Position numbers and translations under genes: made by a program
Notes under the pieces: model-generated
What the model was told of the DNA's origin: nothing
Seen by the model: the letters and a program-made list of their open reading frames with translations, nothing else
The model's database searches: none
Shown here: piece after piece, positions 1-64,000 of the stretch
Layout: each line of letters starts with the position of its first letter
Numbering within the stretch: position 1 is the stretch's first letter
DNA from: Ancylobacter crimeensis
Lineage (GTDB): Bacteria; Pseudomonadota; Alphaproteobacteria; Rhizobiales; Xanthobacteraceae
Assembly (NCBI RefSeq): GCF_023016805.1
Contig: NZ_JALKCH010000004.1
Location: 62,001 to 126,000 of the forward strand
Length of the DNA stretch: 64,000 nt
Direction: 5' to 3'

Positions 1-50
1 GCATCGCCCGTCCCAGCTTGCTCAACCCGTCGCGGCTCCTTCGGGGCCGC

Positions 51-413
51 ATGCCGGCATGGCTGCGCGGACTGGGACTCATGCTCGGCCTGCTCGCGGT
101 GCTGGCGCTGCTGCCGGCTCCTTTGATCGCCGCTACGATGAGCGCATCCCCCGCAGCCTCGGATTCCATCGGCCCGATGCCGTGCCACGAGGGCATGGTG
201 GCCGCCACGGATGGCGGCATGAAGGACGACCGTGGCGGCGCGCTTCCGGCGCCGCATCTGTGCTGCGCGCTGGCCTGTCTCGTCGCCGCCCCGCCGGTCG
301 ACCTGCCGCTCTCCCCGCCGGCCCGCGTGCGCGTGGCGTGGGACGCGATGCCGGTGGCGAGCCTCATCGGCCGATCGGTCGATCTGCCCGAGCCGCCGCC
401 CAGACCTGCCTGA
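51..413 (+). CDS. Small exported Cys/His protein, DUF2946-like
   Basis: The product is about 120 residues. It opens with a hydrophobic signal or anchor segment (residues ~5-30, ending near LIAATMSA), followed by a Met/His/Cys-rich middle with MPCHEGM and HLCCALAC, and a proline-rich end (PEPPPRPA). This pattern of a membrane leader, a CC pair and a C-terminal proline-rich tail resembles DUF2946 proteins that often lie beside copper genes. A second protein of this general type is at 46229-46639. It is followed 61 bp later by a DUF305 gene, which supports a metal-linked role. The start is uncertain: TTG at 18 would add 11 residues. Function is not established. Confidence 0.55.
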   Translation: MPAWLRGLGLMLGLLAVLALLPAPLIAATMSASPAASDSIGPMPCHEGMVAATDGGMKDDRGGALPAPHLCCALACLVAAPPVDLPLSPPARVRVAWDAMPVASLIGRSVDLPEPPPRPA

Positions 414-474
414 AACGATGCTTGCGCCGCGCGGTTGATGCCGTGCGCCCCACATTCCCTTTCAGGAGACCATC

Positions 475-876
475 ATGATGTCTTTCAACCCCCGGTCCGC
501 CCTGCTGCGCGCCGCCGCCTTCGGCCTGCTCACCCTCGGCCTGACGGCGGGCGCCGGCGCCGAGACCATGAACATGCAGCACAAGCACGAGATGCCGGGC
601 ACGACGGCGGCCGGCGACATGTCCGCATCCTCGCAGGCCTACATGGCCGTCAATGAGCGCATGCACAAGGCGATGTCCATGCACATGACCGGCAATGCCG
701 ATGTCGACTTCGTACGCAGCATGATCCCGCACCACGAGGGCGCGGTGGAGATGGCGAAGGTCGAGCTGCAATACGGCAAGGATCCCGAACTCAGGAAGCT
801 GGCCGAGGACATCATCGCGGCGCAGGAGCGCGAGATCGCGTTCATGCAGGCGTGGCTGCAGAAGAACGGCCAGTAG
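475..876 (+). CDS. DUF305 (CopM-type) periplasmic protein
   Basis: The 133-residue product has a Sec-type signal peptide (about residues 1-30, ending at GAGA), then a Met/His-rich stretch (MNMQHKHEM) and a DUF305 helical domain with the hallmark [17 protein letters not shown] and a C-terminal [15 protein letters not shown] helix. DUF305 proteins are ferritin-like helical bundles, and CopM-type members bind copper or silver in the periplasm. An AGGAG at 464-468 serves ATG 475, with ATG 478 as the near alternative. It probably forms a two-gene unit with the upstream Cys/His-rich protein. Copper binding is inferred from family and Met/His content. Confidence 0.85.
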
Positions 877-987
877 CGTCGCCCGCGGCAGGGCCGTTCG
901 GAAAGACCGGCCCTGTCGCAACCGCGGGCCTGTGCGGTTGCGGAGTTTGAGCTAGGATGCGTCCGGCCCCGGCCGGAGGTGGCAGCC

Positions 988-1821
988 ATGTCCGCGAGCG
1001 ACGACAGGCCGGAACCCGCCGGCGACCGGGTTTTCGCCGGTGCGGTTCCCGAGCTTTATGAGCGGCTGATGGTGCCGCTGATCTTCGCGCCCTATGCCGA
1101 GGTCCTGGCCGCGCGCGTGGCAGAGCTGGCCCCGCGCCGGCTGCTGGAAACCGCCGCCGGCACCGGCGCCGTCACCCGCCGCATGGCCGCCGTGCTGGCG
1201 CAGGATGCGCGCATCGTCGCGACCGATCTCAATCCTGCCATGCTGGAGGTGGGCGCCCGTGTCGCGCCGGAGCCATGCATAAGCTGGCAGCAGGCGGACG
1301 CGCTGGCGCTGCCTTTCGCGGAGGCCGGCTTCGACGCTGTGGTCTGCGCCTTTGGGCTGATGTTCTTTCCCGATCGGGTGAGGGGGCTTGCCGAGGCGCG
1401 GCGGGTGCTGGTGCCGGGCGGAACGCTGCTGCTCTCCGTGTGGGACACGATCGCCACCAACCTGCCCGCCGCGGCGGTGACGCAGGCGCTGGCGGCGGAA
1501 TTTCCGGACGACCCGCCGCTTTTCCTCGCCCGTACGCCTCATGGCCATTCCAGCCTCGATCGGCTGCGGGCCGAGATGGCGGAGGCGGGCTTCGCGACGT
1601 TCGCCGCCGAGGTGGTGACGGGGACGGCCCATGCGGCCGCGCTGCCGGAGGTGGCCGCGGCCTTCTGCCAAGGCACGCCGCTGCGTGCGGAAATCGAGCA
1701 GCGGGCGCCGGGCCGGCTGGGGGAGGTGACGGCGCGGGTTGCCGACGCGCTGCTGCGCCGGTTCGGCCCGGAGCCGGTCGATCTGCCTCTGCAGGCGCTG
1801 CTGGTGCGCGGCCGGCGCTGA
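988..1821 (+). CDS. Class I SAM-dependent methyltransferase
   Basis: The protein is about 277 residues and shows the Rossmann SAM-binding order: motif I LLETAAGTGAVTR (residues ~52-64), the acidic loop VATDLNPAM, the motif II region AGFDAVVCAFGLMFFPDR and VLVPGGTLLLSVWD. This matches the UbiE/Methyltransf_11 type that methylates small molecules, but the substrate cannot be read from sequence. A GTG at 979 would add three residues, but GGAGG at 975-979 sits 8 nt before ATG 988 and overlaps the GTG, so ATG 988 is preferred. It stands alone between the DUF305 gene and convergent ctrA. Confidence 0.85.
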   Translation: MSASDDRPEPAGDRVFAGAVPELYERLMVPLIFAPYAEVLAARVAELAPRRLLETAAGTGAVTRRMAAVLAQDARIVATDLNPAMLEVGARVAPEPCISWQQADALALPFAEAGFDAVVCAFGLMFFPDRVRGLAEARRVLVPGGTLLLSVWDTIATNLPAAAVTQALAAEFPDDPPLFLARTPHGHSSLDRLRAEMAEAGFATFAAEVVTGTAHAAALPEVAAAFCQGTPLRAEIEQRAPGRLGEVTARVADALLRRFGPEPVDLPLQALLVRGRR

Positions 1822-1855
1822 CGGGAGGCGCTGTCCGGTGGATTGGCGAAACGCG

Positions 1856-1877
1856 AAAACCCCGCCAGCGGGCGGGG
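1856..1877 (-). terminator. Rho-independent terminator for ctrA
   Basis: CCCCGCC (1860-1866), loop AGCG and GGCGGGG (1871-1877) form a perfect 7-bp GC stem. Read on the minus strand the stem is followed by TTTT (complement of 1856-1859) and then CGCGTTT. It lies about 104 nt past the ctrA stop codon. The plus-strand side has no T run, so it mainly fits ctrA, although the stem may also hinder read-through from the methyltransferase gene. Confidence 0.7.
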
Positions 1878-1980
1878 TCATCGAATGCGGCCAGGCGGAT
1901 GGTCGTGTGCATTTGGTCGCGCAGCGAGGCGTCTCGCGCAGATCGTCTCGCGCGTTTCGATGCCTCCCGGGAGCGGCGGA

Positions 1981-2682
1981 TCAGCCCGCCGCCAGTTCCA
2001 TCACTTCGTTGGGCTCGCGCAGCACATAGCCGCGGCCCCACACGGTCTCGATGTAATTGCGCCCGTCGGAGGCATTGGCGAGCTTCTTGCGGAGCTTGCA
2101 GATGAAGACGTCGATGATCTTCAGCTCAGGCTCGTCCATGCCGCCATAGAGATGGTTGAGGAACATCTCCTTGGTCAGCGTGGTGCCCTTGCGCAGGGAG
2201 AGGAGCTCCAGCATCTGGTACTCCTTGCCGGTGAGGTGCACGCGCGCCCCGCCGACTTCGACCGTCTTCGTGTCGAGATTGACCACGAGGTCGCCGGTGG
2301 TGATGACCGACTGCGCGTGGCCCTTGGAGCGACGCACGATGGCGTGGATGCGCGCCACCAGCTCGTCCTTGTGGAACGGCTTGGTGAGATAGTCGTCGGC
2401 GCCGAAGCCGAGGCCCTTTACCTTGTCCTCGATGCCGGCGAGGCCGGAGAGGATGAGGATCGGGGTCTTCACCTTGGCGACCCGGAGGCCCTTCAGCACG
2501 TCGTAGCCCGACATGTCCGGAAGGTTCAGGTCGAGCAGGATGATGTCGTAATCGTAGAGCTTGCCGAGATCGACGCCCTCTTCGCCGAGGTCGGTCGTGT
2601 AGATGTTGAAGCTCTCGGATTTGAGCATCAGCTCGATGCTCTGCGCGGTCGCGCGGTCGTCCTCGATGAGCAAGACGCGCAT
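1981..2682 (-). CDS. ctrA: Cell-cycle response regulator CtrA
   Basis: This 233-residue OmpR-family regulator has a receiver domain (1-~120) with acidic pocket EDD (7-9), phospho-acceptor Asp51 in [14 protein letters not shown] and a conserved Lys in TKPF, then a winged-helix DNA-binding domain (~125-225) with [12 protein letters not shown] and [11 protein letters not shown]. CtrA is the master transcription factor of the alphaproteobacterial cell cycle, phosphorylated through the CckA-ChpT relay, and it controls division, flagellar and DNA-methylation genes. The reading frame extends 60 residues further upstream, but family alignment fixes MRVLLIEDD at 2682. The upstream region carries many GANTC sites, the motif recognised by CcrM methyltransferase. 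Confidence 0.97.
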
Positions 2683-2776
2683 TCCAATCCCCTTCCCTCG
2701 CCACGGCCCCCAGGGGCGGTCGCAACCGGCCTTCGCGACCGGGCTTGACTTGAGCCCCGCGCCCGGCACGCACACC

Positions 2777-2945
2777 GATTCGACATCCATGCCAATAGGG
2801 TTAACAAAACTCGATTCCCGGGCACAAGCAGAAAGACAGGGTGTGTACGAGTCTTGCCGCAATGGCCTGGAGTCTCATCGAAATTCGAAACACCAGAGCT
2901 TGGTTCAGGATGTGAAGACGTGCGTCTAAGTGAATCCAGGGACTC
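2777..2945. promoter_or_regulatory. GANTC (CcrM-site) cluster upstream of ctrA
   Basis: The gene-free interval 2683-3278 separates divergent ctrA and the fliJ-like gene. GANTC occurs at 2777, 2813, 2849, 2870, 2932 and 2941, six sites in 169 bp, with one more at 3181. TTAAC, a CtrA-type half-site core, occurs at 2801, 2992 and 3038, but no full TTAA-N7-TTAA box was found. In Caulobacter a GANTC in a ctrA promoter makes transcription depend on replication-fork passage. Similar control here is inference. No ORF or structural RNA was recognised in the rest of the interval. Confidence 0.6.
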
Positions 2946-3278
2946 CGCTTTTCATGGCAGAGCCCTTCGTTACCGGACGGTGTGCCGATCATTAACGGAG
3001 CCGGTAAACAAATCGTTTCCAAGGCTGTGGATGAGGCTTAACGCGGTGATTTTCCTTGTGCCGCCGGCCGCAGCGTCACGCGCTGGATGCGCGAGCGTGC
3101 GTCGGAGCGTCGCGCCGCCCGGGGAAACCCTATCCCGGTATGGCGCGGCACCCTTCCGGGCCGGGTAAGGAACCGGCAATGACTCCGCGTCATCATGCTT
3201 TTGCCGGCCGGGGAATGTGGGTCTGGCCGGGGCGCCGACCGTTGAGGGGCGCCCGCGTGAGAGCGGAGTATCGTGTCG

Positions 3279-3674
3279 ATGAAGTCCCGTGACACCGTCG
3301 TGCGGCTGAAGCGTTTCCAGACCGAGGAAAAGCGCCGGCAGTTCCTGCAGATCGAGACCATGATCGCCGAATTCGAGCGCATGGCCCACGATCTCGACCG
3401 GGAAATCGCCGTCGAGCACCAACGCGCCGGCATCAGCGACCCGACGCATTTCGCCTATCCGACCTATGCCCGTGCCGCCGCCGGGCGTCGCGACAATCTG
3501 CGCGCCTCCGCCGACGAATTGAAGCAGCAGCTCGACGACGCCCGCGCCGCCTATGAGGCGGCGCTGGAAGAGCTGAAGAAGATCGAGACGCTGGGCGAGC
3601 GCGCCGCCGACACGATGGACCTCGCCGCCCGCGCTTCCCAGCGCCCGCGCGGCCGGCCGGCGCTGTCCGCCTGA
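3279..3674 (+). CDS. fliJ: FliJ-like coiled-coil protein
   Basis: The 131-residue protein is almost entirely helical and charged, with MKSRDTVVRLKRFQTEEKRR at the N-terminus and long heptad-like stretches (residues ~25-110) such as IETMIAEFERMAHDL and ADELKQQLDDARAAYEAALEEL. Proteins of this type next to ctrA in Rhizobiales are annotated as FliJ, a soluble chaperone-like coiled coil of the flagellar type III export apparatus. No other flagellar gene is present, so the role rests on family resemblance and synteny. GTG 3273 is possible, but GGAG at 3265-3268 fits ATG 3279 better (10 nt against 4). Confidence 0.7.
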   Translation: MKSRDTVVRLKRFQTEEKRRQFLQIETMIAEFERMAHDLDREIAVEHQRAGISDPTHFAYPTYARAAAGRRDNLRASADELKQQLDDARAAYEAALEELKKIETLGERAADTMDLAARASQRPRGRPALSA

Positions 3675-3687
3675 GGGCGGTGCGGGC

Positions 3688-4347
3688 TCATTCTGCCGTC
3701 AGCATGGGAAAATGCCGGGCCGCATCCGGCGCCAGCACACCCCCGGCGCGGGGATCGTCGGCGATCTCGACAGCCCGCCCCACCGGCCGGAAGCCGGCCT
3801 TGATATAGAAGGGCAGGGCGCCCGGGTGGTCCAGCGTGCAGGTGTGCACATGCACCCGCTTGGGCTGCACCCGCTCCGGCCGGCTGGCGAAGGCCAGATC
3901 CAGCGCGCGATTCATCAGGAAGCGTCCGGCGCCTGAGCCGACCAGCTCCGGCACCAGCCCGACAAAGGCCAGCTCGACCTCGCCCGGCACCCGGAAATCC
4001 AGCTCCACCAGCCCGAGATCCGCGCCCGCGCGGCGCAGCACATGCACGCCGACATCGGGGTGTCCGATGATGGCGCAAAGCGCCGCGTCGTTCATGCGCA
4101 GCCGCGAGAACCAGAGCCAGTCCTCGCCGATGCGGCGGAACAAGGCGCGGTACCAGCCGGGATCCGGCGCCTCGACCCGATCCAGCGTGAAGCCGTCCGT
4201 GCCGCGCTCGGGCAGCGGCGCCGGGCGCGCGGTCATCTCCAGGAAGGTGACGATGCAGGCGATCTTGCCGGGTGGCACGGTGGTGTAGCCGTCGAGATCG
4301 AGGAGGACGGTGCTGGCTTGGGTCATGAGGCGGCCGGTGGGTGTCAT
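3688..4347 (-). CDS. GNAT-family N-acetyltransferase
   Basis: The product is about 219 residues. The C-terminal half carries a GNAT fold: a central strand VELAFVGLVPELVGSGAGRFLMNRAL contains the acetyl-CoA pyrophosphate loop (V-P-E-L-V-G-S-G-A-G), then VHVHTCTLDHPGALPFYIKAGF, the typical motif B end. The N-terminal ~70 residues hold the beta strands before the fold. The acceptor is unknown. It converges with the fliJ-like gene, stops 13 bp apart. ATG 4326 (MTQASTV) is a possible shorter start, and neither start has a clear ribosome-binding site. Confidence 0.8.
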   Translation of the reverse strand: MTPTGRLMTQASTVLLDLDGYTTVPPGKIACIVTFLEMTARPAPLPERGTDGFTLDRVEAPDPGWYRALFRRIGEDWLWFSRLRMNDAALCAIIGHPDVGVHVLRRAGADLGLVELDFRVPGEVELAFVGLVPELVGSGAGRFLMNRALDLAFASRPERVQPKRVHVHTCTLDHPGALPFYIKAGFRPVGRAVEIADDPRAGGVLAPDAARHFPMLTAE

Positions 4348-4516
4348 CTGCGGTTTCGCGGTTGTTTAGGCGGCGCGGCGAGCGGCAGCAAGGTGGCGGG
4401 CCTATGCCCGCTGTGCTTTCCTCGCCGCGGGGCGCCCGCGCACCTTCACAGGGCGAATTTTTCAGATATGTTCTGGTTAAATACTGTTCTTACATAAACG
4501 ACGAGTAATTTCTGAC

Positions 4517-5620
4517 ATGACGGTCGCGGTCACGATCGACAAGGTGGGCAAGAGTTTCGGCGGTTCCGGCCCCGCGGCGCTGGACGACGTGTCGCTCGAC
4601 ATCGCCAAGAGCGAGCTGGTGGCGCTGCTCGGCCCCTCGGGTTCCGGCAAGACGACGCTGCTGCGCATCGTCGCCGGCCTCGAACAGCCCAGCCATGGCC
4701 GCGTATTGTTCGACGGGGCGGATGCGCTTTCGGTGCCGGTGCGCCGGCGCGGCATCGGCTTCGTGTTTCAGAACTACGCGCTGTTCCGCCATATGAGCGT
4801 GGCCGAGAACATCGCCTTCGGCCTGCGCTCGCGCCCGCGCGCCGAGCGGCCCTCCGATGCGCAGATCCGTTCGCGGGTTGCCGACCTGCTGTCATTGGTG
4901 CAGCTCGACGGCTATGGCGGGCGCTTTCCCGCGCAGCTTTCCGGCGGCCAGCGCCAGCGCGTCGCGCTGGCCCGCGCGCTCGCCATCGAGCCCAAGGTGC
5001 TGCTGCTGGACGAGCCTTTCGGCGCGCTCGACGCGCTGGTGCGCAAGGAGCTTCGCCGCTGGCTGCGCGAGCTGCACGAGCGCACCGGCCACACCACCCT
5101 GTTCGTCACCCACGACCAGGAGGAGGCGCTGGAACTCGCCGACCGGGTCGTGGTGATGGGCAAGGGACGGATCGAGCAGGTCGGCACCCCCGACGACGTC
5201 TATGACCGCCCGGCCAGCGCCGCGGTGTTCGGCTTCATGGGCGAATCGAGCCGCATCGAGGTGGACGTGAAGGACGGCATCGCGGTCGCCGGCGATACCG
5301 CCATCGCTGCCGCGACAAAGCCGGTGCCGGATGGGCCGGGCCTCGTCTATGTGCGTCCGCACGACATCTCGCTCGGCCTGCCGGGCACGCCGGGGCTGAA
5401 GGGCCGGGTGCGGGGCTTTCGCCGCCACGGCGCCATCCGCCGGGTGGAGCTGGAGGTCGGCAGCGGCCTGTTCGAAGCGGACATCGCCCCCACGGTGCGG
5501 GTGCCGGTGGGCGAGAAGGTCGCGGTGCGGCTGGATCGCGCGCGGCTCTTCGCCTCCGGAGGGGAGGGCGTGGACTGCCGCCCGCCGCCGCCCCATCAGC
5601 CGGGCGACTACGCGATCTGA
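4517..5620 (+). CDS. cysA: Sulfate/thiosulfate-type ABC transporter ATPase (CysA-like), orphan
   Basis: The 367-residue ATPase has Walker [10 protein letters not shown] (~residues 39-47), Q-loop VFQNYALF, signature [15 protein letters not shown], Walker [13 protein letters not shown], switch [12 protein letters not shown], and a C-terminal regulatory extension (~235-350) with a TOBE-like YVRPHDISL segment. Length and extension match CysA, which energises sulfate/thiosulfate import through CysT/CysW. No cysT, cysW or sulfate-binding gene is adjacent, so this is an orphan subunit here and could instead power another anion importer. The preceding 170 bp includes an unusually AT-rich patch (~4455-4515), a likely promoter. 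Confidence 0.8.
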
Positions 5621-5695
5621 GGCAGGGCGTTCGGGTCCGGCCCGCACAGGCCAGGCATCCACGCCTTTACGTCGCCATCACGTCTTTCTGCTCCC

Positions 5696-5792
5696 GTCAT
5701 TCCGGACCGGCGCAGGACGATCCGGGATCGCGCATGCGCAGGACACCCTCCTGTCCGGCGATCCCGGCTCGGCGCGTCGCTTCGGCCGGGAT
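5696..5792. repeat. Intergenic palindromic repeat (alphaproteobacterial type)
   Basis: Between cysA and the tpm-like gene lies a CGTCATTCCGGACC start followed by GATCCGGGATCGCG and, inverted across a short GGACACCCTCCTGTCC core, CGGCGATCCCGG. The TCCGGGATCGC/GCGATCCCGG arms could fold into a long hairpin. The layout matches dispersed extragenic palindromes common in alphaproteobacteria. Only this copy was recognised in the window, so the boundaries are approximate. Confidence 0.5.
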
Positions 5793-5828
5793 ATCGACGG
5801 GGAACGGCGACGCCGTGCGAGGCCCGCC

Positions 5829-6464
5829 TCACCGCGGGGCGAGGTGCCAGACGCTTTCCCGCGCCGGCTCACCTCGCAGTCCGCCCTCGACCTGCGCCTC
5901 CTCCAGAAGGGTAAGGCGATAAAGGGCGTCGTAGTGCCGGCCGACCTCGGCGGGACCAACCGAGAAGGGCGGGCCGCTCATCCGGCTCTGGTCGTATTGA
6001 TAGGTCACGAGCATTTGCGCCGCGCCGCCGGTCAGTGCGACGAGATGCGCGGCGTAGAGCGTGCGCAGTGTCTCCGGCAGCGCGACCAGCGCTGCGCGGT
6101 CATAGATGGCGTCCACCGGCTCCAGCCGCGCGGCGTCGAGATCGAAGATGTTGCCGACGAAGATGGTCAGCCCCTCCGCCTCGAAGCGCTCCAGCGTGCC
6201 GGCGGCGCGGATGGTCGGCTCGACGCCGAGTTCCGAGAAGAGCTGCTCGACGGCGAGCCGGCTCAGCTCGGCGCCCGCGACCGCATGGCCCTGCGCCAGC
6301 AGCCAGTGGATGTCGAGGCTCTTGCCGCACAACGGCAGGAACAGCCGGGCGCCGGGGGCGAGGCCGAGCGCGGGAAGGTTGCGGGTCAGCAGCGGGTTGG
6401 GCGCGGCGGCGTGAAAGCCGATCTCGCCGCGCTGCCATTTGCCCTGCCAGAATGCTTCGTCCAT
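5829..6464 (-). CDS. tpm: Thiopurine S-methyltransferase family protein
   Basis: The ~211-residue protein has the TPMT fold signatures: FWQGKWQRGEIGFH near the N-terminus, PLCGKSLDIHWLLAQGH (SAM-binding loop, residues ~47-63), GAELSRLAVEQLF and a central YDRAALVALPE. Bacterial TPMT homologues methylate sulfur, and in some cases selenium or tellurium, compounds. The substrate here is unknown. The reading frame begins at 6503, but GGAG about 7 nt upstream of ATG 6464 (MDEAFW) and family alignment favour the shorter start. The gene is flanked on both sides by repeat elements. Confidence 0.88.
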   Translation of the reverse strand: MDEAFWQGKWQRGEIGFHAAAPNPLLTRNLPALGLAPGARLFLPLCGKSLDIHWLLAQGHAVAGAELSRLAVEQLFSELGVEPTIRAAGTLERFEAEGLTIFVGNIFDLDAARLEPVDAIYDRAALVALPETLRTLYAAHLVALTGGAAQMLVTYQYDQSRMSGPPFSVGPAEVGRHYDALYRLTLLEEAQVEGGLRGEPARESVWHLAPR

Positions 6465-6546
6465 CGCCGTCTCCGTGCCTGCGGCAAGGCTGGAGCCATC
6501 CATCGTTTCACGAAGTCGATGAATGGCTCCAGCGTATTGACTGGTC

Positions 6547-6595
6547 GCATTTTCCTCACGCGAACCGGTATCCGCTTCGCCCGAAAATGCTCTAG
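6547..6595. repeat. Rhizobial-type 49-bp palindromic repeat
   Basis: GCATTTTC (6547-6554) and GAAAATGC (6583-6590) are perfect inverted ends enclosing ACGCGAACCGGTATCCGCTTCGC, followed by TCTAG. I recognise this as the dispersed element with core GAACCGGTATCC that is abundant between genes of Rhizobiales. A degenerate half-copy appears at 46668-46689. It lies in the gap between the tpm-like gene and the beta-propeller gene. Confidence 0.7.
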
Positions 6596-6634
6596 CCGAT
6601 GGGCCTGAGCGAAAACATGACGACGTTCCAATCG

Positions 6635-7630
6635 TCAGTCGGCGCGCCGCAGGAAGCTGCCGAAGGCGCGCGGGCCGTCGGGCATGGCGATCTCCTTCAC
6701 CACCTTGAGCGTGGCGGTGTCGATGACGCTCAGTGTGTTGGCCTCCCAGCTCGCGACATAGACCTCGCTGCCGTCGCGGGCCGCGGCGATGCCTTCCGGA
6801 TAGTCGCCGACGGCGATGCTGGCCTTTTTCTCGAAGGTGGCGGTGTCGAAGGCGGTCACCGTGCTCGCATACTGGTCGGTGGTGAAGGCGAGGCCGCGCG
6901 CCAGCGCCACCGCATAGGGCCGCTCGCCGACCTTCACCGTGGCCAGCACGGTGCGCGCGGCGAGATCCACCACCGTGATGTCGCTCGAGGCGACATTGGC
7001 GACATAAGCGCGGGCGCCGGCATCGTCGATGGTCACGCCGAAGGGCTTGTGCCCGGTCGGCACGGTGGCGATGCGGGTGAGGGTCTTCGTGTCGATGAGG
7101 CTGATCTCGTCGGAATCACGGTCCGCCGACACCAGCAGCGCCCCGTCCGGGGTGAGGGCGAGGCCGGAGGGGGAGTTGCCGGTCTTCACCTTTCCGGCGA
7201 TGGCACCGGTATCGGCCTCCACCGCGATCACCTGATGTTCGTACCAGTCGGCCACATAGGCCGGCGAGCCGGAGGGATGGACCGCCACGCCCAGCGGACC
7301 GCCGCCGACATCCACCCGCCGCTCGATGCGGCGCGCGGCGGCATCGACGATGGTGAGGGCCTTGCCGTCCGGGCTGGTGACGAACGCTCGCCTTCCGTCC
7401 GGCGACACCGCGATGCCGGCCGGCTTGTCGGGGATCGTGAGGCGGCTAACGATGGCGCGGGTCTTCAGATCGACGATCGACAGCGCGTCCGCCGGCTGCG
7501 AGGTGATGAAGGCCTCGTCCGCCCGCGCAAGCGGGGCGCAGCACAGGGCGAAGATCGCGCATAGCGCGACATGACGAAGCCGGCCCTTTGCGGCCGGCTC
7601 CGCTTTCCGCGGATACGCGATCCTGCACAT
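6635..7630 (-). CDS. Periplasmic YVTN-type beta-propeller protein
   Basis: This is a 331-residue exported protein. A signal peptide (~residues 20-40, VALCAIFALCCAPLARA) precedes about seven repeats of ~40 residues containing VSPDGRRAFVTS, VHPSGSPAYVAD, LTPDGALLVSAD, VTIDDAGARAYVAN and AARDGSEVYVAS, typical of YVTN blades. Such propellers mediate binding and often accompany periplasmic redox enzymes, but no partner enzyme is adjacent. The open frame continues upstream to 8056 only as a shadow of the next gene. The start MCRIAYP at 7630 follows the SRPBCC stop by 17 nt, so the two genes probably form one transcript. Confidence 0.85.
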   Translation of the reverse strand: MCRIAYPRKAEPAAKGRLRHVALCAIFALCCAPLARADEAFITSQPADALSIVDLKTRAIVSRLTIPDKPAGIAVSPDGRRAFVTSPDGKALTIVDAAARRIERRVDVGGGPLGVAVHPSGSPAYVADWYEHQVIAVEADTGAIAGKVKTGNSPSGLALTPDGALLVSADRDSDEISLIDTKTLTRIATVPTGHKPFGVTIDDAGARAYVANVASSDITVVDLAARTVLATVKVGERPYAVALARGLAFTTDQYASTVTAFDTATFEKKASIAVGDYPEGIAAARDGSEVYVASWEANTLSVIDTATLKVVKEIAMPDGPRAFGSFLRRAD

Positions 7631-7647
7631 GCCGAGCCTGTCGCGGC

Positions 7648-8202
7648 TCAGTTGGTGCCTTCGATCTTCTTCTTCAGGCCGTCGAGGCCCATCTTGTAGA
7701 GTCCGGTCACCGCCTTGATGGCCGCTTCGTCGCTCAGCTCCGGCGGCGGATCGTTGTTCTCGTAGCCGCGATAGAAGGCGCCGCGCCACTCGACCTTGGA
7801 CTTGCCGCCGTCTTCCGGCGTGACGATCAGCCAGGACGAGTAGTTGTTCACCGGCAGCACCTTCACGTCGACCTTGTCGATCCGGTACATGAGGGTCATC
7901 TTTTCCGGCTCGAGCTTGGCGACCTCCTCGTCCACGGTGGCGCCGTTCTTGAGCGTCAGGGTGCGCTTGGCGCCGGGAGCATTGCCGCCCGTGCCTTCGG
8001 TCTTGGCGACGATCGGAATCCAGCCGCCGTCCTGGAAGTTCGAGACCACCGCCCACACCTTGTCGGCGGGCGCGTTGATCTCGATGGTCTCGCTGACCTT
8101 CTGGCGGGTTGGGCCATGGGCATTGGCGGCCGAAGTGAAGCCGACCATGGCGACAGCGGCCGCAGCGGCGACCGAAAGCAGGCTCAGATTCATGGTTTCC
8201 AT
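7648..8202 (-). CDS. Exported SRPBCC (polyketide cyclase/START-like) protein
   Basis: The product is ~184 residues with a signal peptide (to ~residue 28, SAANAHG) and an SRPBCC helix-grip domain: ETIEINAPADKVWAVVSNF, a middle KVEWRGAFYRGYENNDPPP and the amphipathic C-terminal helix AAIKAVTGLYKMGLDGLKKKI. The fold binds hydrophobic ligands in a deep pocket, and periplasmic members occur next to propeller or cytochrome genes. It lies directly upstream of the beta-propeller gene on the same strand, so a joint role is likely but undefined. ATG 8193 is an alternative start nine bases downstream. Confidence 0.82.
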   Translation of the reverse strand: METMNLSLLSVAAAAAVAMVGFTSAANAHGPTRQKVSETIEINAPADKVWAVVSNFQDGGWIPIVAKTEGTGGNAPGAKRTLTLKNGATVDEEVAKLEPEKMTLMYRIDKVDVKVLPVNNYSSWLIVTPEDGGKSKVEWRGAFYRGYENNDPPPELSDEAAIKAVTGLYKMGLDGLKKKIEGTN

Positions 8203-8315
8203 CCCGAAAACGCGTTCAGACGGGCTTTTGCAGCCCGTTCGATCCCAAGATAAGCAGGCCTCGCCCGATCCGTGAAGCCGCCTTTCGACGGTGCCGCTGG
8301 GTGAGGCGTTCGGCC

Positions 8316-10163
8316 TCACCCCTTGAGCACGGCGAGGAATTCGGCGCCGAACGCGGCGAGCTTGGCGGCGCCGACGCCGCGGATGGCGGCCAGTTCGCTG
8401 CGCGTGCGCGGGTGCTCCACCGCCATCTCCTCCAGCGTGCGATCGGCGAAGATCACATAGGCCGGTACATTCCGATCAGCCGCCAATGTGCGGCGCAACG
8501 CCTTGAGGCGGCTCAGAAGTTCTGCCTCCGCCGGGGCAAGTTCCGGCCCGCGCGGGGCGGCCGGCCCGCGCTCGCGACGCCGCTCCGCAGGGGCGCGTGC
8601 GGTGAAGGGACGCTCGCCGCGCAGGATCGACCGGCCGGCCTCGGTGAGGGTCAGCGCGCCGAACCGTTCCGCATCGGCATGCAGCGCATGGGTGGCGACG
8701 AGCTGTCGCAGTAGCGCGCGCCATTCGCCCACAGGCCGGTCGGCCCCGGTGCCGAATTCGGCCAGCCGGTCGTGTCCCCGGCTCGTCACCTGCTCGTTCA
8801 CCTGCCCGGTGAGGACGGAGGCGAGATAGGCGGCGCCGAACCGCTCGCCGGTGGCGCGGGCGATGCGGAGCGCGAGCTGGGCGGATTTCGAGGCGTCGAC
8901 CACGCGGGGCGGGTTGCGGCACACGTCGCAATGGCCGCAGGGCCCGGCGCGCTCGCCGAAATAGCCGAGCAGCACCGCCCGCCGGCAGGTCACCGCCTCG
9001 CAGAAGCCGACCATCGAATCGAGCCGGCGCGCCTCCACCCGCTTGCGCTCCGGCTCGGAGGCCTCCTCCTCGATGAAGCGGCGGCGGGTCTGGATGTCCT
9101 CCAGCCCGTAGAGCAGCAGTGCTTCGGAGGGTTGGCCGTCGCGCCCGGCGCGGCCGATCTCCTGATAATAGGCCTCCAGCGTGCCGGGAGCATCGCCGTG
9201 GATGACGTAGCGCACATCCGACTTGTCGATGCCCATGCCGAAGGCCACCGTCGCCACCATCACGATGCCGGGTTCGGCCAGGAAGGCCTCCTGATTGGCC
9301 TGCCGCGCCTCGATGCTCATGCCAGCGTGGTAGGGCAAAGCGCGGATGCCGGCGGCGCAGAGGGCGCTGGCGGTCTCCTCCACCTTCTTGCGCGAGATCC
9401 GGTAGACGATGCCGGCGCTGCCCGCGCGCTCGCGCACGAAGCGTTCGATCTGCTCGGCCGGCCGGCGCTTCTCCTCGACGCCGATGAAGATGTTCGGCCG
9501 GTCGAAGCCGGAGATGAACACCTTCGCGCTGCCGCCGAACAGCCGGTCCACGATGTCGGTGCGGGTCCCGAGATCGGCGGTGGCGGTGAGAGCGACCAGC
9601 GGCACATCCGGGAAAGCCTCGCGCAACCGGCCGAGGCCCAGATATTCGGCGCGGAACGAGTGGCCCCATTGCGAGATGCAGTGCGCCTCGTCGATGGCGA
9701 TGAGGCCGAGCTTCAGCCGCAAGAGGGCGGACATCATCCGCTCGGTCAGCAGCCGCTCCGGCGCCATGTAGAGCAGGCGCGTCTCTCCCGAAGTGACCCG
9801 CCGCCACGCTGCGACATTGTCCTCGCGCGAGCGGCCGGAATGGATTGCCTCCGCCGCGACGCCTTCCAGCTTCAGCGCGGCGACCTGGTCGTCCATCAGC
9901 GCGATGAGGGGAGAGACGACGATGGAGAGCCCGCCGAGCACGAGCGCCGGAAGCTGGTAGCACAACGACTTGCCGGCACCCGTCGGCATTACCGCGAGCG
10001 TCGGGGTGCCGGCGAGAACGGCATCCACCACCTCCTGCTGGCCGGGGCGGAAACGGTCGAAGCCGAACACGTCCTTCAGCACGGCGCGCTTGCGCGTTTC
10101 GATCTGCGCGGGCAGAGCGGTCGCGGGGGGGCTGGCTGAAGGCGGCGGCGTGTGCTCGTTCAT
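8316..10163 (-). CDS. recQ: ATP-dependent DNA helicase RecQ
   Basis: The 615-residue SF2 helicase shows the full RecQ order: motif 0 GFDRFRPGQQEVV, Walker A MPTGAGKSLCYQ (Lys65), the DEAH box IDEAHCISQWGHSFR, motif VI QEIGRAGRDG, a zinc-binding RQC segment (CRRAV...CGHCDVC), winged helix, and a C-terminal HRDC domain (~535-615) ending AAKLAAFGAEFLAVL. It unwinds DNA 3'-5' in recombination and repair. The frame is open to 10304, but the upstream part is low-complexity and family alignment supports MNEHTPPP at 10163. It is divergent from cobD across a 139-bp gap that contains imperfect CGACGAACC repeats. Confidence 0.96.
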   Translation of the reverse strand: MNEHTPPPSASPPATALPAQIETRKRAVLKDVFGFDRFRPGQQEVVDAVLAGTPTLAVMPTGAGKSLCYQLPALVLGGLSIVVSPLIALMDDQVAALKLEGVAAEAIHSGRSREDNVAAWRRVTSGETRLLYMAPERLLTERMMSALLRLKLGLIAIDEAHCISQWGHSFRAEYLGLGRLREAFPDVPLVALTATADLGTRTDIVDRLFGGSAKVFISGFDRPNIFIGVEEKRRPAEQIERFVRERAGSAGIVYRISRKKVEETASALCAAGIRALPYHAGMSIEARQANQEAFLAEPGIVMVATVAFGMGIDKSDVRYVIHGDAPGTLEAYYQEIGRAGRDGQPSEALLLYGLEDIQTRRRFIEEEASEPERKRVEARRLDSMVGFCEAVTCRRAVLLGYFGERAGPCGHCDVCRNPPRVVDASKSAQLALRIARATGERFGAAYLASVLTGQVNEQVTSRGHDRLAEFGTGADRPVGEWRALLRQLVATHALHADAERFGALTLTEAGRSILRGERPFTARAPAERRRERGPAAPRGPELAPAEAELLSRLKALRRTLAADRNVPAYVIFADRTLEEMAVEHPRTRSELAAIRGVGAAKLAAFGAEFLAVLKG

Positions 10164-10302
10164 CCCGTGTTCCGTGCTCCGCATCCTGACGTCCGACGAA
10201 CCGCTCGGTGCCCGACGAGCCCGTCGACGCCGACGAACCCCTTGCCGAGAGCCCGTCGTGCGGAAATGGTGCGTCCATCCGTCTCTCACGCGAATCGGCC
10301 GC

Positions 10303-11283
10303 ATGCCCGTCGAGCTTGCCTTCGGTTTAACCGCTCTTGCCCTGCTGTTCGAGGCGGCGCTGCCTTATCCTCAATGGCTGGTCGCCCGCATCGGCCATCC
10401 GGTGATGTGGGTGGGGGCGCTGATCGGCTTTCTCGATCGCCATCTGAACGACGAGCGGGGAGGGCCGAGGCTGCGCCGGGCGACCGGCATCCTGTCGCTC
10501 GTCCTGCTGCTGGCGCTGGTGGGCGTGCCGGTCCATGCGCTGGAATGGGGGCTGATGACGCTGCCCCTCGGCATCGTCGTCGTGGCGATACTCGCCTCCT
10601 CGCTGATCGCCCAGCGCTCGCTGCACGAATATGTCCGCCGCGTCGCCGAGGCGTTGCAGACCAGCGTGCCCGCCGGGCGCGAGGCGGTGTCGCACATCGT
10701 CGGGCGCGACCCGGAGGCGCTCGACCAGAGCGGGGTGGCGCGCGCGGCGATCGAGAGCCTCGCCGAGAACTTTTCCGATGCGGTGGTGGCGCCGGCCTTC
10801 TGGCTGCTGGCCGGCGGGCTCACCGGCGGCGCGCTCTACAAGACCGTGAACACCGCCGACAGCATGATCGGCCACAAGACGGCGCGGCACCTGCAGTTCG
10901 GCTGGGCGGCGGCGCGGTTCGACGATCTGGTGAATTTGCCGTGTTCGCGCCTGTCCGGCGGACTGATCGTGCTGGCGGCAGCGCTGATGCCGGGTTGTTC
11001 GGCGCGGGGGGCGATCAAGGCGATCCGGCAGGATGCCCGCTTCCACCGTTCGCCCAATGCCGGCTGGCCGGAGGCGGCGATGGCGGGCGCGCTCGGCATC
11101 GCGATCGCCGGGCCGCGCGCCTATCACGGCGAGATGATCGACTATCGGTACATGAACCGCGACGGGCGGCGCGAGCTGTCCGCCCGCGACATCCGCCGCG
11201 CGCTCCGGCTCTACACGGTGGCCGACGCGCTGCTTGTGCTGCTGGTGTGCACCGGCGCGGCGTTCCAGTTCTTCATGCCCTGA
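10303..11283 (+). CDS. cobD: Adenosylcobinamide-phosphate synthase CobD/CbiB
   Basis: This 326-residue integral membrane protein attaches the aminopropanol (phosphate) arm to adenosylcobyric acid. Hydrophobic segments at the N-terminus and around [17 protein letters not shown] and [15 protein letters not shown] alternate with the conserved [30 protein letters not shown] and [15 protein letters not shown] blocks of the CbiB family. It stands apart from both riboswitch operons and ends 11 bp inside convergent cobQ. Its own riboswitch was not seen in the 139 bp upstream, so control may differ from the rest of the pathway. Confidence 0.95.
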
Positions 11284-12745
11284 TCGGGGCAGCAAGGGCG
11301 AGCAGCCGGTCAAGGTCAAGATGCGCGGCGAGATGGTCGGCCAGGGCGTCGAGCGCATCTTCGACGTCGGCCTCGTAGTCCAGCCCGCTTGGCCCGGCAC
11401 CGAGCCGCCGCAGCCAGGCGGAGCGCTGGGCATCATCGGTGAACAGGCCGTGTGCGTAGGTCCCGATGATGCGCCCGTCAGGGGACACGGCGCCTTCCTC
11501 TCCCTCGCCCTTGATACGGGCGAAGGGGCGGGCGCGGCCGGGGCCGGTGGTGACGCCCATATGCATCTCGTAAGCCCGGAAGGGCCTGCCGTCGAAGGTG
11601 ATGCCGGCGATCGGCACGAGGCGCTTGACGCCTGAAAGCACGGTCTCGACGTCGAGCAGGCCGAGGCCGGGAACGGTGCCGGCGTGACCCTCGATGCCTT
11701 CCGGGTCGGCGATGGAGCGGCCGAGCATCTGATAGCCGCCGCACAGGCCCAGCACCCGCCCGCCGCGCCGGACATGGGCCGCGAGGTCGATGTCCCAACC
11801 CTCGGCGCGGAAGGCGGCGAGGTCCGGGATCGTGGTCTTGGAGCCGGGCAGGATGACGAGGTCGGCATCGCCGGGCAGCGGCGTGCCGGGGCGGATGCGC
11901 AGCACCTCGACCGAAGATTCGGCGTCGAGAGGATCGAGATCGTCGAAATTGGCGATGCGCGGCAGGATCGGCACCGCGATCCTGAGGCGCGCATCGAGCT
12001 TTGCGGGGCGTGGCCCGTCCAGGCCGAGCGCATCCTCCGCCGGAAGACGGGCGGCGGCGGGCAGGAAGGGGATGAGGCCGAGCGCCGCCCAGCCGGTGCG
12101 GCTTGCGATTTCCGCCATGCCGGTGGCGAACAGCGCGGGATCGCCGCGGAAGCGGTTGACGAGGAAGCCGCGGATCATCGCCGCATCCTCGGGCGGCAGT
12201 ACCATTTTCGTGCCGACGAGGCTCGCGATCACACCACCGCGGTCGATATCGCCGATCAGCACCACCGGCACCCCGGCGGCGCGGGCGAACCCCATATTGG
12301 CGATGTCGCCGGCGCGCAGGTTGATCTCCGAAGCCGAGCCGGCGCCTTCCACCAGAACGAGGTCCGCTTCGTCGCCGAGACAGCGGAAGCTTTCCAGCAC
12401 GAAAGGCATGAGGGTGGGCTTGATCGCCTGATAGGCGCTGGCCTTCGCCGTGGCGTGGACGCGGCCCTGCACCACGATCTGCGCGCCGACATCGCTCTGC
12501 GGTTTCAGCAGGATCGGGTTCATGTGGACGGACGGCGCCACCCCCGCCGCGCGCGCCTGCAGGGCCTGCGCACGACCGATCTCGCCGCCGTCTTCCGTGA
12601 CGGCGGCGTTGTTCGACATGTTCTGCGGCTTGAAGGGGCGCACCCGCAGGCCAGAGCGGGTGAAGGCTCGGGCGAGGCCGGCGACGACGAGCGACTTGCC
12701 GACATCCGAGCCGGTGCCCTGAAACATCAGTGCGCGCGCGGTCAT
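11273..12745 (-). CDS. cobQ: Cobyric acid synthase CobQ
   Basis: The 490-residue glutamine amidotransferase amidates four side chains of adenosylcobyrinic acid a,c-diamide. The N-terminal dethiobiotin-synthetase-like ATP domain has [26 protein letters not shown] and [13 protein letters not shown]. The C-terminal class-I amidotransferase domain (~245-490) has the nucleophile Cys in [10 protein letters not shown] and the catalytic His in GTYAHGLF. The reading frame extends to 12811, but [14 protein letters not shown] at 12745 matches the family start. It is the last gene of the cbtB-cobQ operon and overlaps cobD tail-to-tail by 11 bp. Confidence 0.97.
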
Positions 12746-12770
12746 GCGCGCGCGCTTCCGGGCGGGGGCG

Positions 12771-13004
12771 TCAGAAACGCCGGCCGGTGATCGCCTCCAT
12801 GCGGCCGACACGTTCTTCCAGATTGGATTCCCGCACCATGCCGGGAATAAGGAAGAGGTCGATGATCTGCCCGATGCCGAGCAGGCCGACGGTGATCAGC
12901 CACAGCGCGCCGCTCCAGTAGCGCCCGGTATAGAAGCGGTGAATGCCGCAGATGCCGAACAGGCCGAAGATCCAGAACAGATAGGCGACAGGCGTGGATT
13001 TCAT
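12771..13004 (-). CDS. TM2 domain membrane protein embedded in cob operon
   Basis: This small protein of 77 residues has two membrane segments (~5-25 and ~35-55) bracketing [21 protein letters not shown], the TM2 family core with the GxHRFYxG motif, and a charged C-terminal tail. TM2 proteins are widespread with no settled function. GGAGG 9 nt before ATG 13004 favours this start over 13037. It lies between cobO (105 bp) and cobQ (25 bp) on the same strand, so it is probably cotranscribed under the cobalamin riboswitch. Confidence 0.85.
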
Positions 13005-13109
13005 CGCGGACGCCCTCCAATGCGTGCCGCATTGCACATGGGTATGGGAGCCCGGCTTGACGAGAGGTGAGCCCGATGAATTTCGCGGCCGATGAGCCGG
13101 GCGGGCGCA

Positions 13110-13763
13110 TCAGAACTCGATGCCCTTCTGCGCTTTCACCCCGGCGGCGAAATGATGCTTCACCAGTCCCATTTCGGTCACGAGGTCGGCGGCCGCGACC
13201 AGAGACGGCCGGGCATTCCGTCCGGTGACCACGACGTGCAGCCCATCCCGGCGGTTTGCCAGCGCGGCCACGACCTCGGCTTCGGGAAGATAATCATAGC
13301 GCAGCGCAATATTGAGTTCGTCCAGAACCAGCAGCGTGATGGCGGGGTCTGCCATCAGCTCCAAAGCCTTGTCCCACGCCCGGCGGGCGCTTGCCTTGTC
13401 ACGGGCGAGGTCCTGCGTCTCCCAGGTGAAGCCATCGCCCATGGAATGCCACACCACGCGCTCGCCAAAGGCGGCGAAGGCGTCGCGCTCGGCGGAATGC
13501 CAGGCACCCTTGATGAACTGCACCACGCCGACCCGCCCGCCGCTGCCGAGCGTGCGCAGCGCGAGGCCGAAGGCGGCGGTGGACTTGCCCTTGCCCGGCC
13601 CGGTGTGGACCATCAGCAGGCCCTTCTCGATGGTCTTGCCGGCGACCTCGGCGTCCTGGACGGCCTTGCGCTTCTCCATCTTCGCCCGGTGGCGGGTGGC
13701 CTCTTCGGAGGAGAGGTCAGGCTTCGCGCCCGGTGTATCGGTCTGGTTGGTCTGCTCGGTCAT
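13110..13763 (-). CDS. cobO: Cob(I)yrinic acid a,c-diamide adenosyltransferase CobO
   Basis: The 217-residue enzyme transfers the adenosyl group from ATP to cob(I)yrinate diamide, forming the Co-C bond. The P-loop GPGKGKSTAAFGLALR (~residues 55-70), VGVVQFIKGAW, the Walker B-like LLVLDELNIAL and the C-terminal VKHHFAAGVKAQKGIEF are the CobO/BtuR signature. GGGAG lies 7 nt before the ATG. It follows cobP by 25 bp in the riboswitch-controlled minus operon. Confidence 0.97.
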   Translation of the reverse strand: MTEQTNQTDTPGAKPDLSSEEATRHRAKMEKRKAVQDAEVAGKTIEKGLLMVHTGPGKGKSTAAFGLALRTLGSGGRVGVVQFIKGAWHSAERDAFAAFGERVVWHSMGDGFTWETQDLARDKASARRAWDKALELMADPAITLLVLDELNIALRYDYLPEAEVVAALANRRDGLHVVVTGRNARPSLVAAADLVTEMGLVKHHFAAGVKAQKGIEF

Positions 13764-13788
13764 GGCGTTTCTCCCGAGCCTCCGCGGC

Positions 13789-14307
13789 TCAGCGGCCGCG
13801 CTCGTCCTTCACGGTCATCGGCAGGCCGGCGACCATGAAGAGCACGCGATCGGCAATCTCGGCGATGCGCTGGTTCAGCCGGCCTTGCGCATCGCGGAAG
13901 CGGCGGGCCAGTGCGTTCTCCGGTACGATGGACAGCCCGACCTCGTTCGACACGATGACGATCTCGCCGTCGTGCCCGAGCAGGGCCGTGGTGAGCACCG
14001 CTCCCTCCATGTCGAGATCGGCCTCCGCCAGCATGCGGTTGGCGAGCCATAAGGTGAGGCAGTCGATCAGCACCGGCCGGCCGGGCGGAACGGTGCGCAG
14101 CGCGGCGGCGAGGTGGTGAGGGGCGTCGATGGTCTCCCAGCCCGCACCGCGCCGGCTGCGATGCAGGGCGATGCGGTCGGTCATCTCGGCATCATAGGCC
14201 TGCGCCGTGGCGAGGTAGCACCACGGTGCAGGCTGGGCTTCGATGAGGTGCTCGGCGTGCCGGCTCTTGCCGGAGCGGGCGCCGCCGAGGACGAGGGTGA
14301 GGCTCAC
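13789..14307 (-). CDS. cobP: Bifunctional adenosylcobinamide kinase/guanylyltransferase
   Basis: The 172-residue enzyme (CobP in Pseudomonas, CobU in Salmonella) phosphorylates adenosylcobinamide and activates it with GTP to GDP-cobinamide. It opens with MSLTLVLGGARSGKSRHAE, a P-loop, then the ATAQAYDAEMTDRIALHRSRR segment that carries the guanylylated His region, and IVIVSNEVGLSIVPENALARRFRD near the C-terminus, all diagnostic. The start is GTG. It sits between cbtA and cobO with short gaps, so it is likely cotranscribed. Confidence 0.96.
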   Translation of the reverse strand: MSLTLVLGGARSGKSRHAEHLIEAQPAPWCYLATAQAYDAEMTDRIALHRSRRGAGWETIDAPHHLAAALRTVPPGRPVLIDCLTLWLANRMLAEADLDMEGAVLTTALLGHDGEIVIVSNEVGLSIVPENALARRFRDAQGRLNQRIAEIADRVLFMVAGLPMTVKDERGR

Positions 14308-14335
14308 GCGCGGATCACCCTCCCGGACATGGGCG

Positions 14336-15106
14336 TCACGCAGCCTGCGCCACGGGCGCCAGCGCCTGCTGGGCGCCGATGCGCGGTCGCAGCCAGCCGG
14401 CGAAGCCGCCGATCAGCACCCAGAACACGAAGCTCGCCAGGATGCTGGCGACCACGAAGCTGTGGTGCAGGCTCTCCGGGATCGGGGTTTCGTAGCTCGG
14501 CGGCTGCGGTGCGCCGATCACCTGCGGGGCGGCGATCAGAAGCACGCCGAGTGCGGCGAAGAGCGGCGAGCGGCCATAGATCATCAAGGCGAGGCCGATG
14601 GCGGTGGCCGCGGCGGTGGCCGTCCACCAGATCTGCCGTTCCATCAGGTCCGCCGCCGGCATGGCGGGCAGTTCCGGCGGCAGGCCGAGGCCGGGGGCAA
14701 GCGTGAACACCGCAAAGCCGGCGAAGCCCCACAGGATGCCTTCGCGCCAGGAGGTGAGTCCGCCCTTCAGCTCGCTCGCCGCCACCAGCAGCAGGGCGAA
14801 GCCGAAGCCGGTGAGGATGGTGAAGAGCACGGTGAGACCGTTGCGCTGGAAGCCGGCCGCCGGCTCCCATTCTTCCTCATCATGGGCATGCACCGCATGG
14901 TCATGGGGGGCTTCGGCCGCAGGAGTGGCCTGCTCGGTGGCCGGCGCGGGCGCCGCGGCGGCCTCCGCTTCCTCATAGACCTCGGCCTTGAGGATGAGCT
15001 GGGCGGTGGAGTTGAGATGGATCGCGGCGGTGACCGCGCCGGCGCCGATGCCCGAGAGCGCGGCGACGAAGAGGATCGTCCTCAGGAGAGGGCCAAGTCC
15101 GTTCAT
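14336..15106 (-). CDS. cbtA: CbtA-type cobalt transporter subunit
   Basis: The 256-residue membrane protein has about six hydrophobic segments (for example LLRTILFVAALSGIGAGAV and VLFTILTGFGFALLLVAAS) and a His/Asp-rich loop, HDHAVHAHDEEE (~residues 67-78), suited to metal capture. CbtA, with its small partner CbtB, is the predicted cobalt uptake system of B12-riboswitch regulons in alphaproteobacteria and pseudomonads. It lies 18 bp after cbtB. Cobalt specificity follows from family and context and is not shown directly. Confidence 0.93.
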   Translation of the reverse strand: MNGLGPLLRTILFVAALSGIGAGAVTAAIHLNSTAQLILKAEVYEEAEAAAAPAPATEQATPAAEAPHDHAVHAHDEEEWEPAAGFQRNGLTVLFTILTGFGFALLLVAASELKGGLTSWREGILWGFAGFAVFTLAPGLGLPPELPAMPAADLMERQIWWTATAAATAIGLALMIYGRSPLFAALGVLLIAAPQVIGAPQPPSYETPIPESLHHSFVVASILASFVFWVLIGGFAGWLRPRIGAQQALAPVAQAA

Positions 15107-15124
15107 GATCGTTTTCCCCGCGCG

Positions 15125-15328
15125 TCAGTGGCAGGGGAAGGCATTGGCGTGGCGCACGTCATGCGAGGCGTTGTGCATCGCGCTGATGTGCGAGAAGCCG
15201 ACGCCGCCGATCACGAACACGCCGAGCAGCGCGGCGATCGAGACGGCGAGGGCGCGCGCGGCTGGTGTCGCGTGGACGACGCCGGCGGAATGGGACGGAG
15301 CCGAAAGGTTCGGCGAGGCGGTGTTCAT
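15125..15328 (-). CDS. cbtB: CbtB-type cobalt transporter subunit
   Basis: The product is 67 residues with one membrane segment (~residues 25-45, RALAVSIAALLGVFVIGGVGF) and a His-rich C-terminus (HISAMHNASHDVRHANAFPCH), where CbtB binds metal. GGAG lies 7 nt before ATG 15328. The open frame continues upstream to 15484, but that stretch is the riboswitch. It is the first gene of the minus-strand operon, directly after the cobalamin aptamer. Confidence 0.93.
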   Translation of the reverse strand: MNTASPNLSAPSHSAGVVHATPAARALAVSIAALLGVFVIGGVGFSHISAMHNASHDVRHANAFPCH

Positions 15329-15370
15329 CGGGTCGTCTCCTGGCCCTCCACCCGAGGGCCGGCTGGTGTT

Positions 15371-15560
15371 GCGTCGACGGCCGGTCTCCTGGCTCGCGGG
15401 TCCTCGCCCGTCCCCCGCCTTCCCGGCACGAGGCCAGTGGCGTTCGGAGGAGGGCTCACCGCTCACAGTTGCGGGGGCAGCCACGGTTTCGCCTGTGCCT
15501 GAAGGGCAGCCGGCTCACCGCGTTCCCGTCTTGCGTCCCGTGCGCATCACGGGAACCGAC
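15371..15560 (-). ncRNA. Cobalamin riboswitch controlling cbtB operon
   Basis: Read on the minus strand the region contains the cobalamin aptamer landmarks in order: a 5' paired segment around 15530-15558 with GACGGGAAC and GGTG, the J6/3 core GGCTGCCCCCGCAACTGTGA (around 15463-15482), GCCACTGG (15431-15438) and the B12 box AGCCAGGAGACCGGCC (15379-15394). The cbtB start is about 43 nt beyond the aptamer, so B12-bound RNA probably hides the ribosome-binding site or ends transcription early. Confidence 0.93.
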
Positions 15561-15571
15561 GACATCGCGCC

Positions 15572-15599
15572 ACTATAGAGGACCCCGCAGCCCCGGCAA
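15572..15599 (-). promoter_or_regulatory. Predicted sigma70 promoter of cbtB operon
   Basis: On the minus strand TTGCCG (15594-15599) and TATAGT (15572-15577) are separated by 16 bp. Transcription would begin near 15565, exactly at the 5' end of the cobalamin aptamer. The fit of position supports it, but it is not demonstrated. Confidence 0.5.
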
Positions 15600-15640
15600 T
15601 GGTGCATCGCGGGGTTGGGGACAGTGGTCGTCCTCGCGCG

Positions 15641-15669
15641 TTGACTTTCGCCGGGGGCGCTCCTTTAGT
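15641..15669 (+). promoter_or_regulatory. Predicted sigma70 promoter of cobW operon
   Basis: TTGACT (15641-15646) and TTTAGT (15664-15669) are separated by 17 bp. A start near 15676 would place the first transcribed bases at the 5' end of the plus-strand cobalamin aptamer. The divergent cbtB promoter lies about 40 bp away. Confidence 0.55.
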
Positions 15670-15679
15670 GGGCGCGATC

Positions 15680-15855
15680 GACGGTTCCTTCCGCAAGGAG
15701 GGACGAAGAGGGAATGCGGTGCGGGGCGGCTGGCCCCAAATCCGCGGCTGCCCCCGCAACTGTGAGCGGCGAGCCGGCGCCATCGCCACTGGACGGCAAC
15801 GTCCGGGAAGGCGGCGCGAAGGCCGTGACCCGCGAGCCAGGAGACCTGCCGTCGA
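15680..15855 (+). ncRNA. Cobalamin riboswitch controlling cobW operon
   Basis: The aptamer shows the 5' paired region TTCCTTCCGCAAGGAGGGA, then GGGAATGCGGTG, the core GGCTGCCCCCGCAACTGTGA (15746-15765), GCCACTGG (15785-15792) and the B12 box GAGCCAGGAGACCTGCC (15834-15850). About 150 nt of leader separates it from cobW, including a GCCGCGCCACGCGGC hairpin-capable stretch that could act as the expression platform. It should lower corrin synthesis when cobalamin is plentiful. Confidence 0.93.
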
Positions 15856-16006
15856 TCCGGTCGCGCGCCGGGCGGGGTGCCCTGTACGTGCGGACGGGCG
15901 GCTTTGAGGGCCGCCCCGCTTGGGTCCCGCCGCGCCACGCGGCACGGCCCATGGCCGGCGCGCCCCAGTCCTGTCGTACTTCCCTGGCCGCTGGAGAGCC
16001 GTGCTC

Positions 16007-17071
16007 ATGTCCGATACACCCGCCGCCCCGCTCGTCCTCACCCGCGTGCCCTGCACGGTCGTCACCGGCTTTCTCGGCTCGGGCAAGACGACCCTGATCC
16101 GGCACGTGCTGGAGAACGCGAAGGGCAAGCGCCTTGCGGTCATCGTCAACGAGTTCGGCGATGTCGGCATCGACGGCGAGATCCTGCGCGGCTGCGGTAT
16201 CGAGAGCTGCCCGGAGGAAAACGTCGTCGAGCTCGCCAATGGCTGCATCTGCTGCACGGTGGCGGATGATTTCGTGCCCGCTCTCGACACCATCCTCTCC
16301 CGCTCGCCGAAGGTGGATCACATCCTGATCGAGACCTCCGGCCTCGCGCTGCCCAAGCCGCTGGTGCAGGCTTTCCACTGGCCGGCGATCCGGAGCCGGG
16401 TCACCGTCGACGGCGTGGTGGCGGTGGTGGACGGTGCGGCGCTCGCCTCGGGGCAGGTGGCGCACGACCTCGACGCGCTTGCCGCGCAGCGCGCCACCGA
16501 TGTCGCGCTCGACCATGACGACCCGGTGGAGGAGGTGTTCGAGGACCAGATCGCCTGCGCGGACCTGGTGATCCTGACCAAGGCCGACCTCATGGATGCC
16601 GAAGGCACGGCCCGCGCCGACGCGGCGCTGAAGCCCGCTTTGCCGGCCGCGGTGCGCGTGGTGCCGGTGGCGAACGGCGCGATCGACCCGGCGCTGATGC
16701 TCGGGCTCGGCATCGGCACCGAGGACGACATCGACAACCGCCGCACCCATCACGACGATGAAGCCGAGCACGACCACGACGATTTCGACAGCTTCGTGCT
16801 CGACATCCCGGAGGTGGCCGACCCCGCCGACCTCGCCGCCCGCATCATCGCGGCGGCGGAAGAGGCCGGCGTGCTGCGCGCCAAGGGCTTCGTACCGGTG
16901 GCCGGCAAGCCGATGCGGCTGCTCGTGCAGGGCGTGGGTCCGCGGGTGACGCACCAGTATGACCGTCCCTGGGGCGGGGAGGCGCGCGCTGGCCGGCTGG
17001 TGGTGATCGGGTTGAAGGGGCTGGATCGGGCGAAGGTCGAAGCGGCGCTCGGTCTCGCCGAAGCGGCCTGA
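16007..17071 (+). CDS. cobW: CobW, COG0523 GTPase metallochaperone
   Basis: The product is 354 residues. The N-terminal G domain has Walker A GFLGSGKTT (~residues 19-27), VIVNEFGDVGIDG and the metal-binding CICC motif (~79-82) followed by ETSGLALP. TKADL gives guanine specificity. A His/Asp-rich linker, HHDDEAEHDHDD (~246-257), precedes the CobW C-terminal domain. CobW is thought to deliver Co2+ to the CobNST chelatase. GGAGA 10 nt upstream supports ATG 16007. It is the first gene after the plus-strand riboswitch and is followed by a HAD gene and then cobN. Confidence 0.95.
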   Translation: MSDTPAAPLVLTRVPCTVVTGFLGSGKTTLIRHVLENAKGKRLAVIVNEFGDVGIDGEILRGCGIESCPEENVVELANGCICCTVADDFVPALDTILSRSPKVDHILIETSGLALPKPLVQAFHWPAIRSRVTVDGVVAVVDGAALASGQVAHDLDALAAQRATDVALDHDDPVEEVFEDQIACADLVILTKADLMDAEGTARADAALKPALPAAVRVVPVANGAIDPALMLGLGIGTEDDIDNRRTHHDDEAEHDHDDFDSFVLDIPEVADPADLAARIIAAAEEAGVLRAKGFVPVAGKPMRLLVQGVGPRVTHQYDRPWGGEARAGRLVVIGLKGLDRAKVEAALGLAEAA

Positions 17072-17080
17072 GGACGCGGC

Positions 17081-17719
17081 ATGCGCCAGCCTTCCCTCGT
17101 TCTGTTCGACATGGACGACGTGCTCTGCATCTCGGACAAGCGGGTCCGTTCGGCCCATCTCGCCCGGCTCTCCGGCGGCAATGCGGACCGTATCTATTCC
17201 GCGCTGTGGGACAGCGGCTTCAGCCATGAGGCGCTGCAGGGCGGGATGACAAACGACGTCTATCTCACCGAATATGGCCGGCGCATCGGCTATCCCATCA
17301 CCCGCGCCGAATGGATCGCCTCCCGCAGGGCCTCGATGACGCCGATCCCCGAGGTGCTGGCGCTGGTTGAACAGGTGAGGCGTCGGGCGAGGGTCGCGGT
17401 GCTCACCAACAATGTGACGCTGGTGAGCGAGCATATCGACGAACTGTTCCCCGAACTGGTCGGCCTGTTCGGTGCGGACATCTTCGCCTCCGCCGCCTTG
17501 GGCGTCGGAAAGCCGGAGGCGGCGTGCTTCCACGTCTGCCTCGCGGCGCTGGGCGTTGCGCCGGGGGAGGCGCTGTTCGTCGACGACCTCGCGGTCAATA
17601 TCGCGGGTGCGCAGGCGGCGGGGCTCGATGCCGTGCAGTTCACCACGCCGCGCAAGCTGGCGTCTGCGCTGGCCGCACGGGGTCTGGTGGCGCCCGAGGT
17701 GCTGGAGGCGGCGGGCTGA
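17081..17719 (+). CDS. HAD-superfamily hydrolase between cobW and cobN
   Basis: The product is 212 residues with all four HAD motifs: nucleophile Asp10/acid-base Asp12 in VLFDMDDVL, the motif II Thr in AVLTNN, Lys in GVGKPEAACF and the acidic pair in ALFVDDLAVNIAGA. The helical cap inserted after motif I places it in subfamily I, typical of small-molecule phosphatases. Substrate unknown. It starts 9 bp after cobW, and its TGA overlaps the cobN ATG by one base (TGATG), so it is translationally coupled into the cobalamin operon. A phosphatase step such as alpha-ribazole-phosphate hydrolysis is a speculative fit, since cobC is absent from the window. Confidence 0.88.
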   Translation: MRQPSLVLFDMDDVLCISDKRVRSAHLARLSGGNADRIYSALWDSGFSHEALQGGMTNDVYLTEYGRRIGYPITRAEWIASRRASMTPIPEVLALVEQVRRRARVAVLTNNVTLVSEHIDELFPELVGLFGADIFASAALGVGKPEAACFHVCLAALGVAPGEALFVDDLAVNIAGAQAAGLDAVQFTTPRKLASALAARGLVAPEVLEAAG

Positions 17720-20700
17720 TGCACATCCTCGCCACCACCAGCGCCAGCCTCGACGACCTCGTCGAGCCGATCGATCTCGGCCAGGCGCCGGGCGAGATGG
17801 TGGTGGCCTCCTTCACCGACAGCGACCTCGCCGTGCTGGCGCGGGCGTGGAAGGCGGGGCGGCATGAACTGCCTTCGCTGCGTCTCGCCCCGCTCGCCGC
17901 GCTGCGGCACCCGATGTCGGTGGATTTGTGGATCGACAAGGTGGCCTCGCGGGCGCGGGTCGTCGTGCTGCGCCTGCTCGGCGGACTCGACTGGTGGCGC
18001 TACGGCGCCGAACGGCTTTCCGCCGAAGCGCGGGCGCGGGGTATCGCGCTCGCCCTGCTGCCGGGCGAGGACCGGGACGACGACCGGCTGGCGGCGCTCT
18101 CCACCCTTCCGGCGGATGAGCTTGCTGCACTGCTCGCCTGTTTCCGCGCCGGCGGGCCGACGAACATGGCCGCGCTGCTGCGACGGATGGCAAGGCTGGC
18201 CGGCCGGACCTGCGAGGTGCCGCCGCCCCAGCCGGTGCCGCTGGCGGGAATCTATCACTGGGACGGCGAAGCCGGTCAGCGCTCCGCTCCCTCACCCCAG
18301 CTCTCTTCCCTGTGGGGAGAAGAGGCGGGTTGCTCGGGGGCGGGGGGCGCACGTCCATACGGCGAGCCGGAAGCCGTTTCACCGGAGCGGAGAGGGTTAC
18401 AAAGCGCGCCGGAAACCCTCTCCCCCTCGGGGCGAAAGTTGGGTGAGGGGCCTTCGCCGTCCCCCGCTCTGGAGCCGTCTTCATTCCCCGACCATGCGCC
18501 TATCGTTCCCGTCCTTTTCTACCGCTCCATGTGGCTCGCCGCCGACACCGCTCCGGTCGACGCGCTGTGCGCCGCGCTGGCCGAGCGTGGACTGGCGCCG
18601 CGGCCGATCTTCGTCGCCAGCCTGCGCGAGCCGACATCGGTTGCCCTGCTGCGCGAGAGCTTCGCCGCCGATCCGCCGTCCGTCATCGTCACCCTTACCG
18701 CCTTTGCGAGCGCCGAACCGGGCGAGGACAGCGTGCTCGATGCGCCCTGCGTGCCGGTGCTGCAGGCCGTGGTCGCGACCACCCGGCGCGAGGCCTGGGC
18801 GGAGGGCGCGCGCGGGCTGACCGGCGCCGACCTCGCCATGCATGTCGTTCTGCCCGAACTCGACGGGCGGGTGCTGGCCGGCGCGCTTTCCTTCAAGGCC
18901 GCGGAGCCGCCCGATGCCGATCTCGGCGACGGCGCGGGCGGCGGACGCTTCATCAATGCGGTCGAGCCCGATCGCGTCGCGCAGGTGGCGGACCGGGTCG
19001 CGCGGCTGGTGAGGCTTCATCGCACGGCTTCGGGCGAGCGGCGCATCGGCATCCTCATTCCCGATTATGCCGGCGCGCCGGGGCGGACCGGCTGGGCGGT
19101 GGGGCTCGACGTGCCGGAAAGCGTGCGCCTCCTGCTCGGCGATCTCGCCGGGGTCGGTTATCGGGTGGAGGCGATCCCGCCTGATGCCCGCGTGCTGCTC
19201 GACGAGCTGGCGGGCGGCGAGGCGAGCCTCGACCTTGCCGTCTATCGCCGCCATCTCGCCGGTCTGCCGGAAGCCGCGCGGACGGCCATGCTGGCCGCAT
19301 GGGGCGAGCCGGAGGCCGATCCCGATGTCGCGGACGACGCCTTTCATTTCCGGGCGAAGCGTTTCGGCCATGTGTGGGTCGCCATCGCCCCGGAGCGCGG
19401 GTCGCGGATCGAGCGGCGGGCGCAGTATCACGATCCCGCCTTGCCGCCGCGCCACGCCTTGCTTGCCTTCGGGCTGTGGCTGCGGGAGGTCGCCGGGCTC
19501 GACGCGCTGGTCCATATGGGCGCGCACGGCACGCTGGAATGGCTACCGGGCAAGCAGGCGGCCCTGACCGCCGGCTGTTTCCCGGAACTTGTGCTCGGCG
19601 CCCTGCCGGTTGCCTATCCCTTCATCGTCTCCAATCCCGGCGAGGCGGCGCAGGCCAAGCGCCGCATCGCGGCCGTCACCCTCGGGCACCTGCCCCCGCC
19701 CATGATCGAGGGAGCGGAGTCAGGGGAGCGCGCCGGGCTGGAGCGGCTGGTCGAGGAATATGCCGAGGCCGAGGGCCTGGATCGCCGCCGCCGCGAAAGG
19801 CTGGCGCGGCTCATCGTCGAGGAAGCCACCCGGCTCGGCGTCGCGCGCGAGGCGGGCGTCGCCGCAGGCGGCGAGGACATCGCGGCGCTGCAGGCGATCG
19901 ACGGCTGGCTCTGCGACCTTAAGGAGATGCGGCTGAAGGATGGCTTCCACCTCTATGGCCGCGGCGCCTGCGGGGAGGAGGAGCGCGCCGGCCTGCTGGC
20001 GGCGCTGGACGGCCGGCGGGTGAAGGCGGGTCCGGCCGGCGCGCCGGGGCGGGGGCGCAGCGACGTTCTGCCGACCGGGCGCAACATCTTCGCCAGCGAT
20101 CCGCGCACCTTGCCGACCCGGACGGCGATGGATCTCGGCCGGCTGGCGGCGGAGGAGGTGCTGCGCGCCTACCTTCAGGACCATGGCGCGTGGCCGCGGC
20201 GGCTGGTGCTCGACCTGTGGGGCAGCGCCTCGCTGCGCACCGGGGGCGAGGAAATCGCGCAGGGCCTCGCCCTGATGGGCTGCCGCCCGCTGTGGGATGC
20301 GGGCACCGGGCGGATTACCGGCATTGAGGTGTTGCCGCCGGCGGTGCTTGGCCGGCCGCGGGTGGATGTCACCTTCCGCATCTCCGGCCTGTTCCGCGAC
20401 CTGTTCCCGGCGCAGATTGCGCTGATCGACGCGGCGTTGAAAGCGGTGGCGGCGCGTGAGGAAAGCGTCGAGGAGAACCCCCTGCGCGCCGAACCGGACG
20501 GCCCGCGCATCTTCGGCTCGGCGCCGGGCGCCTATGGGGCGGGTCTTGCCGATCTGCCGGAGGGCGTGCCCGACCGCGACGCGCTGGGCGCGGCCTATCT
20601 CGACAGCGCCCGTTTCGTCTATGGCGGGGCGGAGGGGATCGGCCGACCGGCGGGCGAGGCCTTCGCCGCGCGGGTGGCGCAAGCGGACCTGCTGCTGCAC

Positions 20701-21198
20701 GGCGCGGACGATCCCGGCCGCGACCTGCTGGAAGGCGATGCGGACCTTGCCTTCATCGGCGGTTTCGCGGCGGCGGCGGCGCGGCTCGGCCATGCGCCCG
20801 ACCTCGTGGTGCTCGACACCGCGGATCCGGCCCGGCCGCGCGCCCGGCCGCTGGCGCAGGCGCTGGCGCGCATCGTCCATGGACGGGTGGCGCCGCGCTA
20901 CATTGCCGGGCTGCTGCGCCACGGCCCGCGCGGGGCGGCGGAAATTGCCGAGACGGTCGACCGGCTGGTGGGCTTCGCTGCCGCGACGCCCGCCGTCTCC
21001 GGACATCTGATCGAGCGGCTGCATGCCGCCTATGTCGCCGACACCGAGGTCCGCGACTTCCTCGCCGCGCAGAGCCCGGAGGCCGCCCGGCTCGTCGCCC
21101 GCCGATTTTCCGAAGCGCAGGCGCGCGGGCTCTGGCACCCGCGCCGCAACGATGTCGCGGCCGACCTCGCGACGCTGGCCGGGGAGGCGGCGCAATGA
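17719..21198 (+). CDS. cobN: Cobaltochelatase large subunit CobN, carrying an in-frame repeat
   Basis: The 1159-residue protein is the large subunit of the ATP-dependent CobNST chelatase that inserts Co2+ into hydrogenobyrinic acid a,c-diamide. It resembles magnesium chelatase BchH: VPVLFYRSMW, MGAHGTLEWLPGKQ, SNPGEAAQAKRR, LPTGRNIFASDPRTLPT, VLDLWGSASLRTGGEEIAQ and VDVTFRISGLFRDLFP are family blocks. ATG 17719 overlaps the HAD stop. Residues ~190-245 are a low-complexity Ser/Pro/Gly-rich stretch encoded by a palindromic repeat (18289-18450) that interrupts the N-terminal region between LAGIYHWDG and IVPVLFY without breaking the frame. cobS and cobT are not in this window. Confidence 0.96.
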   Translation: MHILATTSASLDDLVEPIDLGQAPGEMVVASFTDSDLAVLARAWKAGRHELPSLRLAPLAALRHPMSVDLWIDKVASRARVVVLRLLGGLDWWRYGAERLSAEARARGIALALLPGEDRDDDRLAALSTLPADELAALLACFRAGGPTNMAALLRRMARLAGRTCEVPPPQPVPLAGIYHWDGEAGQRSAPSPQLSSLWGEEAGCSGAGGARPYGEPEAVSPERRGLQSAPETLSPSGRKLGEGPSPSPALEPSSFPDHAPIVPVLFYRSMWLAADTAPVDALCAALAERGLAPRPIFVASLREPTSVALLRESFAADPPSVIVTLTAFASAEPGEDSVLDAPCVPVLQAVVATTRREAWAEGARGLTGADLAMHVVLPELDGRVLAGALSFKAAEPPDADLGDGAGGGRFINAVEPDRVAQVADRVARLVRLHRTASGERRIGILIPDYAGAPGRTGWAVGLDVPESVRLLLGDLAGVGYRVEAIPPDARVLLDELAGGEASLDLAVYRRHLAGLPEAARTAMLAAWGEPEADPDVADDAFHFRAKRFGHVWVAIAPERGSRIERRAQYHDPALPPRHALLAFGLWLREVAGLDALVHMGAHGTLEWLPGKQAALTAGCFPELVLGALPVAYPFIVSNPGEAAQAKRRIAAVTLGHLPPPMIEGAESGERAGLERLVEEYAEAEGLDRRRRERLARLIVEEATRLGVAREAGVAAGGEDIAALQAIDGWLCDLKEMRLKDGFHLYGRGACGEEERAGLLAALDGRRVKAGPAGAPGRGRSDVLPTGRNIFASDPRTLPTRTAMDLGRLAAEEVLRAYLQDHGAWPRRLVLDLWGSASLRTGGEEIAQGLALMGCRPLWDAGTGRITGIEVLPPAVLGRPRVDVTFRISGLFRDLFPAQIALIDAALKAVAAREESVEENPLRAEPDGPRIFGSAPGAYGAGLADLPEGVPDRDALGAAYLDSARFVYGGAEGIGRPAGEAFAARVAQADLLLHGADDPGRDLLEGDADLAFIGGFAAAAARLGHAPDLVVLDTADPARPRARPLAQALARIVHGRVAPRYIAGLLRHGPRGAAEIAETVDRLVGFAAATPAVSGHLIERLHAAYVADTEVRDFLAAQSPEAARLVARRFSEAQARGLWHPRRNDVAADLATLAGEAAQ
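18289..18450. repeat. Palindromic repeat element inserted in frame in cobN
   Basis: CCCTCACCC (18289-18297) and GGGTGAGGG (18441-18449) form inverted ends. Inside are CTCTTCCCTGTGGGGAGAAGAG (around 18303-18324) and AACCCTCTCCCCCTCGGGGC (18414-18433), the style of rhizobial intergenic palindromes. The span by these ends is 162 bp, a multiple of three, and it is read through with no stop. A related intergenic element, also built on CCCTCTCCCC...GGGGAGAGGG, lies at 57795-57921. True insertion boundaries may differ by a few bases. Confidence 0.75.
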
Positions 21199-22445
21199 GC
21201 GGGGCTCCTGATCGCAGGCGCGGTGCTTGTCCGACGCTGCCCGCGCCGATGGCGACCGGCGACGGCCTGCTCGCCCGCATCGCCCTGGCCGCGCCGGCGA
21301 TGCCGGTCGCCCTGATCGCGCTCGGCGCGCTGGCTAAGCGTCACGGCAATGGCCTGATCGACGTCACCGCGCGTGGCAAGCTGCAGATTCGCGGCCTCAC
21401 GCCGGTGAGCGCGCCGCGTCTGGCGGCCGATGTGGCTGCGCTGACGGACAACGGCTTGCCCATCCGCGAAGGTCTGGAGATCCAGAGCGGCGCTTTGGCG
21501 GGACGTGATCCGGCGATGGCGTTCGATCCGCGGCCCATCGTCGAGACGATCGCCGCCGGGGCGGCCGGAGGACTCGCGGGCCGTCTCGCGCCCAAGGTCG
21601 CGGTGGTGGTGGATGGCGGCGGGGCGCTGCCGCTGGCAGGGTTGTCGGGCGACATCGTCCTTATGCCGGGCGGGGAGGGGCGGCTTGCCCTTTTCGCAGG
21701 CGGCGTTCGCCTCGGCACCGTGCCGGCGGAACGGGCGGCGGCAGCGACGCTCGCGCTGCTCCACCGGTTGGCGCAGGAAGGGCCTGCGGCGAGGATGACC
21801 GAGCTGGTCGGCCGTCACGGGGCGGAATCGTTCGCGGACAGGCTGGCCGGAACCGGATTCGCTGTGCAGCCGGGGGACGCCGCGCCTGCCCTTGCCGTAG
21901 AACCGATCGGCCGCTTTCAGCTGGCCGACGGTGGGCTGGCGCTGGGCTTCGGCGTCGCCTTCGGGCAGATCGAGGCGGACGCTCTCAGTGGGATCGCGGA
22001 GGTTGCCCAACGCCTCGGGGCTGATGGCGTCGCGCCCGTGCCGGGGCGGGCGCTCCTTCTTCTCGGCGTGAGGCCGGAGGCGGCGGAAGCCGTGCGAAAA
22101 CAGGCTGTTGCGCTCGGCTTCATCGCGCAGCCGGACGATCCGCGCCGGCACATTTTCGCCTGTCCCGGCGCGCCGCGCTGCGCTTCGGGCCGGCTCCCGG
22201 CACGGGCGCTTGCGGGGCTGGTGGCGAACCGGCTGGGCGAAGGGCTGGGCGGGCGGGACCTCCACATTTCCGGCTGTGCCAAGGGCTGCGCGCATCCGGC
22301 TCCTGCGGACATCACGCTCGTCGGACTGGACGAAGGGGCCGGGCTCGTGCTGCAAGGCACGGCGCGCGGGGCGCCCGGTCGCCGGTTCGCCGCTGCGGAC
22401 CTGCTCGACGAGGTCGCGCGCCTTCTGGAGACCGATCTTGGCTGA
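21195..22445 (+). CDS. cobG: Precorrin-3B synthase CobG
   Basis: The 416-residue oxygenase of the aerobic pathway converts precorrin-3A to precorrin-3B. It has the duplicated nitrite/sulfite-reductase ferredoxin-like halves (RGKLQIRGL near residue 58 and HISGCAKGCAHPAPADITLVG near 355) and Cys residues in FACPGAPRCASG and SGCAKGCAH for the [4Fe-4S] cluster. ATG 21195 overlaps the cobN TGA (ATGA). Its presence shows the oxygen-dependent cobalamin route. Confidence 0.95.
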   Translation: MSGAPDRRRGACPTLPAPMATGDGLLARIALAAPAMPVALIALGALAKRHGNGLIDVTARGKLQIRGLTPVSAPRLAADVAALTDNGLPIREGLEIQSGALAGRDPAMAFDPRPIVETIAAGAAGGLAGRLAPKVAVVVDGGGALPLAGLSGDIVLMPGGEGRLALFAGGVRLGTVPAERAAAATLALLHRLAQEGPAARMTELVGRHGAESFADRLAGTGFAVQPGDAAPALAVEPIGRFQLADGGLALGFGVAFGQIEADALSGIAEVAQRLGADGVAPVPGRALLLLGVRPEAAEAVRKQAVALGFIAQPDDPRRHIFACPGAPRCASGRLPARALAGLVANRLGEGLGGRDLHISGCAKGCAHPAPADITLVGLDEGAGLVLQGTARGAPGRRFAAADLLDEVARLLETDLG

Positions 22446-23079
22446 GCCGAACACCTTCACCTATGAGCGCGACGGCCGCGCGATTTATGAGCGATCCTTC
22501 GCCATCATCCGCGCCGAGGCCGATCTCTCCGCCTTTTCGCAGGACGAGGCCGATGTCGCCGTGCGCATGATCCATGCCTGCGGTCTCGTGGAAGCGGCCG
22601 GCTCCATTGCCTTCGGGCCCGGCGTGGTGGAAGCCGCGCGTGCGGCGTTGACGGCTGGTGCGCCGATCCTGTGCGATGCCGAGATGGTGGCCCATGGCGT
22701 GACCCGCGCCCGGTTGCCGGCGGGCAACGAGGTGGTGTGCACGCTGCGCGACCCGCAGGTGCCGGCGCTGGCGGAAAAGCTCGGCACCACCCGCTCGGCG
22801 GCGGCGCTGGACCTGTGGCGCGACCGGCTGGCGGGGGCCGTGGTCGCCATCGGCAATGCGCCGACGGCGCTGTTTCATCTCATGGAGATGCTGGCGGCGG
22901 GCGCGCCGAAGCCGGCGGCGATCCTCGGCATGCCGGTGGGCTTCGTCGGCGCGGCGGAGTCCAAGGACGCGCTGGCGAGCGGTGGGCATGGCGTGCCGTG
23001 GCTGATCGTGCGCGGGCGGCTCGGCGGCAGCGCGATGACGGCAGCGGCGGTGAACGCATTGGCGAGGCCCGGCCTGTGA
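22438..23079 (+). CDS. cobH: Precorrin-8X methylmutase CobH
   Basis: The 213-residue enzyme moves a methyl from C11 to C12 to give hydrogenobyrinic acid. Family blocks are RSFAIIRAEADL, VRMIHACGLVEAA (with the catalytic His), GAPILCDAEMV, GNAPTALFHLME and PVGFVGAAESK. The start is TTG at 22438: GGAG at 22427-22430 is 7 nt upstream, no ATG occurs before MIHAC, and the N-terminal family sequence would otherwise be lost. It overlaps cobG by 8 bp. Confidence 0.95.
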   Translation: MAEPNTFTYERDGRAIYERSFAIIRAEADLSAFSQDEADVAVRMIHACGLVEAAGSIAFGPGVVEAARAALTAGAPILCDAEMVAHGVTRARLPAGNEVVCTLRDPQVPALAEKLGTTRSAAALDLWRDRLAGAVVAIGNAPTALFHLMEMLAAGAPKPAAILGMPVGFVGAAESKDALASGGHGVPWLIVRGRLGGSAMTAAAVNALARPGL

Positions 23080-23819
23080 GCGCGCTTTCCTCCACGCGCG
23101 GCCGACTGGTCGGGGTCGGCGTTGGGCCCGGCGACCCGGAACTCCTCACGCTCAAGGCGGTGCGGGCGCTGCAGGAGACCGATGTCGTCGCCTATTTCGC
23201 CAAGCTCGGCAACGGCAGCGTGGCACGACGCATCGCCGCCCCGCATCTGCGCGCGGGGACGGTGGAATTGCCGCTCGGCTATCCGGTGACGACCGAGATC
23301 CACCGCCATGACGACGCCTATCGCCATGCGATCGCCGGCTTTTACGACGCGGCGGCGGAGGAGGTGGCGGCGCATATCGAGGCCGGGCGCCATGTCGCCG
23401 TGCTCTCCGAGGGCGATCCTCTGTTCTACGGCTCCTACATGCATCTGCATGTGCGCCTTGCCCTGCGCTACCGGGCCGAGGTCATTCCCGGCGTCACCGG
23501 CATGTCCGGTTGCTGGTCGCAGGCGGGGACGCCGATCGCGCAGGGCGACGACGTGCTCAGCGTCCTGCCCGGCACGCTGGACGAGGATGTGCTGATCCGC
23601 CGCCTGATGCAGGCCGATGCCGCCGTCATCATGAAGGTGGGCCGCAACCTGCCGAAGATCCGCCGCGCGCTCGCCGTCGCCGGCCGGCTTCCGCGCGCTC
23701 TCTATGTAGAGCGCGGCACGATGGAGGGCTCGCACGCCATTCCCCTCGCCGAGCGGGGCGAGGAGCCAGCGCCCTATTTCGCCATCGTGCTGGTGCCGGG
23801 CTGGGAGGGGCGCGCGTGA
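23076..23819 (+). CDS. cobI: Precorrin-2 C20-methyltransferase CobI
   Basis: The 247-residue SAM-dependent methyltransferase has the corrin methylase fold: GRLVGVGVGPGDPELLTLKAV at the N-terminus, VLSEGDPLFYGSYMHL (residues ~100-115), EVIPGVTGMSGCW and VIMKVGRNLPKI. GTG 23076 overlaps the cobH TGA (GTGA), pointing to coupled translation. It makes precorrin-3A, the substrate of the upstream CobG. Confidence 0.95.
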   Translation: MSALSSTRGRLVGVGVGPGDPELLTLKAVRALQETDVVAYFAKLGNGSVARRIAAPHLRAGTVELPLGYPVTTEIHRHDDAYRHAIAGFYDAAAEEVAAHIEAGRHVAVLSEGDPLFYGSYMHLHVRLALRYRAEVIPGVTGMSGCWSQAGTPIAQGDDVLSVLPGTLDEDVLIRRLMQADAAVIMKVGRNLPKIRRALAVAGRLPRALYVERGTMEGSHAIPLAERGEEPAPYFAIVLVPGWEGRA

Positions 23820-24589
23820 GCGGGCGGCTGATCGTGGTCGGGCTCGGGCCGGGCGAGGCGCGCTTCCTGACCCCGCAGGCGGGTGAGGCTTTGGAACGTG
23901 CCGAGGCGCTTTACGGTTATGGTCCCTATCTCGACCGGGTGCCGGCGCGCAACGGGCAGAGCAAGATCGCCTCCGACAATCGCGAGGAACTGGGACGCGC
24001 CAAGGCCGCGCTGGCCCACGCGGCGGCGGGCGCCTGCGTCGCGGTGGTGTCGGGCGGGGATCCCGGCGTCTTCGCCATGGCGGCGGCGGTGATGGAGGCC
24101 ATCGAGGACGGGCCTGAGGAATGGCGCGCGCTCGATGTCGAGGTGGTGCCGGGCATCACCGCCATGCTCGCGGTGGCGGCGATGGCGGGGGCGCCGCTCG
24201 GCCATGATTTCTGCGCGCTTTCGCTCTCCGACAATCTCAAGCCGCTGGAGCTGGTGGAAAAGCGCCTTCGGCTCGCCGCGGAGGCGGGGCTGGTGATCGC
24301 GCTCTACAATCCCGTCTCGAAGGCTCGGCCTTGGCAGCTCGACCGGGCCTTCGAGGTGCTGCGCGAAGCGCTGCCGGCAACGGTGCCGGTGGTGTTCGGC
24401 CATGCCGCCGGGCGTGCGGATGCGCGCATCGCGGTGGTGCCGCTCAGCGAGGCGCGGGGCGGGATGGCGGATATGGCGACCTGCATCATCATCGGCTCGT
24501 CCGACACGCGGCTGATCACGCGCGAAGGCCTGACGCCGCTGGTCTATGCGCCACGTTCGGCCATGGGCGCCGCGAAGGCGGCCGGATGA
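23816..24589 (+). CDS. cobJ: Precorrin-3B C17-methyltransferase CobJ
   Basis: The 257-residue corrin methylase performs the ring-contraction methylation to precorrin-4. Motifs are VVGLGPGEARFLTPQA, YGYGPYLDRVP, VVSGGDPGVFAMAAAVME, VVPGITAMLAVAA, FCALSLSDNLKP and ALYNPVSKARP. GTG 23816 overlaps the cobI TGA. Its last ~45 bases overlap the convergent end of cobK on the other strand. Confidence 0.95.
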   Translation: MSGRLIVVGLGPGEARFLTPQAGEALERAEALYGYGPYLDRVPARNGQSKIASDNREELGRAKAALAHAAAGACVAVVSGGDPGVFAMAAAVMEAIEDGPEEWRALDVEVVPGITAMLAVAAMAGAPLGHDFCALSLSDNLKPLELVEKRLRLAAEAGLVIALYNPVSKARPWQLDRAFEVLREALPATVPVVFGHAAGRADARIAVVPLSEARGGMADMATCIIIGSSDTRLITREGLTPLVYAPRSAMGAAKAAG

Positions 24590-25347
24590 GTGCTCGGCGG
24601 CAGCGCCTCGATGAAGGCGAGTACCCCGGCGACACTTGCCACTGTCGGCACGTCCGGCCGGGCCGGCGGAGTGACGAGCACGACCTTCAGGCCGAGCGCC
24701 CGGGCCGCGGCGATCTTGCCATAGCCCGCCGCCCCGCCGCTGTTCTTGGCGAGCACGATCTCGATGGCGTGCGCCTCCAGCAGGGCGCGCTCGTCCTCTT
24801 CCGCGAAGGGGCCGCGCGCCTCGATGGTGCCGGCGAGCGGCACGTTCAGCGGCGGCTCGACAGGATCGACGCTGCGCAGCAGATAGAGGTGCTGCGGCGC
24901 GGCCTCGACGGTGCGCACCTCGTTGCGGCCAAGCGCGACGAAGACGCGGCGTGGCACGGCGCCCAGGGCCACGACCGCACCGGCGACATCCGGCACCTCG
25001 CACCAGTCGTCTCCCGCCTGCCGCTGCCAGCAAGGCCGGGCGAGGGCGAGCATCGGCACACCCGCCCTGCGGGCGGCGTTGGCGGCGTTGGCGGAGATGG
25101 CGGCGGCAAAGGGATGTGTGGCGTCGACCAGAGCGTCGAACCCTTCCTGCCGCAGGACGCTCGCAAGGCCATCCGCCCCGCCGAAACCGCCGATGCGGGT
25201 CGGTACGGGCAGCGGCGCGGGGTTGCGCGTGCGCCCGGCAAGGGAGACGGTGAGGGCGATGTCGCGGCGCGACGCGAGCGCCTCGGCGATCTGGCGCGCC
25301 TCGGTCGTGCCGCCGAGAAGGAGGATGCGGCGGATGGAGCCCTTCAT
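24544..25347 (-). CDS. cobK: Precorrin-6A reductase CobK, antisense in the operon
   Basis: The 267-residue NADPH-dependent reductase starts RRILLLGGTTEARQIAEAL (nucleotide-binding loop) and contains DALVDATHPFAAAISANAANAA, LARPCWQ, ALGRNEV and the conserved KNSGGAAGYGKIAAAR. It is on the minus strand inside an otherwise plus-strand operon. Its 3' end overlaps cobJ by 46 bp and its ATG (complement of 25345-25347) shares three bases with the cobL ATG (25346-25348). No obvious promoter of its own is visible, since the region upstream of it is cobL coding sequence. Confidence 0.95.
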   Translation of the reverse strand: MKGSIRRILLLGGTTEARQIAEALASRRDIALTVSLAGRTRNPAPLPVPTRIGGFGGADGLASVLRQEGFDALVDATHPFAAAISANAANAARRAGVPMLALARPCWQRQAGDDWCEVPDVAGAVVALGAVPRRVFVALGRNEVRTVEAAPQHLYLLRSVDPVEPPLNVPLAGTIEARGPFAEEDERALLEAHAIEIVLAKNSGGAAGYGKIAAARALGLKVVLVTPPARPDVPTVASVAGVLAFIEALPPSTHPAAFAAPMAERGA

Positions 25348-26608
25348 GGCTGACGCCCCGGTGGAGAATGGCGCGCACCATGCGCAGGCCGGGCCGTGGC
25401 TGTCCATCGTCGGCATCGGCGAGGATGGCGCGGCGGGCCTGCCTCCGGCCGCGCGGGCGGCGATCGAGGCCGCGGCGTTCGTCCATGGCGGGCGGCGGCA
25501 TCTCGCACTGGCACGGGACCTGATCCGTGGCGAAGTCTGTCCGTGGCCGAGCCCGTTCGAGGCGGGGGTCGCGGCGATTCTGGCGCGGCGCGGACAGGCG
25601 GTCTGCGTGCTCGCCTCAGGCGATCCATTCCTGCACGGGGTCGGCTCGGTGCTCGCGCGCCATGTGCCGGCGGCCGAGATGCGGGTGATCCCGGCGCCCT
25701 CCGCGTTCAGCCTCGCCGCCGCGCGACTGGGCTGGGCGCTGCCGGATATCTCCACCGTGTCGCTGCATGGCAAGGCGATCGAGCTGGTGCGCCCGCATCT
25801 CCATCCTGGCCGGCGCATCCTCGCGCTCACCTCGGATGGCGCCGGGCCCAGGGACATTGCGACGCTTCTGGTGGCGAGCGGCTTCGGCGGTTCGGCGCTG
25901 CATGTGCTGGAAGCGTTGGGCGGGGCGGACGAGCGCGTGCGGCGGGGCACGGCCTCCGGTTTCGCGCTGGCCGATGTCGGGCCGCTGAACGTGGTCGGCA
26001 TCGAGGTCGTGGCGGACGAGGCAGCGCGTCTCGTCGCCCTGACGCCGGGCCGGCCGGACGATCTTTATGAGCATGACGGCCAGCTCACCAAGCGCGAGAT
26101 CCGGGCGATGACGCTGGCGGCGCTGGCCCCGCGACGGGGCGAACTGCTCTGGGACATCGGTGCCGGAGCGGGTTCCATCGGCATTGAGTGGATGCTTGCC
26201 GATTCCTCGCTGCGCGCCATCGGCATCGAGGCGCAGGGGGAGCGCGCCGCGCGGGCCCGGCGCAATGCCGTCACGCTCGGCGTGCCGGGACTGATGATCG
26301 TGGAAGGAAAGGCGCCCGACGCCTTGGCCGGGCTTCCGCCACCGGACGCCATCTTCATCGGCGGCGGGGCCAGCGCGCCCGGCGTTCTTGAGGCGGCGGA
26401 AGCGGCGCTCGGCTTTGGCGGGCGGCTGGTGGTGAATGCGGTGACGCTGGAAACGGAAGCGTTGCTGCTTGCCCGCCATGCGGCGAAAGGCGGAGATCTC
26501 GTGCGCATCGCCGTCTCCCGCGCCGCGCCGGTCGCCGGCATGACCGGCTGGCGCCCGGCCATGCCGGTGACGCAGTGGAGCTGGGTGAAGCCGGGAGGCG
26601 CGACGTGA
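25346..26608 (+). CDS. cobL: Precorrin-6B C5,15-methyltransferase (decarboxylating) CobL
   Basis: This 420-residue fusion of CbiE-like and CbiT-like halves methylates C5 and C15 and decarboxylates C12. The N-terminal corrin methylase half has LSIVGIGEDGAAGLPPAAR, VCVLASGDPFLHGVGSV and PAPSAFSLAAARLGW. The C-terminal half (~225-420) has LTKREIRAMTLAAL and the SAM loop LLWDIGAGAGSIGIEW. GGAG at 25336-25339, 6 nt before ATG 25346, selects this start over an in-frame ATG 21 bases upstream. It is read divergently from cobK. Confidence 0.95.
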   Translation: MADAPVENGAHHAQAGPWLSIVGIGEDGAAGLPPAARAAIEAAAFVHGGRRHLALARDLIRGEVCPWPSPFEAGVAAILARRGQAVCVLASGDPFLHGVGSVLARHVPAAEMRVIPAPSAFSLAAARLGWALPDISTVSLHGKAIELVRPHLHPGRRILALTSDGAGPRDIATLLVASGFGGSALHVLEALGGADERVRRGTASGFALADVGPLNVVGIEVVADEAARLVALTPGRPDDLYEHDGQLTKREIRAMTLAALAPRRGELLWDIGAGAGSIGIEWMLADSSLRAIGIEAQGERAARARRNAVTLGVPGLMIVEGKAPDALAGLPPPDAIFIGGGASAPGVLEAAEAALGFGGRLVVNAVTLETEALLLARHAAKGGDLVRIAVSRAAPVAGMTGWRPAMPVTQWSWVKPGGAT

Positions 26609-26991
26609 TCGTCGCCGGTGTCGGCAGCCGTCGCGGGGTCACGGCGCAGGAGGTGCGCGCGGCGGTCGAGGGCGCGCTGCAGCGCTATGAGGTGAAGCTC
26701 GGCGAGGTCTCGCTGATGGCGACGCCCGCGCTCAAGGGCAGCGAGCCCGGCATCATGCGGGCGGCGCTCGATCTCGGCCTGCTGCTGGTCATGGTACCGC
26801 AGGCACAACTCGAGGCGGCGGGCGCCCGTGCGGTGACCCATTCCGAGCGGGTGGTGGCACTGATGGGCGTACCCTCCGTGGCGGAGGCGGCGGCGCTTGC
26901 CGCGGCTGGCCGACGCTCGACCCTGCTCGGTCCGCGCTTCGTTCTGGGTCCCGTGACCTGCGCGCTGGCCCGCGAGGGCAACCGTCCTTAA
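26605..26991 (+). CDS. cobE: CobE/CbiG C-terminal domain protein
   Basis: The 128-residue protein matches the CbiG C-terminal domain (CobE): [17 protein letters not shown] at the N-terminus, [17 protein letters not shown] and [17 protein letters not shown]. CobE is needed for the aerobic pathway, probably assisting or stabilising ring contraction rather than catalysing it. The start is GTG 26605, with GGGAGG at 26593-26598 6 nt upstream, overlapping the cobL stop by 4 bp. A 56-bp gap precedes cobM. Confidence 0.9.
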
Positions 26992-27047
26992 AGGATTTAT
27001 CGTTCAGAGCCTTCCCGGCAGAAACGGGACGTGCTCGGGGAGCCGCC

Positions 27048-27806
27048 ATGACCGTGCATTTCATCGGCGCCGGGCCGGGCGCCGCCGATCTCATCACCCT
27101 GCGCGGGCGCGATCTGATCGCGCGCTGCCCCGTGTGCCTCTATGCCGGCTCGCTGGTGCCGACCGAGATGCTCGGCTGGTGCCCGCCCGGTGCCCGCATC
27201 GTCGATACCGCGCCGCTGTCGCTGGACGAGATCGAGGCCGAATATGTCGCCGCCGAAGCCGCCGGCCTGGACGTGGCACGGCTGCATTCGGGCGATCTTT
27301 CAATCTATTCGGCAGTGGCGGAGCAGATCCGGCGGCTGGAGGCGCGGGGCATACCCTATACGCTCACCCCCGGCGTGCCAGCCTTCGCCGCCGCTGCCGC
27401 CGTGCTTGGGCGCGAGCTTACCGTACCGGAAGTCGCGCAGAGCGTCGTACTGACACGCTTGTCGGGCCGCGCCTCCGCGATGCCGGCACGTGAGGAACTG
27501 GAAGTCTACGCGAAAACCGGCGCCACGCTGGTGCTCCACCTCGCCATCCATGCGGCCGAAGCGCTGGTGCAGCGGCTGTTGCCGGTGCTCGGTGCCGATT
27601 GTCCGGTTGCCGTGGTGGTGGAGGCGACGCGGCCCGGCGAGAGGATGATCGTCGGCACGCTGCGCGATATCCTCGGTCAACTCGCGCGCGATCCGGTGGA
27701 GCGCACAGCCCTGATCCTCGTGGGTCGCGCGCTCGGTGCGGAAGGCTTCCGCGAGAGCGCGCTTTACGACGCCGGCTACCAGCGCCGCTTCAGGGGCCGG
27801 TCATGA
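27048..27806 (+). CDS. cobM: Precorrin-4 C11-methyltransferase CobM
   Basis: The 252-residue corrin methylase makes precorrin-5. It has [74 protein letters not shown] and LVLHLAIH, in family order. GGGGAG lies just before the ATG. The ATGA overlap with cobB shows tight coupling. Confidence 0.96.
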
Positions 27807-29119
27807 GCGCCTCCGCCCTCATGATCGCCGCGCCGCGCTCCGGCTCCGGCAAGACCACGGTGACGCTCGGCCTCATAGCCGCCCTGCGCCGCAAGGGATT
27901 GCGCGTCGCCGCCGCCAAGTCGGGGCCGGACTATATCGACCCGGCCTTCCACGCCGCCGCGACCGGACGGGCCGGGCTGAACCTCGACTCCTACGCCATG
28001 GCGCCTTCACTCGTGGGCCATCTCGCCTCGGATGCGGCCGAGGGTGCCGACCTGCTGCTGGTCGAGGCTTCGATGGGGCTGTTCGACGGCATTGCCGGCG
28101 AGACGGGTCGTACCGGGGCGGGGGCGGATCTTGCCGGCGCGCTCGGCCTGCCGGTTCTGCTGGTGGTCGATGTGTCCGGGCAGTCGCAATCCGCCGCGGC
28201 GCTGGTGCGGGGCTTCGCGAGCCACGATCCCCGCGTGCGCATCGCGGGGGTTGTGCTCAACAGGGTGGCCAGCGAGCGCCACCGCATACAGGCGAGCGAG
28301 GCTATCGCCGCGCTCGGTATCCCTGTGCTGGCCGCACTGCCGCGCGAGGCGACGCTGGCATTGCCGGAGCGGCATCTCGGCCTCGTGCAGGCGCAGGAGC
28401 ATCCCGCACTCGCCGGCCATCTGGCGAGTCTGGCCGACTTCGTGGCGGCCCATGCCGATCTCGATGCCATCGCCGCACTCGGCACCCCGCTGCACGTTGC
28501 GGATGCGCCCCCGTCGGGCCCGGCGCTGCCGCCGCCCGGACAGGTGATCGCTCTCGCCCGCGATGCCGCGTTCAGCTTCATCTACGAGCATGTGCTGGAG
28601 GGCTGGCGTCGTGCCGGCGCGCGGATCGTGCCGTTCTCGCCACTCGCCGACGAGGCCCCGGATGCCGCGTGCGATGCGTGCTGGCTACCCGGGGGCTATC
28701 CCGAGCTGCACGGCGCAAGGCTGGCCGCGGCAACCCGGTTCGCAGAGGGCATGCGGCGCTTTGCCGAAACCCGTCCGGTGCATGGCGAGTGCGGCGGGTT
28801 CATGGTGCTGGGCACGGCCATCGAGGATGCGGAGGGCGTGCGCCATCCCATGCTCGGCCTGCTGGGCCATGTGACGAGCTTCGCTCGCCGCCGGCTCAAT
28901 CTCGGCTATCGCCGCGCCCGGCTTCTCGCGACCTCGCCGCTCGGGCCGGCGGGCGGGGTGGTTCGCGGACATGAATTCCACTACGCCACCGTGACCGATA
29001 AAGGGGCGGACCAGCCCCTCGTCGCGCTGGCGGACGGCACGGGGCGTGACCTCGGGCCAAGCGGTGGCCGGCGCGGACGGGTTTCGGGAAGTTTCTTTCA
29101 CGCCATTGCAGGAGAGTGA
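27803..29119 (+). CDS. cobB: Hydrogenobyrinic acid a,c-diamide synthase CobB
   Basis: The 438-residue glutamine amidotransferase amidates side chains a and c before cobalt insertion. The ATP domain has [17 protein letters not shown] and [15 protein letters not shown]. The amidotransferase domain (~230-438) has [13 protein letters not shown], the nucleophile Cys in [10 protein letters not shown] and RGHEFHYA. It overlaps cobM by four bases and is the last cob gene of the plus operon. Confidence 0.96.
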
Positions 29120-29122
29120 GCG

Positions 29123-29500
29123 ATGAACGCTCTGCGCCGCCTTCTTGTCGGGCTCGCGGGACTTTACGGCGCCGCCGGCGTGGCGCTGTCCGCGGCTGCC
29201 GCCCACATGGCGGTCGATGCCAGCCTTGCGACGGCCGCACAATTCCTGCTGTTCGGCGCGCTCTCCCTGCTCGGCATCACGGCGTTCGCCGTGGCGGGCG
29301 GGCCGGGCTGGTCCTTCGCGGAGGTCGGCGGGGCGATGATCGCCCTCGGCACGGCTCTGTTCAGCGGCGCGATCGCCATGCGCATCCTCGTCGGCCTCGT
29401 GCTGTTCCCGATGGCGGCGCCGACCGGGGGCACGCTGACGATCGCCGGCTGGCTGGTAGTAGCCCTTGCGGCCTTCGAGCGGCGCGCGCGACCGACATGA
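29123..29500 (+). CDS. DUF423 membrane protein
   Basis: The product is 125 residues with four hydrophobic segments and the DUF423 landmarks AAAAHMAVDASL, FLLFGALSLLGITAF, GTALFSGAIAMRIL and PTGGTLTIAGWLVVA. The family (YgdD-like) spans the membrane and has no assigned biochemical role. GGAG lies 8 nt before ATG 29123, only 3 bp after cobB, so it may ride on the cobalamin operon transcript, though no link to B12 is known. Confidence 0.88.
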   Translation: MNALRRLLVGLAGLYGAAGVALSAAAAHMAVDASLATAAQFLLFGALSLLGITAFAVAGGPGWSFAEVGGAMIALGTALFSGAIAMRILVGLVLFPMAAPTGGTLTIAGWLVVALAAFERRARPT

Positions 29501-29622
29501 AGATGAGCTTCGTCTGACGTGAAGCGGTCAAGGTGGGCAGCGATGATGCCGGACGCCGTGGCCGTGAAAGCGCCGGTGAAGGGGAAAGCGTCGGCGGGTC
29601 ACGAAACTGGCCAAAACGTTGC

Positions 29623-29676
29623 ATGATGTGAATGAACGTCGCTGGCACATCATCGCCCCCCGGGCGGTATGATGTG
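29623..29676. promoter_or_regulatory. Three evenly spaced ATGATGTG octamers before glgP
   Basis: ATGATGTG occurs at 29623-29630, inverted (CACATCAT) at 29646-29653, and again at 29669-29676. Start-to-start spacing is exactly 23 bp both times, about two DNA helical turns. The last copy ends 34 bp before the glgP start codon. This looks like an operator array for a repeated DNA-binding protein. The regulator is unknown. Confidence 0.45.
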
Positions 29677-29710
29677 TCGCGGTGAAGGCAGTTGGGAGCA
29701 CAGGCGGGAT

Positions 29711-32212
29711 ATGACGATGGAAGTCGACGCGAACACGCTCGAAAAGGGCGGAGCGGCATCGGTGATGCCAAGCCCGGCCAGCGACGATGTTGCCCGGTTC
29801 CGCGCGGCGGTGATCGCGAAGCTGACCTATGCGGTGGGCAAGAATCCGGCCGCGGCAAGCGATCGCGACTGGTTTCTCGCCACGGCGTTCGCCACCCGCG
29901 ACCGCATTGTCGACCGCTGGATCACCTCGACCCGACAGACCTATTCGGAGGGACGCAAGCGCGTCTACTATCTCTCCCTCGAATTCCTGATCGGCCGGCT
30001 GCTGTTCGATGCGCTGACCAATCTCGAGCTTCTGGACACGGTGCGCCATGCGCTCGGCGATCTCGGCGTCGATCTGGACCGGCTGCGGCAGGTCGAGCCC
30101 GACGCCGCGCTCGGCAATGGCGGTCTCGGCCGGCTCGCCGCCTGTTTCATGGACAGTATGGCCACGCTGTCCATCGCCGCCTATGGCTACGGCATCCGCT
30201 ACGACCACGGCCTGTTCCGGCAGGTGATCAAGAATGGCTGGCAGCAGGAATATCCCGAGGAGTGGCTTTCCTTCGGCAATCCGTGGGAATTCGAACGTCC
30301 CGAGGTCTTCTACGATGTCGGGTTCGGCGGCTCGGTCGAGGCGGTTCCGCTGTCCAACGACCGCAAGAAGCATGTCTGGCATCCGGGGGAGCGGGTCGAG
30401 GCGGTGGCCTACGACACCCCGATCTGCGGCTGGCGCGGACGCCATGTGAACACGCTGCGTCTGTGGTCCGCGCGTGCGGCCGATCCGCTGCGGCTCGATG
30501 CCTTCAACCAGGGCGACCATGTCGGTGCGCTGGCCGATCAGGTGCGCGCCGAGGCGATCTCCAAGGTGCTCTATCCGAGCGATGCCACCCCGGCGGGCCA
30601 GGAATTGCGGCTGCGGCAGGAATATTTCTTCACCTGCGCCTCGCTGCACGACCTGATGCGCCGGCACATTGACAGCTTCGGCGATGTCCGCTCTCTGCCC
30701 GACAAGGTCGCGATCCAGCTCAACGACACCCATCCCGCCATCGCGGTGGCGGAGTTGATGCGCGTTCTGGTGGACGAGCATGACCTGGAATGGGACGAGG
30801 CGTGGGACATCACCCGCCGCACCATCTCCTACACCAACCACACATTGCTGCCCGAGGCACTGGAGACATGGCCTGTTCCGCTGATGGAACGGCTGCTGCC
30901 GCGCCATATGCAGATCATCTATCTGCTCAACGCCGTGCATCTGGGCGAGGTGCGCGCGAAGTTCCCCGACGACGACGCGCTGTTGTCATCCGTCTCGCTG
31001 ATCGAGGAAGGGGGCGGGCGCCGGGTGCGGATGGGCAATCTCGCCTTCCTCGGCTCGCACAGCATCAACGGCGTCGCGGCGCTGCACAGCGAACTCATGA
31101 AGACGACCGTCTTCAAGGATTTCTACCGCCTCTATCCGGAGCGGATGAACAACAAGACCAACGGCATCACCTTCCGCCGCTGGTTGATCGAGGCCAATCC
31201 CGGCCTTACCCGACTGCTGGCCGAGACGTGCGGTCCGGGCGTGCTCGACGATCCGACCCTGCTCGAAAAACTCGTCCCCATGGCCGAAGATCGCTCGCTG
31301 CACGAGCGTCTCGCCGCGGTGCGCCGGCAGAACAAGGTCGCGCTCGCCCGGCTCATCCGCGATCGCATGGAGATCAAGGTCAATCCCGGTGCGTTGTTCG
31401 ACGTTCAGATCAAGCGCATCCACGAATATAAGCGGCAGCTTCTCAATATTCTGGAGACCATCGCGCTTTATGAGGCGATGCGCGCCAATCCGGCGAAGAA
31501 CTGGGCGCCACGGGTGAAGATATTCTCCGGAAAAGCAGCGGCGAGCTACCATCAGGCCAAGCTCATCATCAAATTGGCAAATGATGTGGCGCGAGTGGTG
31601 AACGATGATCCGACGGTGAAGGATCTCCTGAAGGTGGTGTTCTTGCCGAATTACAATGTGAGCCTCGCCGAGGCGATCATTCCGGCGGCGGACCTCTCCG
31701 AACAGATTTCCACGGCCGGCATGGAGGCATCCGGCACCGGCAACATGAAGATGGCGCTCAACGGCGCACTGACCATCGGCACGCTCGACGGCGCCAATGT
31801 CGAGATCAAGGAACATGTGGGCGACGCCAATATCTTCATCTTCGGCCTCACCGCCGACGAGGTGGAGGAACGCCGTCGTACCGGCATCGACGAGGCCGGT
31901 TCGATCGCCCGCTCCCCGCATCTCGGCGAGGTGCTGGACGCGGTCGAGTCCGGCGTGTTCTCGCCCGATGAGCGGGACCGTTTCCGGCCGCTGACCGACG
32001 CGCTGCGCTACCACGACTATTTTCTCGTGACGTCGGATTTCGACGCTTACTGGGACGCCCAGCGCGCGGTCGATGCGCGCTGGAACAAGAAGGATGCGTG
32101 GTGGACGTCCAGCATCATCAACACCGCGAACATGGCGTGGTTCTCCTCCGACCGCACCATCTCCGAATATGCCAAGGACATCTGGGACGTGCCGGTCAAG
32201 CCGGTGCGCTGA
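29711..32212 (+). CDS. glgP: Glycogen phosphorylase GlgP
   Basis: The 833-residue GT35 enzyme releases glucose-1-phosphate from glycogen. Conserved blocks are YYLSLEFLIGRLL, GNGGLGRLAACFMDS, GYGIRYDHGLFRQ, QLNDTHPAIAVAELMR, YTNHTLLPEALE, RIHEYKRQLLNIL and the pyridoxal-phosphate site EASGTGNMKMALNG (Lys near residue 680). ATG 29711 is chosen because the frame upstream (ATG 29669) lies inside an octamer repeat and is not conserved. It is the first gene of glgP-B-C-A-XmalQ. Confidence 0.96.
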   Translation: MTMEVDANTLEKGGAASVMPSPASDDVARFRAAVIAKLTYAVGKNPAAASDRDWFLATAFATRDRIVDRWITSTRQTYSEGRKRVYYLSLEFLIGRLLFDALTNLELLDTVRHALGDLGVDLDRLRQVEPDAALGNGGLGRLAACFMDSMATLSIAAYGYGIRYDHGLFRQVIKNGWQQEYPEEWLSFGNPWEFERPEVFYDVGFGGSVEAVPLSNDRKKHVWHPGERVEAVAYDTPICGWRGRHVNTLRLWSARAADPLRLDAFNQGDHVGALADQVRAEAISKVLYPSDATPAGQELRLRQEYFFTCASLHDLMRRHIDSFGDVRSLPDKVAIQLNDTHPAIAVAELMRVLVDEHDLEWDEAWDITRRTISYTNHTLLPEALETWPVPLMERLLPRHMQIIYLLNAVHLGEVRAKFPDDDALLSSVSLIEEGGGRRVRMGNLAFLGSHSINGVAALHSELMKTTVFKDFYRLYPERMNNKTNGITFRRWLIEANPGLTRLLAETCGPGVLDDPTLLEKLVPMAEDRSLHERLAAVRRQNKVALARLIRDRMEIKVNPGALFDVQIKRIHEYKRQLLNILETIALYEAMRANPAKNWAPRVKIFSGKAAASYHQAKLIIKLANDVARVVNDDPTVKDLLKVVFLPNYNVSLAEAIIPAADLSEQISTAGMEASGTGNMKMALNGALTIGTLDGANVEIKEHVGDANIFIFGLTADEVEERRRTGIDEAGSIARSPHLGEVLDAVESGVFSPDERDRFRPLTDALRYHDYFLVTSDFDAYWDAQRAVDARWNKKDAWWTSSIINTANMAWFSSDRTISEYAKDIWDVPVKPVR

Positions 32213-32231
32213 AGCCTGCATGTTCCTGACG

Positions 32232-32254
32232 GGCGGCCCGCGAGCCGGGCCGCC
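32232..32254 (+). terminator. GC hairpin after glgP
   Basis: GGCGGCCC (32232-32239) pairs perfectly with GGGCCGCC (32247-32254) across a 7-nt loop, 19 nt beyond the glgP stop. No T run follows, so it could be a weak terminator or an mRNA-stabilising hairpin separating glgP from glgBCA. The remaining ~217 bp before glgB shows nothing clear. Confidence 0.35.
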
Positions 32255-32471
32255 TCCCGCTTCCATACGCGCTTTTCCCTCACGCCCCGACACGCCCGGC
32301 GGACACGGACGTGCACGGTTTTGCACGTTCAGCGGGTGGCGATAGGCTTTTCGTCACGGGAGGTGTGATAGTGGCTTGTGACGCGCGCGATTTGGGGCAA
32401 AGCTGCGCGGAACTTTGGGTGCTTCGCCGGACTTGATGGGCGTCTTCAGGGCGCGGGAAAGGTCGACGATT

Positions 32472-34703
32472 ATGTGCGCGTGGCAGGCGCCAGACCGGGA
32501 GGTCGACGCGCTGGTTGGGGTTCGCCATCCGGATCCCTTTGCCTTGCTCGGTCCCCATGAGACCCCGCAAGGCGTCGTGCTTCGCGCCTTCGTGCCCGAC
32601 GCGGAAACGCTTGAGGCGGTAGAGCCGGACGGGACCCCTATCGCACCCATGCAGGCGCGGCATTCCGGCTTCTTCGAAGCGCTCATGCCCGGACGCCCGA
32701 CCTGGGCGCGCTACCGCCTCAAAGCCACCAATGCCGGCGGAACATGGACCTTCGACGATCCTTATTCCTTTGGCCCTGTGCTCGGGCCGATGGACGATTA
32801 TCTGCTCGTCGAGGGTACGCATCGCCAGCTCTATGAGCGGCTCGGCGCCCATATCGGCCCACATGAGGGTGTCGACGGCGTCGCTTTCGCGGTGTGGGCG
32901 CCTAATGCCTCCCGCGTCTCGGTGGTTGGCGATTTCAACCGCTGGGACGGCCGGCTGCACCAGATGCGCAAGCGCGTCGACAGCGGTCTGTGGGAAATTT
33001 TTGCGCCCGGTATCGGAGCGGATGCGATCTACAAGTTCGAGATCGTCTCCGCGGACGGGCGTCTTCTGCCGCTGAAAGCCGACCCCTTCGGCCAGCGCGG
33101 CGAGTTCCGCCCGGCCACCGGCTCCGTGGTGGCGAGCGCCGAGCCCTTTCACTGGACCGACGAGGATTTTCTCGCCCGCCGCGCCAACGCCGATCCGCGG
33201 CGCGAGCCGATGTCGATCTATGAGGTCCATCTCGGCTCGTGGCGGCGGGGAGAGGGCGACCGATTCCTGAGTTATGACGAGCTCGCCGAGCAGCTGATCC
33301 CCTATGTGCACTGGCTCGGCTTCACCCATATCGAACTGTTGCCGATTTCCGAGCATCCGCTGGACCAGTCATGGGGCTATCAGCCGATCGGGCTGTTCGC
33401 ACCCACCAGCCGGTTCGGCGACCCGGAGGGCTTCGCCCGCTTCGTCGACGCCGCGCATGAAGCGGGCATCGGCGTGATCCTCGACTGGGTGCCGGCGCAT
33501 TTCCCGACCGACATCCATGGCCTCTCTCATTTCGACGGTGGCCCGCTTTACGAGCATGCCGACCCGCGCCGCGGCTTCCATCCTGAATGGAACACGGCGA
33601 TCTACGATTTCGGCCGACGCGAGGTCTCGAACTTCCTCACCGCGAGCGCGCTCTATTGGCTCGATCGTTTCCATATCGACGGCCTGCGCGTCGATGCGGT
33701 CGCTTCCATGCTCTATCTCGATTATGCGCGCGGCGAAGGCCAGTGGGCGCCAAATCCGGATGGCTCGAACGACAACAAGGATGCGGTGCAGTTCCTGCGC
33801 TACGCGAATGAGACGATCTACGCCCTCAACCCCGGGGCGAGCGTGATCGCGGAGGAATCTACCTCATGGGACGGCGTCAGCCGGCCAGTGAGCCATGGCG
33901 GCCTCGGCTTCGGCTTCAAGTGGAACATGGGGTGGATGCACGACACGCTGGATTACCTCTCGCTCGATCCGGTGTATCGCCGCTGGCACCACGACAAGAT
34001 CACCTTCGGCCTGGCCTATGCCTTTTCCGAGAATTTCGTGCTCCCGCTCTCCCATGACGAGGTGGTGCACGGCAAAGGCACCGTGCTCTCGCGCATGGGC
34101 GGTGATGACTGGCAGAAATTCGCGACGGTACGGGCCTATTACGGGATGATGTGGGCCCATCCTGGCAAGAAGCTGCTCTTCATGGGCCAGGAATTCGCCC
34201 AGCGCCGGGAATGGAGCGAGGCCCGTTCGCTGGACTGGCATCTGGTCTGGGATGGCTCGCTGCATCAAGGCGTGCAGCGTGTGGTGCGCGACATCAATGC
34301 GCTCTACCGCGCCGTTCCCGCCCTTCATGCCCGCGACTGCGAGGGCGACGGTTTCCGCTGGATCGTGGTCGACGACCGCGATCAGGCTGTCTTCGCCTGG
34401 ATGCGCGAAGACGGGGAGGGCGGGCCGCCGGTGGTGATGATCGTCAACTTCACGCCGGTCCCGCGCTCGGCCTATCGCCTCGGCCTGCCGCGCTCCGGTT
34501 ATTGGAAGGAGGTGCTGAATACCGATGCCAGTTGCTATGGCGGCTCGGGAACGGGCAATCTGGGTGGCGTCTTCGCCGATCATCAGCCGGCCCACGGCCA
34601 GCCGGCAAGCGCGGAGATCGCACTGCCACCGCTTGCGTGCCTTTATTTCAAATGGGAACCGGATGAGCGCGAAGGCGTGAACCTGGAACGGACAATTACT
34701 TAA
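32472..34703 (+). CDS. glgB: 1,4-alpha-glucan branching enzyme GlgB
   Basis: The 743-residue GH13 enzyme forms alpha-1,6 branches. An N-terminal region beginning [19 protein letters not shown] leads to a CBM48 domain ([16 protein letters not shown]), the catalytic barrel with nucleophile Asp in [15 protein letters not shown], acid Glu in VIAEESTSW, transition-state Asp in [11 protein letters not shown], and a C-terminal beta domain. MCAWQAP at 32472 matches the family start, and an in-frame ATG at 32436 is less likely. Confidence 0.96.
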
Positions 34704-34717
34704 GGGAGACGCGCTGC

Positions 34718-35986
34718 ATGGAACGGCCGGCGCCAGTGAATGCCCCCATCGCCCGCTCGGCAATGGCCTATGTGCTCGCAGGCGGCCGAGGTAGCCGTCT
34801 GCTGGAGCTGACCGATCGCCGGGCGAAACCGGCGGTGTATTTCGGCGGCAAGTCGCGCATCATCGACTTCACGCTGTCGAATGCGCTCAATTCCGGCATC
34901 CGCCGCATCAGCGTGGCGACCCAGTATCAGGCGCACAGCCTCATCCGGCACCTGCAGCGCGGATGGAACTTCTTCCGCCATGAGCGCAATGAGAGCTTCG
35001 ACATCCTTCCCGCCAGCCAGCGCGTGTCGGAAACGATGTGGTATCTCGGAACGGCCGACGCGGTGTATCAGAACCTCGACATCATTGAGGGTTACGAGCC
35101 GAAATACATCATCGTCCTGGCGGGTGACCACGTCTACAAGCAGGACTACGAGATCATGCTGCAGCAGCATGTCGACCAGGCCGCCGATGTGACCGTTGGC
35201 TGCCTGGAGGTGCCGCGCGGCGAGGCGAGCGCCTTCGGCGTGATGCATGTGGACGAGGAAGACCGCATCCTGTCCTTTCTCGAAAAGCCGAAGAACCCGC
35301 CGCCCATGCCCGGCAACCCGGACAGGTCGCTGGCGAGCATGGGCATCTATGTCTTCGAGACCAAGTTCCTGATCGATCAGCTTCGGCGGGATGCGGCGGA
35401 CCCTCATTCGTCCCACGATTTCGGCAAGGACATCATTCCCTACATCGTGAAGCACGGCTCGGCGCGAGCCCATCATTTCTCGCGCTCCTGCGTGCGCTCC
35501 GGCTCGGAGCTGACGCCCTACTGGCGTGACGTGGGAACGGTGGATGCCTATTGGGAGGCCAATGTCGACCTCACCGAGGTGGTCCCGGAACTCGACCTCT
35601 ACGACCGCGACTGGCCGATCTGGACCTATGGAGAGATCACGCCGCCGGCCAAGTTCGTGCATGATGTCGAAGGTCGGCGCGGCGAGGCATTGCAATCCCT
35701 CGTTTCAGGCGGGTGCATCATCTCGGGTTCGCAGCTTCGGCGCTCCCTCCTGTTCACGGGCGTGCACATCCACTCCTTCGGCGCCATCGAGGGCGGCGTC
35801 ATCCTGCCTTACGCCCGGATCGGGCGTTCGGTGCGGCTGCGCAATGTCGTCATCGACGCCGGTGTGCAGATCCCGGACGGGCTGGTGGTCGGCGAGGACC
35901 CGGATCTCGACGCCCGGCGGTTCCGTCGTACCGAAAAAGGGGTGTGCCTCATCACCCAGCCCATGATCGACGCCCTGCAGAAGTGA
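34718..35986 (+). CDS. glgC: Glucose-1-phosphate adenylyltransferase GlgC
   Basis: The 422-residue ADP-glucose pyrophosphorylase catalyses the committed step of glycogen synthesis. It has the nucleotidyltransferase loop [19 protein letters not shown] (~residues 20-38), [20 protein letters not shown], the sugar-phosphate site [13 protein letters not shown] and [13 protein letters not shown], and a C-terminal left-handed helix with hexapeptide repeats ([12 protein letters not shown]...). GGGAG precedes the ATG. It follows glgB by 14 bp. Confidence 0.97.
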
Positions 35987-35993
35987 GTGGGTG

Positions 35994-37451
35994 ATGGCAG
36001 GCATCAAGGTTCTCTCGGTCGCTTCCGAGGTGTTCCCGCTCGTAAAGACCGGCGGCCTTGCGGATGTGGTGGGTGCGCTCCCCCATGCGCTGGCGCCGCT
36101 CGGCATCGAGGTACGCACCCTCGTGCCGGGTTATCCGGCAGTGCTGGCGGGGCTCTCGGACCGGGAGGAGGCCTGGTATTTCGACGATCTGTTCGGGGGC
36201 CCGGCGCGGCTTCATTCCGGTACGGCTGCGGGTCTCTCGCTGTTCGCCATCGAGGCCCCGCACCTCTATGACCGGCCCGGCGGCCTGTATACGGACGCCT
36301 CGGGCCGGGACTGGAACGACAATGCCCAGCGCTTCGCCGCACTGGCCGCGATCGGCTCCGGCCTTGGCCGCGGCCTGCTGCCCGGCTATGCCCCCGACAT
36401 CGTGCATGCCCATGACTGGCAGGCCGGGCTCACCCCGGCCTATCTGCATTATGCCGGCGGCCGGCGGCCGGGCAGCGTGATAACCATTCACAACATTGCC
36501 TTTCAGGGTCAGTTTCCGATGCATCTCATGGAGGTGCTCGGCCTGCCCTGGAGCGCGTTCCGCATGGACGGCGTCGAGTATTTCGGCCAGATCGGCTACC
36601 TAAAGGCCGGGCTGCAACTCGCGGACCGCATCACCACCGTCTCGCCCACCTATGCGCAGGAAATCCTGCAACCCGACGCCGGCATGGGGCTCGATGGGCT
36701 GCTGAACCAGCGCGGCGCTGCTCTGCACGGCATCCTGAACGGCCTCGATACCGCCGTATGGGATCCTTCGGCCGATCCGTTGCTGCCGGAGATATTCGAC
36801 GTCGACACGCTGGACGCGCGCGCCGCCAACAAGCGGGCTCTGCAGGAGCGGCTCGGCCTCGCCCCCGATCCGGAGGCGCTGCTCTTCGGCGTCGTCAGCC
36901 GGCTGTCCTGGCAGAAGGGGCTCGATCTGGTGGCGGATTCGCTCGGCGTGCTCATGGACGTGGGCGGCCAGCTCGCTTTGCTCGGCGCCGGGGATGCCCT
37001 GCTGACGCACCGTTTCACCAGCGCAGCCGCGGCCAACCCCGGCCAGGTCGGCGTGCAGATCGGCTATGACGAAACGCTGGCGCATCTGATCGAGGCGGGC
37101 TCGGATGCGCTGCTCGTGCCCTCGCGCTTCGAACCGTGCGGTCTCACCCAGCTCGCGGCGCTGCGCTATGGCGCGCTTCCGGTGGTGGCGCGGGTCGGCG
37201 GGCTGGCGGACACCGTCATCGATACCAATGAGATGGCGCGGGCGGCGGGAGTCGGTACCGGCATCCAGTTCCAGCCCGTGACGGCGGCGGCGCTGCAGGG
37301 CGCGTTGCGGCGGACGGCGGATCTGTGGCGCGATCGCCCGGCGTGGGAGAAAGCGCAGCGCAACGCCATGGCCTGCGACGTGTCCTGGACCCGCCCGGCG
37401 GCGCAATATGCCAGGCTCTATGAGGATGTCGTGGCGGAGCGCGCCGCGTGA
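35994..37451 (+). CDS. glgA: Glycogen synthase GlgA
   Basis: The 485-residue GT5 synthase elongates glucan from ADP-glucose. It has the ADP-glucose site [17 protein letters not shown] near the N-terminus, [48 protein letters not shown] and the C-terminal [18 protein letters not shown] with the catalytic Glu. ATG 35994 is used, with GTG 35991 directly before it. It overlaps the GlgX-MalQ gene by 4 bp. Confidence 0.97.
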
Positions 37452-40400
37452 ACGCCTACCGGATTTCGGCAGGAGTACCAGAACCGCTTGGAGTGACGGC
37501 CGACGCCGAGGGCGTGAACGTCGCGGTGTTTTCGGCGCACGCGACGGCGATTGAATTCTGCCTGTTCGACGAAACCGGGCAGGAGGACGTCGCGCGCGTC
37601 GTTCTGCCCGAACAGACCGGAGACGTGTTCCACGGCCATATCGCCGGCATAGGCGATGGCGCGCGCTACGGTATGCGTGCCCATGGCCCGTGGGATCCCG
37701 CGCACGGGCACCGCTTCAACTCGTCCAAGCTGCTGGTCGACCCCTACGCCGTGCGGCTCGACCGGCCCTTCGTGCTCGACGTGTCGATGTTCGACCAGCG
37801 CGCGCGTGGCGCCTCGCGCGATGATGCGGACAGCGCTCCCTTCGTGCCGAAGGCCGTCGTCGAGGCGGCGGGACGCGTCATCGCGCCGTTCCAGGTGCCG
37901 TTTCGCTGGGATGGGCAGGTGTTCTACGAGCTGCATGTGCGCGGCTACACCCGGCTCAACCCACAGGTTCCCCTGGAACTGCGCGGCACGTTTGCCGGTC
38001 TTGCCGATCCGGCGGCGATTGCGCATCTGGTGCGGCTCGGCATCACCACGGTCGAACTGATGCCGGCGATGGCCTGGATCGACGAGCGCCATTTGCCGTC
38101 GCTGGGGCTCAGCAATTACTGGGGCTACAATCCGGTGGTGTTCGGCGCCCCGGACCCGCGCCTTGCGCCCGGCGGCTTCGCCGATGTTCGGTTGGCGGTC
38201 GAGGCCCTGCACGCGGCGGGGATCAGCGTGGTGCTGGACGTGGTGCTGAACCACACCGGCGAGAGCGACGTCTACGGCCCGACCGTCTCGCTGCGCGGCC
38301 TCGACAACGCCACCTATTACCGTCATGCGACGCATGATCCCGGCGAGCTCATTAATGATGCGGGAACCGGAAACACGCTGGCGCTGGAATCTGCGCCGGT
38401 GCTGCGCCTCGCCATGGACAGTCTTCGGCGCTGGGCAACGACGGGGCTGGACGGCTTCCGCTTCGACCTTGCGGCAACGCTGGGCCGCACGGCGCACGGC
38501 TTCGACATCCATGCTCCGTTTTTCGGTGCCATCGGACAGGATCCGCTGCTGCGCGACCGGGCGCTGATCGCGGAGCCGTGGGATATCGGGCCGGGCGGTT
38601 ATCAGGTCGGGCGGTTTCCGGCGGAATGGGCGGAGTGGAACGATCATTTCCGCGACACGGCCCGCAAATTCTGGCGCGGCGACCAGGGCATGATCGGCGA
38701 GGTCGCCACCCGGCTCGCCGGCTCGGCCGATGTCTTCGCGGCCAGGCGGCGCCCGCTGTCCCGGGCGGTAAACTTCGTCACCGCGCATGACGGTTTCACG
38801 CTGTCCGACCTGGTCTCCTATGAGCGCAAGCACAATGAGGCCAATGGAGAGGACAATCGGGACGGAACGGGCGACAACCACTCCTGGAACCATGGCACGG
38901 AAGGCCCCACCGATGACCCCGCCATCATTGCCCGCAGGCAGGCCGATGCGCGTGCGCTGCTGGCAACCTTGCTGGTCGCGCGCGGCACGCCGATGCTCAC
39001 CATGGGCGACGAATGCGGGCGTTCGCAGAGCGGCAACAACAACGCCTATGCGCAGGACAATGCGCTGACCTGGCTCGACTGGAGCCGGATGGACGAGGCC
39101 CTCGTCGCCTTTACCGCATCGCTCGTGACGCTTCGGCGCGAGCATCCCGCGCTGCGCGGCGAGATGCCCCTGACCGGTCGTCCGCTCGACGCCAGCACCC
39201 TTCCCGATGTCGAGTGGCGGGCTGGGGACGGCACGCCGGTCAACTGGCAGGATCCCGACAACCGCGTGCTCGTGGCCGTCTTCTACGCCGCCGCAGGGCG
39301 GGGAGGCGAGGCGGACCGGGTTGCGGTGGTGCTGAACGGCGATGCTCATGCCGCCGACATCCGCTTGCCTGAAGCGCGCGACGAGCATGACTGGGAGGTG
39401 CGGATCGATACCTCCCGCGCCCAGGCCGGCACCACGCTTCGGCTGGTGGAGGAGCGCTTCACGGCGGCGGCGCGCAGCGTCACGGTGATCGTCGAGAAGC
39501 GGGTGCCGGATGCGCCGCGCCGCTCGGCCGATCCAGCGCTGCTGGAAAGGCTCGCCGCTGCGGCTAGCATCGCCGCGCACTGGCAGGATGTGAGCGGCCT
39601 GCGCCATGAGGTACCTGATGACACCAAGCGCGCGCTGCTGAAAGCGATGCGGCTGCCGGCGGACACGCGCGGCGATGCCTCGGACAGCCTCGTCTGGTTG
39701 TCGGAGCAGACCTTTGCGCGCTCCGTTCCCGAGGCGTTGGTGGTGCGAGAAGGGGCGACGGCGCGCCTGCGCCTCGGCGGGGCGGCGGCGCGGGCGACGC
39801 GGCGCCTCGAGCTTCGGATTCGGCTCGAAAATGGCGAGGAGCGGCTCTGGCCGGTTGCGCCGGACGAGGGCGAGCGGGCCGAACTTCCGCGTCCGGACGG
39901 ACGCTTCGCGCTGGTGCGCCATATCAGCTTGCCGCCACTGCCGCTCGGCCGGCATGGGCTGCTGCTGGACGGGGAAAGCTGCATCGTAACCGTCGCCCCG
40001 ACGTCGAGCTATGTGCCGCCGCATCTGGGGAATGGCGGACGGGCGTCGGGCATCGTCGCCCATCTCTATGCGCTGCGGCGCACGCGGAATGACCAGGGCA
40101 TCGGGGATTTCTCGGCGCTGGCAACGCTGGCCGAGGCGGCCGCCACGCGCGGCGCTGCGCTGGTGGGATTGAACCCGCTGCACGCGCTCTTCCCGCACGA
40201 CCGGGAACGCGCCAGCCCCTATTATCCTTCCGACCGACGCTTCCTCGACCCGATCTATATCGACGTCGCCGAACTGGCAGCGCCCGGCGAAAGCGAGGCA
40301 CTGCGGGCGGCCTGGGAGGCGGCGGTTCCGGTGTTCTCTGCGCTCGGTGCCTCCGGAGCGGTGGATTACACCGCCGTCTGGGGCGCCAAACGCCGGGTGC

Positions 40401-41641
40401 TTGCGGCGGCCTTCGATCTGTTCGAAGCGGGTGGCGATGCGGCCTTCGACCGTTTCGTCACGGAGGGCGGGGAGGCGCTGCTGCGCTTCGCCACCTTCAC
40501 CGCGCTGGCTGAACAGCAGGGCAGCGACGGCTGGCGGAGCTGGCCGGAAACCCTGCGTCAACCCGATGCGCCGGCGGTGCGCGCCTTCATCGATGCCAAT
40601 GCCCGCGCGGTGCGTTTCGCGCTCTGGCAGCAATGGACAGCCGATCGGCATCTGCAGAGCGCGGCGACCCGCGCGCAGGAGGCGGGGCTCTCGGTCGGCT
40701 TCTACCGTGACCTTGCGGTCGGCACCGCTCCGGATGGCGCCGAGGCATGGGCTGAGGCCGACCGGTTGATGCAGGGCGTGACCGTCGGCGCGCCGCCGGA
40801 TCCGCTCGGTCCCGAAGGCCAGAACTGGAACCTGCCGCCGCCTGATCCACTGGCGCTACGCGCGGACGGCTATGTCGGTTTTGCCCGCAACGTGGCGGCG
40901 AACATGCGCTATGCAGGCGCGCTGCGGATCGACCATGTGATGGGCCTCCGGCGGCTTTTCCTCATTCCGCAGGGCGCGAGCGCGGCGGAGGGGGCTTATC
41001 TTTCCTTCCCCTTCGAGGATATGGCCGGGCAGGTGGCTCTCGAAAGCCATCGCGCGCGCTGTCTGGTCGTCGGTGAGGATCTCGGCACCGTGCCGTTTGG
41101 CATGCGCGAGCAGCTTTCGGCCGAGAACATGCTCTCCTATCGCGTGTTGTGGTTCGAGCGCTCGACGTCCGGCTTCATGCCGCCACGCGATTATCCCCCG
41201 CTGGCGGCGGCCTGCGTCTCCACCCACGATCTGCCGACGCTGGCGGGGTGGTGGGACGGCGCGGACATCGACGAGCGCCAGGCGATCAGGCTGGAGGACG
41301 AGGCCAGCGCCGCCGGCGCACGGGTGGCACGGCGGGTGGAGAAGGAGACGCTCGCGCAAGCGTTGCAGCAGGAAGGGCTGATCGGCCAGTTGCCGGATTT
41401 CGAGGCGCCGCTTGACGATGCGTTCGTTGCGGCGGTGCATGGCTATGTCGCCCGCAGCCGTTCCATGCTGGCCCTTACCCAGATCGACGATCTTGCGGGC
41501 GAGACGATCGGCGTAAACCTGCCCGGCACGGATCGCGAGAGGCCGAACTGGCGCCGTCGCCTTGCGATCCCGGTCGAGGAGGTGTTGGACACGCTGCGTG
41601 CCCGTGCCGCGCTCGATGCCATGAAGGCGGAGCGGGGCTGA
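37448..41641 (+). CDS. glgX: GlgX-MalQ fusion: debranching enzyme plus 4-alpha-glucanotransferase
   Basis: This single 1397-residue frame joins two enzymes. Residues 1-~690 are GlgX (CBM48 then a GH13 barrel: [15 protein letters not shown], nucleophile Asp near 339 in [62 protein letters not shown]). From ~695 to the end is MalQ, GH77 ([21 protein letters not shown] near 1160, [10 protein letters not shown] near 1209, [12 protein letters not shown] near 1258, [12 protein letters not shown]). All catalytic acids are visible in both halves. Debranching gives short maltodextrins that the second half disproportionates, feeding GlgP. ATGA overlap with glgA. Confidence 0.93.
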
Positions 41642-41737
41642 GGCTCCTCGAACGGGTATGCCGCGGGATGTGCGAAAAAGTGAACGACGCTCGCCAGAGA
41701 AAAAGGGCGCGGCAATCCGTGTGAACGCGGCTGCCCG

Positions 41738-41768
41738 ACAGGTTGGAACGGATCAGTCCACCTGTTTC
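41738..41768 (+). terminator. Possible terminator of the glycogen operon
   Basis: ACAGGTTGGA (41738-41747) can pair with TCCACCTGT (41757-41765) with one bulge, followed by TTTCC. It lies about 100 nt after the GlgX-MalQ stop. The T run is short. The rest of the 358-bp gap 41642-41999 has no convincing ORF. Its last ~100 bases are AT-rich by local standards and probably hold the promoter of the next small gene. Confidence 0.35.
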
Positions 41769-41999
41769 CAAATACCGGAGCTGCCTTTCGAAAGCGCTTG
41801 AGTGTGTTTCTTGAGGATACCACCTGAAAGCCGGCGAAAGGCGGGCTCCCGTGCGCGCCGACTCGCCGGCATTCCGGCGAAACCATGTCGAATGATATGG
41901 TGAACGAGAAACTTTCCGGTACAGTGGCTGAAAAGAAACTCTTAACGCATTCGATTTGGCGTGGCGGTTCAAGCCGCGTCGGTGGGGAAAGGGCGCCAC

Positions 42000-42245
42000 A
42001 TGATGACCGGTACGGACTTTGACGTCGTAACCCTCTCGTCGTCCACCATCCGCGTGATGCACCGCGATGAGCATCACATCTATGAGTTCTCCCTTGTTGA
42101 TAATGGCTGCGGCAAGCGTGTGGTCAGCCGCGGTCCTTCCATCGTGTTCGGCAAGGACGGGCAAGCCGCTGCGTGGTCGTTTCTCGCCGATGCGGAGAAT
42201 GCCGCGTCCAAGGCCGCGCGCGACTGCGGGTTCATCGACGATTGA
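42000..42245 (+). CDS. Small hypothetical protein
   Basis: The product is 81 residues and acidic at the C-terminus, with no membrane segment or signal peptide. It reads like a compact alpha/beta domain: DFDVVTLSSSTIRVMHRDEHHIYEFSLVDN, then GPSIVFGKDGQAAAWSFLADAENAASKAARDCGF. I do not recognise the family. A GGGGAAAGGG tract precedes ATG 42000, and GTG 41961 is a longer alternative. It stands alone between the glycogen operon and modA, separated from modA by a 148-bp regulatory gap. Confidence 0.6.
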   Translation: MMTGTDFDVVTLSSSTIRVMHRDEHHIYEFSLVDNGCGKRVVSRGPSIVFGKDGQAAAWSFLADAENAASKAARDCGFIDD

Positions 42246-42340
42246 ATCTTTAACGCCGCTGCCATGGCTGCGGCCATTTCTTTTCCAAACCGCCGTTCCG
42301 AACCACGAGGCGCGGAAGGCTGTTCAGTCATATGTCTGGA

Positions 42341-42368
42341 CGAATATATCTGATGATGTATATGGGCG
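42341..42368. promoter_or_regulatory. Candidate ModE-binding (Mo-box-like) site
   Basis: CGAATATAT, an 8-nt centre CTGATGAT, and GTATATGGGCG form an imperfect inverted repeat with TATA-rich arms 26-53 bp upstream of the modA start. ModE boxes in proteobacteria have ATATA arms with a similar spacer, and a ModE-like gene lies at the end of this locus. The match to the classical consensus is only partial. Confidence 0.4.
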
Positions 42369-42393
42369 GATATACCTTACGGAGAGTCCGCCC

Positions 42394-43215
42394 ATGTCCT
42401 CTGTCGTTGCTTCTTCACTTCTCGCCGTGGTTCGCCCGCGCCGCGCGGTGCTCGGCGCCGCTGCTCTCGCGCTCGCGGTGCTGGGCTTCGGCCCGGTTGC
42501 CCGCCCCGCGCAGGCGCAGGACGTGCCGACTGTGTTCGCCGCGGCGAGCCTGACCAATGCCTTTCAGGATATCGGTGCGGCCTACACCGCCAAGACCGGG
42601 AAGAAGGTGACCTTCTCCTTCGCCGCCTCCTCCGCGCTCGCCAAGCAGCTCGAGGCCGGCGCGCCCGCCGCCATCTTCGCCTCGGCCGACAACAAGTGGA
42701 TGGACTACACCGAGGGCAAGGATCTCACGATCAAGTCCACCCGCGTCACGCCCATCGGCAACAGCCTCGTGCTCATCATGCCGGCGGATAAGGCGAAGCC
42801 GGTGACGATCGACAAATCCTTTTCCTTTGCCGACTTCCTTGGTGCCGACGGCAAGATCGCGACCGGCCTGACGGACAGCGTGCCGATCGGCATCTACGCC
42901 AAGACCGCGCTGACCAGCCTCGGCCAGTGGGACAAGATTAAGGACCGCGTGGTGGGTGCCGAAAGCGTGCGCGCGGCGCTGGCGCTGGTGGAGCGCGGCG
43001 AAGCCGCCGCCGGCATCGTCTATTCGACGGACGCCGCCATCGCGAAGAACGTGAAGGTGGTCGCGACCTTCCCGGCCGACAGCCATCCGCCGGTCGAGTA
43101 TCCCTTCGAGATCGTGAAGGGACAGGACACCGAGGCGAACCGCGCCCTGCTCGCCTTCCTCTCCGGGCCGGAAGCGAAGGCGATCTATGAGAAGTACGGT
43201 TTCGTGGTGAAATGA
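42394..43215 (+). CDS. modA: Molybdate-binding periplasmic protein ModA
   Basis: The 273-residue exported protein has an arginine-rich signal region (RPRRAVLGAAALALA, cleavage near AQAQD at ~residue 42) and the ModA fold: VFAAASLTNAFQDIGAAY, FSFAASSALAKQLEAGAPA, IFASADNKWMDYTEG, GNSLVLIMP, DSVPIGIYAKTALTSLG and GIVYSTDAAIAKNV. It captures molybdate for ModBC. GGAG precedes ATG 42394. An earlier frame start at 42067 is not supported by homology. Confidence 0.96.
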   Translation: MSSVVASSLLAVVRPRRAVLGAAALALAVLGFGPVARPAQAQDVPTVFAAASLTNAFQDIGAAYTAKTGKKVTFSFAASSALAKQLEAGAPAAIFASADNKWMDYTEGKDLTIKSTRVTPIGNSLVLIMPADKAKPVTIDKSFSFADFLGADGKIATGLTDSVPIGIYAKTALTSLGQWDKIKDRVVGAESVRAALALVERGEAAAGIVYSTDAAIAKNVKVVATFPADSHPPVEYPFEIVKGQDTEANRALLAFLSGPEAKAIYEKYGFVVK

Positions 43216-43220
43216 GGTTT

Positions 43221-43239
43221 GTCCGGCACCGTGCCGGAC
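43221..43239 (+). other. Hairpin between modA and modB
   Basis: GTCCGGCA (43221-43228) and TGCCGGAC (43232-43239) are a perfect 8-bp inverted repeat with a 3-nt loop, 5 nt after the modA stop and with no following T run. Such hairpins behind binding-protein genes often protect the upstream mRNA and let it be made in excess over the permease. That role is inference. Confidence 0.5.
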
Positions 43240-43295
43240 AGAGCTGAAACAGACGGGGCGGCGGGTGCGTCGCCCCGTTCCTGCCGCCCGCCCGG

Positions 43296-44000
43296 ATGGC
43301 CGAACCGATGATGCTGACCCCCGATGAATGGACCGCCGTCCTGCTCAGCCTCAAGGTGGCGTTCTGGGCAACGGTGTGGAGCCTTCCCATTGCCATCGCC
43401 GTCGCCTTTCTGCTGGCGAGAACGAACTTTCCCGGCAAAGGACTTTTCGACGGCCTCATCTATATGCCGCTGGTCCTGCCAAAAGTGGTGGTGGGCTATC
43501 TGTTGCTGATTGCGCTCGGCGCGCGTGGCTTCATCGGGCAATACCTTGCCGAATGGTTTGGCATAAAGCTCATCTTCACAACGGCTGGGGCCACCGTCGC
43601 CGCCGCGGTGGTGAGCTTCCCGCTCACGGTCAACGCCATCCGGCTCGCGCTGGAGGCTGTGGATCGCGGGCTTGAGACCGCCGCGCGCACGCTGGGTGCG
43701 AACCGCGTCGACGTGTTCTGCACCATCACCCTGCCGCTGATGATGCCCGGCATACTCTCCGGGGCGCTGCTCGCCATTGCTTCCGCACTTGGCGAGTTCG
43801 GTGCGACGATCACCTTCGTCTCCAATGTCGAAGGCCAGACCCGGACCATTCCGCTCGCCATCTACAGCGCGACCCATATGCCCGATGGCGACGCCATGGC
43901 GGCACGGCTGGTTGCGGTGTCCGTGGTGCTGGCCTTCGCCGCCCTGTTGCTGTCGAATCTGGTGGATCGGCGTGTGCGCATCCTGATCGGGCGCACATGA
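43296..44000 (+). CDS. modB: Molybdate ABC permease ModB
   Basis: The 234-residue permease has about five membrane segments and the inner-membrane EAA-like loop ETAARTLGANRVDVFCTITLPLMMPGI that docks with ModC. GEFGATITFVSNVEGQTRTIPLAIY is a typical ModB signature. The stop overlaps the modC ATG (ATGA). ATG 43308 is a possible alternative start. Confidence 0.95.
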   Translation: MAEPMMLTPDEWTAVLLSLKVAFWATVWSLPIAIAVAFLLARTNFPGKGLFDGLIYMPLVLPKVVVGYLLLIALGARGFIGQYLAEWFGIKLIFTTAGATVAAAVVSFPLTVNAIRLALEAVDRGLETAARTLGANRVDVFCTITLPLMMPGILSGALLAIASALGEFGATITFVSNVEGQTRTIPLAIYSATHMPDGDAMAARLVAVSVVLAFAALLLSNLVDRRVRILIGRT

Positions 44001-45112
44001 TCGAGATCGACATCCGTATCGAGCGATCCAGCTTTCGGCTGGAATCGGCTTTCGTGGCGCCGGGTGCCGGCGTTACCGCACTGTTCGGCCGCTCGGGCGC
44101 GGGCAAGACCACCATCATCCAGGCGGTAGCCGGCGTGGTACGCCCCGCTGCGGGGCGGATCGTGGTGGATGGCGAGACCTATTTCGATCTCGAGCGCGGG
44201 ATCGACCTGCCCATCGAAGCGCGGCGCGTCGGCTATGTGTTTCAGGATTCGCGCCTCTTCCCGCATTTCTCGGTGGAGAAGAACCTGCGTTATGGCGAGC
44301 GCCGCGCGCGGGGAACCCCGTTCGTCGGCTTCGCGCAGGTGGTGGACCTGCTCGGCATCGGCCACCTGCTGAAGCGCCGCCCGCACACACTTTCCGGCGG
44401 CGAGCGCCAGCGCGTCGCCATCGGCCGGGCGCTGCTGGCCCAACCGCGCATCCTTCTTATGGACGAGCCGCTCGCCGCGCTGGACGAGGCCCGCAAGCTC
44501 GATATCCTGCCCTATATCGAGCGCCTGCGCGACGAGATGCGGCTCCCGGTGTTTTATGTCAGCCACTCCATAGACGAGGTGCTGAGGCTGTCCGACCACG
44601 TGGTTGCACTTGCGGATGGACGGCAGGTCGCCGCCGGTCCGGTGAGTGAGGTGATGTCGCGGCCGGACATCCTGCCGGTGGTAGGGCGGTTCGATCTCGG
44701 CACCATCCTCGACTGCGTGGTCGCGCGGCACGATCCCGATTACGGCCTCTCGACGCTGTCCTTCGCCGGCGGCGAGCTGCGAGTGCCGCTGGTGGATGTG
44801 AAGCCCGGCGCGCCGATGCGCGCGCGAGTGCGCTCCCGCGACGTCGCGTTGGCGCTCGCACGGCCGGAAGACGTCTCCGTCACCAACCGCATCCCCGCGC
44901 AGGTGTCGGACATCCGCCGCATCGAGGGTCCCTATACCGATGTCGAACTCGCCATCGGCGCTTCGTGCCTGCACGCCATGGTGACGCTGGAAAGCGTGGA
45001 GCGGCTCCGTCTCGCCGTGGGCATGGAGGTGTGGGCGCTGGTCAAGTCAGTGGCGGTGGACAGCCGTGCCGCCAGCTTCAGCGCGGCGGATTCTCCGTCG
45101 GCGCCGGCCTGA
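43997..45112 (+). CDS. modC: Molybdate ABC transporter ATPase ModC
   Basis: The 371-residue ATPase has Walker A FGRSGAGKTTI (~residues 31-41), VGYVFQDSRLFPHFSVEKNL, signature LSGGERQRVAIGRALL, Walker B ILLMDEPLAALDEARK and HSIDEVLRLSDHVV. The C-terminal ~80 residues are a MOP/TOBE domain (LARPEDVSVTNRIPAQVSDI) that binds molybdate. The 3' end overlaps the convergent ModE-like gene by 35 bp. Confidence 0.95.
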   Translation: MIEIDIRIERSSFRLESAFVAPGAGVTALFGRSGAGKTTIIQAVAGVVRPAAGRIVVDGETYFDLERGIDLPIEARRVGYVFQDSRLFPHFSVEKNLRYGERRARGTPFVGFAQVVDLLGIGHLLKRRPHTLSGGERQRVAIGRALLAQPRILLMDEPLAALDEARKLDILPYIERLRDEMRLPVFYVSHSIDEVLRLSDHVVALADGRQVAAGPVSEVMSRPDILPVVGRFDLGTILDCVVARHDPDYGLSTLSFAGGELRVPLVDVKPGAPMRARVRSRDVALALARPEDVSVTNRIPAQVSDIRRIEGPYTDVELAIGASCLHAMVTLESVERLRLAVGMEVWALVKSVAVDSRAASFSAADSPSAPA

Positions 45113-45527
45113 CCGTGGGCCATTCCGGCGCCAGCGCCGCGCGTAGGGTCGCGATGGCCTCATCCGAGGCTGCGGTGCTGCGGGCTTCGACCTCGCGATA
45201 AAGGGCGATCAATCGTTCGCCGAAGGCGGTCAGGTCGGTTCCGGCCCCGCGACGGCCGGGATGGGTCACCACCACGGCTTGGGCGAACATGGTGTCGAGT
45301 TCGTCCACCAGCAGCCATGCGCGGCGATAGCTCATGCCCATCTTGCGTGCGGCGGAGAGGATGGAGCGTTCGGAGCGGATCGCTTCCAGCAGTTCGATCT
45401 TGCCGGGGCCGAGGAAACGCCCGTCGCCGAAAAAGATGCGGATGAAGAGCCCGTCGCGCTGCTTTGCGGCGGTTTCATCAGGCGTGTCGGCGTCGGTTTC
45501 TGCGGCGGTGGCGTGGCGCTGTGTCAT
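45078..45527 (-). CDS. modE: ModE-like winged-helix regulator without MOP domains
   Basis: The ~149-residue protein has the ModE N-terminal DNA-binding domain: GPGKIELLEAIRSERSILSAARKMGMSYRRAWLLVDELD (winged helix-turn-helix) then VVVTHPGRRGAGTDLTAFGERLIALYREVE. ModE from E. coli has two further molybdate-binding domains (~262 residues in all), absent here, so metal sensing must differ or be indirect. Likely target: the box upstream of modA. M18 of the open frame (45527) is the likelier start than 45578. Confidence 0.88.
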   Translation of the reverse strand: MTQRHATAAETDADTPDETAAKQRDGLFIRIFFGDGRFLGPGKIELLEAIRSERSILSAARKMGMSYRRAWLLVDELDTMFAQAVVVTHPGRRGAGTDLTAFGERLIALYREVEARSTAASDEAIATLRAALAPEWPTVRPAPTENPPR

Positions 45528-45614
45528 CACCGGGCATGATAGGAGACGCGCTGCTGTCCCGGAAGGGCGCCACCGCATATTGGCGGCGACGCCCGTCCTT
45601 CTGTCGCCGTGCGG

Positions 45615-46148
45615 CTATTGGGCGGGCGTGGCCGGCATGTTCTTCATGTCGTGCTTCATGGCGTCGGGGGAGGGTCCCTTCATGCTCTCGACCTTGAAGT
45701 CCACGGCAATGGTCCCGGCCTTTGCGAAGGTGAGCGTGCCCTTGATCTTCTCGCCCTCGACCAGCGGACGCTTCAGGTCCAGCATCATGATGTGATAGCC
45801 GCCCGGCGCGAGTTCCAGCTTGCCCTTGGCCGGCACCTCGGCACCGTCCTTCAGCATGCGCATGGTCATGACGCCGTCGGTGACGGTCATCTGGTGGATC
45901 TCGGCCCGCCCGGCGACCTCGGTGGTGGCGCCGATCAGGCGGTCGGCCGTGTCCCCGTCATTCTCGACGATGAGATAGCCGCCGGCCACCTTGGCACCGT
46001 TCGGTGTCACGCGGGTCCAGGGGTGGATGATCTCGAGGGCGCCGATCTTGTATTCGTGCGCCTGCGCGACGAGGGGCGCGAGCAGGGTGGCGGCGCCGAG
46101 CAGGCCGGCGAGCAGACGGGTGCGACCGAGGGAAAGAGAGCGATTCAT
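45615..46148 (-). CDS. Periplasmic copper chaperone PCu(A)C
   Basis: The 177-residue exported protein has a signal peptide (to ~residue 27, PLVAQA) and the PCu(A)C domain with its copper site spread over HQMTVTDGVMTMRM and YHIMMLDLKRPL, giving the HxM and H-M ligand pairs. The family loads Cu(I) onto cytochrome oxidase CuA sites. GGAG 7 nt upstream supports ATG 46148. It precedes a DUF2946 gene on the same strand, a common copper-linked pairing. Confidence 0.93.
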   Translation of the reverse strand: MNRSLSLGRTRLLAGLLGAATLLAPLVAQAHEYKIGALEIIHPWTRVTPNGAKVAGGYLIVENDGDTADRLIGATTEVAGRAEIHQMTVTDGVMTMRMLKDGAEVPAKGKLELAPGGYHIMMLDLKRPLVEGEKIKGTLTFAKAGTIAVDFKVESMKGPSPDAMKHDMKNMPATPAQ

Positions 46149-46228
46149 GAACATTCTCCAGCCGGCGGCCGCTTAGCGGTCACTGCCGGCATCTGTGCTG
46201 ACGAGATGGGCGTGGAGCGCGATCAACG

Positions 46229-46639
46229 TCAGGCGAGCGGAGGGCCGCGCGCGGCGTAGGCGGCGATCAGGGTGCCGAGGGCGACATGACCGGTATCCGG
46301 CCATCGGAAGGGCCGGGCATGGGTTAGGGGCGCACGTAGCGCGGCCGGCGTCGGTGGTGTGCCAGCGCTTCCTGCCAGATGGCAACCGGCCATGCAGCAA
46401 TCGGGCGTGTGATGAGAGGGATCGACGGGCGCGCCGCCATCACGCTGGGCGCCGCCGCTTTCCAGACCCGAGCAGATGACCTGTCCCGCCAGTTCCGGGC
46501 TATAGCGCGCCGCACCATGGGCGCCGGTGGCAAGGCCACCGAGCATGGTCTGAAGCACGAGCAGATAGCCGGCGGCGAGCGCCAGCAAGATCCGTCCCGT
46601 GCCGCCCTTCCCCATCATGCCCGTTCCCCGGCCGATCAT
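46229..46639 (-). CDS. DUF2946 family protein
   Basis: The ~136-residue protein has one membrane segment (LLALAAGYLLVLQTMLGGLATGAHG), a Cys/His cluster HHTPDCCMAGCHLAG and the C-terminal AYAARGPPLA ending seen in DUF2946. Members sit beside copper chaperone or TonB receptor genes, and their role is unknown. It lies 80 bp upstream of the PCu(A)C gene on the same strand. ATG 46639 is taken in preference to the GTG at 46663. Confidence 0.75.
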   Translation of the reverse strand: MIGRGTGMMGKGGTGRILLALAAGYLLVLQTMLGGLATGAHGAARYSPELAGQVICSGLESGGAQRDGGAPVDPSHHTPDCCMAGCHLAGSAGTPPTPAALRAPLTHARPFRWPDTGHVALGTLIAAYAARGPPLA

Positions 46640-46667
46640 CCGCGATCCACCTTTCACCGGCACGTCT

Positions 46668-46689
46668 CTAGAGCATTTTCGTGCAAAGC
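46668..46689. repeat. Degenerate half-copy of the GCATTTTC palindrome
   Basis: CTAGAGCATTTTCGTGCAAAGC matches the first 22 bases of the minus-strand form of the 6547-6595 element, with substitutions after CATTTTCG. The other arm is not present, so it looks like a decayed or truncated copy in the divergent gap between the DUF2946 and small secreted protein genes. Confidence 0.45.
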
Positions 46690-46791
46690 GCAGTGCGACT
46701 CACCGACCGTCGGGATAGACGACGCGGGCAACATGGAACGGCTGTCGCCGCGATGCGTTGCCGTTGGGTGATGTTGCCGGGAGCTCTCGCC

Positions 46792-47133
46792 ATGTTACGC
46801 GCATCCCTTGCCCCAGTGGTCCTCCTGCTCGCCCTATGCTTGCCGGCCCTCGCCCAGAGCCCGGCGGAGCCCTCGACCGGCTGCACAAGCGGGATAAAGG
46901 CTCCGGACGCCCCGGCAACGCCGCCGACCCAGGGTGCCGATGCTGGCACAAGTCCGGGTGGGGCGGGTTCCACCGGGTGGACGGGCGGCACCGGCGGGTC
47001 CTTCGTCGGCACCTCTCACGACAATCCGGATGGCAGCAAGAGCAGTCACCCGGAGACGGCGACCGGCCTCAATCCCATCGACAAGCCGTCGAACCCGGCT
47101 GCGCAGGGAGAGGGTTCACAGTCGCCCTGCTGA
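46792..47133 (+). CDS. Small secreted Gly/Ser/Thr-rich protein
   Basis: The 113-residue protein has a clear signal peptide ([16 protein letters not shown], cleavage near residue 21) then a low-complexity mature part with [39 protein letters not shown] and two Cys at the ends. I recognise the [11 protein letters not shown] pattern from small exported proteins of Rhizobiales with no known function. GGGAG 8 nt before ATG 46792 supports the start. It converges with the xylose ABC ATPase gene. Confidence 0.7.
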
Positions 47134-47137
47134 GGGC

Positions 47138-47962
<825 letters not shown>

Positions 47963-47975
47963 GATCCGTCTCCCC

Positions 47976-49301
47976 TCACTTGAAGCGCTTGCGGTAGACG
48001 GTGTCGATGAAGACGGCGAACACCAGCACCATGCCGACCACGATGTTCTGGTAGGGCGTATCGACCCGCATCAGCACCATGCCCGATTGCAGGCTCTGCA
48101 TCACCAGCGCGCCGAGCATGGCTCCCGCCACGGTGCCGGCGCCGCCGGACAGCGAGGTGCCGCCGATGACCGCGGCGGCGATCACGTAGAGCTCGTCGAG
48201 CGTACCCTGCGCATTCGTCGCGGAGTTGAGGCGTGCAGTGGAGATGGCCGCGCCGATGGCCGCGAGCCCGCCCATCAGCGCGAAGACCTGCACCGTGATG
48301 CGCCGGGTGTTGATGCCGGCGAGTTCGGCTGCCTCCGGGTTTCCGCCGATGGCGAAGACATAGCGGCCGAAGCGGGTGCGGGTGGTGATGAAGGTCATGA
48401 CGATTCCAACCGCCAGCGCCACGAGAACCGGCACCGCATAGCCGAAGCTGATGAAGAGCCCGTCCGCCGGCACCTCGATGCCATGGGCTTCCGCATAGCG
48501 GCGGGCAAGGGCGGCGGGCAATGTGTAGGCGTTCATCACCAGCGTGGCCGCGATCACCGCCAGCGAGGCGAAACCGGCGGTCACGAACTCGGCCCAGACC
48601 GGCTTCAACGGGAAGCGAAAGCGCTTCCTCTGCTGGCGCGCGCGCACCGTGGCGAAGACGATGGCGAGTATGGCGAGGGTGCAGACCATCCAGCTCCAGC
48701 CCGCCCCGATGGAACCGTCGGCACCGCCGCCGAGCAGCTTGAAATGGTCGTCGGTGAGCGGGATCGTCTTGCCTTCCGCGACCGCCCACGCCGCCCCGCG
48801 CCACACCAGCAGGCCACCCAGCGTGACGATGAAGGCCGGCACGCCGAGATAGGCGATGATGAAGCCTTGCAGCGCGCCGATCGAGGCGCCGAGCGCGATG
48901 CCGACGACAAGCGTCAGCATCCACACTGCGGGATGGTTGAAGCCGAAGGCCGGCATCAGATAGCTGGCCTGGAACACCGCCATCACCATGCCGGTGACGC
49001 CGAGGATCGAACCCACCGACAGGTCGATGTGCCTCATCACGATGACCAGCACCATGCCGGTAGACATGACCGCGATGGAGGCGGTCTGCACCGACAGGTT
49101 CCACAGGTTGCGCGGCGTGAGGAAGGTGTGGTCGGCGAGGAAATCGAACACGATCCAGATGATCGCGAGCGCGCCGACCATGCCGAGGAAGCGCATGTCG
49201 ACTTCCAGCGCGCCGAGCCGCGAGACCGGTGCCGTCTGTGGTGCGGAGGCGGGGACCGTCTGTTTGGCGGGAGGCGGCCCGCCGGCCGGGATGTCGCTCA
49301 T
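47976..49301 (-). CDS. xylH: Xylose-type ABC permease XylH
   Basis: The 441-residue CUT2 permease has ten or more membrane segments with [51 protein letters not shown], the cytoplasmic loop [21 protein letters not shown] and [29 protein letters not shown], all typical of XylH. It lies between xylF and xylG. Confidence 0.94.
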
Positions 49302-49384
49302 GGGCCGTCCTCATCCATCCATTCGAGCCGGTCGCGAGCGCAAACCCGTCGCGACCGGCTTCAAGCCATAGGGCGAGGGTCGGA

Positions 49385-50425
49385 TCAGTCGCAGGCCTTG
49401 ACCTTGCCCTTGGCGACGCCCTGGCAGACGGTCGCCTTCGGCGCCCAGCCGGCTTCGATGATCACGCCGAGATTGTCCCGGGTGATCGGGATCGGCTTGA
49501 GGAAGGTGGAGTTCATCGCGACGCGCTTCGGGCCGCCGGTGAAGGTGGTGGTGCCGGGGACCTTGTCGAGCGCGGTTCCCTTGGCGAGCTGAAGCGCGAT
49601 TTCGGCCGCCTTCCTACCCAGTTCGCGCGAATCCTTCCACACCGAGACCGTCTGGGTGCCGAGCGCGATGCGGTTCAACGCCGCGAAATCGGCGTCCTGG
49701 CCGGAGACGGGCACGCTGCCGGCAAGGCCTTGTGCCGCGAGCGCCGCCACCGCGCCGCCGGCGGTGCCGTCATTGGAGGCGACCACGGCCTGCACGTCGT
49801 TCTTCGCCGCGGTCAGGAACTGCTCGGTGTTCTTCTGGGCGTTGGCGGGCAGCCAGCTGTCGGTATAGGCCTCGCCGACATTCTTGATCTCGCCCTTGTC
49901 GATATGCGGCTTCAGCACCTCCATCTGCCCGGAGAACAGGAAGTCCGCGTTCGGATCGGCTGAGGAACCCTTGATGAAGATGTAGTTACCCTTCGGCGCC
50001 AGCTTCAGCACCTCGGAGGCCTGCATCCGGCCCACCTCCTTGTTGTCGAAGGTGATGTAGTAGGCATAGGGGTTCTCGATCAGCCGGTCATAGCCGACCA
50101 CCGGAATGCCCTCGTTCTGCGCCTTGGTGATGGCAGGCCCGATGGCGTCGGAATCCTGTGCGAGGATGATGAGCGCATTGGCGCCCTGCGCGATCAGCGC
50201 TTCGACGTCGGAGAGCTGCTTGGAGGCGGAAGATTGCGCGTCGGCCGAGATGTATTTGGCGCCGGCGGCTTCCAGCGCCTTCTTGATGGCGGCTTCGTCG
50301 GTCTTCCAGCGCTCTTCCTGGAAGTTCGACCAGCTGACGCCGACCACGACATCGGCGGCGCGGGCGGCGGTGAGGCTCAGCGCGGTCGCGAGCGCGGCGA
50401 GCGAGAGCGTGAAGGACGTCTTCAT
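49385..50425 (-). CDS. xylF: Xylose-type ABC binding protein XylF
   Basis: The 346-residue exported protein has a signal peptide (to ~residue 23, TAARA) and a periplasmic binding protein fold with [82 protein letters not shown] and [17 protein letters not shown], the XylF pattern. GGGAGGA precedes ATG 50425. It is first in xylF-xylH-xylG, opposite the LacI-type gene. Confidence 0.94.
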
Positions 50426-50558
50426 CGGGTTCCTCCCAGGGATGATCGCTGTTCCGGCGGCTCCGGTCTCCGGAGCCGACGGTCTCGGGGCTGATTGGCG
50501 TTGCCCTCTTGGGGTGCCGGAGGCCTCGCAGCCTCGGCAAACCATTGGATTTCATGAT

Positions 50559-50583
50559 GGGCGCACCTCATTTATCTGTGCGC
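50559..50583. promoter_or_regulatory. Candidate operator in the xylF/regulator intergenic region
   Basis: In the 325-bp divergent gap 50426-50750, GCGCAC (50561-50566) and GTGCGC (50578-50583) form an inverted repeat with an 11-nt AT-rich centre, extended imperfectly by ATGATGG and TTCATGG. Palindromes with a central spacer suit LacI dimers. A TATAAT at 50633-50638 is the only obvious core promoter element. The rest shows nothing definite. The site shares GGGCGCACCTCA with a motif at 54855-54866. Confidence 0.4.
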
Positions 50584-50750
50584 TTCATGGATCCTTGCAT
50601 CTGGTGCGCGTCGCCGCGCAGGTTTCAATCTTTATAATCTCCGTTGACCACTCTAGCGCGTCTCGGCCGGTTCGGCTCTACATCCTTGGTCGAGTGGACG
50701 GAGCCCGAGGATGAGTTGCGTACCTCAGAGTTTGGGCGCAACATCGAACC

Positions 50751-51788
50751 ATGTCCAGACCCCTCTCACGCATAACTCTGCAGGATGTCGCCCGGGAGGC
50801 CGGGGTTTCGCTGGCAACGGCGGACCGGGTGCTGAACGGACGGGCCGGGGTGCGGGGGCAGACGGTGGAGCGGGTGCAGGCGGCCGTCGCGCGGCTCGGC
50901 TACAGGCCAAATCTCGCGGCGGCGCGGCTGGCGCGGGGCGAGACGTGGCGCCTGTGCTTCGTGCTGCCGGCGGGAAGCAATGTCTTCATGCGGCAGCTCG
51001 CCCAGCAGGTTGGGCTGACGGCGGAATGGCTGAAGGGGCAGAACGCCTATATCGACCTCGTGCGCGTCGATGTCTTCGCCCCCGAGGAGCTGGCGCGAAC
51101 GCTGGAGCGGCTGGCCGGCCGCTATGACGGGGTGGCGGTGGTGGCGCTCGATCATCCCCGCGTGCGTGCAGCGATCGACGATCTGGTAGGCGCGGGCGTC
51201 GCGGTGGTGACGCTGGTGTCGGACGTTCCCAACTCCCAGCGCGCCCATTATGTCGGCATCGACAACATCGCCGCCGGCCGTACCGCGGCGACGCTGCTCG
51301 GTCGGTTCGCGGGCGGACGGAGCGGCTCGGTGGGCCTTGTCGTCGGAACGGCGGCGCTGCGTGACCATGCCGAACGGCAGTTCGGCTTCAGCCAGGTGAT
51401 CACGGGGGAGTTCCCCGGCCTCAAGGTGGTCGCGCTCGGCGAGAGCTTCGACGAGGAGGAGCGCGCCCGCCAGGTCGCGCAGCGGCTGGTGAGCGAGGTT
51501 CCGGACCTTGTCGGGCTCTACAATGTCGGTGCCGGCAATCGGGGCATCGCTACTGCGCTGGAGGCGAGCGGGCGGGCGAAGGAGCTGGTCTTCATCGGCC
51601 ACGATCTCACAGACGACACCCGCCGCGCCTTGCTTCGCGGGGTGATGGACGCGGTCATCAACCAGGATGCCGGCCACCAGTCGCGTTCGGCGGCGCGGGT
51701 GCTGCTGGCCCATTGCGCGGGCGAGCCGCTGATGGAGGAGCAGGAACGTATCCGCATCGACATCTTCATCCGTGACAATTTGCCCTGA
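50751..51788 (+). CDS. LacI-family regulator of the xylose locus
   Basis: The 345-residue repressor has an N-terminal helix-turn-helix ITLQDVAREAGVSLATADRVLNGRAGV, hinge YRPNLAAARLARG, and a periplasmic-binding-like effector domain of the type with FVLPAGSNVFMRQL, VGIDNIAAGRTAATLLGRF, LYNVGAGNRGIATAL and INQDAGHQSRSAARVLL. The effector domain resembles those for sugars carried by CUT2 importers. Its place between xylFHG and xylBA makes xylose the likely inducer. Confidence 0.88.
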   Translation: MSRPLSRITLQDVAREAGVSLATADRVLNGRAGVRGQTVERVQAAVARLGYRPNLAAARLARGETWRLCFVLPAGSNVFMRQLAQQVGLTAEWLKGQNAYIDLVRVDVFAPEELARTLERLAGRYDGVAVVALDHPRVRAAIDDLVGAGVAVVTLVSDVPNSQRAHYVGIDNIAAGRTAATLLGRFAGGRSGSVGLVVGTAALRDHAERQFGFSQVITGEFPGLKVVALGESFDEEERARQVAQRLVSEVPDLVGLYNVGAGNRGIATALEASGRAKELVFIGHDLTDDTRRALLRGVMDAVINQDAGHQSRSAARVLLAHCAGEPLMEEQERIRIDIFIRDNLP

Positions 51789-51874
51789 TCCGGGGCAAAC
51801 CCTCTGCCGGAAGCCCGACTGCTTCGCTCCCTCCCTTCCTGCTCCGGCAGCCCGATCCTTAGGAAGCCCGACCC

Positions 51875-53347
51875 ATGTTTCTCGGCCTCGATCTCGGGAC
51901 CTCGGCCATCAAGGCCGTCCTCGTCGACGATGAACAGCGTGTGATTGCCAGTGCGGAAACCCCGCTCGACATTTCCCGCCCCGCGCCCGGCTTTTCCGAA
52001 CAGGACCCGGAAGCCTGGTGGCAGGCGACGCTCGCCAGCATCGACCGGCTGAAGGCGGAGAAGCCGGCTGAACTCGCCGCCGTGCGCGGCCTCGCTCTGT
52101 CCGGCCAGATGCACGGCGCGGTGCTGCTGGGAGCCGGCGGCGAGGTGCTGCGACCGGCCATCCTGTGGAATGACGGCCGCTCCATCGCCGAGTGCCGGGA
52201 GATGGAGGCGGCGTGGCCGGACCTGCCGCGCGTGACCGGCAACCGGGCGATGCCCGGCTTCACCGCGCCCAAGCTGCTCTGGGTGGCGAAGCACGAGCCG
52301 GAGGTTTTCGCCCGCACGAAAAAGGTTCTGCTGCCAAAGGCTTATATCGGCTATCGCCTCACCGGCGAGATGGTGGAGGAGATGTCGGACGGTGCCGGAA
52401 CGCTGTGGCTCGACACCGGCGCTCGCGATTGGTCCGACGAGGCGCTGGCGTTGACCCGGATGGATCGCAGCTACATGCCGCGTCTCGTCGAGGGCAACGC
52501 GCCGGCTGCTGCGCTGAAGCCGGAACTGGCGGCGCGCTGGGGCATGACGGCTGCGCCGATCGTCGCGGGCGGGGCGGGCGACAATGCCGCCGGCGCCATC
52601 GGCCTCGGTGCGATCCGCGACGGCGACGCCTTCGTCTCCCTCGGCACCTCCGGAGTGCTGTGGGCCACCACCGCACGCTTCGCGCCGAACCCGGCTCACG
52701 GTGTCCACGCCTTCTGCCATGCCATTCCTGCCACCTGGCACCAGATGGGCGTCATTCTCTCCGCGGCCTCGGCCTTCGGCTGGTGGTCGAAAGTGGCCGG
52801 CGAAGCGCCCGGCGTGCTGGAGAGCCGGCTCGGTCCCGCGCCTTCGGCGCCCGCGCCGGTGTTCTTCCTGCCCTATCTGTCCGGTGAGCGGACGCCGCAC
52901 AACGACCCCGAAGCGCGCGGCGCCTTTGTCGGTCTCGACCACGACACCTCGCGCGAGACGCTGACGCAGGCGGTGATGGAAGGCGTCGCCTTCGCTTTCC
53001 GCGACTGCCTTGAGGCGCTGCGCGAGGCGGGCACGACCATCACCTCGGCCGACATCATCGGCGGCGGCTCGCGCTCGCGCTTCTGGACCTCGGTGACCGC
53101 GAACGTCCTCGACCTGCCGATCCATCGCGTCGCGGATGGCGAGCGCGGCGGGGCGTTCGGTGCGGCCCGGCTCGCCCGCATGGCGGTGACCGGCGAGGCG
53201 CCGGAGGCCGTGTGCACCCCGCCGCAGCGGGTCGAGACGGTGGAGCCGGACGCTGCGCTGGCGGCCCGCTATGCCGAACGCCATGCGCGCTACCGCGCGC
53301 TTTATCCGGCCTTGAAGTCTTACAATATCAGGGAGTTACGCCAATGA
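51875..53347 (+). CDS. xylB: Xylulokinase XylB
   Basis: The 490-residue FGGY kinase phosphorylates D-xylulose. Motifs: [18 protein letters not shown] (phosphate 1), [102 protein letters not shown] and [15 protein letters not shown] precedes the ATG. The stop overlaps the xylA start by 4 bp. Confidence 0.96.
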
Positions 53348-54666
53348 CGACCCGGACCTCGTTCTTCCGGCACAGCGAACCGCTTCGCTATGAGGGACCG
53401 CAATCACGCGAGCCCTTCGCCTATCGCTGGTACGACAAGGACCGGATGGTTCTGGGCAAGCGCATGGAGGACCATCTGCGCTTCGCCGTCGCCTATTGGC
53501 ACAGCTTCACCTGGCCGGGCGGCGACCCCTTCGGCGGCGAGACGTTCCTGCGGCCGTGGATGCATGGCGACGACGAGATGGCGCTGGCGCGGGCCAAGGC
53601 GGATGTGGCGTTCGACCTGTTCCACATCCTCGACGTGCCGTTCTTCGCCTTCCACGATCGCGACATCGCGCCGGAAGGGCGCACGCTGGCGCAGTCCAAC
53701 GCCAATGTCCGGGCCATTGCCGACATCTTCGCCGGCAAGATGGAGACGGAGAAGGTGCGCCTGCTCTGGGGCACCGCCAACCTGTTCTCCAACCGGCGTT
53801 TCATGGCCGGTGCGGCCACCAATCCGGACCCCGACGTCTTCGCCTATGCCGCCGCACAGGTGAAGAACGTGCTGGAGGTGACGCATGAGCTCGGCGGCGC
53901 CAATTACGTGTTGTGGGGTGGGCGCGAGGGTTACGAGACGCTGTTCAACACCGACCTGAAGCGCGAGCTCGACCAGATGGGCCGCTTCCTCAACATGGTG
54001 GTCGAGCACAAGCACAAGATCGGCTTCAAGGGCACCATCCTGATCGAGCCGAAACCGCAGGAACCCACGAAACATCAATATGATTTCGATGTCGGCACGG
54101 TCTATGGCCTGCTTTGCCGGGCCGGGCTTGAAAAGGAAGTGAAGCTGAACCTGGAGGCGAACCACGCCACGCTGGCGGGCCATTCCTTCGAGCACGAGAT
54201 CGCCATGGCGGCCGCGCTCGGGGTGTTCGGTTCCATCGACATCAACAAGGGCGACGCCCAGTCCGGCTGGGACACCGACCAGTTCCCGACCAATATCGAG
54301 GACACGGCGCTGGCCATCTACGAAATCCTGAAGGCGGGCGGCTTTACGACGGGCGGCATGAACTTCGACGCCAAGGTGCGGCGGCAGTCGATCGACCCCG
54401 AGGATCTGGTTCTCGCGCACGCCGGCGCCATGGATGTGTGCGCCCGCGGCCTGCTGATGGCGGCGAAGATGGTCGAGGACGGGGCGCTCAAGGCCGCCGT
54501 GGAGGAACGCTATGCCGGCTGGGACGGCGCGGAGGCGCAGGCCATGCTGGGTGGCGGGCGCTCGCTCGACGACATCGCCGCCCGCGTCGAGGCGGAAGGG
54601 CTCGATCCGCAGCCGCGCTCGGGCCGGCAGGAGCGGCTGGAGAACCTGTTCGCCAGCTATTTCTGA
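53344..54666 (+). CDS. xylA: Xylose isomerase XylA
   Basis: The 440-residue isomerase converts D-xylose to D-xylulose using two divalent metals. It has [38 protein letters not shown] (catalytic His), [53 protein letters not shown] (metal Glu), [35 protein letters not shown] and the C-terminal ASYF. ATGA overlap with xylB indicates one transcript. GlgC-length leaders or fusions are absent and the length is normal. Confidence 0.97.
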
Positions 54667-55115
54667 CGGTCCCCTGCGGCAGCCCTTCCTCCGCCCCTGC
54701 CACGGCGGACGCCTCGGCCTGGTCCGTGCCCCCGCCGGACCGCGTGGGCCGGTGGGCGACGTGCCGCGAGGCCGGCGGCTCACGGTCCGGTCAGGCCAGT
54801 GAGGTGGATGATGAGACCAGAAGGTGCAGCCCCCGGCCGGGCCCTCTGTGTGAGGGGCGCACCTCAATATGTGAGGTGATTCGCGATCCTCCGGCCTGTG
54901 GCGTCGTCCCGGCGCCGGGCTCGGCTGAGCGGCGGGGTGGCTGGCGGGGTGGTGTTCCCCCCTTCCGCCTTATCCGGCCGGTTATGCGCGCCGCAACGTG
55001 AGGCGGCGTTGACAGGATCGCGTTTACCGCCTTCCATCGCGGATGGCGACGAATGGCAAACGAGATGGCCCGCCCAACGGGGCAGCGGGCCCGAAGGATA
55101 TGAGGACGCCCATCC
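54667..55115. other. 449-bp gap with alternating TGAGG/CCTCA motif
   Basis: Between xylA and the L,D-transpeptidase gene no conserved ORF is seen. TGAGG (54851), CCTCA (54862) and TGAGG (54872) alternate, and CACCTCA (54860-54866) with TGAGGTG (54872-54878) makes a perfect 7-bp inverted repeat around ATATG. This could be an operator or the loop-stem of a short hairpin. There is no following T run. GANTC or promoter elements are not evident beyond this. Confidence 0.4.
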
Positions 55116-55823
55116 ATGCGTATTTCCGCTTTCCGTTCCCGCGGCTCCGATACGGGACGCGCGCTGGCGCCTGACGCCGCCGCCCGCCGGGCGTTCCACG
55201 CCCTCGGCCTTGCGCGGTTCGCCCCGGCAGCCGTGACGCTCGCCATGCTCGCCAGCGCCGCGCCGGCACATGCCCAGGTGCGCCCGCCCGCGCCCGTGCA
55301 GCCCTCGGTCATGCAGATCGACGAAAAGCCGGGCTATGTGCCCTCCGACGACGAATCACAGCTCGACCCCGCTTTCCGCCGGCAGCCGGTCTATTTCCGC
55401 AGCAACGAGCCGCCGGGCACCATCATCATCCACACCGACGAGCGCTTCCTCTATCTGGTGCAGGGCAATGACCGCGCGCTGCGTTACGGCATCGGGGTGG
55501 GGCGCGACGGCTTCCAGTGGGCGGGCCTCGAGCACATCACCCGCAAGTCGGAATGGCCGGACTGGACCCCGCCGCCGGAGATGATCCAGCGCCAGCCCTA
55601 TCTGCCCCGTTTCATGGCGGGTGGCCCGGGCAATCCGATGGGGGCGGCGGCGCTCTATCTCGGCAAGACGGTGTACCGCATTCACGGAACCAACATGCCG
55701 AACACGATCGGCATGGCGGTGTCCTCCGGCTGCTTCCGGCTGGTGAATGCCGATGTCGCCGACCTGTTCCAGCGCGTGCCGGTGGGCACCAAGGTCATCA
55801 TCCGGCAGGCACCCTCGCTCTGA
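55116..55823 (+). CDS. L,D-transpeptidase (YkuD family)
   Basis: The 235-residue exported protein has a long N-terminal region with a signal segment (AAVTLAMLASAAPAHA, ending ~residue 52), a Pro-rich linker, then the YkuD catalytic domain (~95-233) with the hallmark HGTN and, 17 residues on, SSGCFRL bearing the nucleophile Cys. Such enzymes make 3-3 cross-links in peptidoglycan or attach proteins to it, in the periplasm. The phrase FRRQPVYFRSNEPPGTIIIHT precedes the domain, as in many Rhizobiales paralogues. Confidence 0.93.
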   Translation: MRISAFRSRGSDTGRALAPDAAARRAFHALGLARFAPAAVTLAMLASAAPAHAQVRPPAPVQPSVMQIDEKPGYVPSDDESQLDPAFRRQPVYFRSNEPPGTIIIHTDERFLYLVQGNDRALRYGIGVGRDGFQWAGLEHITRKSEWPDWTPPPEMIQRQPYLPRFMAGGPGNPMGAAALYLGKTVYRIHGTNMPNTIGMAVSSGCFRLVNADVADLFQRVPVGTKVIIRQAPSL

Positions 55824-55898
55824 GGGTGGGCCGATCGAGCGCGCCGTCCGCGCGGCGCCCGTGAACGACATGCGGCCCGAGCCGCAAATGGGGGAAAC

Positions 55899-56930
55899 AT
55901 GACACGCATTGCCAAGCCGCTCACCCGGCTGATGGCCGCTGCCGGCCTCGTGCTGGCCGCGGGCGCCGCCGGCGCCCATGCCGACACGCTCGCCGACGTG
56001 AAAGCGCACGGAACGCTGAAATGCGGCGTCAACCAGGGCCTTTCCGGCTTTTCCGCGCCTGACGACAAGGGGCAGTGGAGCGGCTTCGACGTCGACATCT
56101 GCAAGGCGGTGGCCGCGGCGACGCTGGGCGATGCCGCGAAGGTCACCTATGTGCCGCTGAGCGCGGAGGCGCGCTTTCCGGCGCTCGCCAAGGGCGAGAT
56201 CGACGTGCTCTCGCGCAACTCGACCTGGACCATGCAGCGCGAGACCGGGCAGAAGCTGCTCTTCCCGGCCGTTGCCTATTATGACGGCCAGGGCTTCATG
56301 GTGCCGGCCTCCCGCAACCTGACCTCGGGGCTGGAGCTTTCCGGCTCGAAGGTCTGCACCCAGGCCGGGACCACCAGCGCCCTGAACGCGAAGGACTATT
56401 TCGCGCAGAACAACATGACGCTGGAGCTGGTCGAGCTGCCCAGCGTCGACGAGGTGGCGAAGGCCTATGAAGATGGCCGCTGCAATGCGGTGACGACGGA
56501 CGTCTCCCAGCTCTACGCGCTGCGTCAGAAGCTGGCCAAGCCCGCCGACCACATCGTGCTGCCGGACGTCATCTCCAAGGAACCGCTCGGCCCCGTGGTG
56601 CGGCAGGGCGACGATGTGTGGTTCAACATCGTGAAGTGGAGCGTCTTCGCGCTGGTCAATGCCGAGGAGCTGGGCATCTCCACCGAGACGCTGGCGCAGG
56701 CGGCGTCGTCCTCCAAGCCGGACGTGAAGCGCTTCATGGGCACGGATGGCACGTTCGGCCCCGATCTCGGCCTTTCGAAGGACTGGGCGGTCGCGATCGT
56801 GAAGGCGGTGGGCAATTACGGCGACGTGTTCGAGCGCAATGTCGGTGCCCGCTCCAAGCTCGCCATCCCGCGCGGGATCAACCAGCTCTGGAGCGCCGGC
56901 GGCATCCTCTACGCCCCGCCGATCCGCTGA
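55899..56930 (+). CDS. aapJ: General L-amino acid ABC binding protein (AapJ-type), orphan
   Basis: The 343-residue exported protein has a signal peptide (to ~residue 28, AGAHA) and the family 3 solute-binding fold: GTLKCGVNQGLSGFSAPDDKGQWSGFDVDICKAVAAA, EARFPALAKGEIDVLSRNSTWTMQRET, SKVCTQAGTTSALN, DGRCNAVTTDVSQLYALR and PLGPVVRQGDDVWFNIVKW, all AapJ-like. GGGGAAA precedes the ATG. The usual aapQMP permease and ATPase genes do not follow, so it must use components encoded elsewhere. Confidence 0.93.
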   Translation: MTRIAKPLTRLMAAAGLVLAAGAAGAHADTLADVKAHGTLKCGVNQGLSGFSAPDDKGQWSGFDVDICKAVAAATLGDAAKVTYVPLSAEARFPALAKGEIDVLSRNSTWTMQRETGQKLLFPAVAYYDGQGFMVPASRNLTSGLELSGSKVCTQAGTTSALNAKDYFAQNNMTLELVELPSVDEVAKAYEDGRCNAVTTDVSQLYALRQKLAKPADHIVLPDVISKEPLGPVVRQGDDVWFNIVKWSVFALVNAEELGISTETLAQAASSSKPDVKRFMGTDGTFGPDLGLSKDWAVAIVKAVGNYGDVFERNVGARSKLAIPRGINQLWSAGGILYAPPIR

Positions 56931-56970
56931 GGCCGCGGCCGGCCCATCCGGCACCCGCATCCGGCCGCTC

Positions 56971-56996
56971 CCCGGCCGGGTGACGCGCCGGCCGGG
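56971..56996 (+). terminator. GC hairpin after aapJ
   Basis: CCCGGC (56971-56976) pairs with GCCGGG (56991-56996), and alternative longer pairings are possible because the stretch is rich in CCGGCCGG. It lies about 40 nt past the aapJ stop, without a T run. It could end transcription weakly. The remainder of the gap to 57228 shows no gene. Confidence 0.3.
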
Positions 56997-57228
56997 CCGG
57001 GGATGCCCCGAATAATCTCCGCGCCCGGCTCCGTCGCCGGAGGAGCGCGCCGTTCGTCGTTCCGCTCCACCAGTCGGCTCCCGGCCCTGTACCTCACTTC
57101 GGCCGGGACGACGCGATGGGCCCAGGCGACGGCCTCCCCCGTCGCCCCGCTCCGTCGCCCATGCCGCCTGCCGGCATATCCGCGTCGTCGCGGCATCCTT
57201 TCATCCGTCTTCCTTCCGGAGATCCCCG

Positions 57229-57666
57229 ATGACCGACCTGACCCTTGCTGCCGCCCAGACCATCCTTGCCGCGGCGCTCGCCCATTGCCGGGCCGGCAAC
57301 TTCAAGCCGATGGGCGTGGTGGTGCTGGATGCGCGCGGCGCGTTGAAGGCGGCCGCCATCGAGGACGGTTCGGCGCTGAAGCGTTCCGAAATTGCCCACG
57401 GCAAGGCTTATGGTGCGCTCTCCCTCGGCGTGGGGTCCCGGGCCCTGTTCAAGCGGGCGAAGGACCAGCCCTTCTTCATCGCCGCGGCCAGCCATGTCGC
57501 CGGCGGGGCGCTGGTGCCGGTGCCGGGCGGCGTGCTGATCCGCGACGGTTCGGGCGCGCTGCTCGGCGCCGTCGGCATCTCGGGCGACACCTCCGACAAT
57601 GACGAGGCCGCCGCCCTCGCCGGCATCGCCGCCGCCGGGTTGGTGGGCGAGCCGGGCGAGGGCTGA
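57229..57666 (+). CDS. HbpS/GlcG-like protein (DUF336)
   Basis: The 145-residue protein matches the GlcG/HbpS family: LAAAQTILAAALAHCRAGNFKPMGVVVLDARGAL at the N-terminus, a central KAYGALSLGVGSRAL and the C-terminal GGVLIRDGSGALLGAVGISGDTSDNDEAAALAGIAAAG. Family members bind haem or cobalamin-like ligands in some cases, and others accompany oxidoreductases, but the function is unsettled. No signal peptide. GGAG 7 nt before the ATG. Confidence 0.85.
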   Translation: MTDLTLAAAQTILAAALAHCRAGNFKPMGVVVLDARGALKAAAIEDGSALKRSEIAHGKAYGALSLGVGSRALFKRAKDQPFFIAAASHVAGGALVPVPGGVLIRDGSGALLGAVGISGDTSDNDEAAALAGIAAAGLVGEPGEG

Positions 57667-57794
57667 AGGGCGGGGAGGGCGACGCTTTCCGCCCGCCCGC
57701 GGCCGCAGGCTGAGCCTGCCGGCCAACCCGATCGCCCGGTATCGCCGGCCGCCCGACCTTGCACGCGCCAGTACGTCCCGGAGCGGCGTCTTCA

Positions 57795-57921
57795 CCTCCC
57801 CGTCGGGGGGAGGTCGGCGCGCCTGCGTCGGGTGAGGGGAGGGCGGCTGCGGAGCCTTGGCGCGTCGAAGACCCTCGCGTCGCAGCCCCTCAATCCAACC
57901 CTCTCCCCGACGGGGAGAGGG
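57795..57921. repeat. Intergenic palindromic repeat related to the cobN insert
   Basis: The 414-bp gap 57667-58080 has no ORF of note. It contains CCTCCCCGTCGGGGGGAGG (57796-57814) and ACCCTCTCCCCGACGGGGAGAGGG (57898-57921), two strong hairpins flanking about 80 bp with GGGTGAGGGGAGGG and CCCTC repeats. The CCCTCTCCCC/GGGGAGAGGG design and GGGTGAGGGG are shared with the element inside cobN. It separates convergent genes, and transcription termination or stem-loop mRNA ends are possible roles. Confidence 0.65.
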
Positions 57922-58080
57922 GATGCGTCGCGCCGGGTCGTGCGGTGTTACGGCTCGTGAGGCTCGCCTTCCGTCATGCGGAGTGGAGCGGGCGTCGCCG
58001 GCTTGAGCGGCCCGCCTGCCGAACCTGCCGGTTAAACCGAACCGCCCGACCGCGCACCCACCGCCCGGGAGCGCGGGGCT

Positions 58081-58842
58081 TCAGAACTGCACGCCTCGCG
58101 TCAGCGCGCCGTCCACCACCAGGTTCGTGCCGGTGATGAAGCTTGCCGCCGGGCTCGCCAGGAACACCGCGGCGTTGGCCATTTCCTGCGGGGTGCCCAT
58201 GCGCCCGGTCGGGTTGAGGGCCAGCGCGGTGGCGTAGAGTTCCGGGTTGCCGTCCTTGATCTGGTTCCAGACCCCGCCTTCGAAATAGGTGTTGCCCGGC
58301 GAGACGGTGTTGGCGCGGATGCCCTTGCCCGCGAGCTGGAAGGCGAGGCCCTGCGTGTAATGAATGATCGCCGCCTTGAAGGTGCCGTAGGGCCCGGCGG
58401 CGAAGTCGATCTCGCGGCCGGAGACGCTGGAGATGGCGACGATGGCACCGGCCTTGCTCTGTTCGAGAAAGGGCATCGCGGCGTTTACGAGGCGCACGGT
58501 GCCGAGCATGTCGGTCTCGAAGCTCTTCTGCCAGCTCGCCTCGTCCTGCCCGATCGCCAGCGCGCTCACATTCGCGACGACGATGTCGAGCCCGCCGAAT
58601 TCGGCCGCCACGTCGGCCACCCAGCCGGCGAGGCCCGGCCCGTCCGCCACGTCCACCGCGCGGCCGGACGCGCGCACGCCCTTCGCCGCCAGCGCGGAGA
58701 CGGTGCTTTCCACCTCGTCGGCCTTGCGGGCGCAGATCGCGATGTCCGCGCCCTCGGCGGCGAGGGTCTCCGCGATCGCCCTGCCGATACCCTTGGTGCC
58801 GCCGGTGACCAGCGCGCGCAGGCCCTTCAGTCCGAGATCCAT
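58081..58842 (-). CDS. SDR-family oxidoreductase
   Basis: The 253-residue short-chain dehydrogenase has the NAD(P) loop VTGGTKGIGRAIAETL (~residues 13-28), VDVADGPGLAGWV, catalytic Ser in AISSVSGREID and the active-site YGTFK (Tyr and Lys), followed by IRANTVSPGNTYFEGGVW and FITGTNLVVDGALTRGVQF. The substrate is not evident. GGGAG lies upstream of ATG 58842 (MDLGLKG), which is preferred over the longer frame start at 59043. It is divergent from a small unknown gene. Confidence 0.9.
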   Translation of the reverse strand: MDLGLKGLRALVTGGTKGIGRAIAETLAAEGADIAICARKADEVESTVSALAAKGVRASGRAVDVADGPGLAGWVADVAAEFGGLDIVVANVSALAIGQDEASWQKSFETDMLGTVRLVNAAMPFLEQSKAGAIVAISSVSGREIDFAAGPYGTFKAAIIHYTQGLAFQLAGKGIRANTVSPGNTYFEGGVWNQIKDGNPELYATALALNPTGRMGTPQEMANAAVFLASPAASFITGTNLVVDGALTRGVQF

Positions 58843-59005
58843 TCTCTTCTCTCCCGTGAACCGATTTTCCCCTCGGGAGCGATCATGGGGAGCCGGGCCG
58901 CCTGCGGCAATGGCGCAGGCGCAGAGCGCACATGAATTCCACGGCGGAACCGGCGTCCCTTGCCGCGCATTACCTTGGCAGCCGACCACGAAGGGGAGAG
59001 ACGCG

Positions 59006-59290
59006 ATGGAACCGAACCTGATCGACGCCAGCGAGGCCGGCACCCCGCTTATCCCGTCCCTGCGCGTGCGCGCGGGCCGTGCGATGTTCGACCTTCACAC
59101 GCTGGAGGAGGCGCTCGCCTTTGCGAGCGTCAATCCGCATCCGAAGGGCGATTATGACGGGCTGATCCGACGCCTGCAGGCCGCCGACACGCCGGACGAG
59201 ATCGTCGAGGCTTCCAACGCCTTCCAATGGTGGGCGGAAACCAACCAGATTCTCGTGGGCCCGGAGGCCGCGCTGACCGCCGCGCCATGA
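59006..59290 (+). CDS. Small hypothetical protein
   Basis: The 94-residue product has no signal peptide or membrane segment. The order is a short strand-like IPSLRVRAGRAMFDLHTLEEALAFASV then helical IRRLQAADTPDEIVEASNAFQWWAETNQIL. This vaguely recalls DUF982-type proteins of Rhizobiales, but I cannot confirm it. GGGGAG 8 nt before ATG 59006 supports translation. It lies between the divergent SDR gene and a GT39 gene. Confidence 0.6.
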   Translation: MEPNLIDASEAGTPLIPSLRVRAGRAMFDLHTLEEALAFASVNPHPKGDYDGLIRRLQAADTPDEIVEASNAFQWWAETNQILVGPEAALTAAP

Positions 59291-59504
59291 GCGAGGGTGC
59301 CCCTGCTGCGATAGAACGGCGGTAATAGAACGGGATAGCCAATTCTTCGCCGGGGTCGAAGCGTCTTCGCCTCGACCTCGGCTGATCAAGAACTGGGCTT
59401 TCCCTTTCGTGATCTTTCGTCCGATCCACTTCCTGTGCCATATGACCGCCATGTAAAGAGCGCCCCGCCTTCGTGTCGGCGCGCCGGGGTCTGTCGGAGG
59501 TGGA

Positions 59505-61235
59505 ATGGTCGAAGCGGCTCAGGCCAGTGCAGCCCGACGTGGGGCCGGCCCGCAGGTGGGTCCTAGGACGCGCGAGCGCGAGGGATGGGTTGCGCGGCTG
59601 GTGAGCGCGGGCGGCATCGGGCTCGCGCGCGTGGCGCTGCTCGCGCTGTGCCTCGCCGCGTGGCTGCCGGGTCTCGCAAGCCTGCCGGCGGTGGATCGCG
59701 ACGAGGCCCGCTTCGCGCAGGCCAGCCGGCAGATGCTGGCGAGCGGCGATTTCGTTACGCCCCGTCTCGGCGAGGACCCGCGTTTCAAGAAACCGATCGG
59801 CATCTACTGGCTGCAGACCGCGAGCGCGACGCTGACCGGCCATGGCGACGGTGCGGCGCCGATCTGGACGCTGCGCCTGCCCTCGCTGATCGCTGCCTGC
59901 CTCGCCGTGCTGCTGACCCACACCATCGGGTTGCGGCTGTTCGGGCCGCGGGCCGCGTTCGCCGGGGCGGCGCTACTCGCCTCCTGTCTCGTGCTGGGCG
60001 GGGAGGCGCATCTCGCCAAGACGGACGCCACCCAGCTCGCCGCCGCGCTCGCCGGGCAACTGGCGCTGATGTGGTGCTATCTGGCGCGGCCGGAGAGCCC
60101 CCGCCGGCTCGGCCCGGCGCTCCTGTTCTGGGCGGCGATGGGCTTCGGCATCATGATCAAGGGGCCCATCGTGCCGCTGCTGGCGGGCGGCACGGTGCTC
60201 GGCCTTCTCGCCATGGACCGGAAGGCGGCCTGGCTGAAGCGGCTGCGGCCCACCATCGGCGTGCCGGTGATGCTGGCGATCGTGCTGCCCTGGGTGATCG
60301 CGATCTTCCTCGCCTCGGGCACCGACTTCTTCCACGAATCGGTCGGCAACGACCTGCTGGGCAAGGTGGCGAGCGGGCAGGAATCGCACGGCCTGCCGCC
60401 CGGCGCGCATCTGCTGGCGTTCTTCGTCGCCTTCTGGCCGGGCGCCGCGCTGGCGGTGGCCGGCCTGCCCTGGGTGTGGGCGAACCGGGCGCTGCCGGCG
60501 GTGCGGTTCTGCATCGCCTGGATCGTGCCGTTCTGGATCGTGTTCGAGCTGATCGCGACCAAGCTGCCGCATTATACGCTGCCGGCCTATCCGGCCATCG
60601 CGCTGCTGGCGGGGGCGGCGGCCTGCGCGCGGGGTGGGGTGTGGCCGCGCTGGACGCGGGTGCTGGTGATCCTCGCCGCGTTCGGCGGACTGGCAGGCGC
60701 CTTCGCGCTGCCGACGGCGCTGGTGTGGTTCGAGGGCTCGGCCCCGGTGGGCGTGCTGTTGCTCGCCTGGGCGGCCGGTGCGCTGGCGCTGGTTGGGGCG
60801 TGGCTGGCGCTGGGCGGGGCGATGGGGCGCGCCTATGGCTGCCTGATCGCCTGTGCCGTGCTGCTCTACGGGCTCGGCTTCGGCATCGTGGCGCCGCAGA
60901 TCCGCGTCGCCTGGCTGGCCCCGCGTCTCGCCGAGGCGGTGGCGAAGAGCGCGTGCCCGGCGCCGGAGGTGATGGTGTCCGGCTTCAACGAGGCGAGCGC
61001 GCTGTTCGCGCTCGGCAAGGACACCCGCTTCGGCGACGGCGCGGCGGCGGCGGATTTCCTCGGCGAACCCGGTTGCCGGGTTGCCGCGGTGTCCGACCGG
61101 CAGCAGGCCGCCTTCGCGGCGCGCCTCGCCGCGCTGGGCCTCGCCGCACCTTCCCTGCTCGACACCGTGACCGGCTTCAACACCGGTAACGGGCATCTCG
61201 TCACGATGTCGGTCTATGCCGGCGCAGCGCCTTGA
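59505..61235 (+). CDS. GT39/ArnT-type membrane glycosyltransferase
   Basis: The 576-residue protein has about twelve membrane segments and the ArnT/PMT family N-terminal periplasmic loop LPAVDRDEARFAQASRQMLASGDFVTPRLGEDPRFKKP, where the acidic pair (DRDE) is catalytic. Enzymes of this type use polyprenyl-phosphate sugars to modify lipid A or core on the periplasmic face. In rhizobia, Rgt proteins add galacturonic acid this way. The C-terminal ~100 residues form a soluble domain. GGAGG precedes the ATG. It is followed by LAB_N, PAP2 and GT2 genes of the same theme. Confidence 0.88.
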   Translation: MVEAAQASAARRGAGPQVGPRTREREGWVARLVSAGGIGLARVALLALCLAAWLPGLASLPAVDRDEARFAQASRQMLASGDFVTPRLGEDPRFKKPIGIYWLQTASATLTGHGDGAAPIWTLRLPSLIAACLAVLLTHTIGLRLFGPRAAFAGAALLASCLVLGGEAHLAKTDATQLAAALAGQLALMWCYLARPESPRRLGPALLFWAAMGFGIMIKGPIVPLLAGGTVLGLLAMDRKAAWLKRLRPTIGVPVMLAIVLPWVIAIFLASGTDFFHESVGNDLLGKVASGQESHGLPPGAHLLAFFVAFWPGAALAVAGLPWVWANRALPAVRFCIAWIVPFWIVFELIATKLPHYTLPAYPAIALLAGAAACARGGVWPRWTRVLVILAAFGGLAGAFALPTALVWFEGSAPVGVLLLAWAAGALALVGAWLALGGAMGRAYGCLIACAVLLYGLGFGIVAPQIRVAWLAPRLAEAVAKSACPAPEVMVSGFNEASALFALGKDTRFGDGAAAADFLGEPGCRVAAVSDRQQAAFAARLAALGLAAPSLLDTVTGFNTGNGHLVTMSVYAGAAP

Positions 61236-61301
61236 AACCGCCGCTGATGCTGGCGATCCTCACTGTGTCCGCATCGGCGGACAGCCCCGCGGGAGCACCC
61301 C

Positions 61302-61640
61302 ATGACGCTGCCTTTCTCCCAGTCCCAAGCAACGCTGTGGCTCATTGTCGGCTTTGTCGGCCAGGGCCTGTTCACCATGCGCTTCGTGCTGCAATGGCTC
61401 GCCTCGGAGCGGGCGCGGCGCAGCGTGGTGCCGGTGGCGTTCTGGACCTTCTCGCTCGCCGGCGGGGCGACGCTGCTGGCCTATGCGGTCTATCGCGGCG
61501 ATCCGGTGTTCATCGTCGGGCAGGCCTGCGGGTTGCTGATCTATCTGCGCAACGTCTATTTCATCTGGCGCGAGAAGGCGGGCCTGCCGGTGGATGCCGG
61601 CGCGGCGGCTCTGCCGGAGAGCCCGGAAGGGGCGAGCTGA
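61302..61640 (+). CDS. LAB_N (lipid-A-disaccharide synthase N-terminal) membrane protein
   Basis: The 112-residue protein has three membrane segments and the LAB_N domain: LWLIVGFVGQGLFTMRFVLQWLASERARRSVVPVAFWTFSLAGG and PVFIVGQACGLLIYLRNVYFIWREK. Such stand-alone proteins occur beside GT2 and ArnT-like genes, probably helping transport or supply of polyprenyl-linked sugars. GGGAG precedes ATG 61302. It is 66 bp after the GT39 gene. Confidence 0.9.
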   Translation: MTLPFSQSQATLWLIVGFVGQGLFTMRFVLQWLASERARRSVVPVAFWTFSLAGGATLLAYAVYRGDPVFIVGQACGLLIYLRNVYFIWREKAGLPVDAGAAALPESPEGAS

Positions 61641-61842
61641 ACGGCGCTTTCAACCGGTGGCGCGACCTTTCCGTCACCTCTGCCGATGCGAATCACGCCA
61701 TTCTGTTCCTTATGCACCCTGTTTTCCCTCGCATTTCCGCTGATCGACATGGATCCCATGCGTTTGGGGCGGGCTTTGCGTGTCTTCATCACATCGTCAA
61801 GCCGATGCGCCATTCTGAACCTGCGGGGCGGGAGAGGGGCGC

Positions 61843-62706
61843 ATGACGGCAGGGGTTCAGACGGAAGGCGGTCGTGCCGGGTCCGTCTCGCTGGTCGGGC
61901 GCGTGCGGGAGCTTTGTGCGGCGCATCCGGTCGCGTGCTGCTTCGGGGCGACGCTGGCGATCTCGGTGCTGTTCCATCTCTGGCCGGCGCTCGACATCGC
62001 CGTGTCGAAGCTGTTCTACGAACAGGGCCGCGGCTTCACCGCCAAGCATTTCCACGGGTTGCGCAAGCTGCGCAATTTCGGAGCCTATCTGCCGGTCGGC
62101 TTCGCCTGCATTTGCGGGCTGGCCCTTCTTGCGAAGGTGCTGCGCCCGCTCAGTCCCTCTTTCTGGTCGCCCCGCTTCTCGCTTTTCGTGACGACGCTCT
62201 ATCTGGCCGCGCCGGCACTCCTGGTGAATGGCGTGCTCAAGACCGCGATCGGCCGGCCGCGCCCGGCCAATATCGTGGAGTTCGGCGGTTCGTCGTCCTT
62301 CGTCACGGCCTGGGCGATCGGTGACGAGGCCCTGCGCAACCGGTCCTTCGTGTCCGGCGAGGCGGCGCTGGTGGCCTGCCTGCTGCCGATCGCGCTGATG
62401 ACCCCGCCGCGCTGGCGGCCCCTCGCGGTGACGGGAGCGTTGGCGTTCCTCGGTGCGGTTTCGCTGAACCGCATCGCCTTTGGCGGGCATTTCCTCTCCG
62501 ATGTGCTCATCGCCATCGGACTGACCCTCGCCATCGGCCTGTGGCTGAAGGGGCTGTTCTATGACTGGACCCCGCCCGCGCTGACCGACGCAGCGCTGGA
62601 AACACGCCTCAGCCGGATCGGGATCGACGTGCATCACCACGCCCGCGCCGGTGTGCTGGCCCTGCGGGCCGGCTTCGCGCGGCTGGCGCGCCGCACCGCG
62701 ACCTGA
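61843..62706 (+). CDS. PAP2-family phosphatase (LpxE-like) with altered motif
   Basis: The 287-residue membrane protein has about six membrane segments and the three PAP2 motifs: KTAIGRPRP (KX6RP), SFVSGEAA where PSGH is expected, and NRIAFGGHFLSD (RX5HX3D). The second motif keeps SG but has Val for Pro and Glu for His, so catalysis may be altered. The neighbourhood suggests removal of lipid A or polyprenyl phosphate. ATG 61843 follows GGGAGAGG. It is convergent with the GT2 gene, with a 213-bp gap between them. Confidence 0.86.
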   Translation: MTAGVQTEGGRAGSVSLVGRVRELCAAHPVACCFGATLAISVLFHLWPALDIAVSKLFYEQGRGFTAKHFHGLRKLRNFGAYLPVGFACICGLALLAKVLRPLSPSFWSPRFSLFVTTLYLAAPALLVNGVLKTAIGRPRPANIVEFGGSSSFVTAWAIGDEALRNRSFVSGEAALVACLLPIALMTPPRWRPLAVTGALAFLGAVSLNRIAFGGHFLSDVLIAIGLTLAIGLWLKGLFYDWTPPALTDAALETRLSRIGIDVHHHARAGVLALRAGFARLARRTAT

Positions 62707-62919
62707 GCCTTCTGCCGCCGTTCCCGGAGCCTGACGCGCGTCTGCCGTCATGTGGACCCCGGCAGGGTTGTGAACTCCCGGCGGGATGTCGCCGGAGCGT
62801 GTTCGCGAACGGGCGTCCCAGCGCGCCGAGGGCGATCCTGTCGCTTCATGCAGAATCCGTGCGCAGAATCCGCCCCCTCGGCCATTCGTCCGCAATGACC
62901 CGAAGGGTCGGCGCGGCCG

Positions 62920-63699
62920 TCACGGCACGACGCGGCCGTCCTCTGCGATGCGGCTGTCCTCGGCGATGCGCGGCTTCAGCGTGCGCCGGCGCAGCCAGGT
63001 AACGCCGATCAGGTCGTAAATGCCGATCAGGGCGCGGCCGAGATTGGTGTATTTCGAGGTGCCGGCGAGGCGGTCGCGGTCGCCCACCGGCACATAGGCC
63101 ACCTCATGCCCGTAGCTGAGGAACAGCGCGGGCAGATAGCGGTGCATCGAGGTGAAGAAGGGCAGCAGCAGGAAGGCATCGCGCCGATAGACCTTGATGC
63201 CGCAGCCGGTGTCCGGGCACTCGTCCTTCAGCATCCAGGCGCGCAGCCCGTTGGCGAAGCGCGAAGCCCAGCGTCGCGAGCCGGTGGCGAGCCTCTTCGC
63301 GCGGATGCCGCCGACCAGCGCCGGCTCGCCTTCTTCCCCAGCCTCCGGTCTGCCGAGCCGGGCCAGCAAATGGGGAATGTCGGCGGGCACGTTCTGGCCG
63401 TCGCCATCCATGGTGGCGATGATGGGAAAACGCGCCGCCAGCACGCCGGAACGCAACGCTGCGCTCTGCCCGGCGCGGGTGGCGTGGCGCAGGTAGCGCA
63501 GCTTGGGAAAGGTGGCGAGCAGCGCCTTCACCTCGGCGCCGGTGCCGTCCGCACTGCAATCGTCCACCACGATCACCTCGCCGAGGTCGCCGTCCGCTAT
63601 GGCCGCGAATGTCTCGGTGACGAGGCGGCCGATATTGCCGGCCTCCTCGAAGGCGGGAATGACGACGGAAACGCGCGGCGCGCCGGCAACAGAGGGCAT
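62920..63699 (-). CDS. GT2 polyprenyl-phosphate sugar transferase
   Basis: The 259-residue enzyme has the GT-A fold of dolichol-phosphate-mannose synthase relatives: VSVVIPAFEEAGNIGRLV, EVIVVDDCSADGTGAEV, RAGQSAALRSGV, the metal site ATMDGDGQN (DxD-like) and DTGCGIKVYRRDAFLLLPFF. There are no transmembrane segments, unlike some homologues. It probably makes the polyprenyl-phosphate sugar donor for the neighbouring GT39 enzyme. The last residues hold a short tandem repeat, RIAEDSRIAEDGR. Confidence 0.88.
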   Translation of the reverse strand: MPSVAGAPRVSVVIPAFEEAGNIGRLVTETFAAIADGDLGEVIVVDDCSADGTGAEVKALLATFPKLRYLRHATRAGQSAALRSGVLAARFPIIATMDGDGQNVPADIPHLLARLGRPEAGEEGEPALVGGIRAKRLATGSRRWASRFANGLRAWMLKDECPDTGCGIKVYRRDAFLLLPFFTSMHRYLPALFLSYGHEVAYVPVGDRDRLAGTSKYTNLGRALIGIYDLIGVTWLRRRTLKPRIAEDSRIAEDGRVVP

Positions 63700-64000
63700 A
63701 GAGGTCGATCCTGGAATGGCCTTTCCGGCCGCCGGAAGCCACTAGCATGACAATTGTGACGGTGCGACGGTGCACTTCATCTGCCGCAACGGCAATTGTG
63801 CGCATCGCGGCAGAGTGTTGCCGCAGCCGGCACGATGCAGCCGTTCATGAGATGTTGGTCTGGAATCGCGCCGCACACACGCGGACGTGATGAAGCCGCC
63901 TTCTTCGCACATGCGGCAGAGTGTCTTTCGTCTTTGGTCGTATTCGGCGCGATTGTTGCGGCGCGGTGCGGGGTTGGGCGCCCTATCCGGGGATTTTCCG
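63700..64000. other. 301-bp terminal intergenic region
   Basis: No ORF with coding character was seen. GCGGCAGAGTGT is repeated at 63807-63818 and 63913-63924, and CTGCCGC (63781-63787) faces GCGGCAG (63807-63813) as an inverted repeat. The region should hold the GT2 promoter on the minus strand. The window ends here, so its other flank is unknown. Confidence 0.45.

Follow-up and report, generated by a model that had tools for sequence, protein, structure and literature searches.

The window, the whole 64,000-nt stretch of Ancylobacter crimeensis DNA analysed here, contains a cobN gene whose product scores 1514 bits against the NCBIfam CobN model NF008973 (cut-off 1235) and 818 bits against PF02514. 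A decayed palindromic repeat, named type A, is read through in frame within this gene, and a second site of CobN, loop 2, is free of elements in this species and occupied in others. The features discussed below are as follows.

17719..21198, plus strand: cobN, cobaltochelatase subunit CobN, 1159 aa (NF008973, PF02514)
18268..18495, plus strand: linker 1 of CobN, residues 184-259, 228 nt, flanked by two conserved blocks (relatives, pLDDT)
18289..18450, plus strand: decayed type-A palindromic repeat, in frame, 54 codons, residues 191-244 (arms, HMM, codon scores)
18289..18297, no strand: left outer arm, CCCTCACCC (inverted-repeat inspection)
18441..18449, no strand: right outer arm, GGGTGAGGG (inverted-repeat inspection)
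18375..18449, minus strand: best-preserved type-A unit within the insert (HMM, 29.4 bits)
19213..19236, plus strand: loop 2 site of CobN, approximately residues 499-506, element-free in the window's species (comparison, model)
57887..57937, no strand: type-A copy between genes, less decayed than that in cobN (HMM, 30.6 bits, E 1.4e-8)

Two divergent cobalamin riboswitches (RF00174; 15362-15575, minus strand, 106.5 bits; 15665-15867, plus strand, 126 bits) sit upstream of the cobN-bearing gene cluster. They are the sole Rfam matches at gathering thresholds in the window, so the insert is not assigned to a known RNA family, and five further loci examined gave no Rfam family at these thresholds.

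The insert in cobN and its dispersed relatives

The insert is 162 nt long and free of stop codons in the cobN frame. Its outer arms, CCCTCACCC and GGGTGAGGG, are perfect inverted complements, and an inner pair of 25 nt (18296-18320 and 18419-18443) is 72% complementary. A separate 12-nt perfect inverted repeat (18260-18271 and 18452-18463) brackets the insert from outside. An HMM built from five type-A CobN inserts, all from other genomes, matches the insert at 18449-18375 (29.4 bits, E 3.6e-8) and again at 18398-18289 (21.2 bits, E 1.2e-5), compared with a top score of 9.0 bits among 20 dinucleotide shuffles of the window. The palindromic repeat that the first-pass annotation reported in frame inside cobN is thus borne out. 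The copy is far from intact. It matches the type-A reference at merely 34 and 44 bits, its best further match in its own genome is 83% over 44-46 nt, and its predicted RNA fold is no better than that of shuffled sequence (z -0.45; 65 of 200 shuffles equally good). The mean codon log-odds is -0.44 in the insert, +0.12 in the upstream flank and +0.30 in the downstream flank. We conclude that the insert descends from a dispersed type-A palindromic repeat and has decayed. Solved structures of CobN exist (9uk9 and 7c6o). In the structure model of this CobN (mean pLDDT 84.2), residues 187-257 form the sole long stretch with pLDDT below 50 and are predicted to be disordered, which agrees with the loop proposed earlier for the insert.

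The genome-wide search suggested with that proposal gave at least 35 type-A matches in the window's genome. At least one type-A match is present in 29 of 30 Ancylobacter genomes, and type-B matches are present in at least 24 of the 30. A related element had also been placed near 57795; an intergenic copy does exist there, but its clear part is 57887-57937, and the stretch 57784-57813 scores just 5.6 bits (E 0.89).

To locate the copies, we took a census of an 800-kb stretch of genome G010 (2.0-2.8 Mb), picked because cobN is in it, with a threshold of 45 bits and gene calls from a simple purpose-made gene finder. Among 102 copies, 96 are intergenic, two lie at gene edges and four lie within predicted genes. 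Two of these four are the CobN loops, and the others are type-B copies near gene ends, one at 24 residues from a predicted gene start and the other at 31 residues from an end. Six weaker intragenic matches (below 45 bits, type B or D) have positive codon scores and were judged to be chance. In 400 kb of G011 that lacks cobN, all 27 copies are intergenic. The repeats therefore resemble REPs as defined in the accessible text of the RepRanger paper (PMC12306157): types A and B occur in many similar copies per genome, and in both censuses the copies lie mostly outside genes. The palindromic copies in CobN, double units of approximately 90-110 nt, exceed the 14-40 nt given there for E. coli REPs.

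We considered whether the repeats are specially suited to coding and rejected this. The average number of open frames out of six in G010 is 2.94 for type B, 2.06 for type C and 4.00 for type D, and the baseline, 830 other intergenic 100-mers, has 2.83; these values indicate no general pre-adaptation. According to the available text of PMC8266576, REPs mobilised by Y1 transposases (RAYT/TnpA-REP) are, like the Ancylobacter repeats, short, dispersed and of high copy number. In contrast to such systems, the Y1 transposase family PF01797 is unmatched in all 30 Ancylobacter genomes, with a control search positive in 5 of 14 genomes, and we rejected this enzyme as the mover of the repeats. We know of no transposase for types A-D.

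Two insertion sites of CobN across the genus

Linker 1 measures 12-60 nt in 9 of the 30 Ancylobacter genomes and 93-354 nt in the remaining 21, and every length is divisible by three. The 21 long linkers carry type A (14, including the window's own copy at its 34 and 44 bits), type B (three), types A and B together (two) or type C (two); the queries were derived from CobN inserts, which biases this classification. Three mutually unrelated repeat families have thus supplied inserts, each matching repeats dispersed through the very genome that carries it, and some congeners hold near-intact copies at this position. Outside Ancylobacter, the median linker 1 of 122 readable loci (63 from named records and 59 from genomes of the family, partly overlapping) is 39 nt, with nine above 60 nt; one locus, L161, has a 14-nt linker, the one length not divisible by three. 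A conserved CobN segment at this position is rejected by the short linkers of 9 of 30 congeners and of most outside loci, and the earlier view that CobN has tolerated an extragenic palindrome here stands. Before counting, we dropped L051 and L052, which duplicate loci of G018 and G010, as well as L027/L151 and L095, in which the N-terminal block is out of line with the linker, and two partial loci, L094 and L115.

On the presumed Azorhizobium side, three loci (L145, L149 and L150) have a long linker 1 with a different dispersed repeat, which has 68-79 matches per genome; this indicates that the linker was colonised there independently. A further genome, G109, has 64 matches of this repeat and a 111-nt linker 1 without a clear copy. 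The linker of L149 (genome G100) reaches 753 nt and consists of near-identical tandem units with palindromes in each. In Ancylobacter, the 21-nt linker of G016 (L024), GCTTCCCCCGAGGGGCCTTCT, resembles the outer ends of a type-A insert minus its middle and is possibly a deletion scar.

Of the 29 Ancylobacter genomes that are readable at loop 2, 18 carry an element there: type A in six, B in three, C in five, D in three, and B plus C in one, the assignment of G024 resting on a 42-bit match. One further loop, in G025, is unclassified (44 aa), and the loop is short in ten genomes, including the window's. The structure model shows the empty loop 2 of the window's species as a short confident turn from a helix (490-499) to a strand (502-505). 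Unlike linker 1, loop 2 was by this prediction no disordered linker prior to insertion, which weighs against the reading favoured below. The two sites also differ in how the same repeat is read. For type A the plus phase is 1 in loop 1 but 2 or 0 in loop 2, in tallies that pool related genomes and so include shared descent, and type C reads as NDLILRCSA in loop 1 and as HPEVRAERASKD in loop 2. An open frame is therefore kept rather than a fixed peptide. In G013 (L031, approximately 3435-3700), the cobN frame is broken near loop 2 with type-C fragments adjoining, by a failed insertion or an assembly error; either not every case is intact, or the assembly is faulty.

To follow turnover, we built a CobN tree of 29 Ancylobacter rows with G013 omitted, linker 1 excised and gappy columns removed. 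Insert presence changes at least 7 times at loop 1 and at least 8 times at loop 2, and insert type at least 13 and at least 16 times, respectively. These counts merge gain and loss, which the tree does not distinguish, and recombination within cobN could inflate them because the tree is built from the host gene itself. An earlier quick tree (41 rows with outgroups) had given 11 and 17 changes for loop 1; it was replaced, and the lower figures are reported. On the tree, G005, with a 15-nt linker, is the sister of G017, with a 192-nt type-A linker.

Other host genes and the decay of the inserts

Peptide scans of the 30 genomes gave at least 24 places outside cobN in stop-free open frames of at least 550 aa. 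We inspected 22 of them, and the remaining two fall inside the census stretches. Eight of the 22 lie within genes and have negative codon scores. An ATP-dependent DNA ligase (TIGR04120) hosts five of them and UvrC (TIGR00194) hosts two; the eighth is in a protein of G009 (L324, 1589-2665) that we take to be PhnJ-like. The last has a type-A-encoded tail and no NCBIfam match; its element lies just 29 residues from the end, and the gene was kept as a lead.

The ligase and UvrC linkers were read in all 30 genomes. In the ligase, type A is matched at 45 bits or more in eight genomes and at 30-45 bits in two, and 17 ligases have a 54-nt linker with no repeat match of at least 30 bits. In UvrC, nine genomes match at 45 bits or more and nine at 30-45 bits, although the weak matches may be partly compositional. 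The window's own genome is among the hosts, with a 495-nt UvrC linker and a 50-bit type-A match outside the window (contig C21, approximately 203894-204388). All of the linkers at both sites are stop-free, with every length divisible by three. In-frame insertion is thus found in the functionally unrelated genes of CobN, ATP-dependent DNA ligase and UvrC. Beyond what the first-pass annotation described, linker 1 is a recurrent hotspot of unrelated families, and loop 2 and the linkers of ligase and UvrC behave alike.

The intragenic copies range from near-intact to decayed. Near-intact copies fold far better than shuffled sequence, with z -10.3 for type A of G014 and z -9.8 and -8.9 for type C, and at both CobN loops of G010 the codon log-odds is negative in the insert and positive in the flanks. 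Across the 70 element-matching linkers of four sites, drawn from 84 linkers of at least 90 nt, those that match an element better have stronger hairpins (rho -0.58) and less host-like codons (rho -0.35, p 0.003); the rows are non-independent, with descent and linker length left in. Such a joint trend would follow from a gradual decay of fresh inserts to coding sequence.

Origin of the inserts and relation to known palindromes

In the window's cobN, we observe a repeat copy that is in frame, at a linker that is short in relatives; elsewhere in the genus, unrelated repeats occupy both CobN sites. The insert is very probably a former intergenic type-A repeat that entered a permissive CobN linker in frame, decayed, and now encodes a predicted Ser/Pro/Gly-rich disordered segment. 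We infer a mechanism of untargeted repeat spread combined with purifying selection. The repeats would spread through the genome without a target, and an intragenic copy would survive only where it has a length divisible by three, an open frame and a peptide product that lies in a tolerant loop. After entry, the copy would shed its hairpin and drift to host codon usage, seemingly a slow shift into ordinary coding sequence.

A bolder reading, which we put forward tentatively and regard as doubtful, is that palindromes land repeatedly at the two CobN loops and at the linkers of ligase and UvrC, where whichever repeats a genome carries may be inserted, swapped, lost and ameliorated in frame, each resident promoting the next insertion. 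If true, such sites would be a continuing route from non-coding mobile DNA to new protein sequence. The related possibility that the loops are self-reinforcing landing pads, in which the palindrome already present draws in further ones or recombines with them so that families swap at one site, is rather unlikely. It is suggested by the type changes on the CobN tree (at least 13 and 16) and by composites: in G010 a type-A end adjoins type C, in G011 and G019 a type-A half adjoins type B, loop 2 of G020 holds B plus C, and the ligase of G017 has multiple type-A units. However, a tolerant loop that merely accepts repeated insertions would yield an identical pattern, and the repeats have neither a PF01797 match in any of the 30 genomes nor a known transposase.

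A function of the palindromes as mRNA hairpins at domain boundaries, for example in slowing the ribosome for stepwise folding of CobN, ligase and UvrC, is consistent with the strong folds of several intragenic copies (z -10.3, -9.8 and -8.9) and with the conserved blocks that flank CobN linker 1 and the ligase and UvrC sites. We consider it very improbable, as a long insert is absent from linker 1 in 9 of 30 genomes and from loop 2 in 10 of 29, the ligase linker is 54 nt without a repeat match of at least 30 bits in 17 of 30, and the frame has outlived the hairpin in the window copy and in many UvrC copies. Ordinary low-complexity expansion of the linker by slippage or duplication, with palindromy by chance in GC-rich DNA, would suit a degenerate, Pro/Ser/Gly-rich copy of unremarkable fold, but is hardly credible: it is contradicted by the HMM score of 29.4 bits, where the highest among 20 shuffles is 9.0, and by the near-intact dispersed-repeat copies at the same site in congeners.

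Rickettsia palindromic elements are in-frame translated palindromes in unrelated proteins, a feature they share with the Ancylobacter repeats preferred here as the source of the insert. The two differ in host group and in sequence, a distinction drawn from description rather than sequence comparison. Unlike the Rickettsia elements, those of Ancylobacter belong to several unrelated families and reside chiefly in two CobN loops and in the linkers of two other enzymes. The intragenic GTAG/CGTC REPs of Di Nocera (2013, PMC3733652) are the closer parallel, as far as the main text of that paper goes. They are palindromes in ORFs of free-living bacteria, and their hosts include DNA ligase and Uvr genes. 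The paper proposes that linkers and loops tolerate them, and it gives a case in recB where two Xanthomonas species carry differing REPs at approximately one site. Intragenic position, ligase and Uvr hosts and loop tolerance are all shared with the Ancylobacter inserts. The CGTC-tagged REPs described there have the tag at one end, a stem of 8-9 bp and a loop of 4-5 bp. Type A differs from both classes, as its inspected ends, CCCTCACCC and GGGTGAGGG, contain neither CGTC nor GTAG. Inspected by eye, the type-B copies that G014 and G018 hold in loop 2 have CGTC, a ATGGCCGGG stem and a 4-nt loop; type-D copies in loop 2 also begin with CGTC, but have a longer loop. The main text of PMC3733652 does not mention CobN, Xanthobacter or Azorhizobium and, unlike the present case, has no genus-wide series of three to four families in one loop. 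The coding palindromes of Nematomorpha (PMC6649704, as partly available) are likewise inverted repeats in protein-coding genes; they are mitochondrial, long and perfect, unlike the Ancylobacter inserts. Among open PMC papers, mostly top-ranked results, we found none on such inserts in CobN or in Ancylobacter. Intragenic REPs are already known; what is new, as far as these papers go, is that several families have colonised the same loops time and again, a pattern seen across 30 Ancylobacter genomes.

To our knowledge, most palindromes described in coding sequence so far are scattered cases. As a practical warning, repeat-derived linkers may pass for functional domains, and alignments of CobN, ligase and UvrC in Ancylobacter include repeat-derived sequence. 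Within one genus, empty, fresh, composite, decayed and possibly excised inserts form a natural series at the same loops of named enzymes, which permits direct tests of loop tolerance, frame filtering and codon amelioration in the passage from mobile non-coding DNA to protein.
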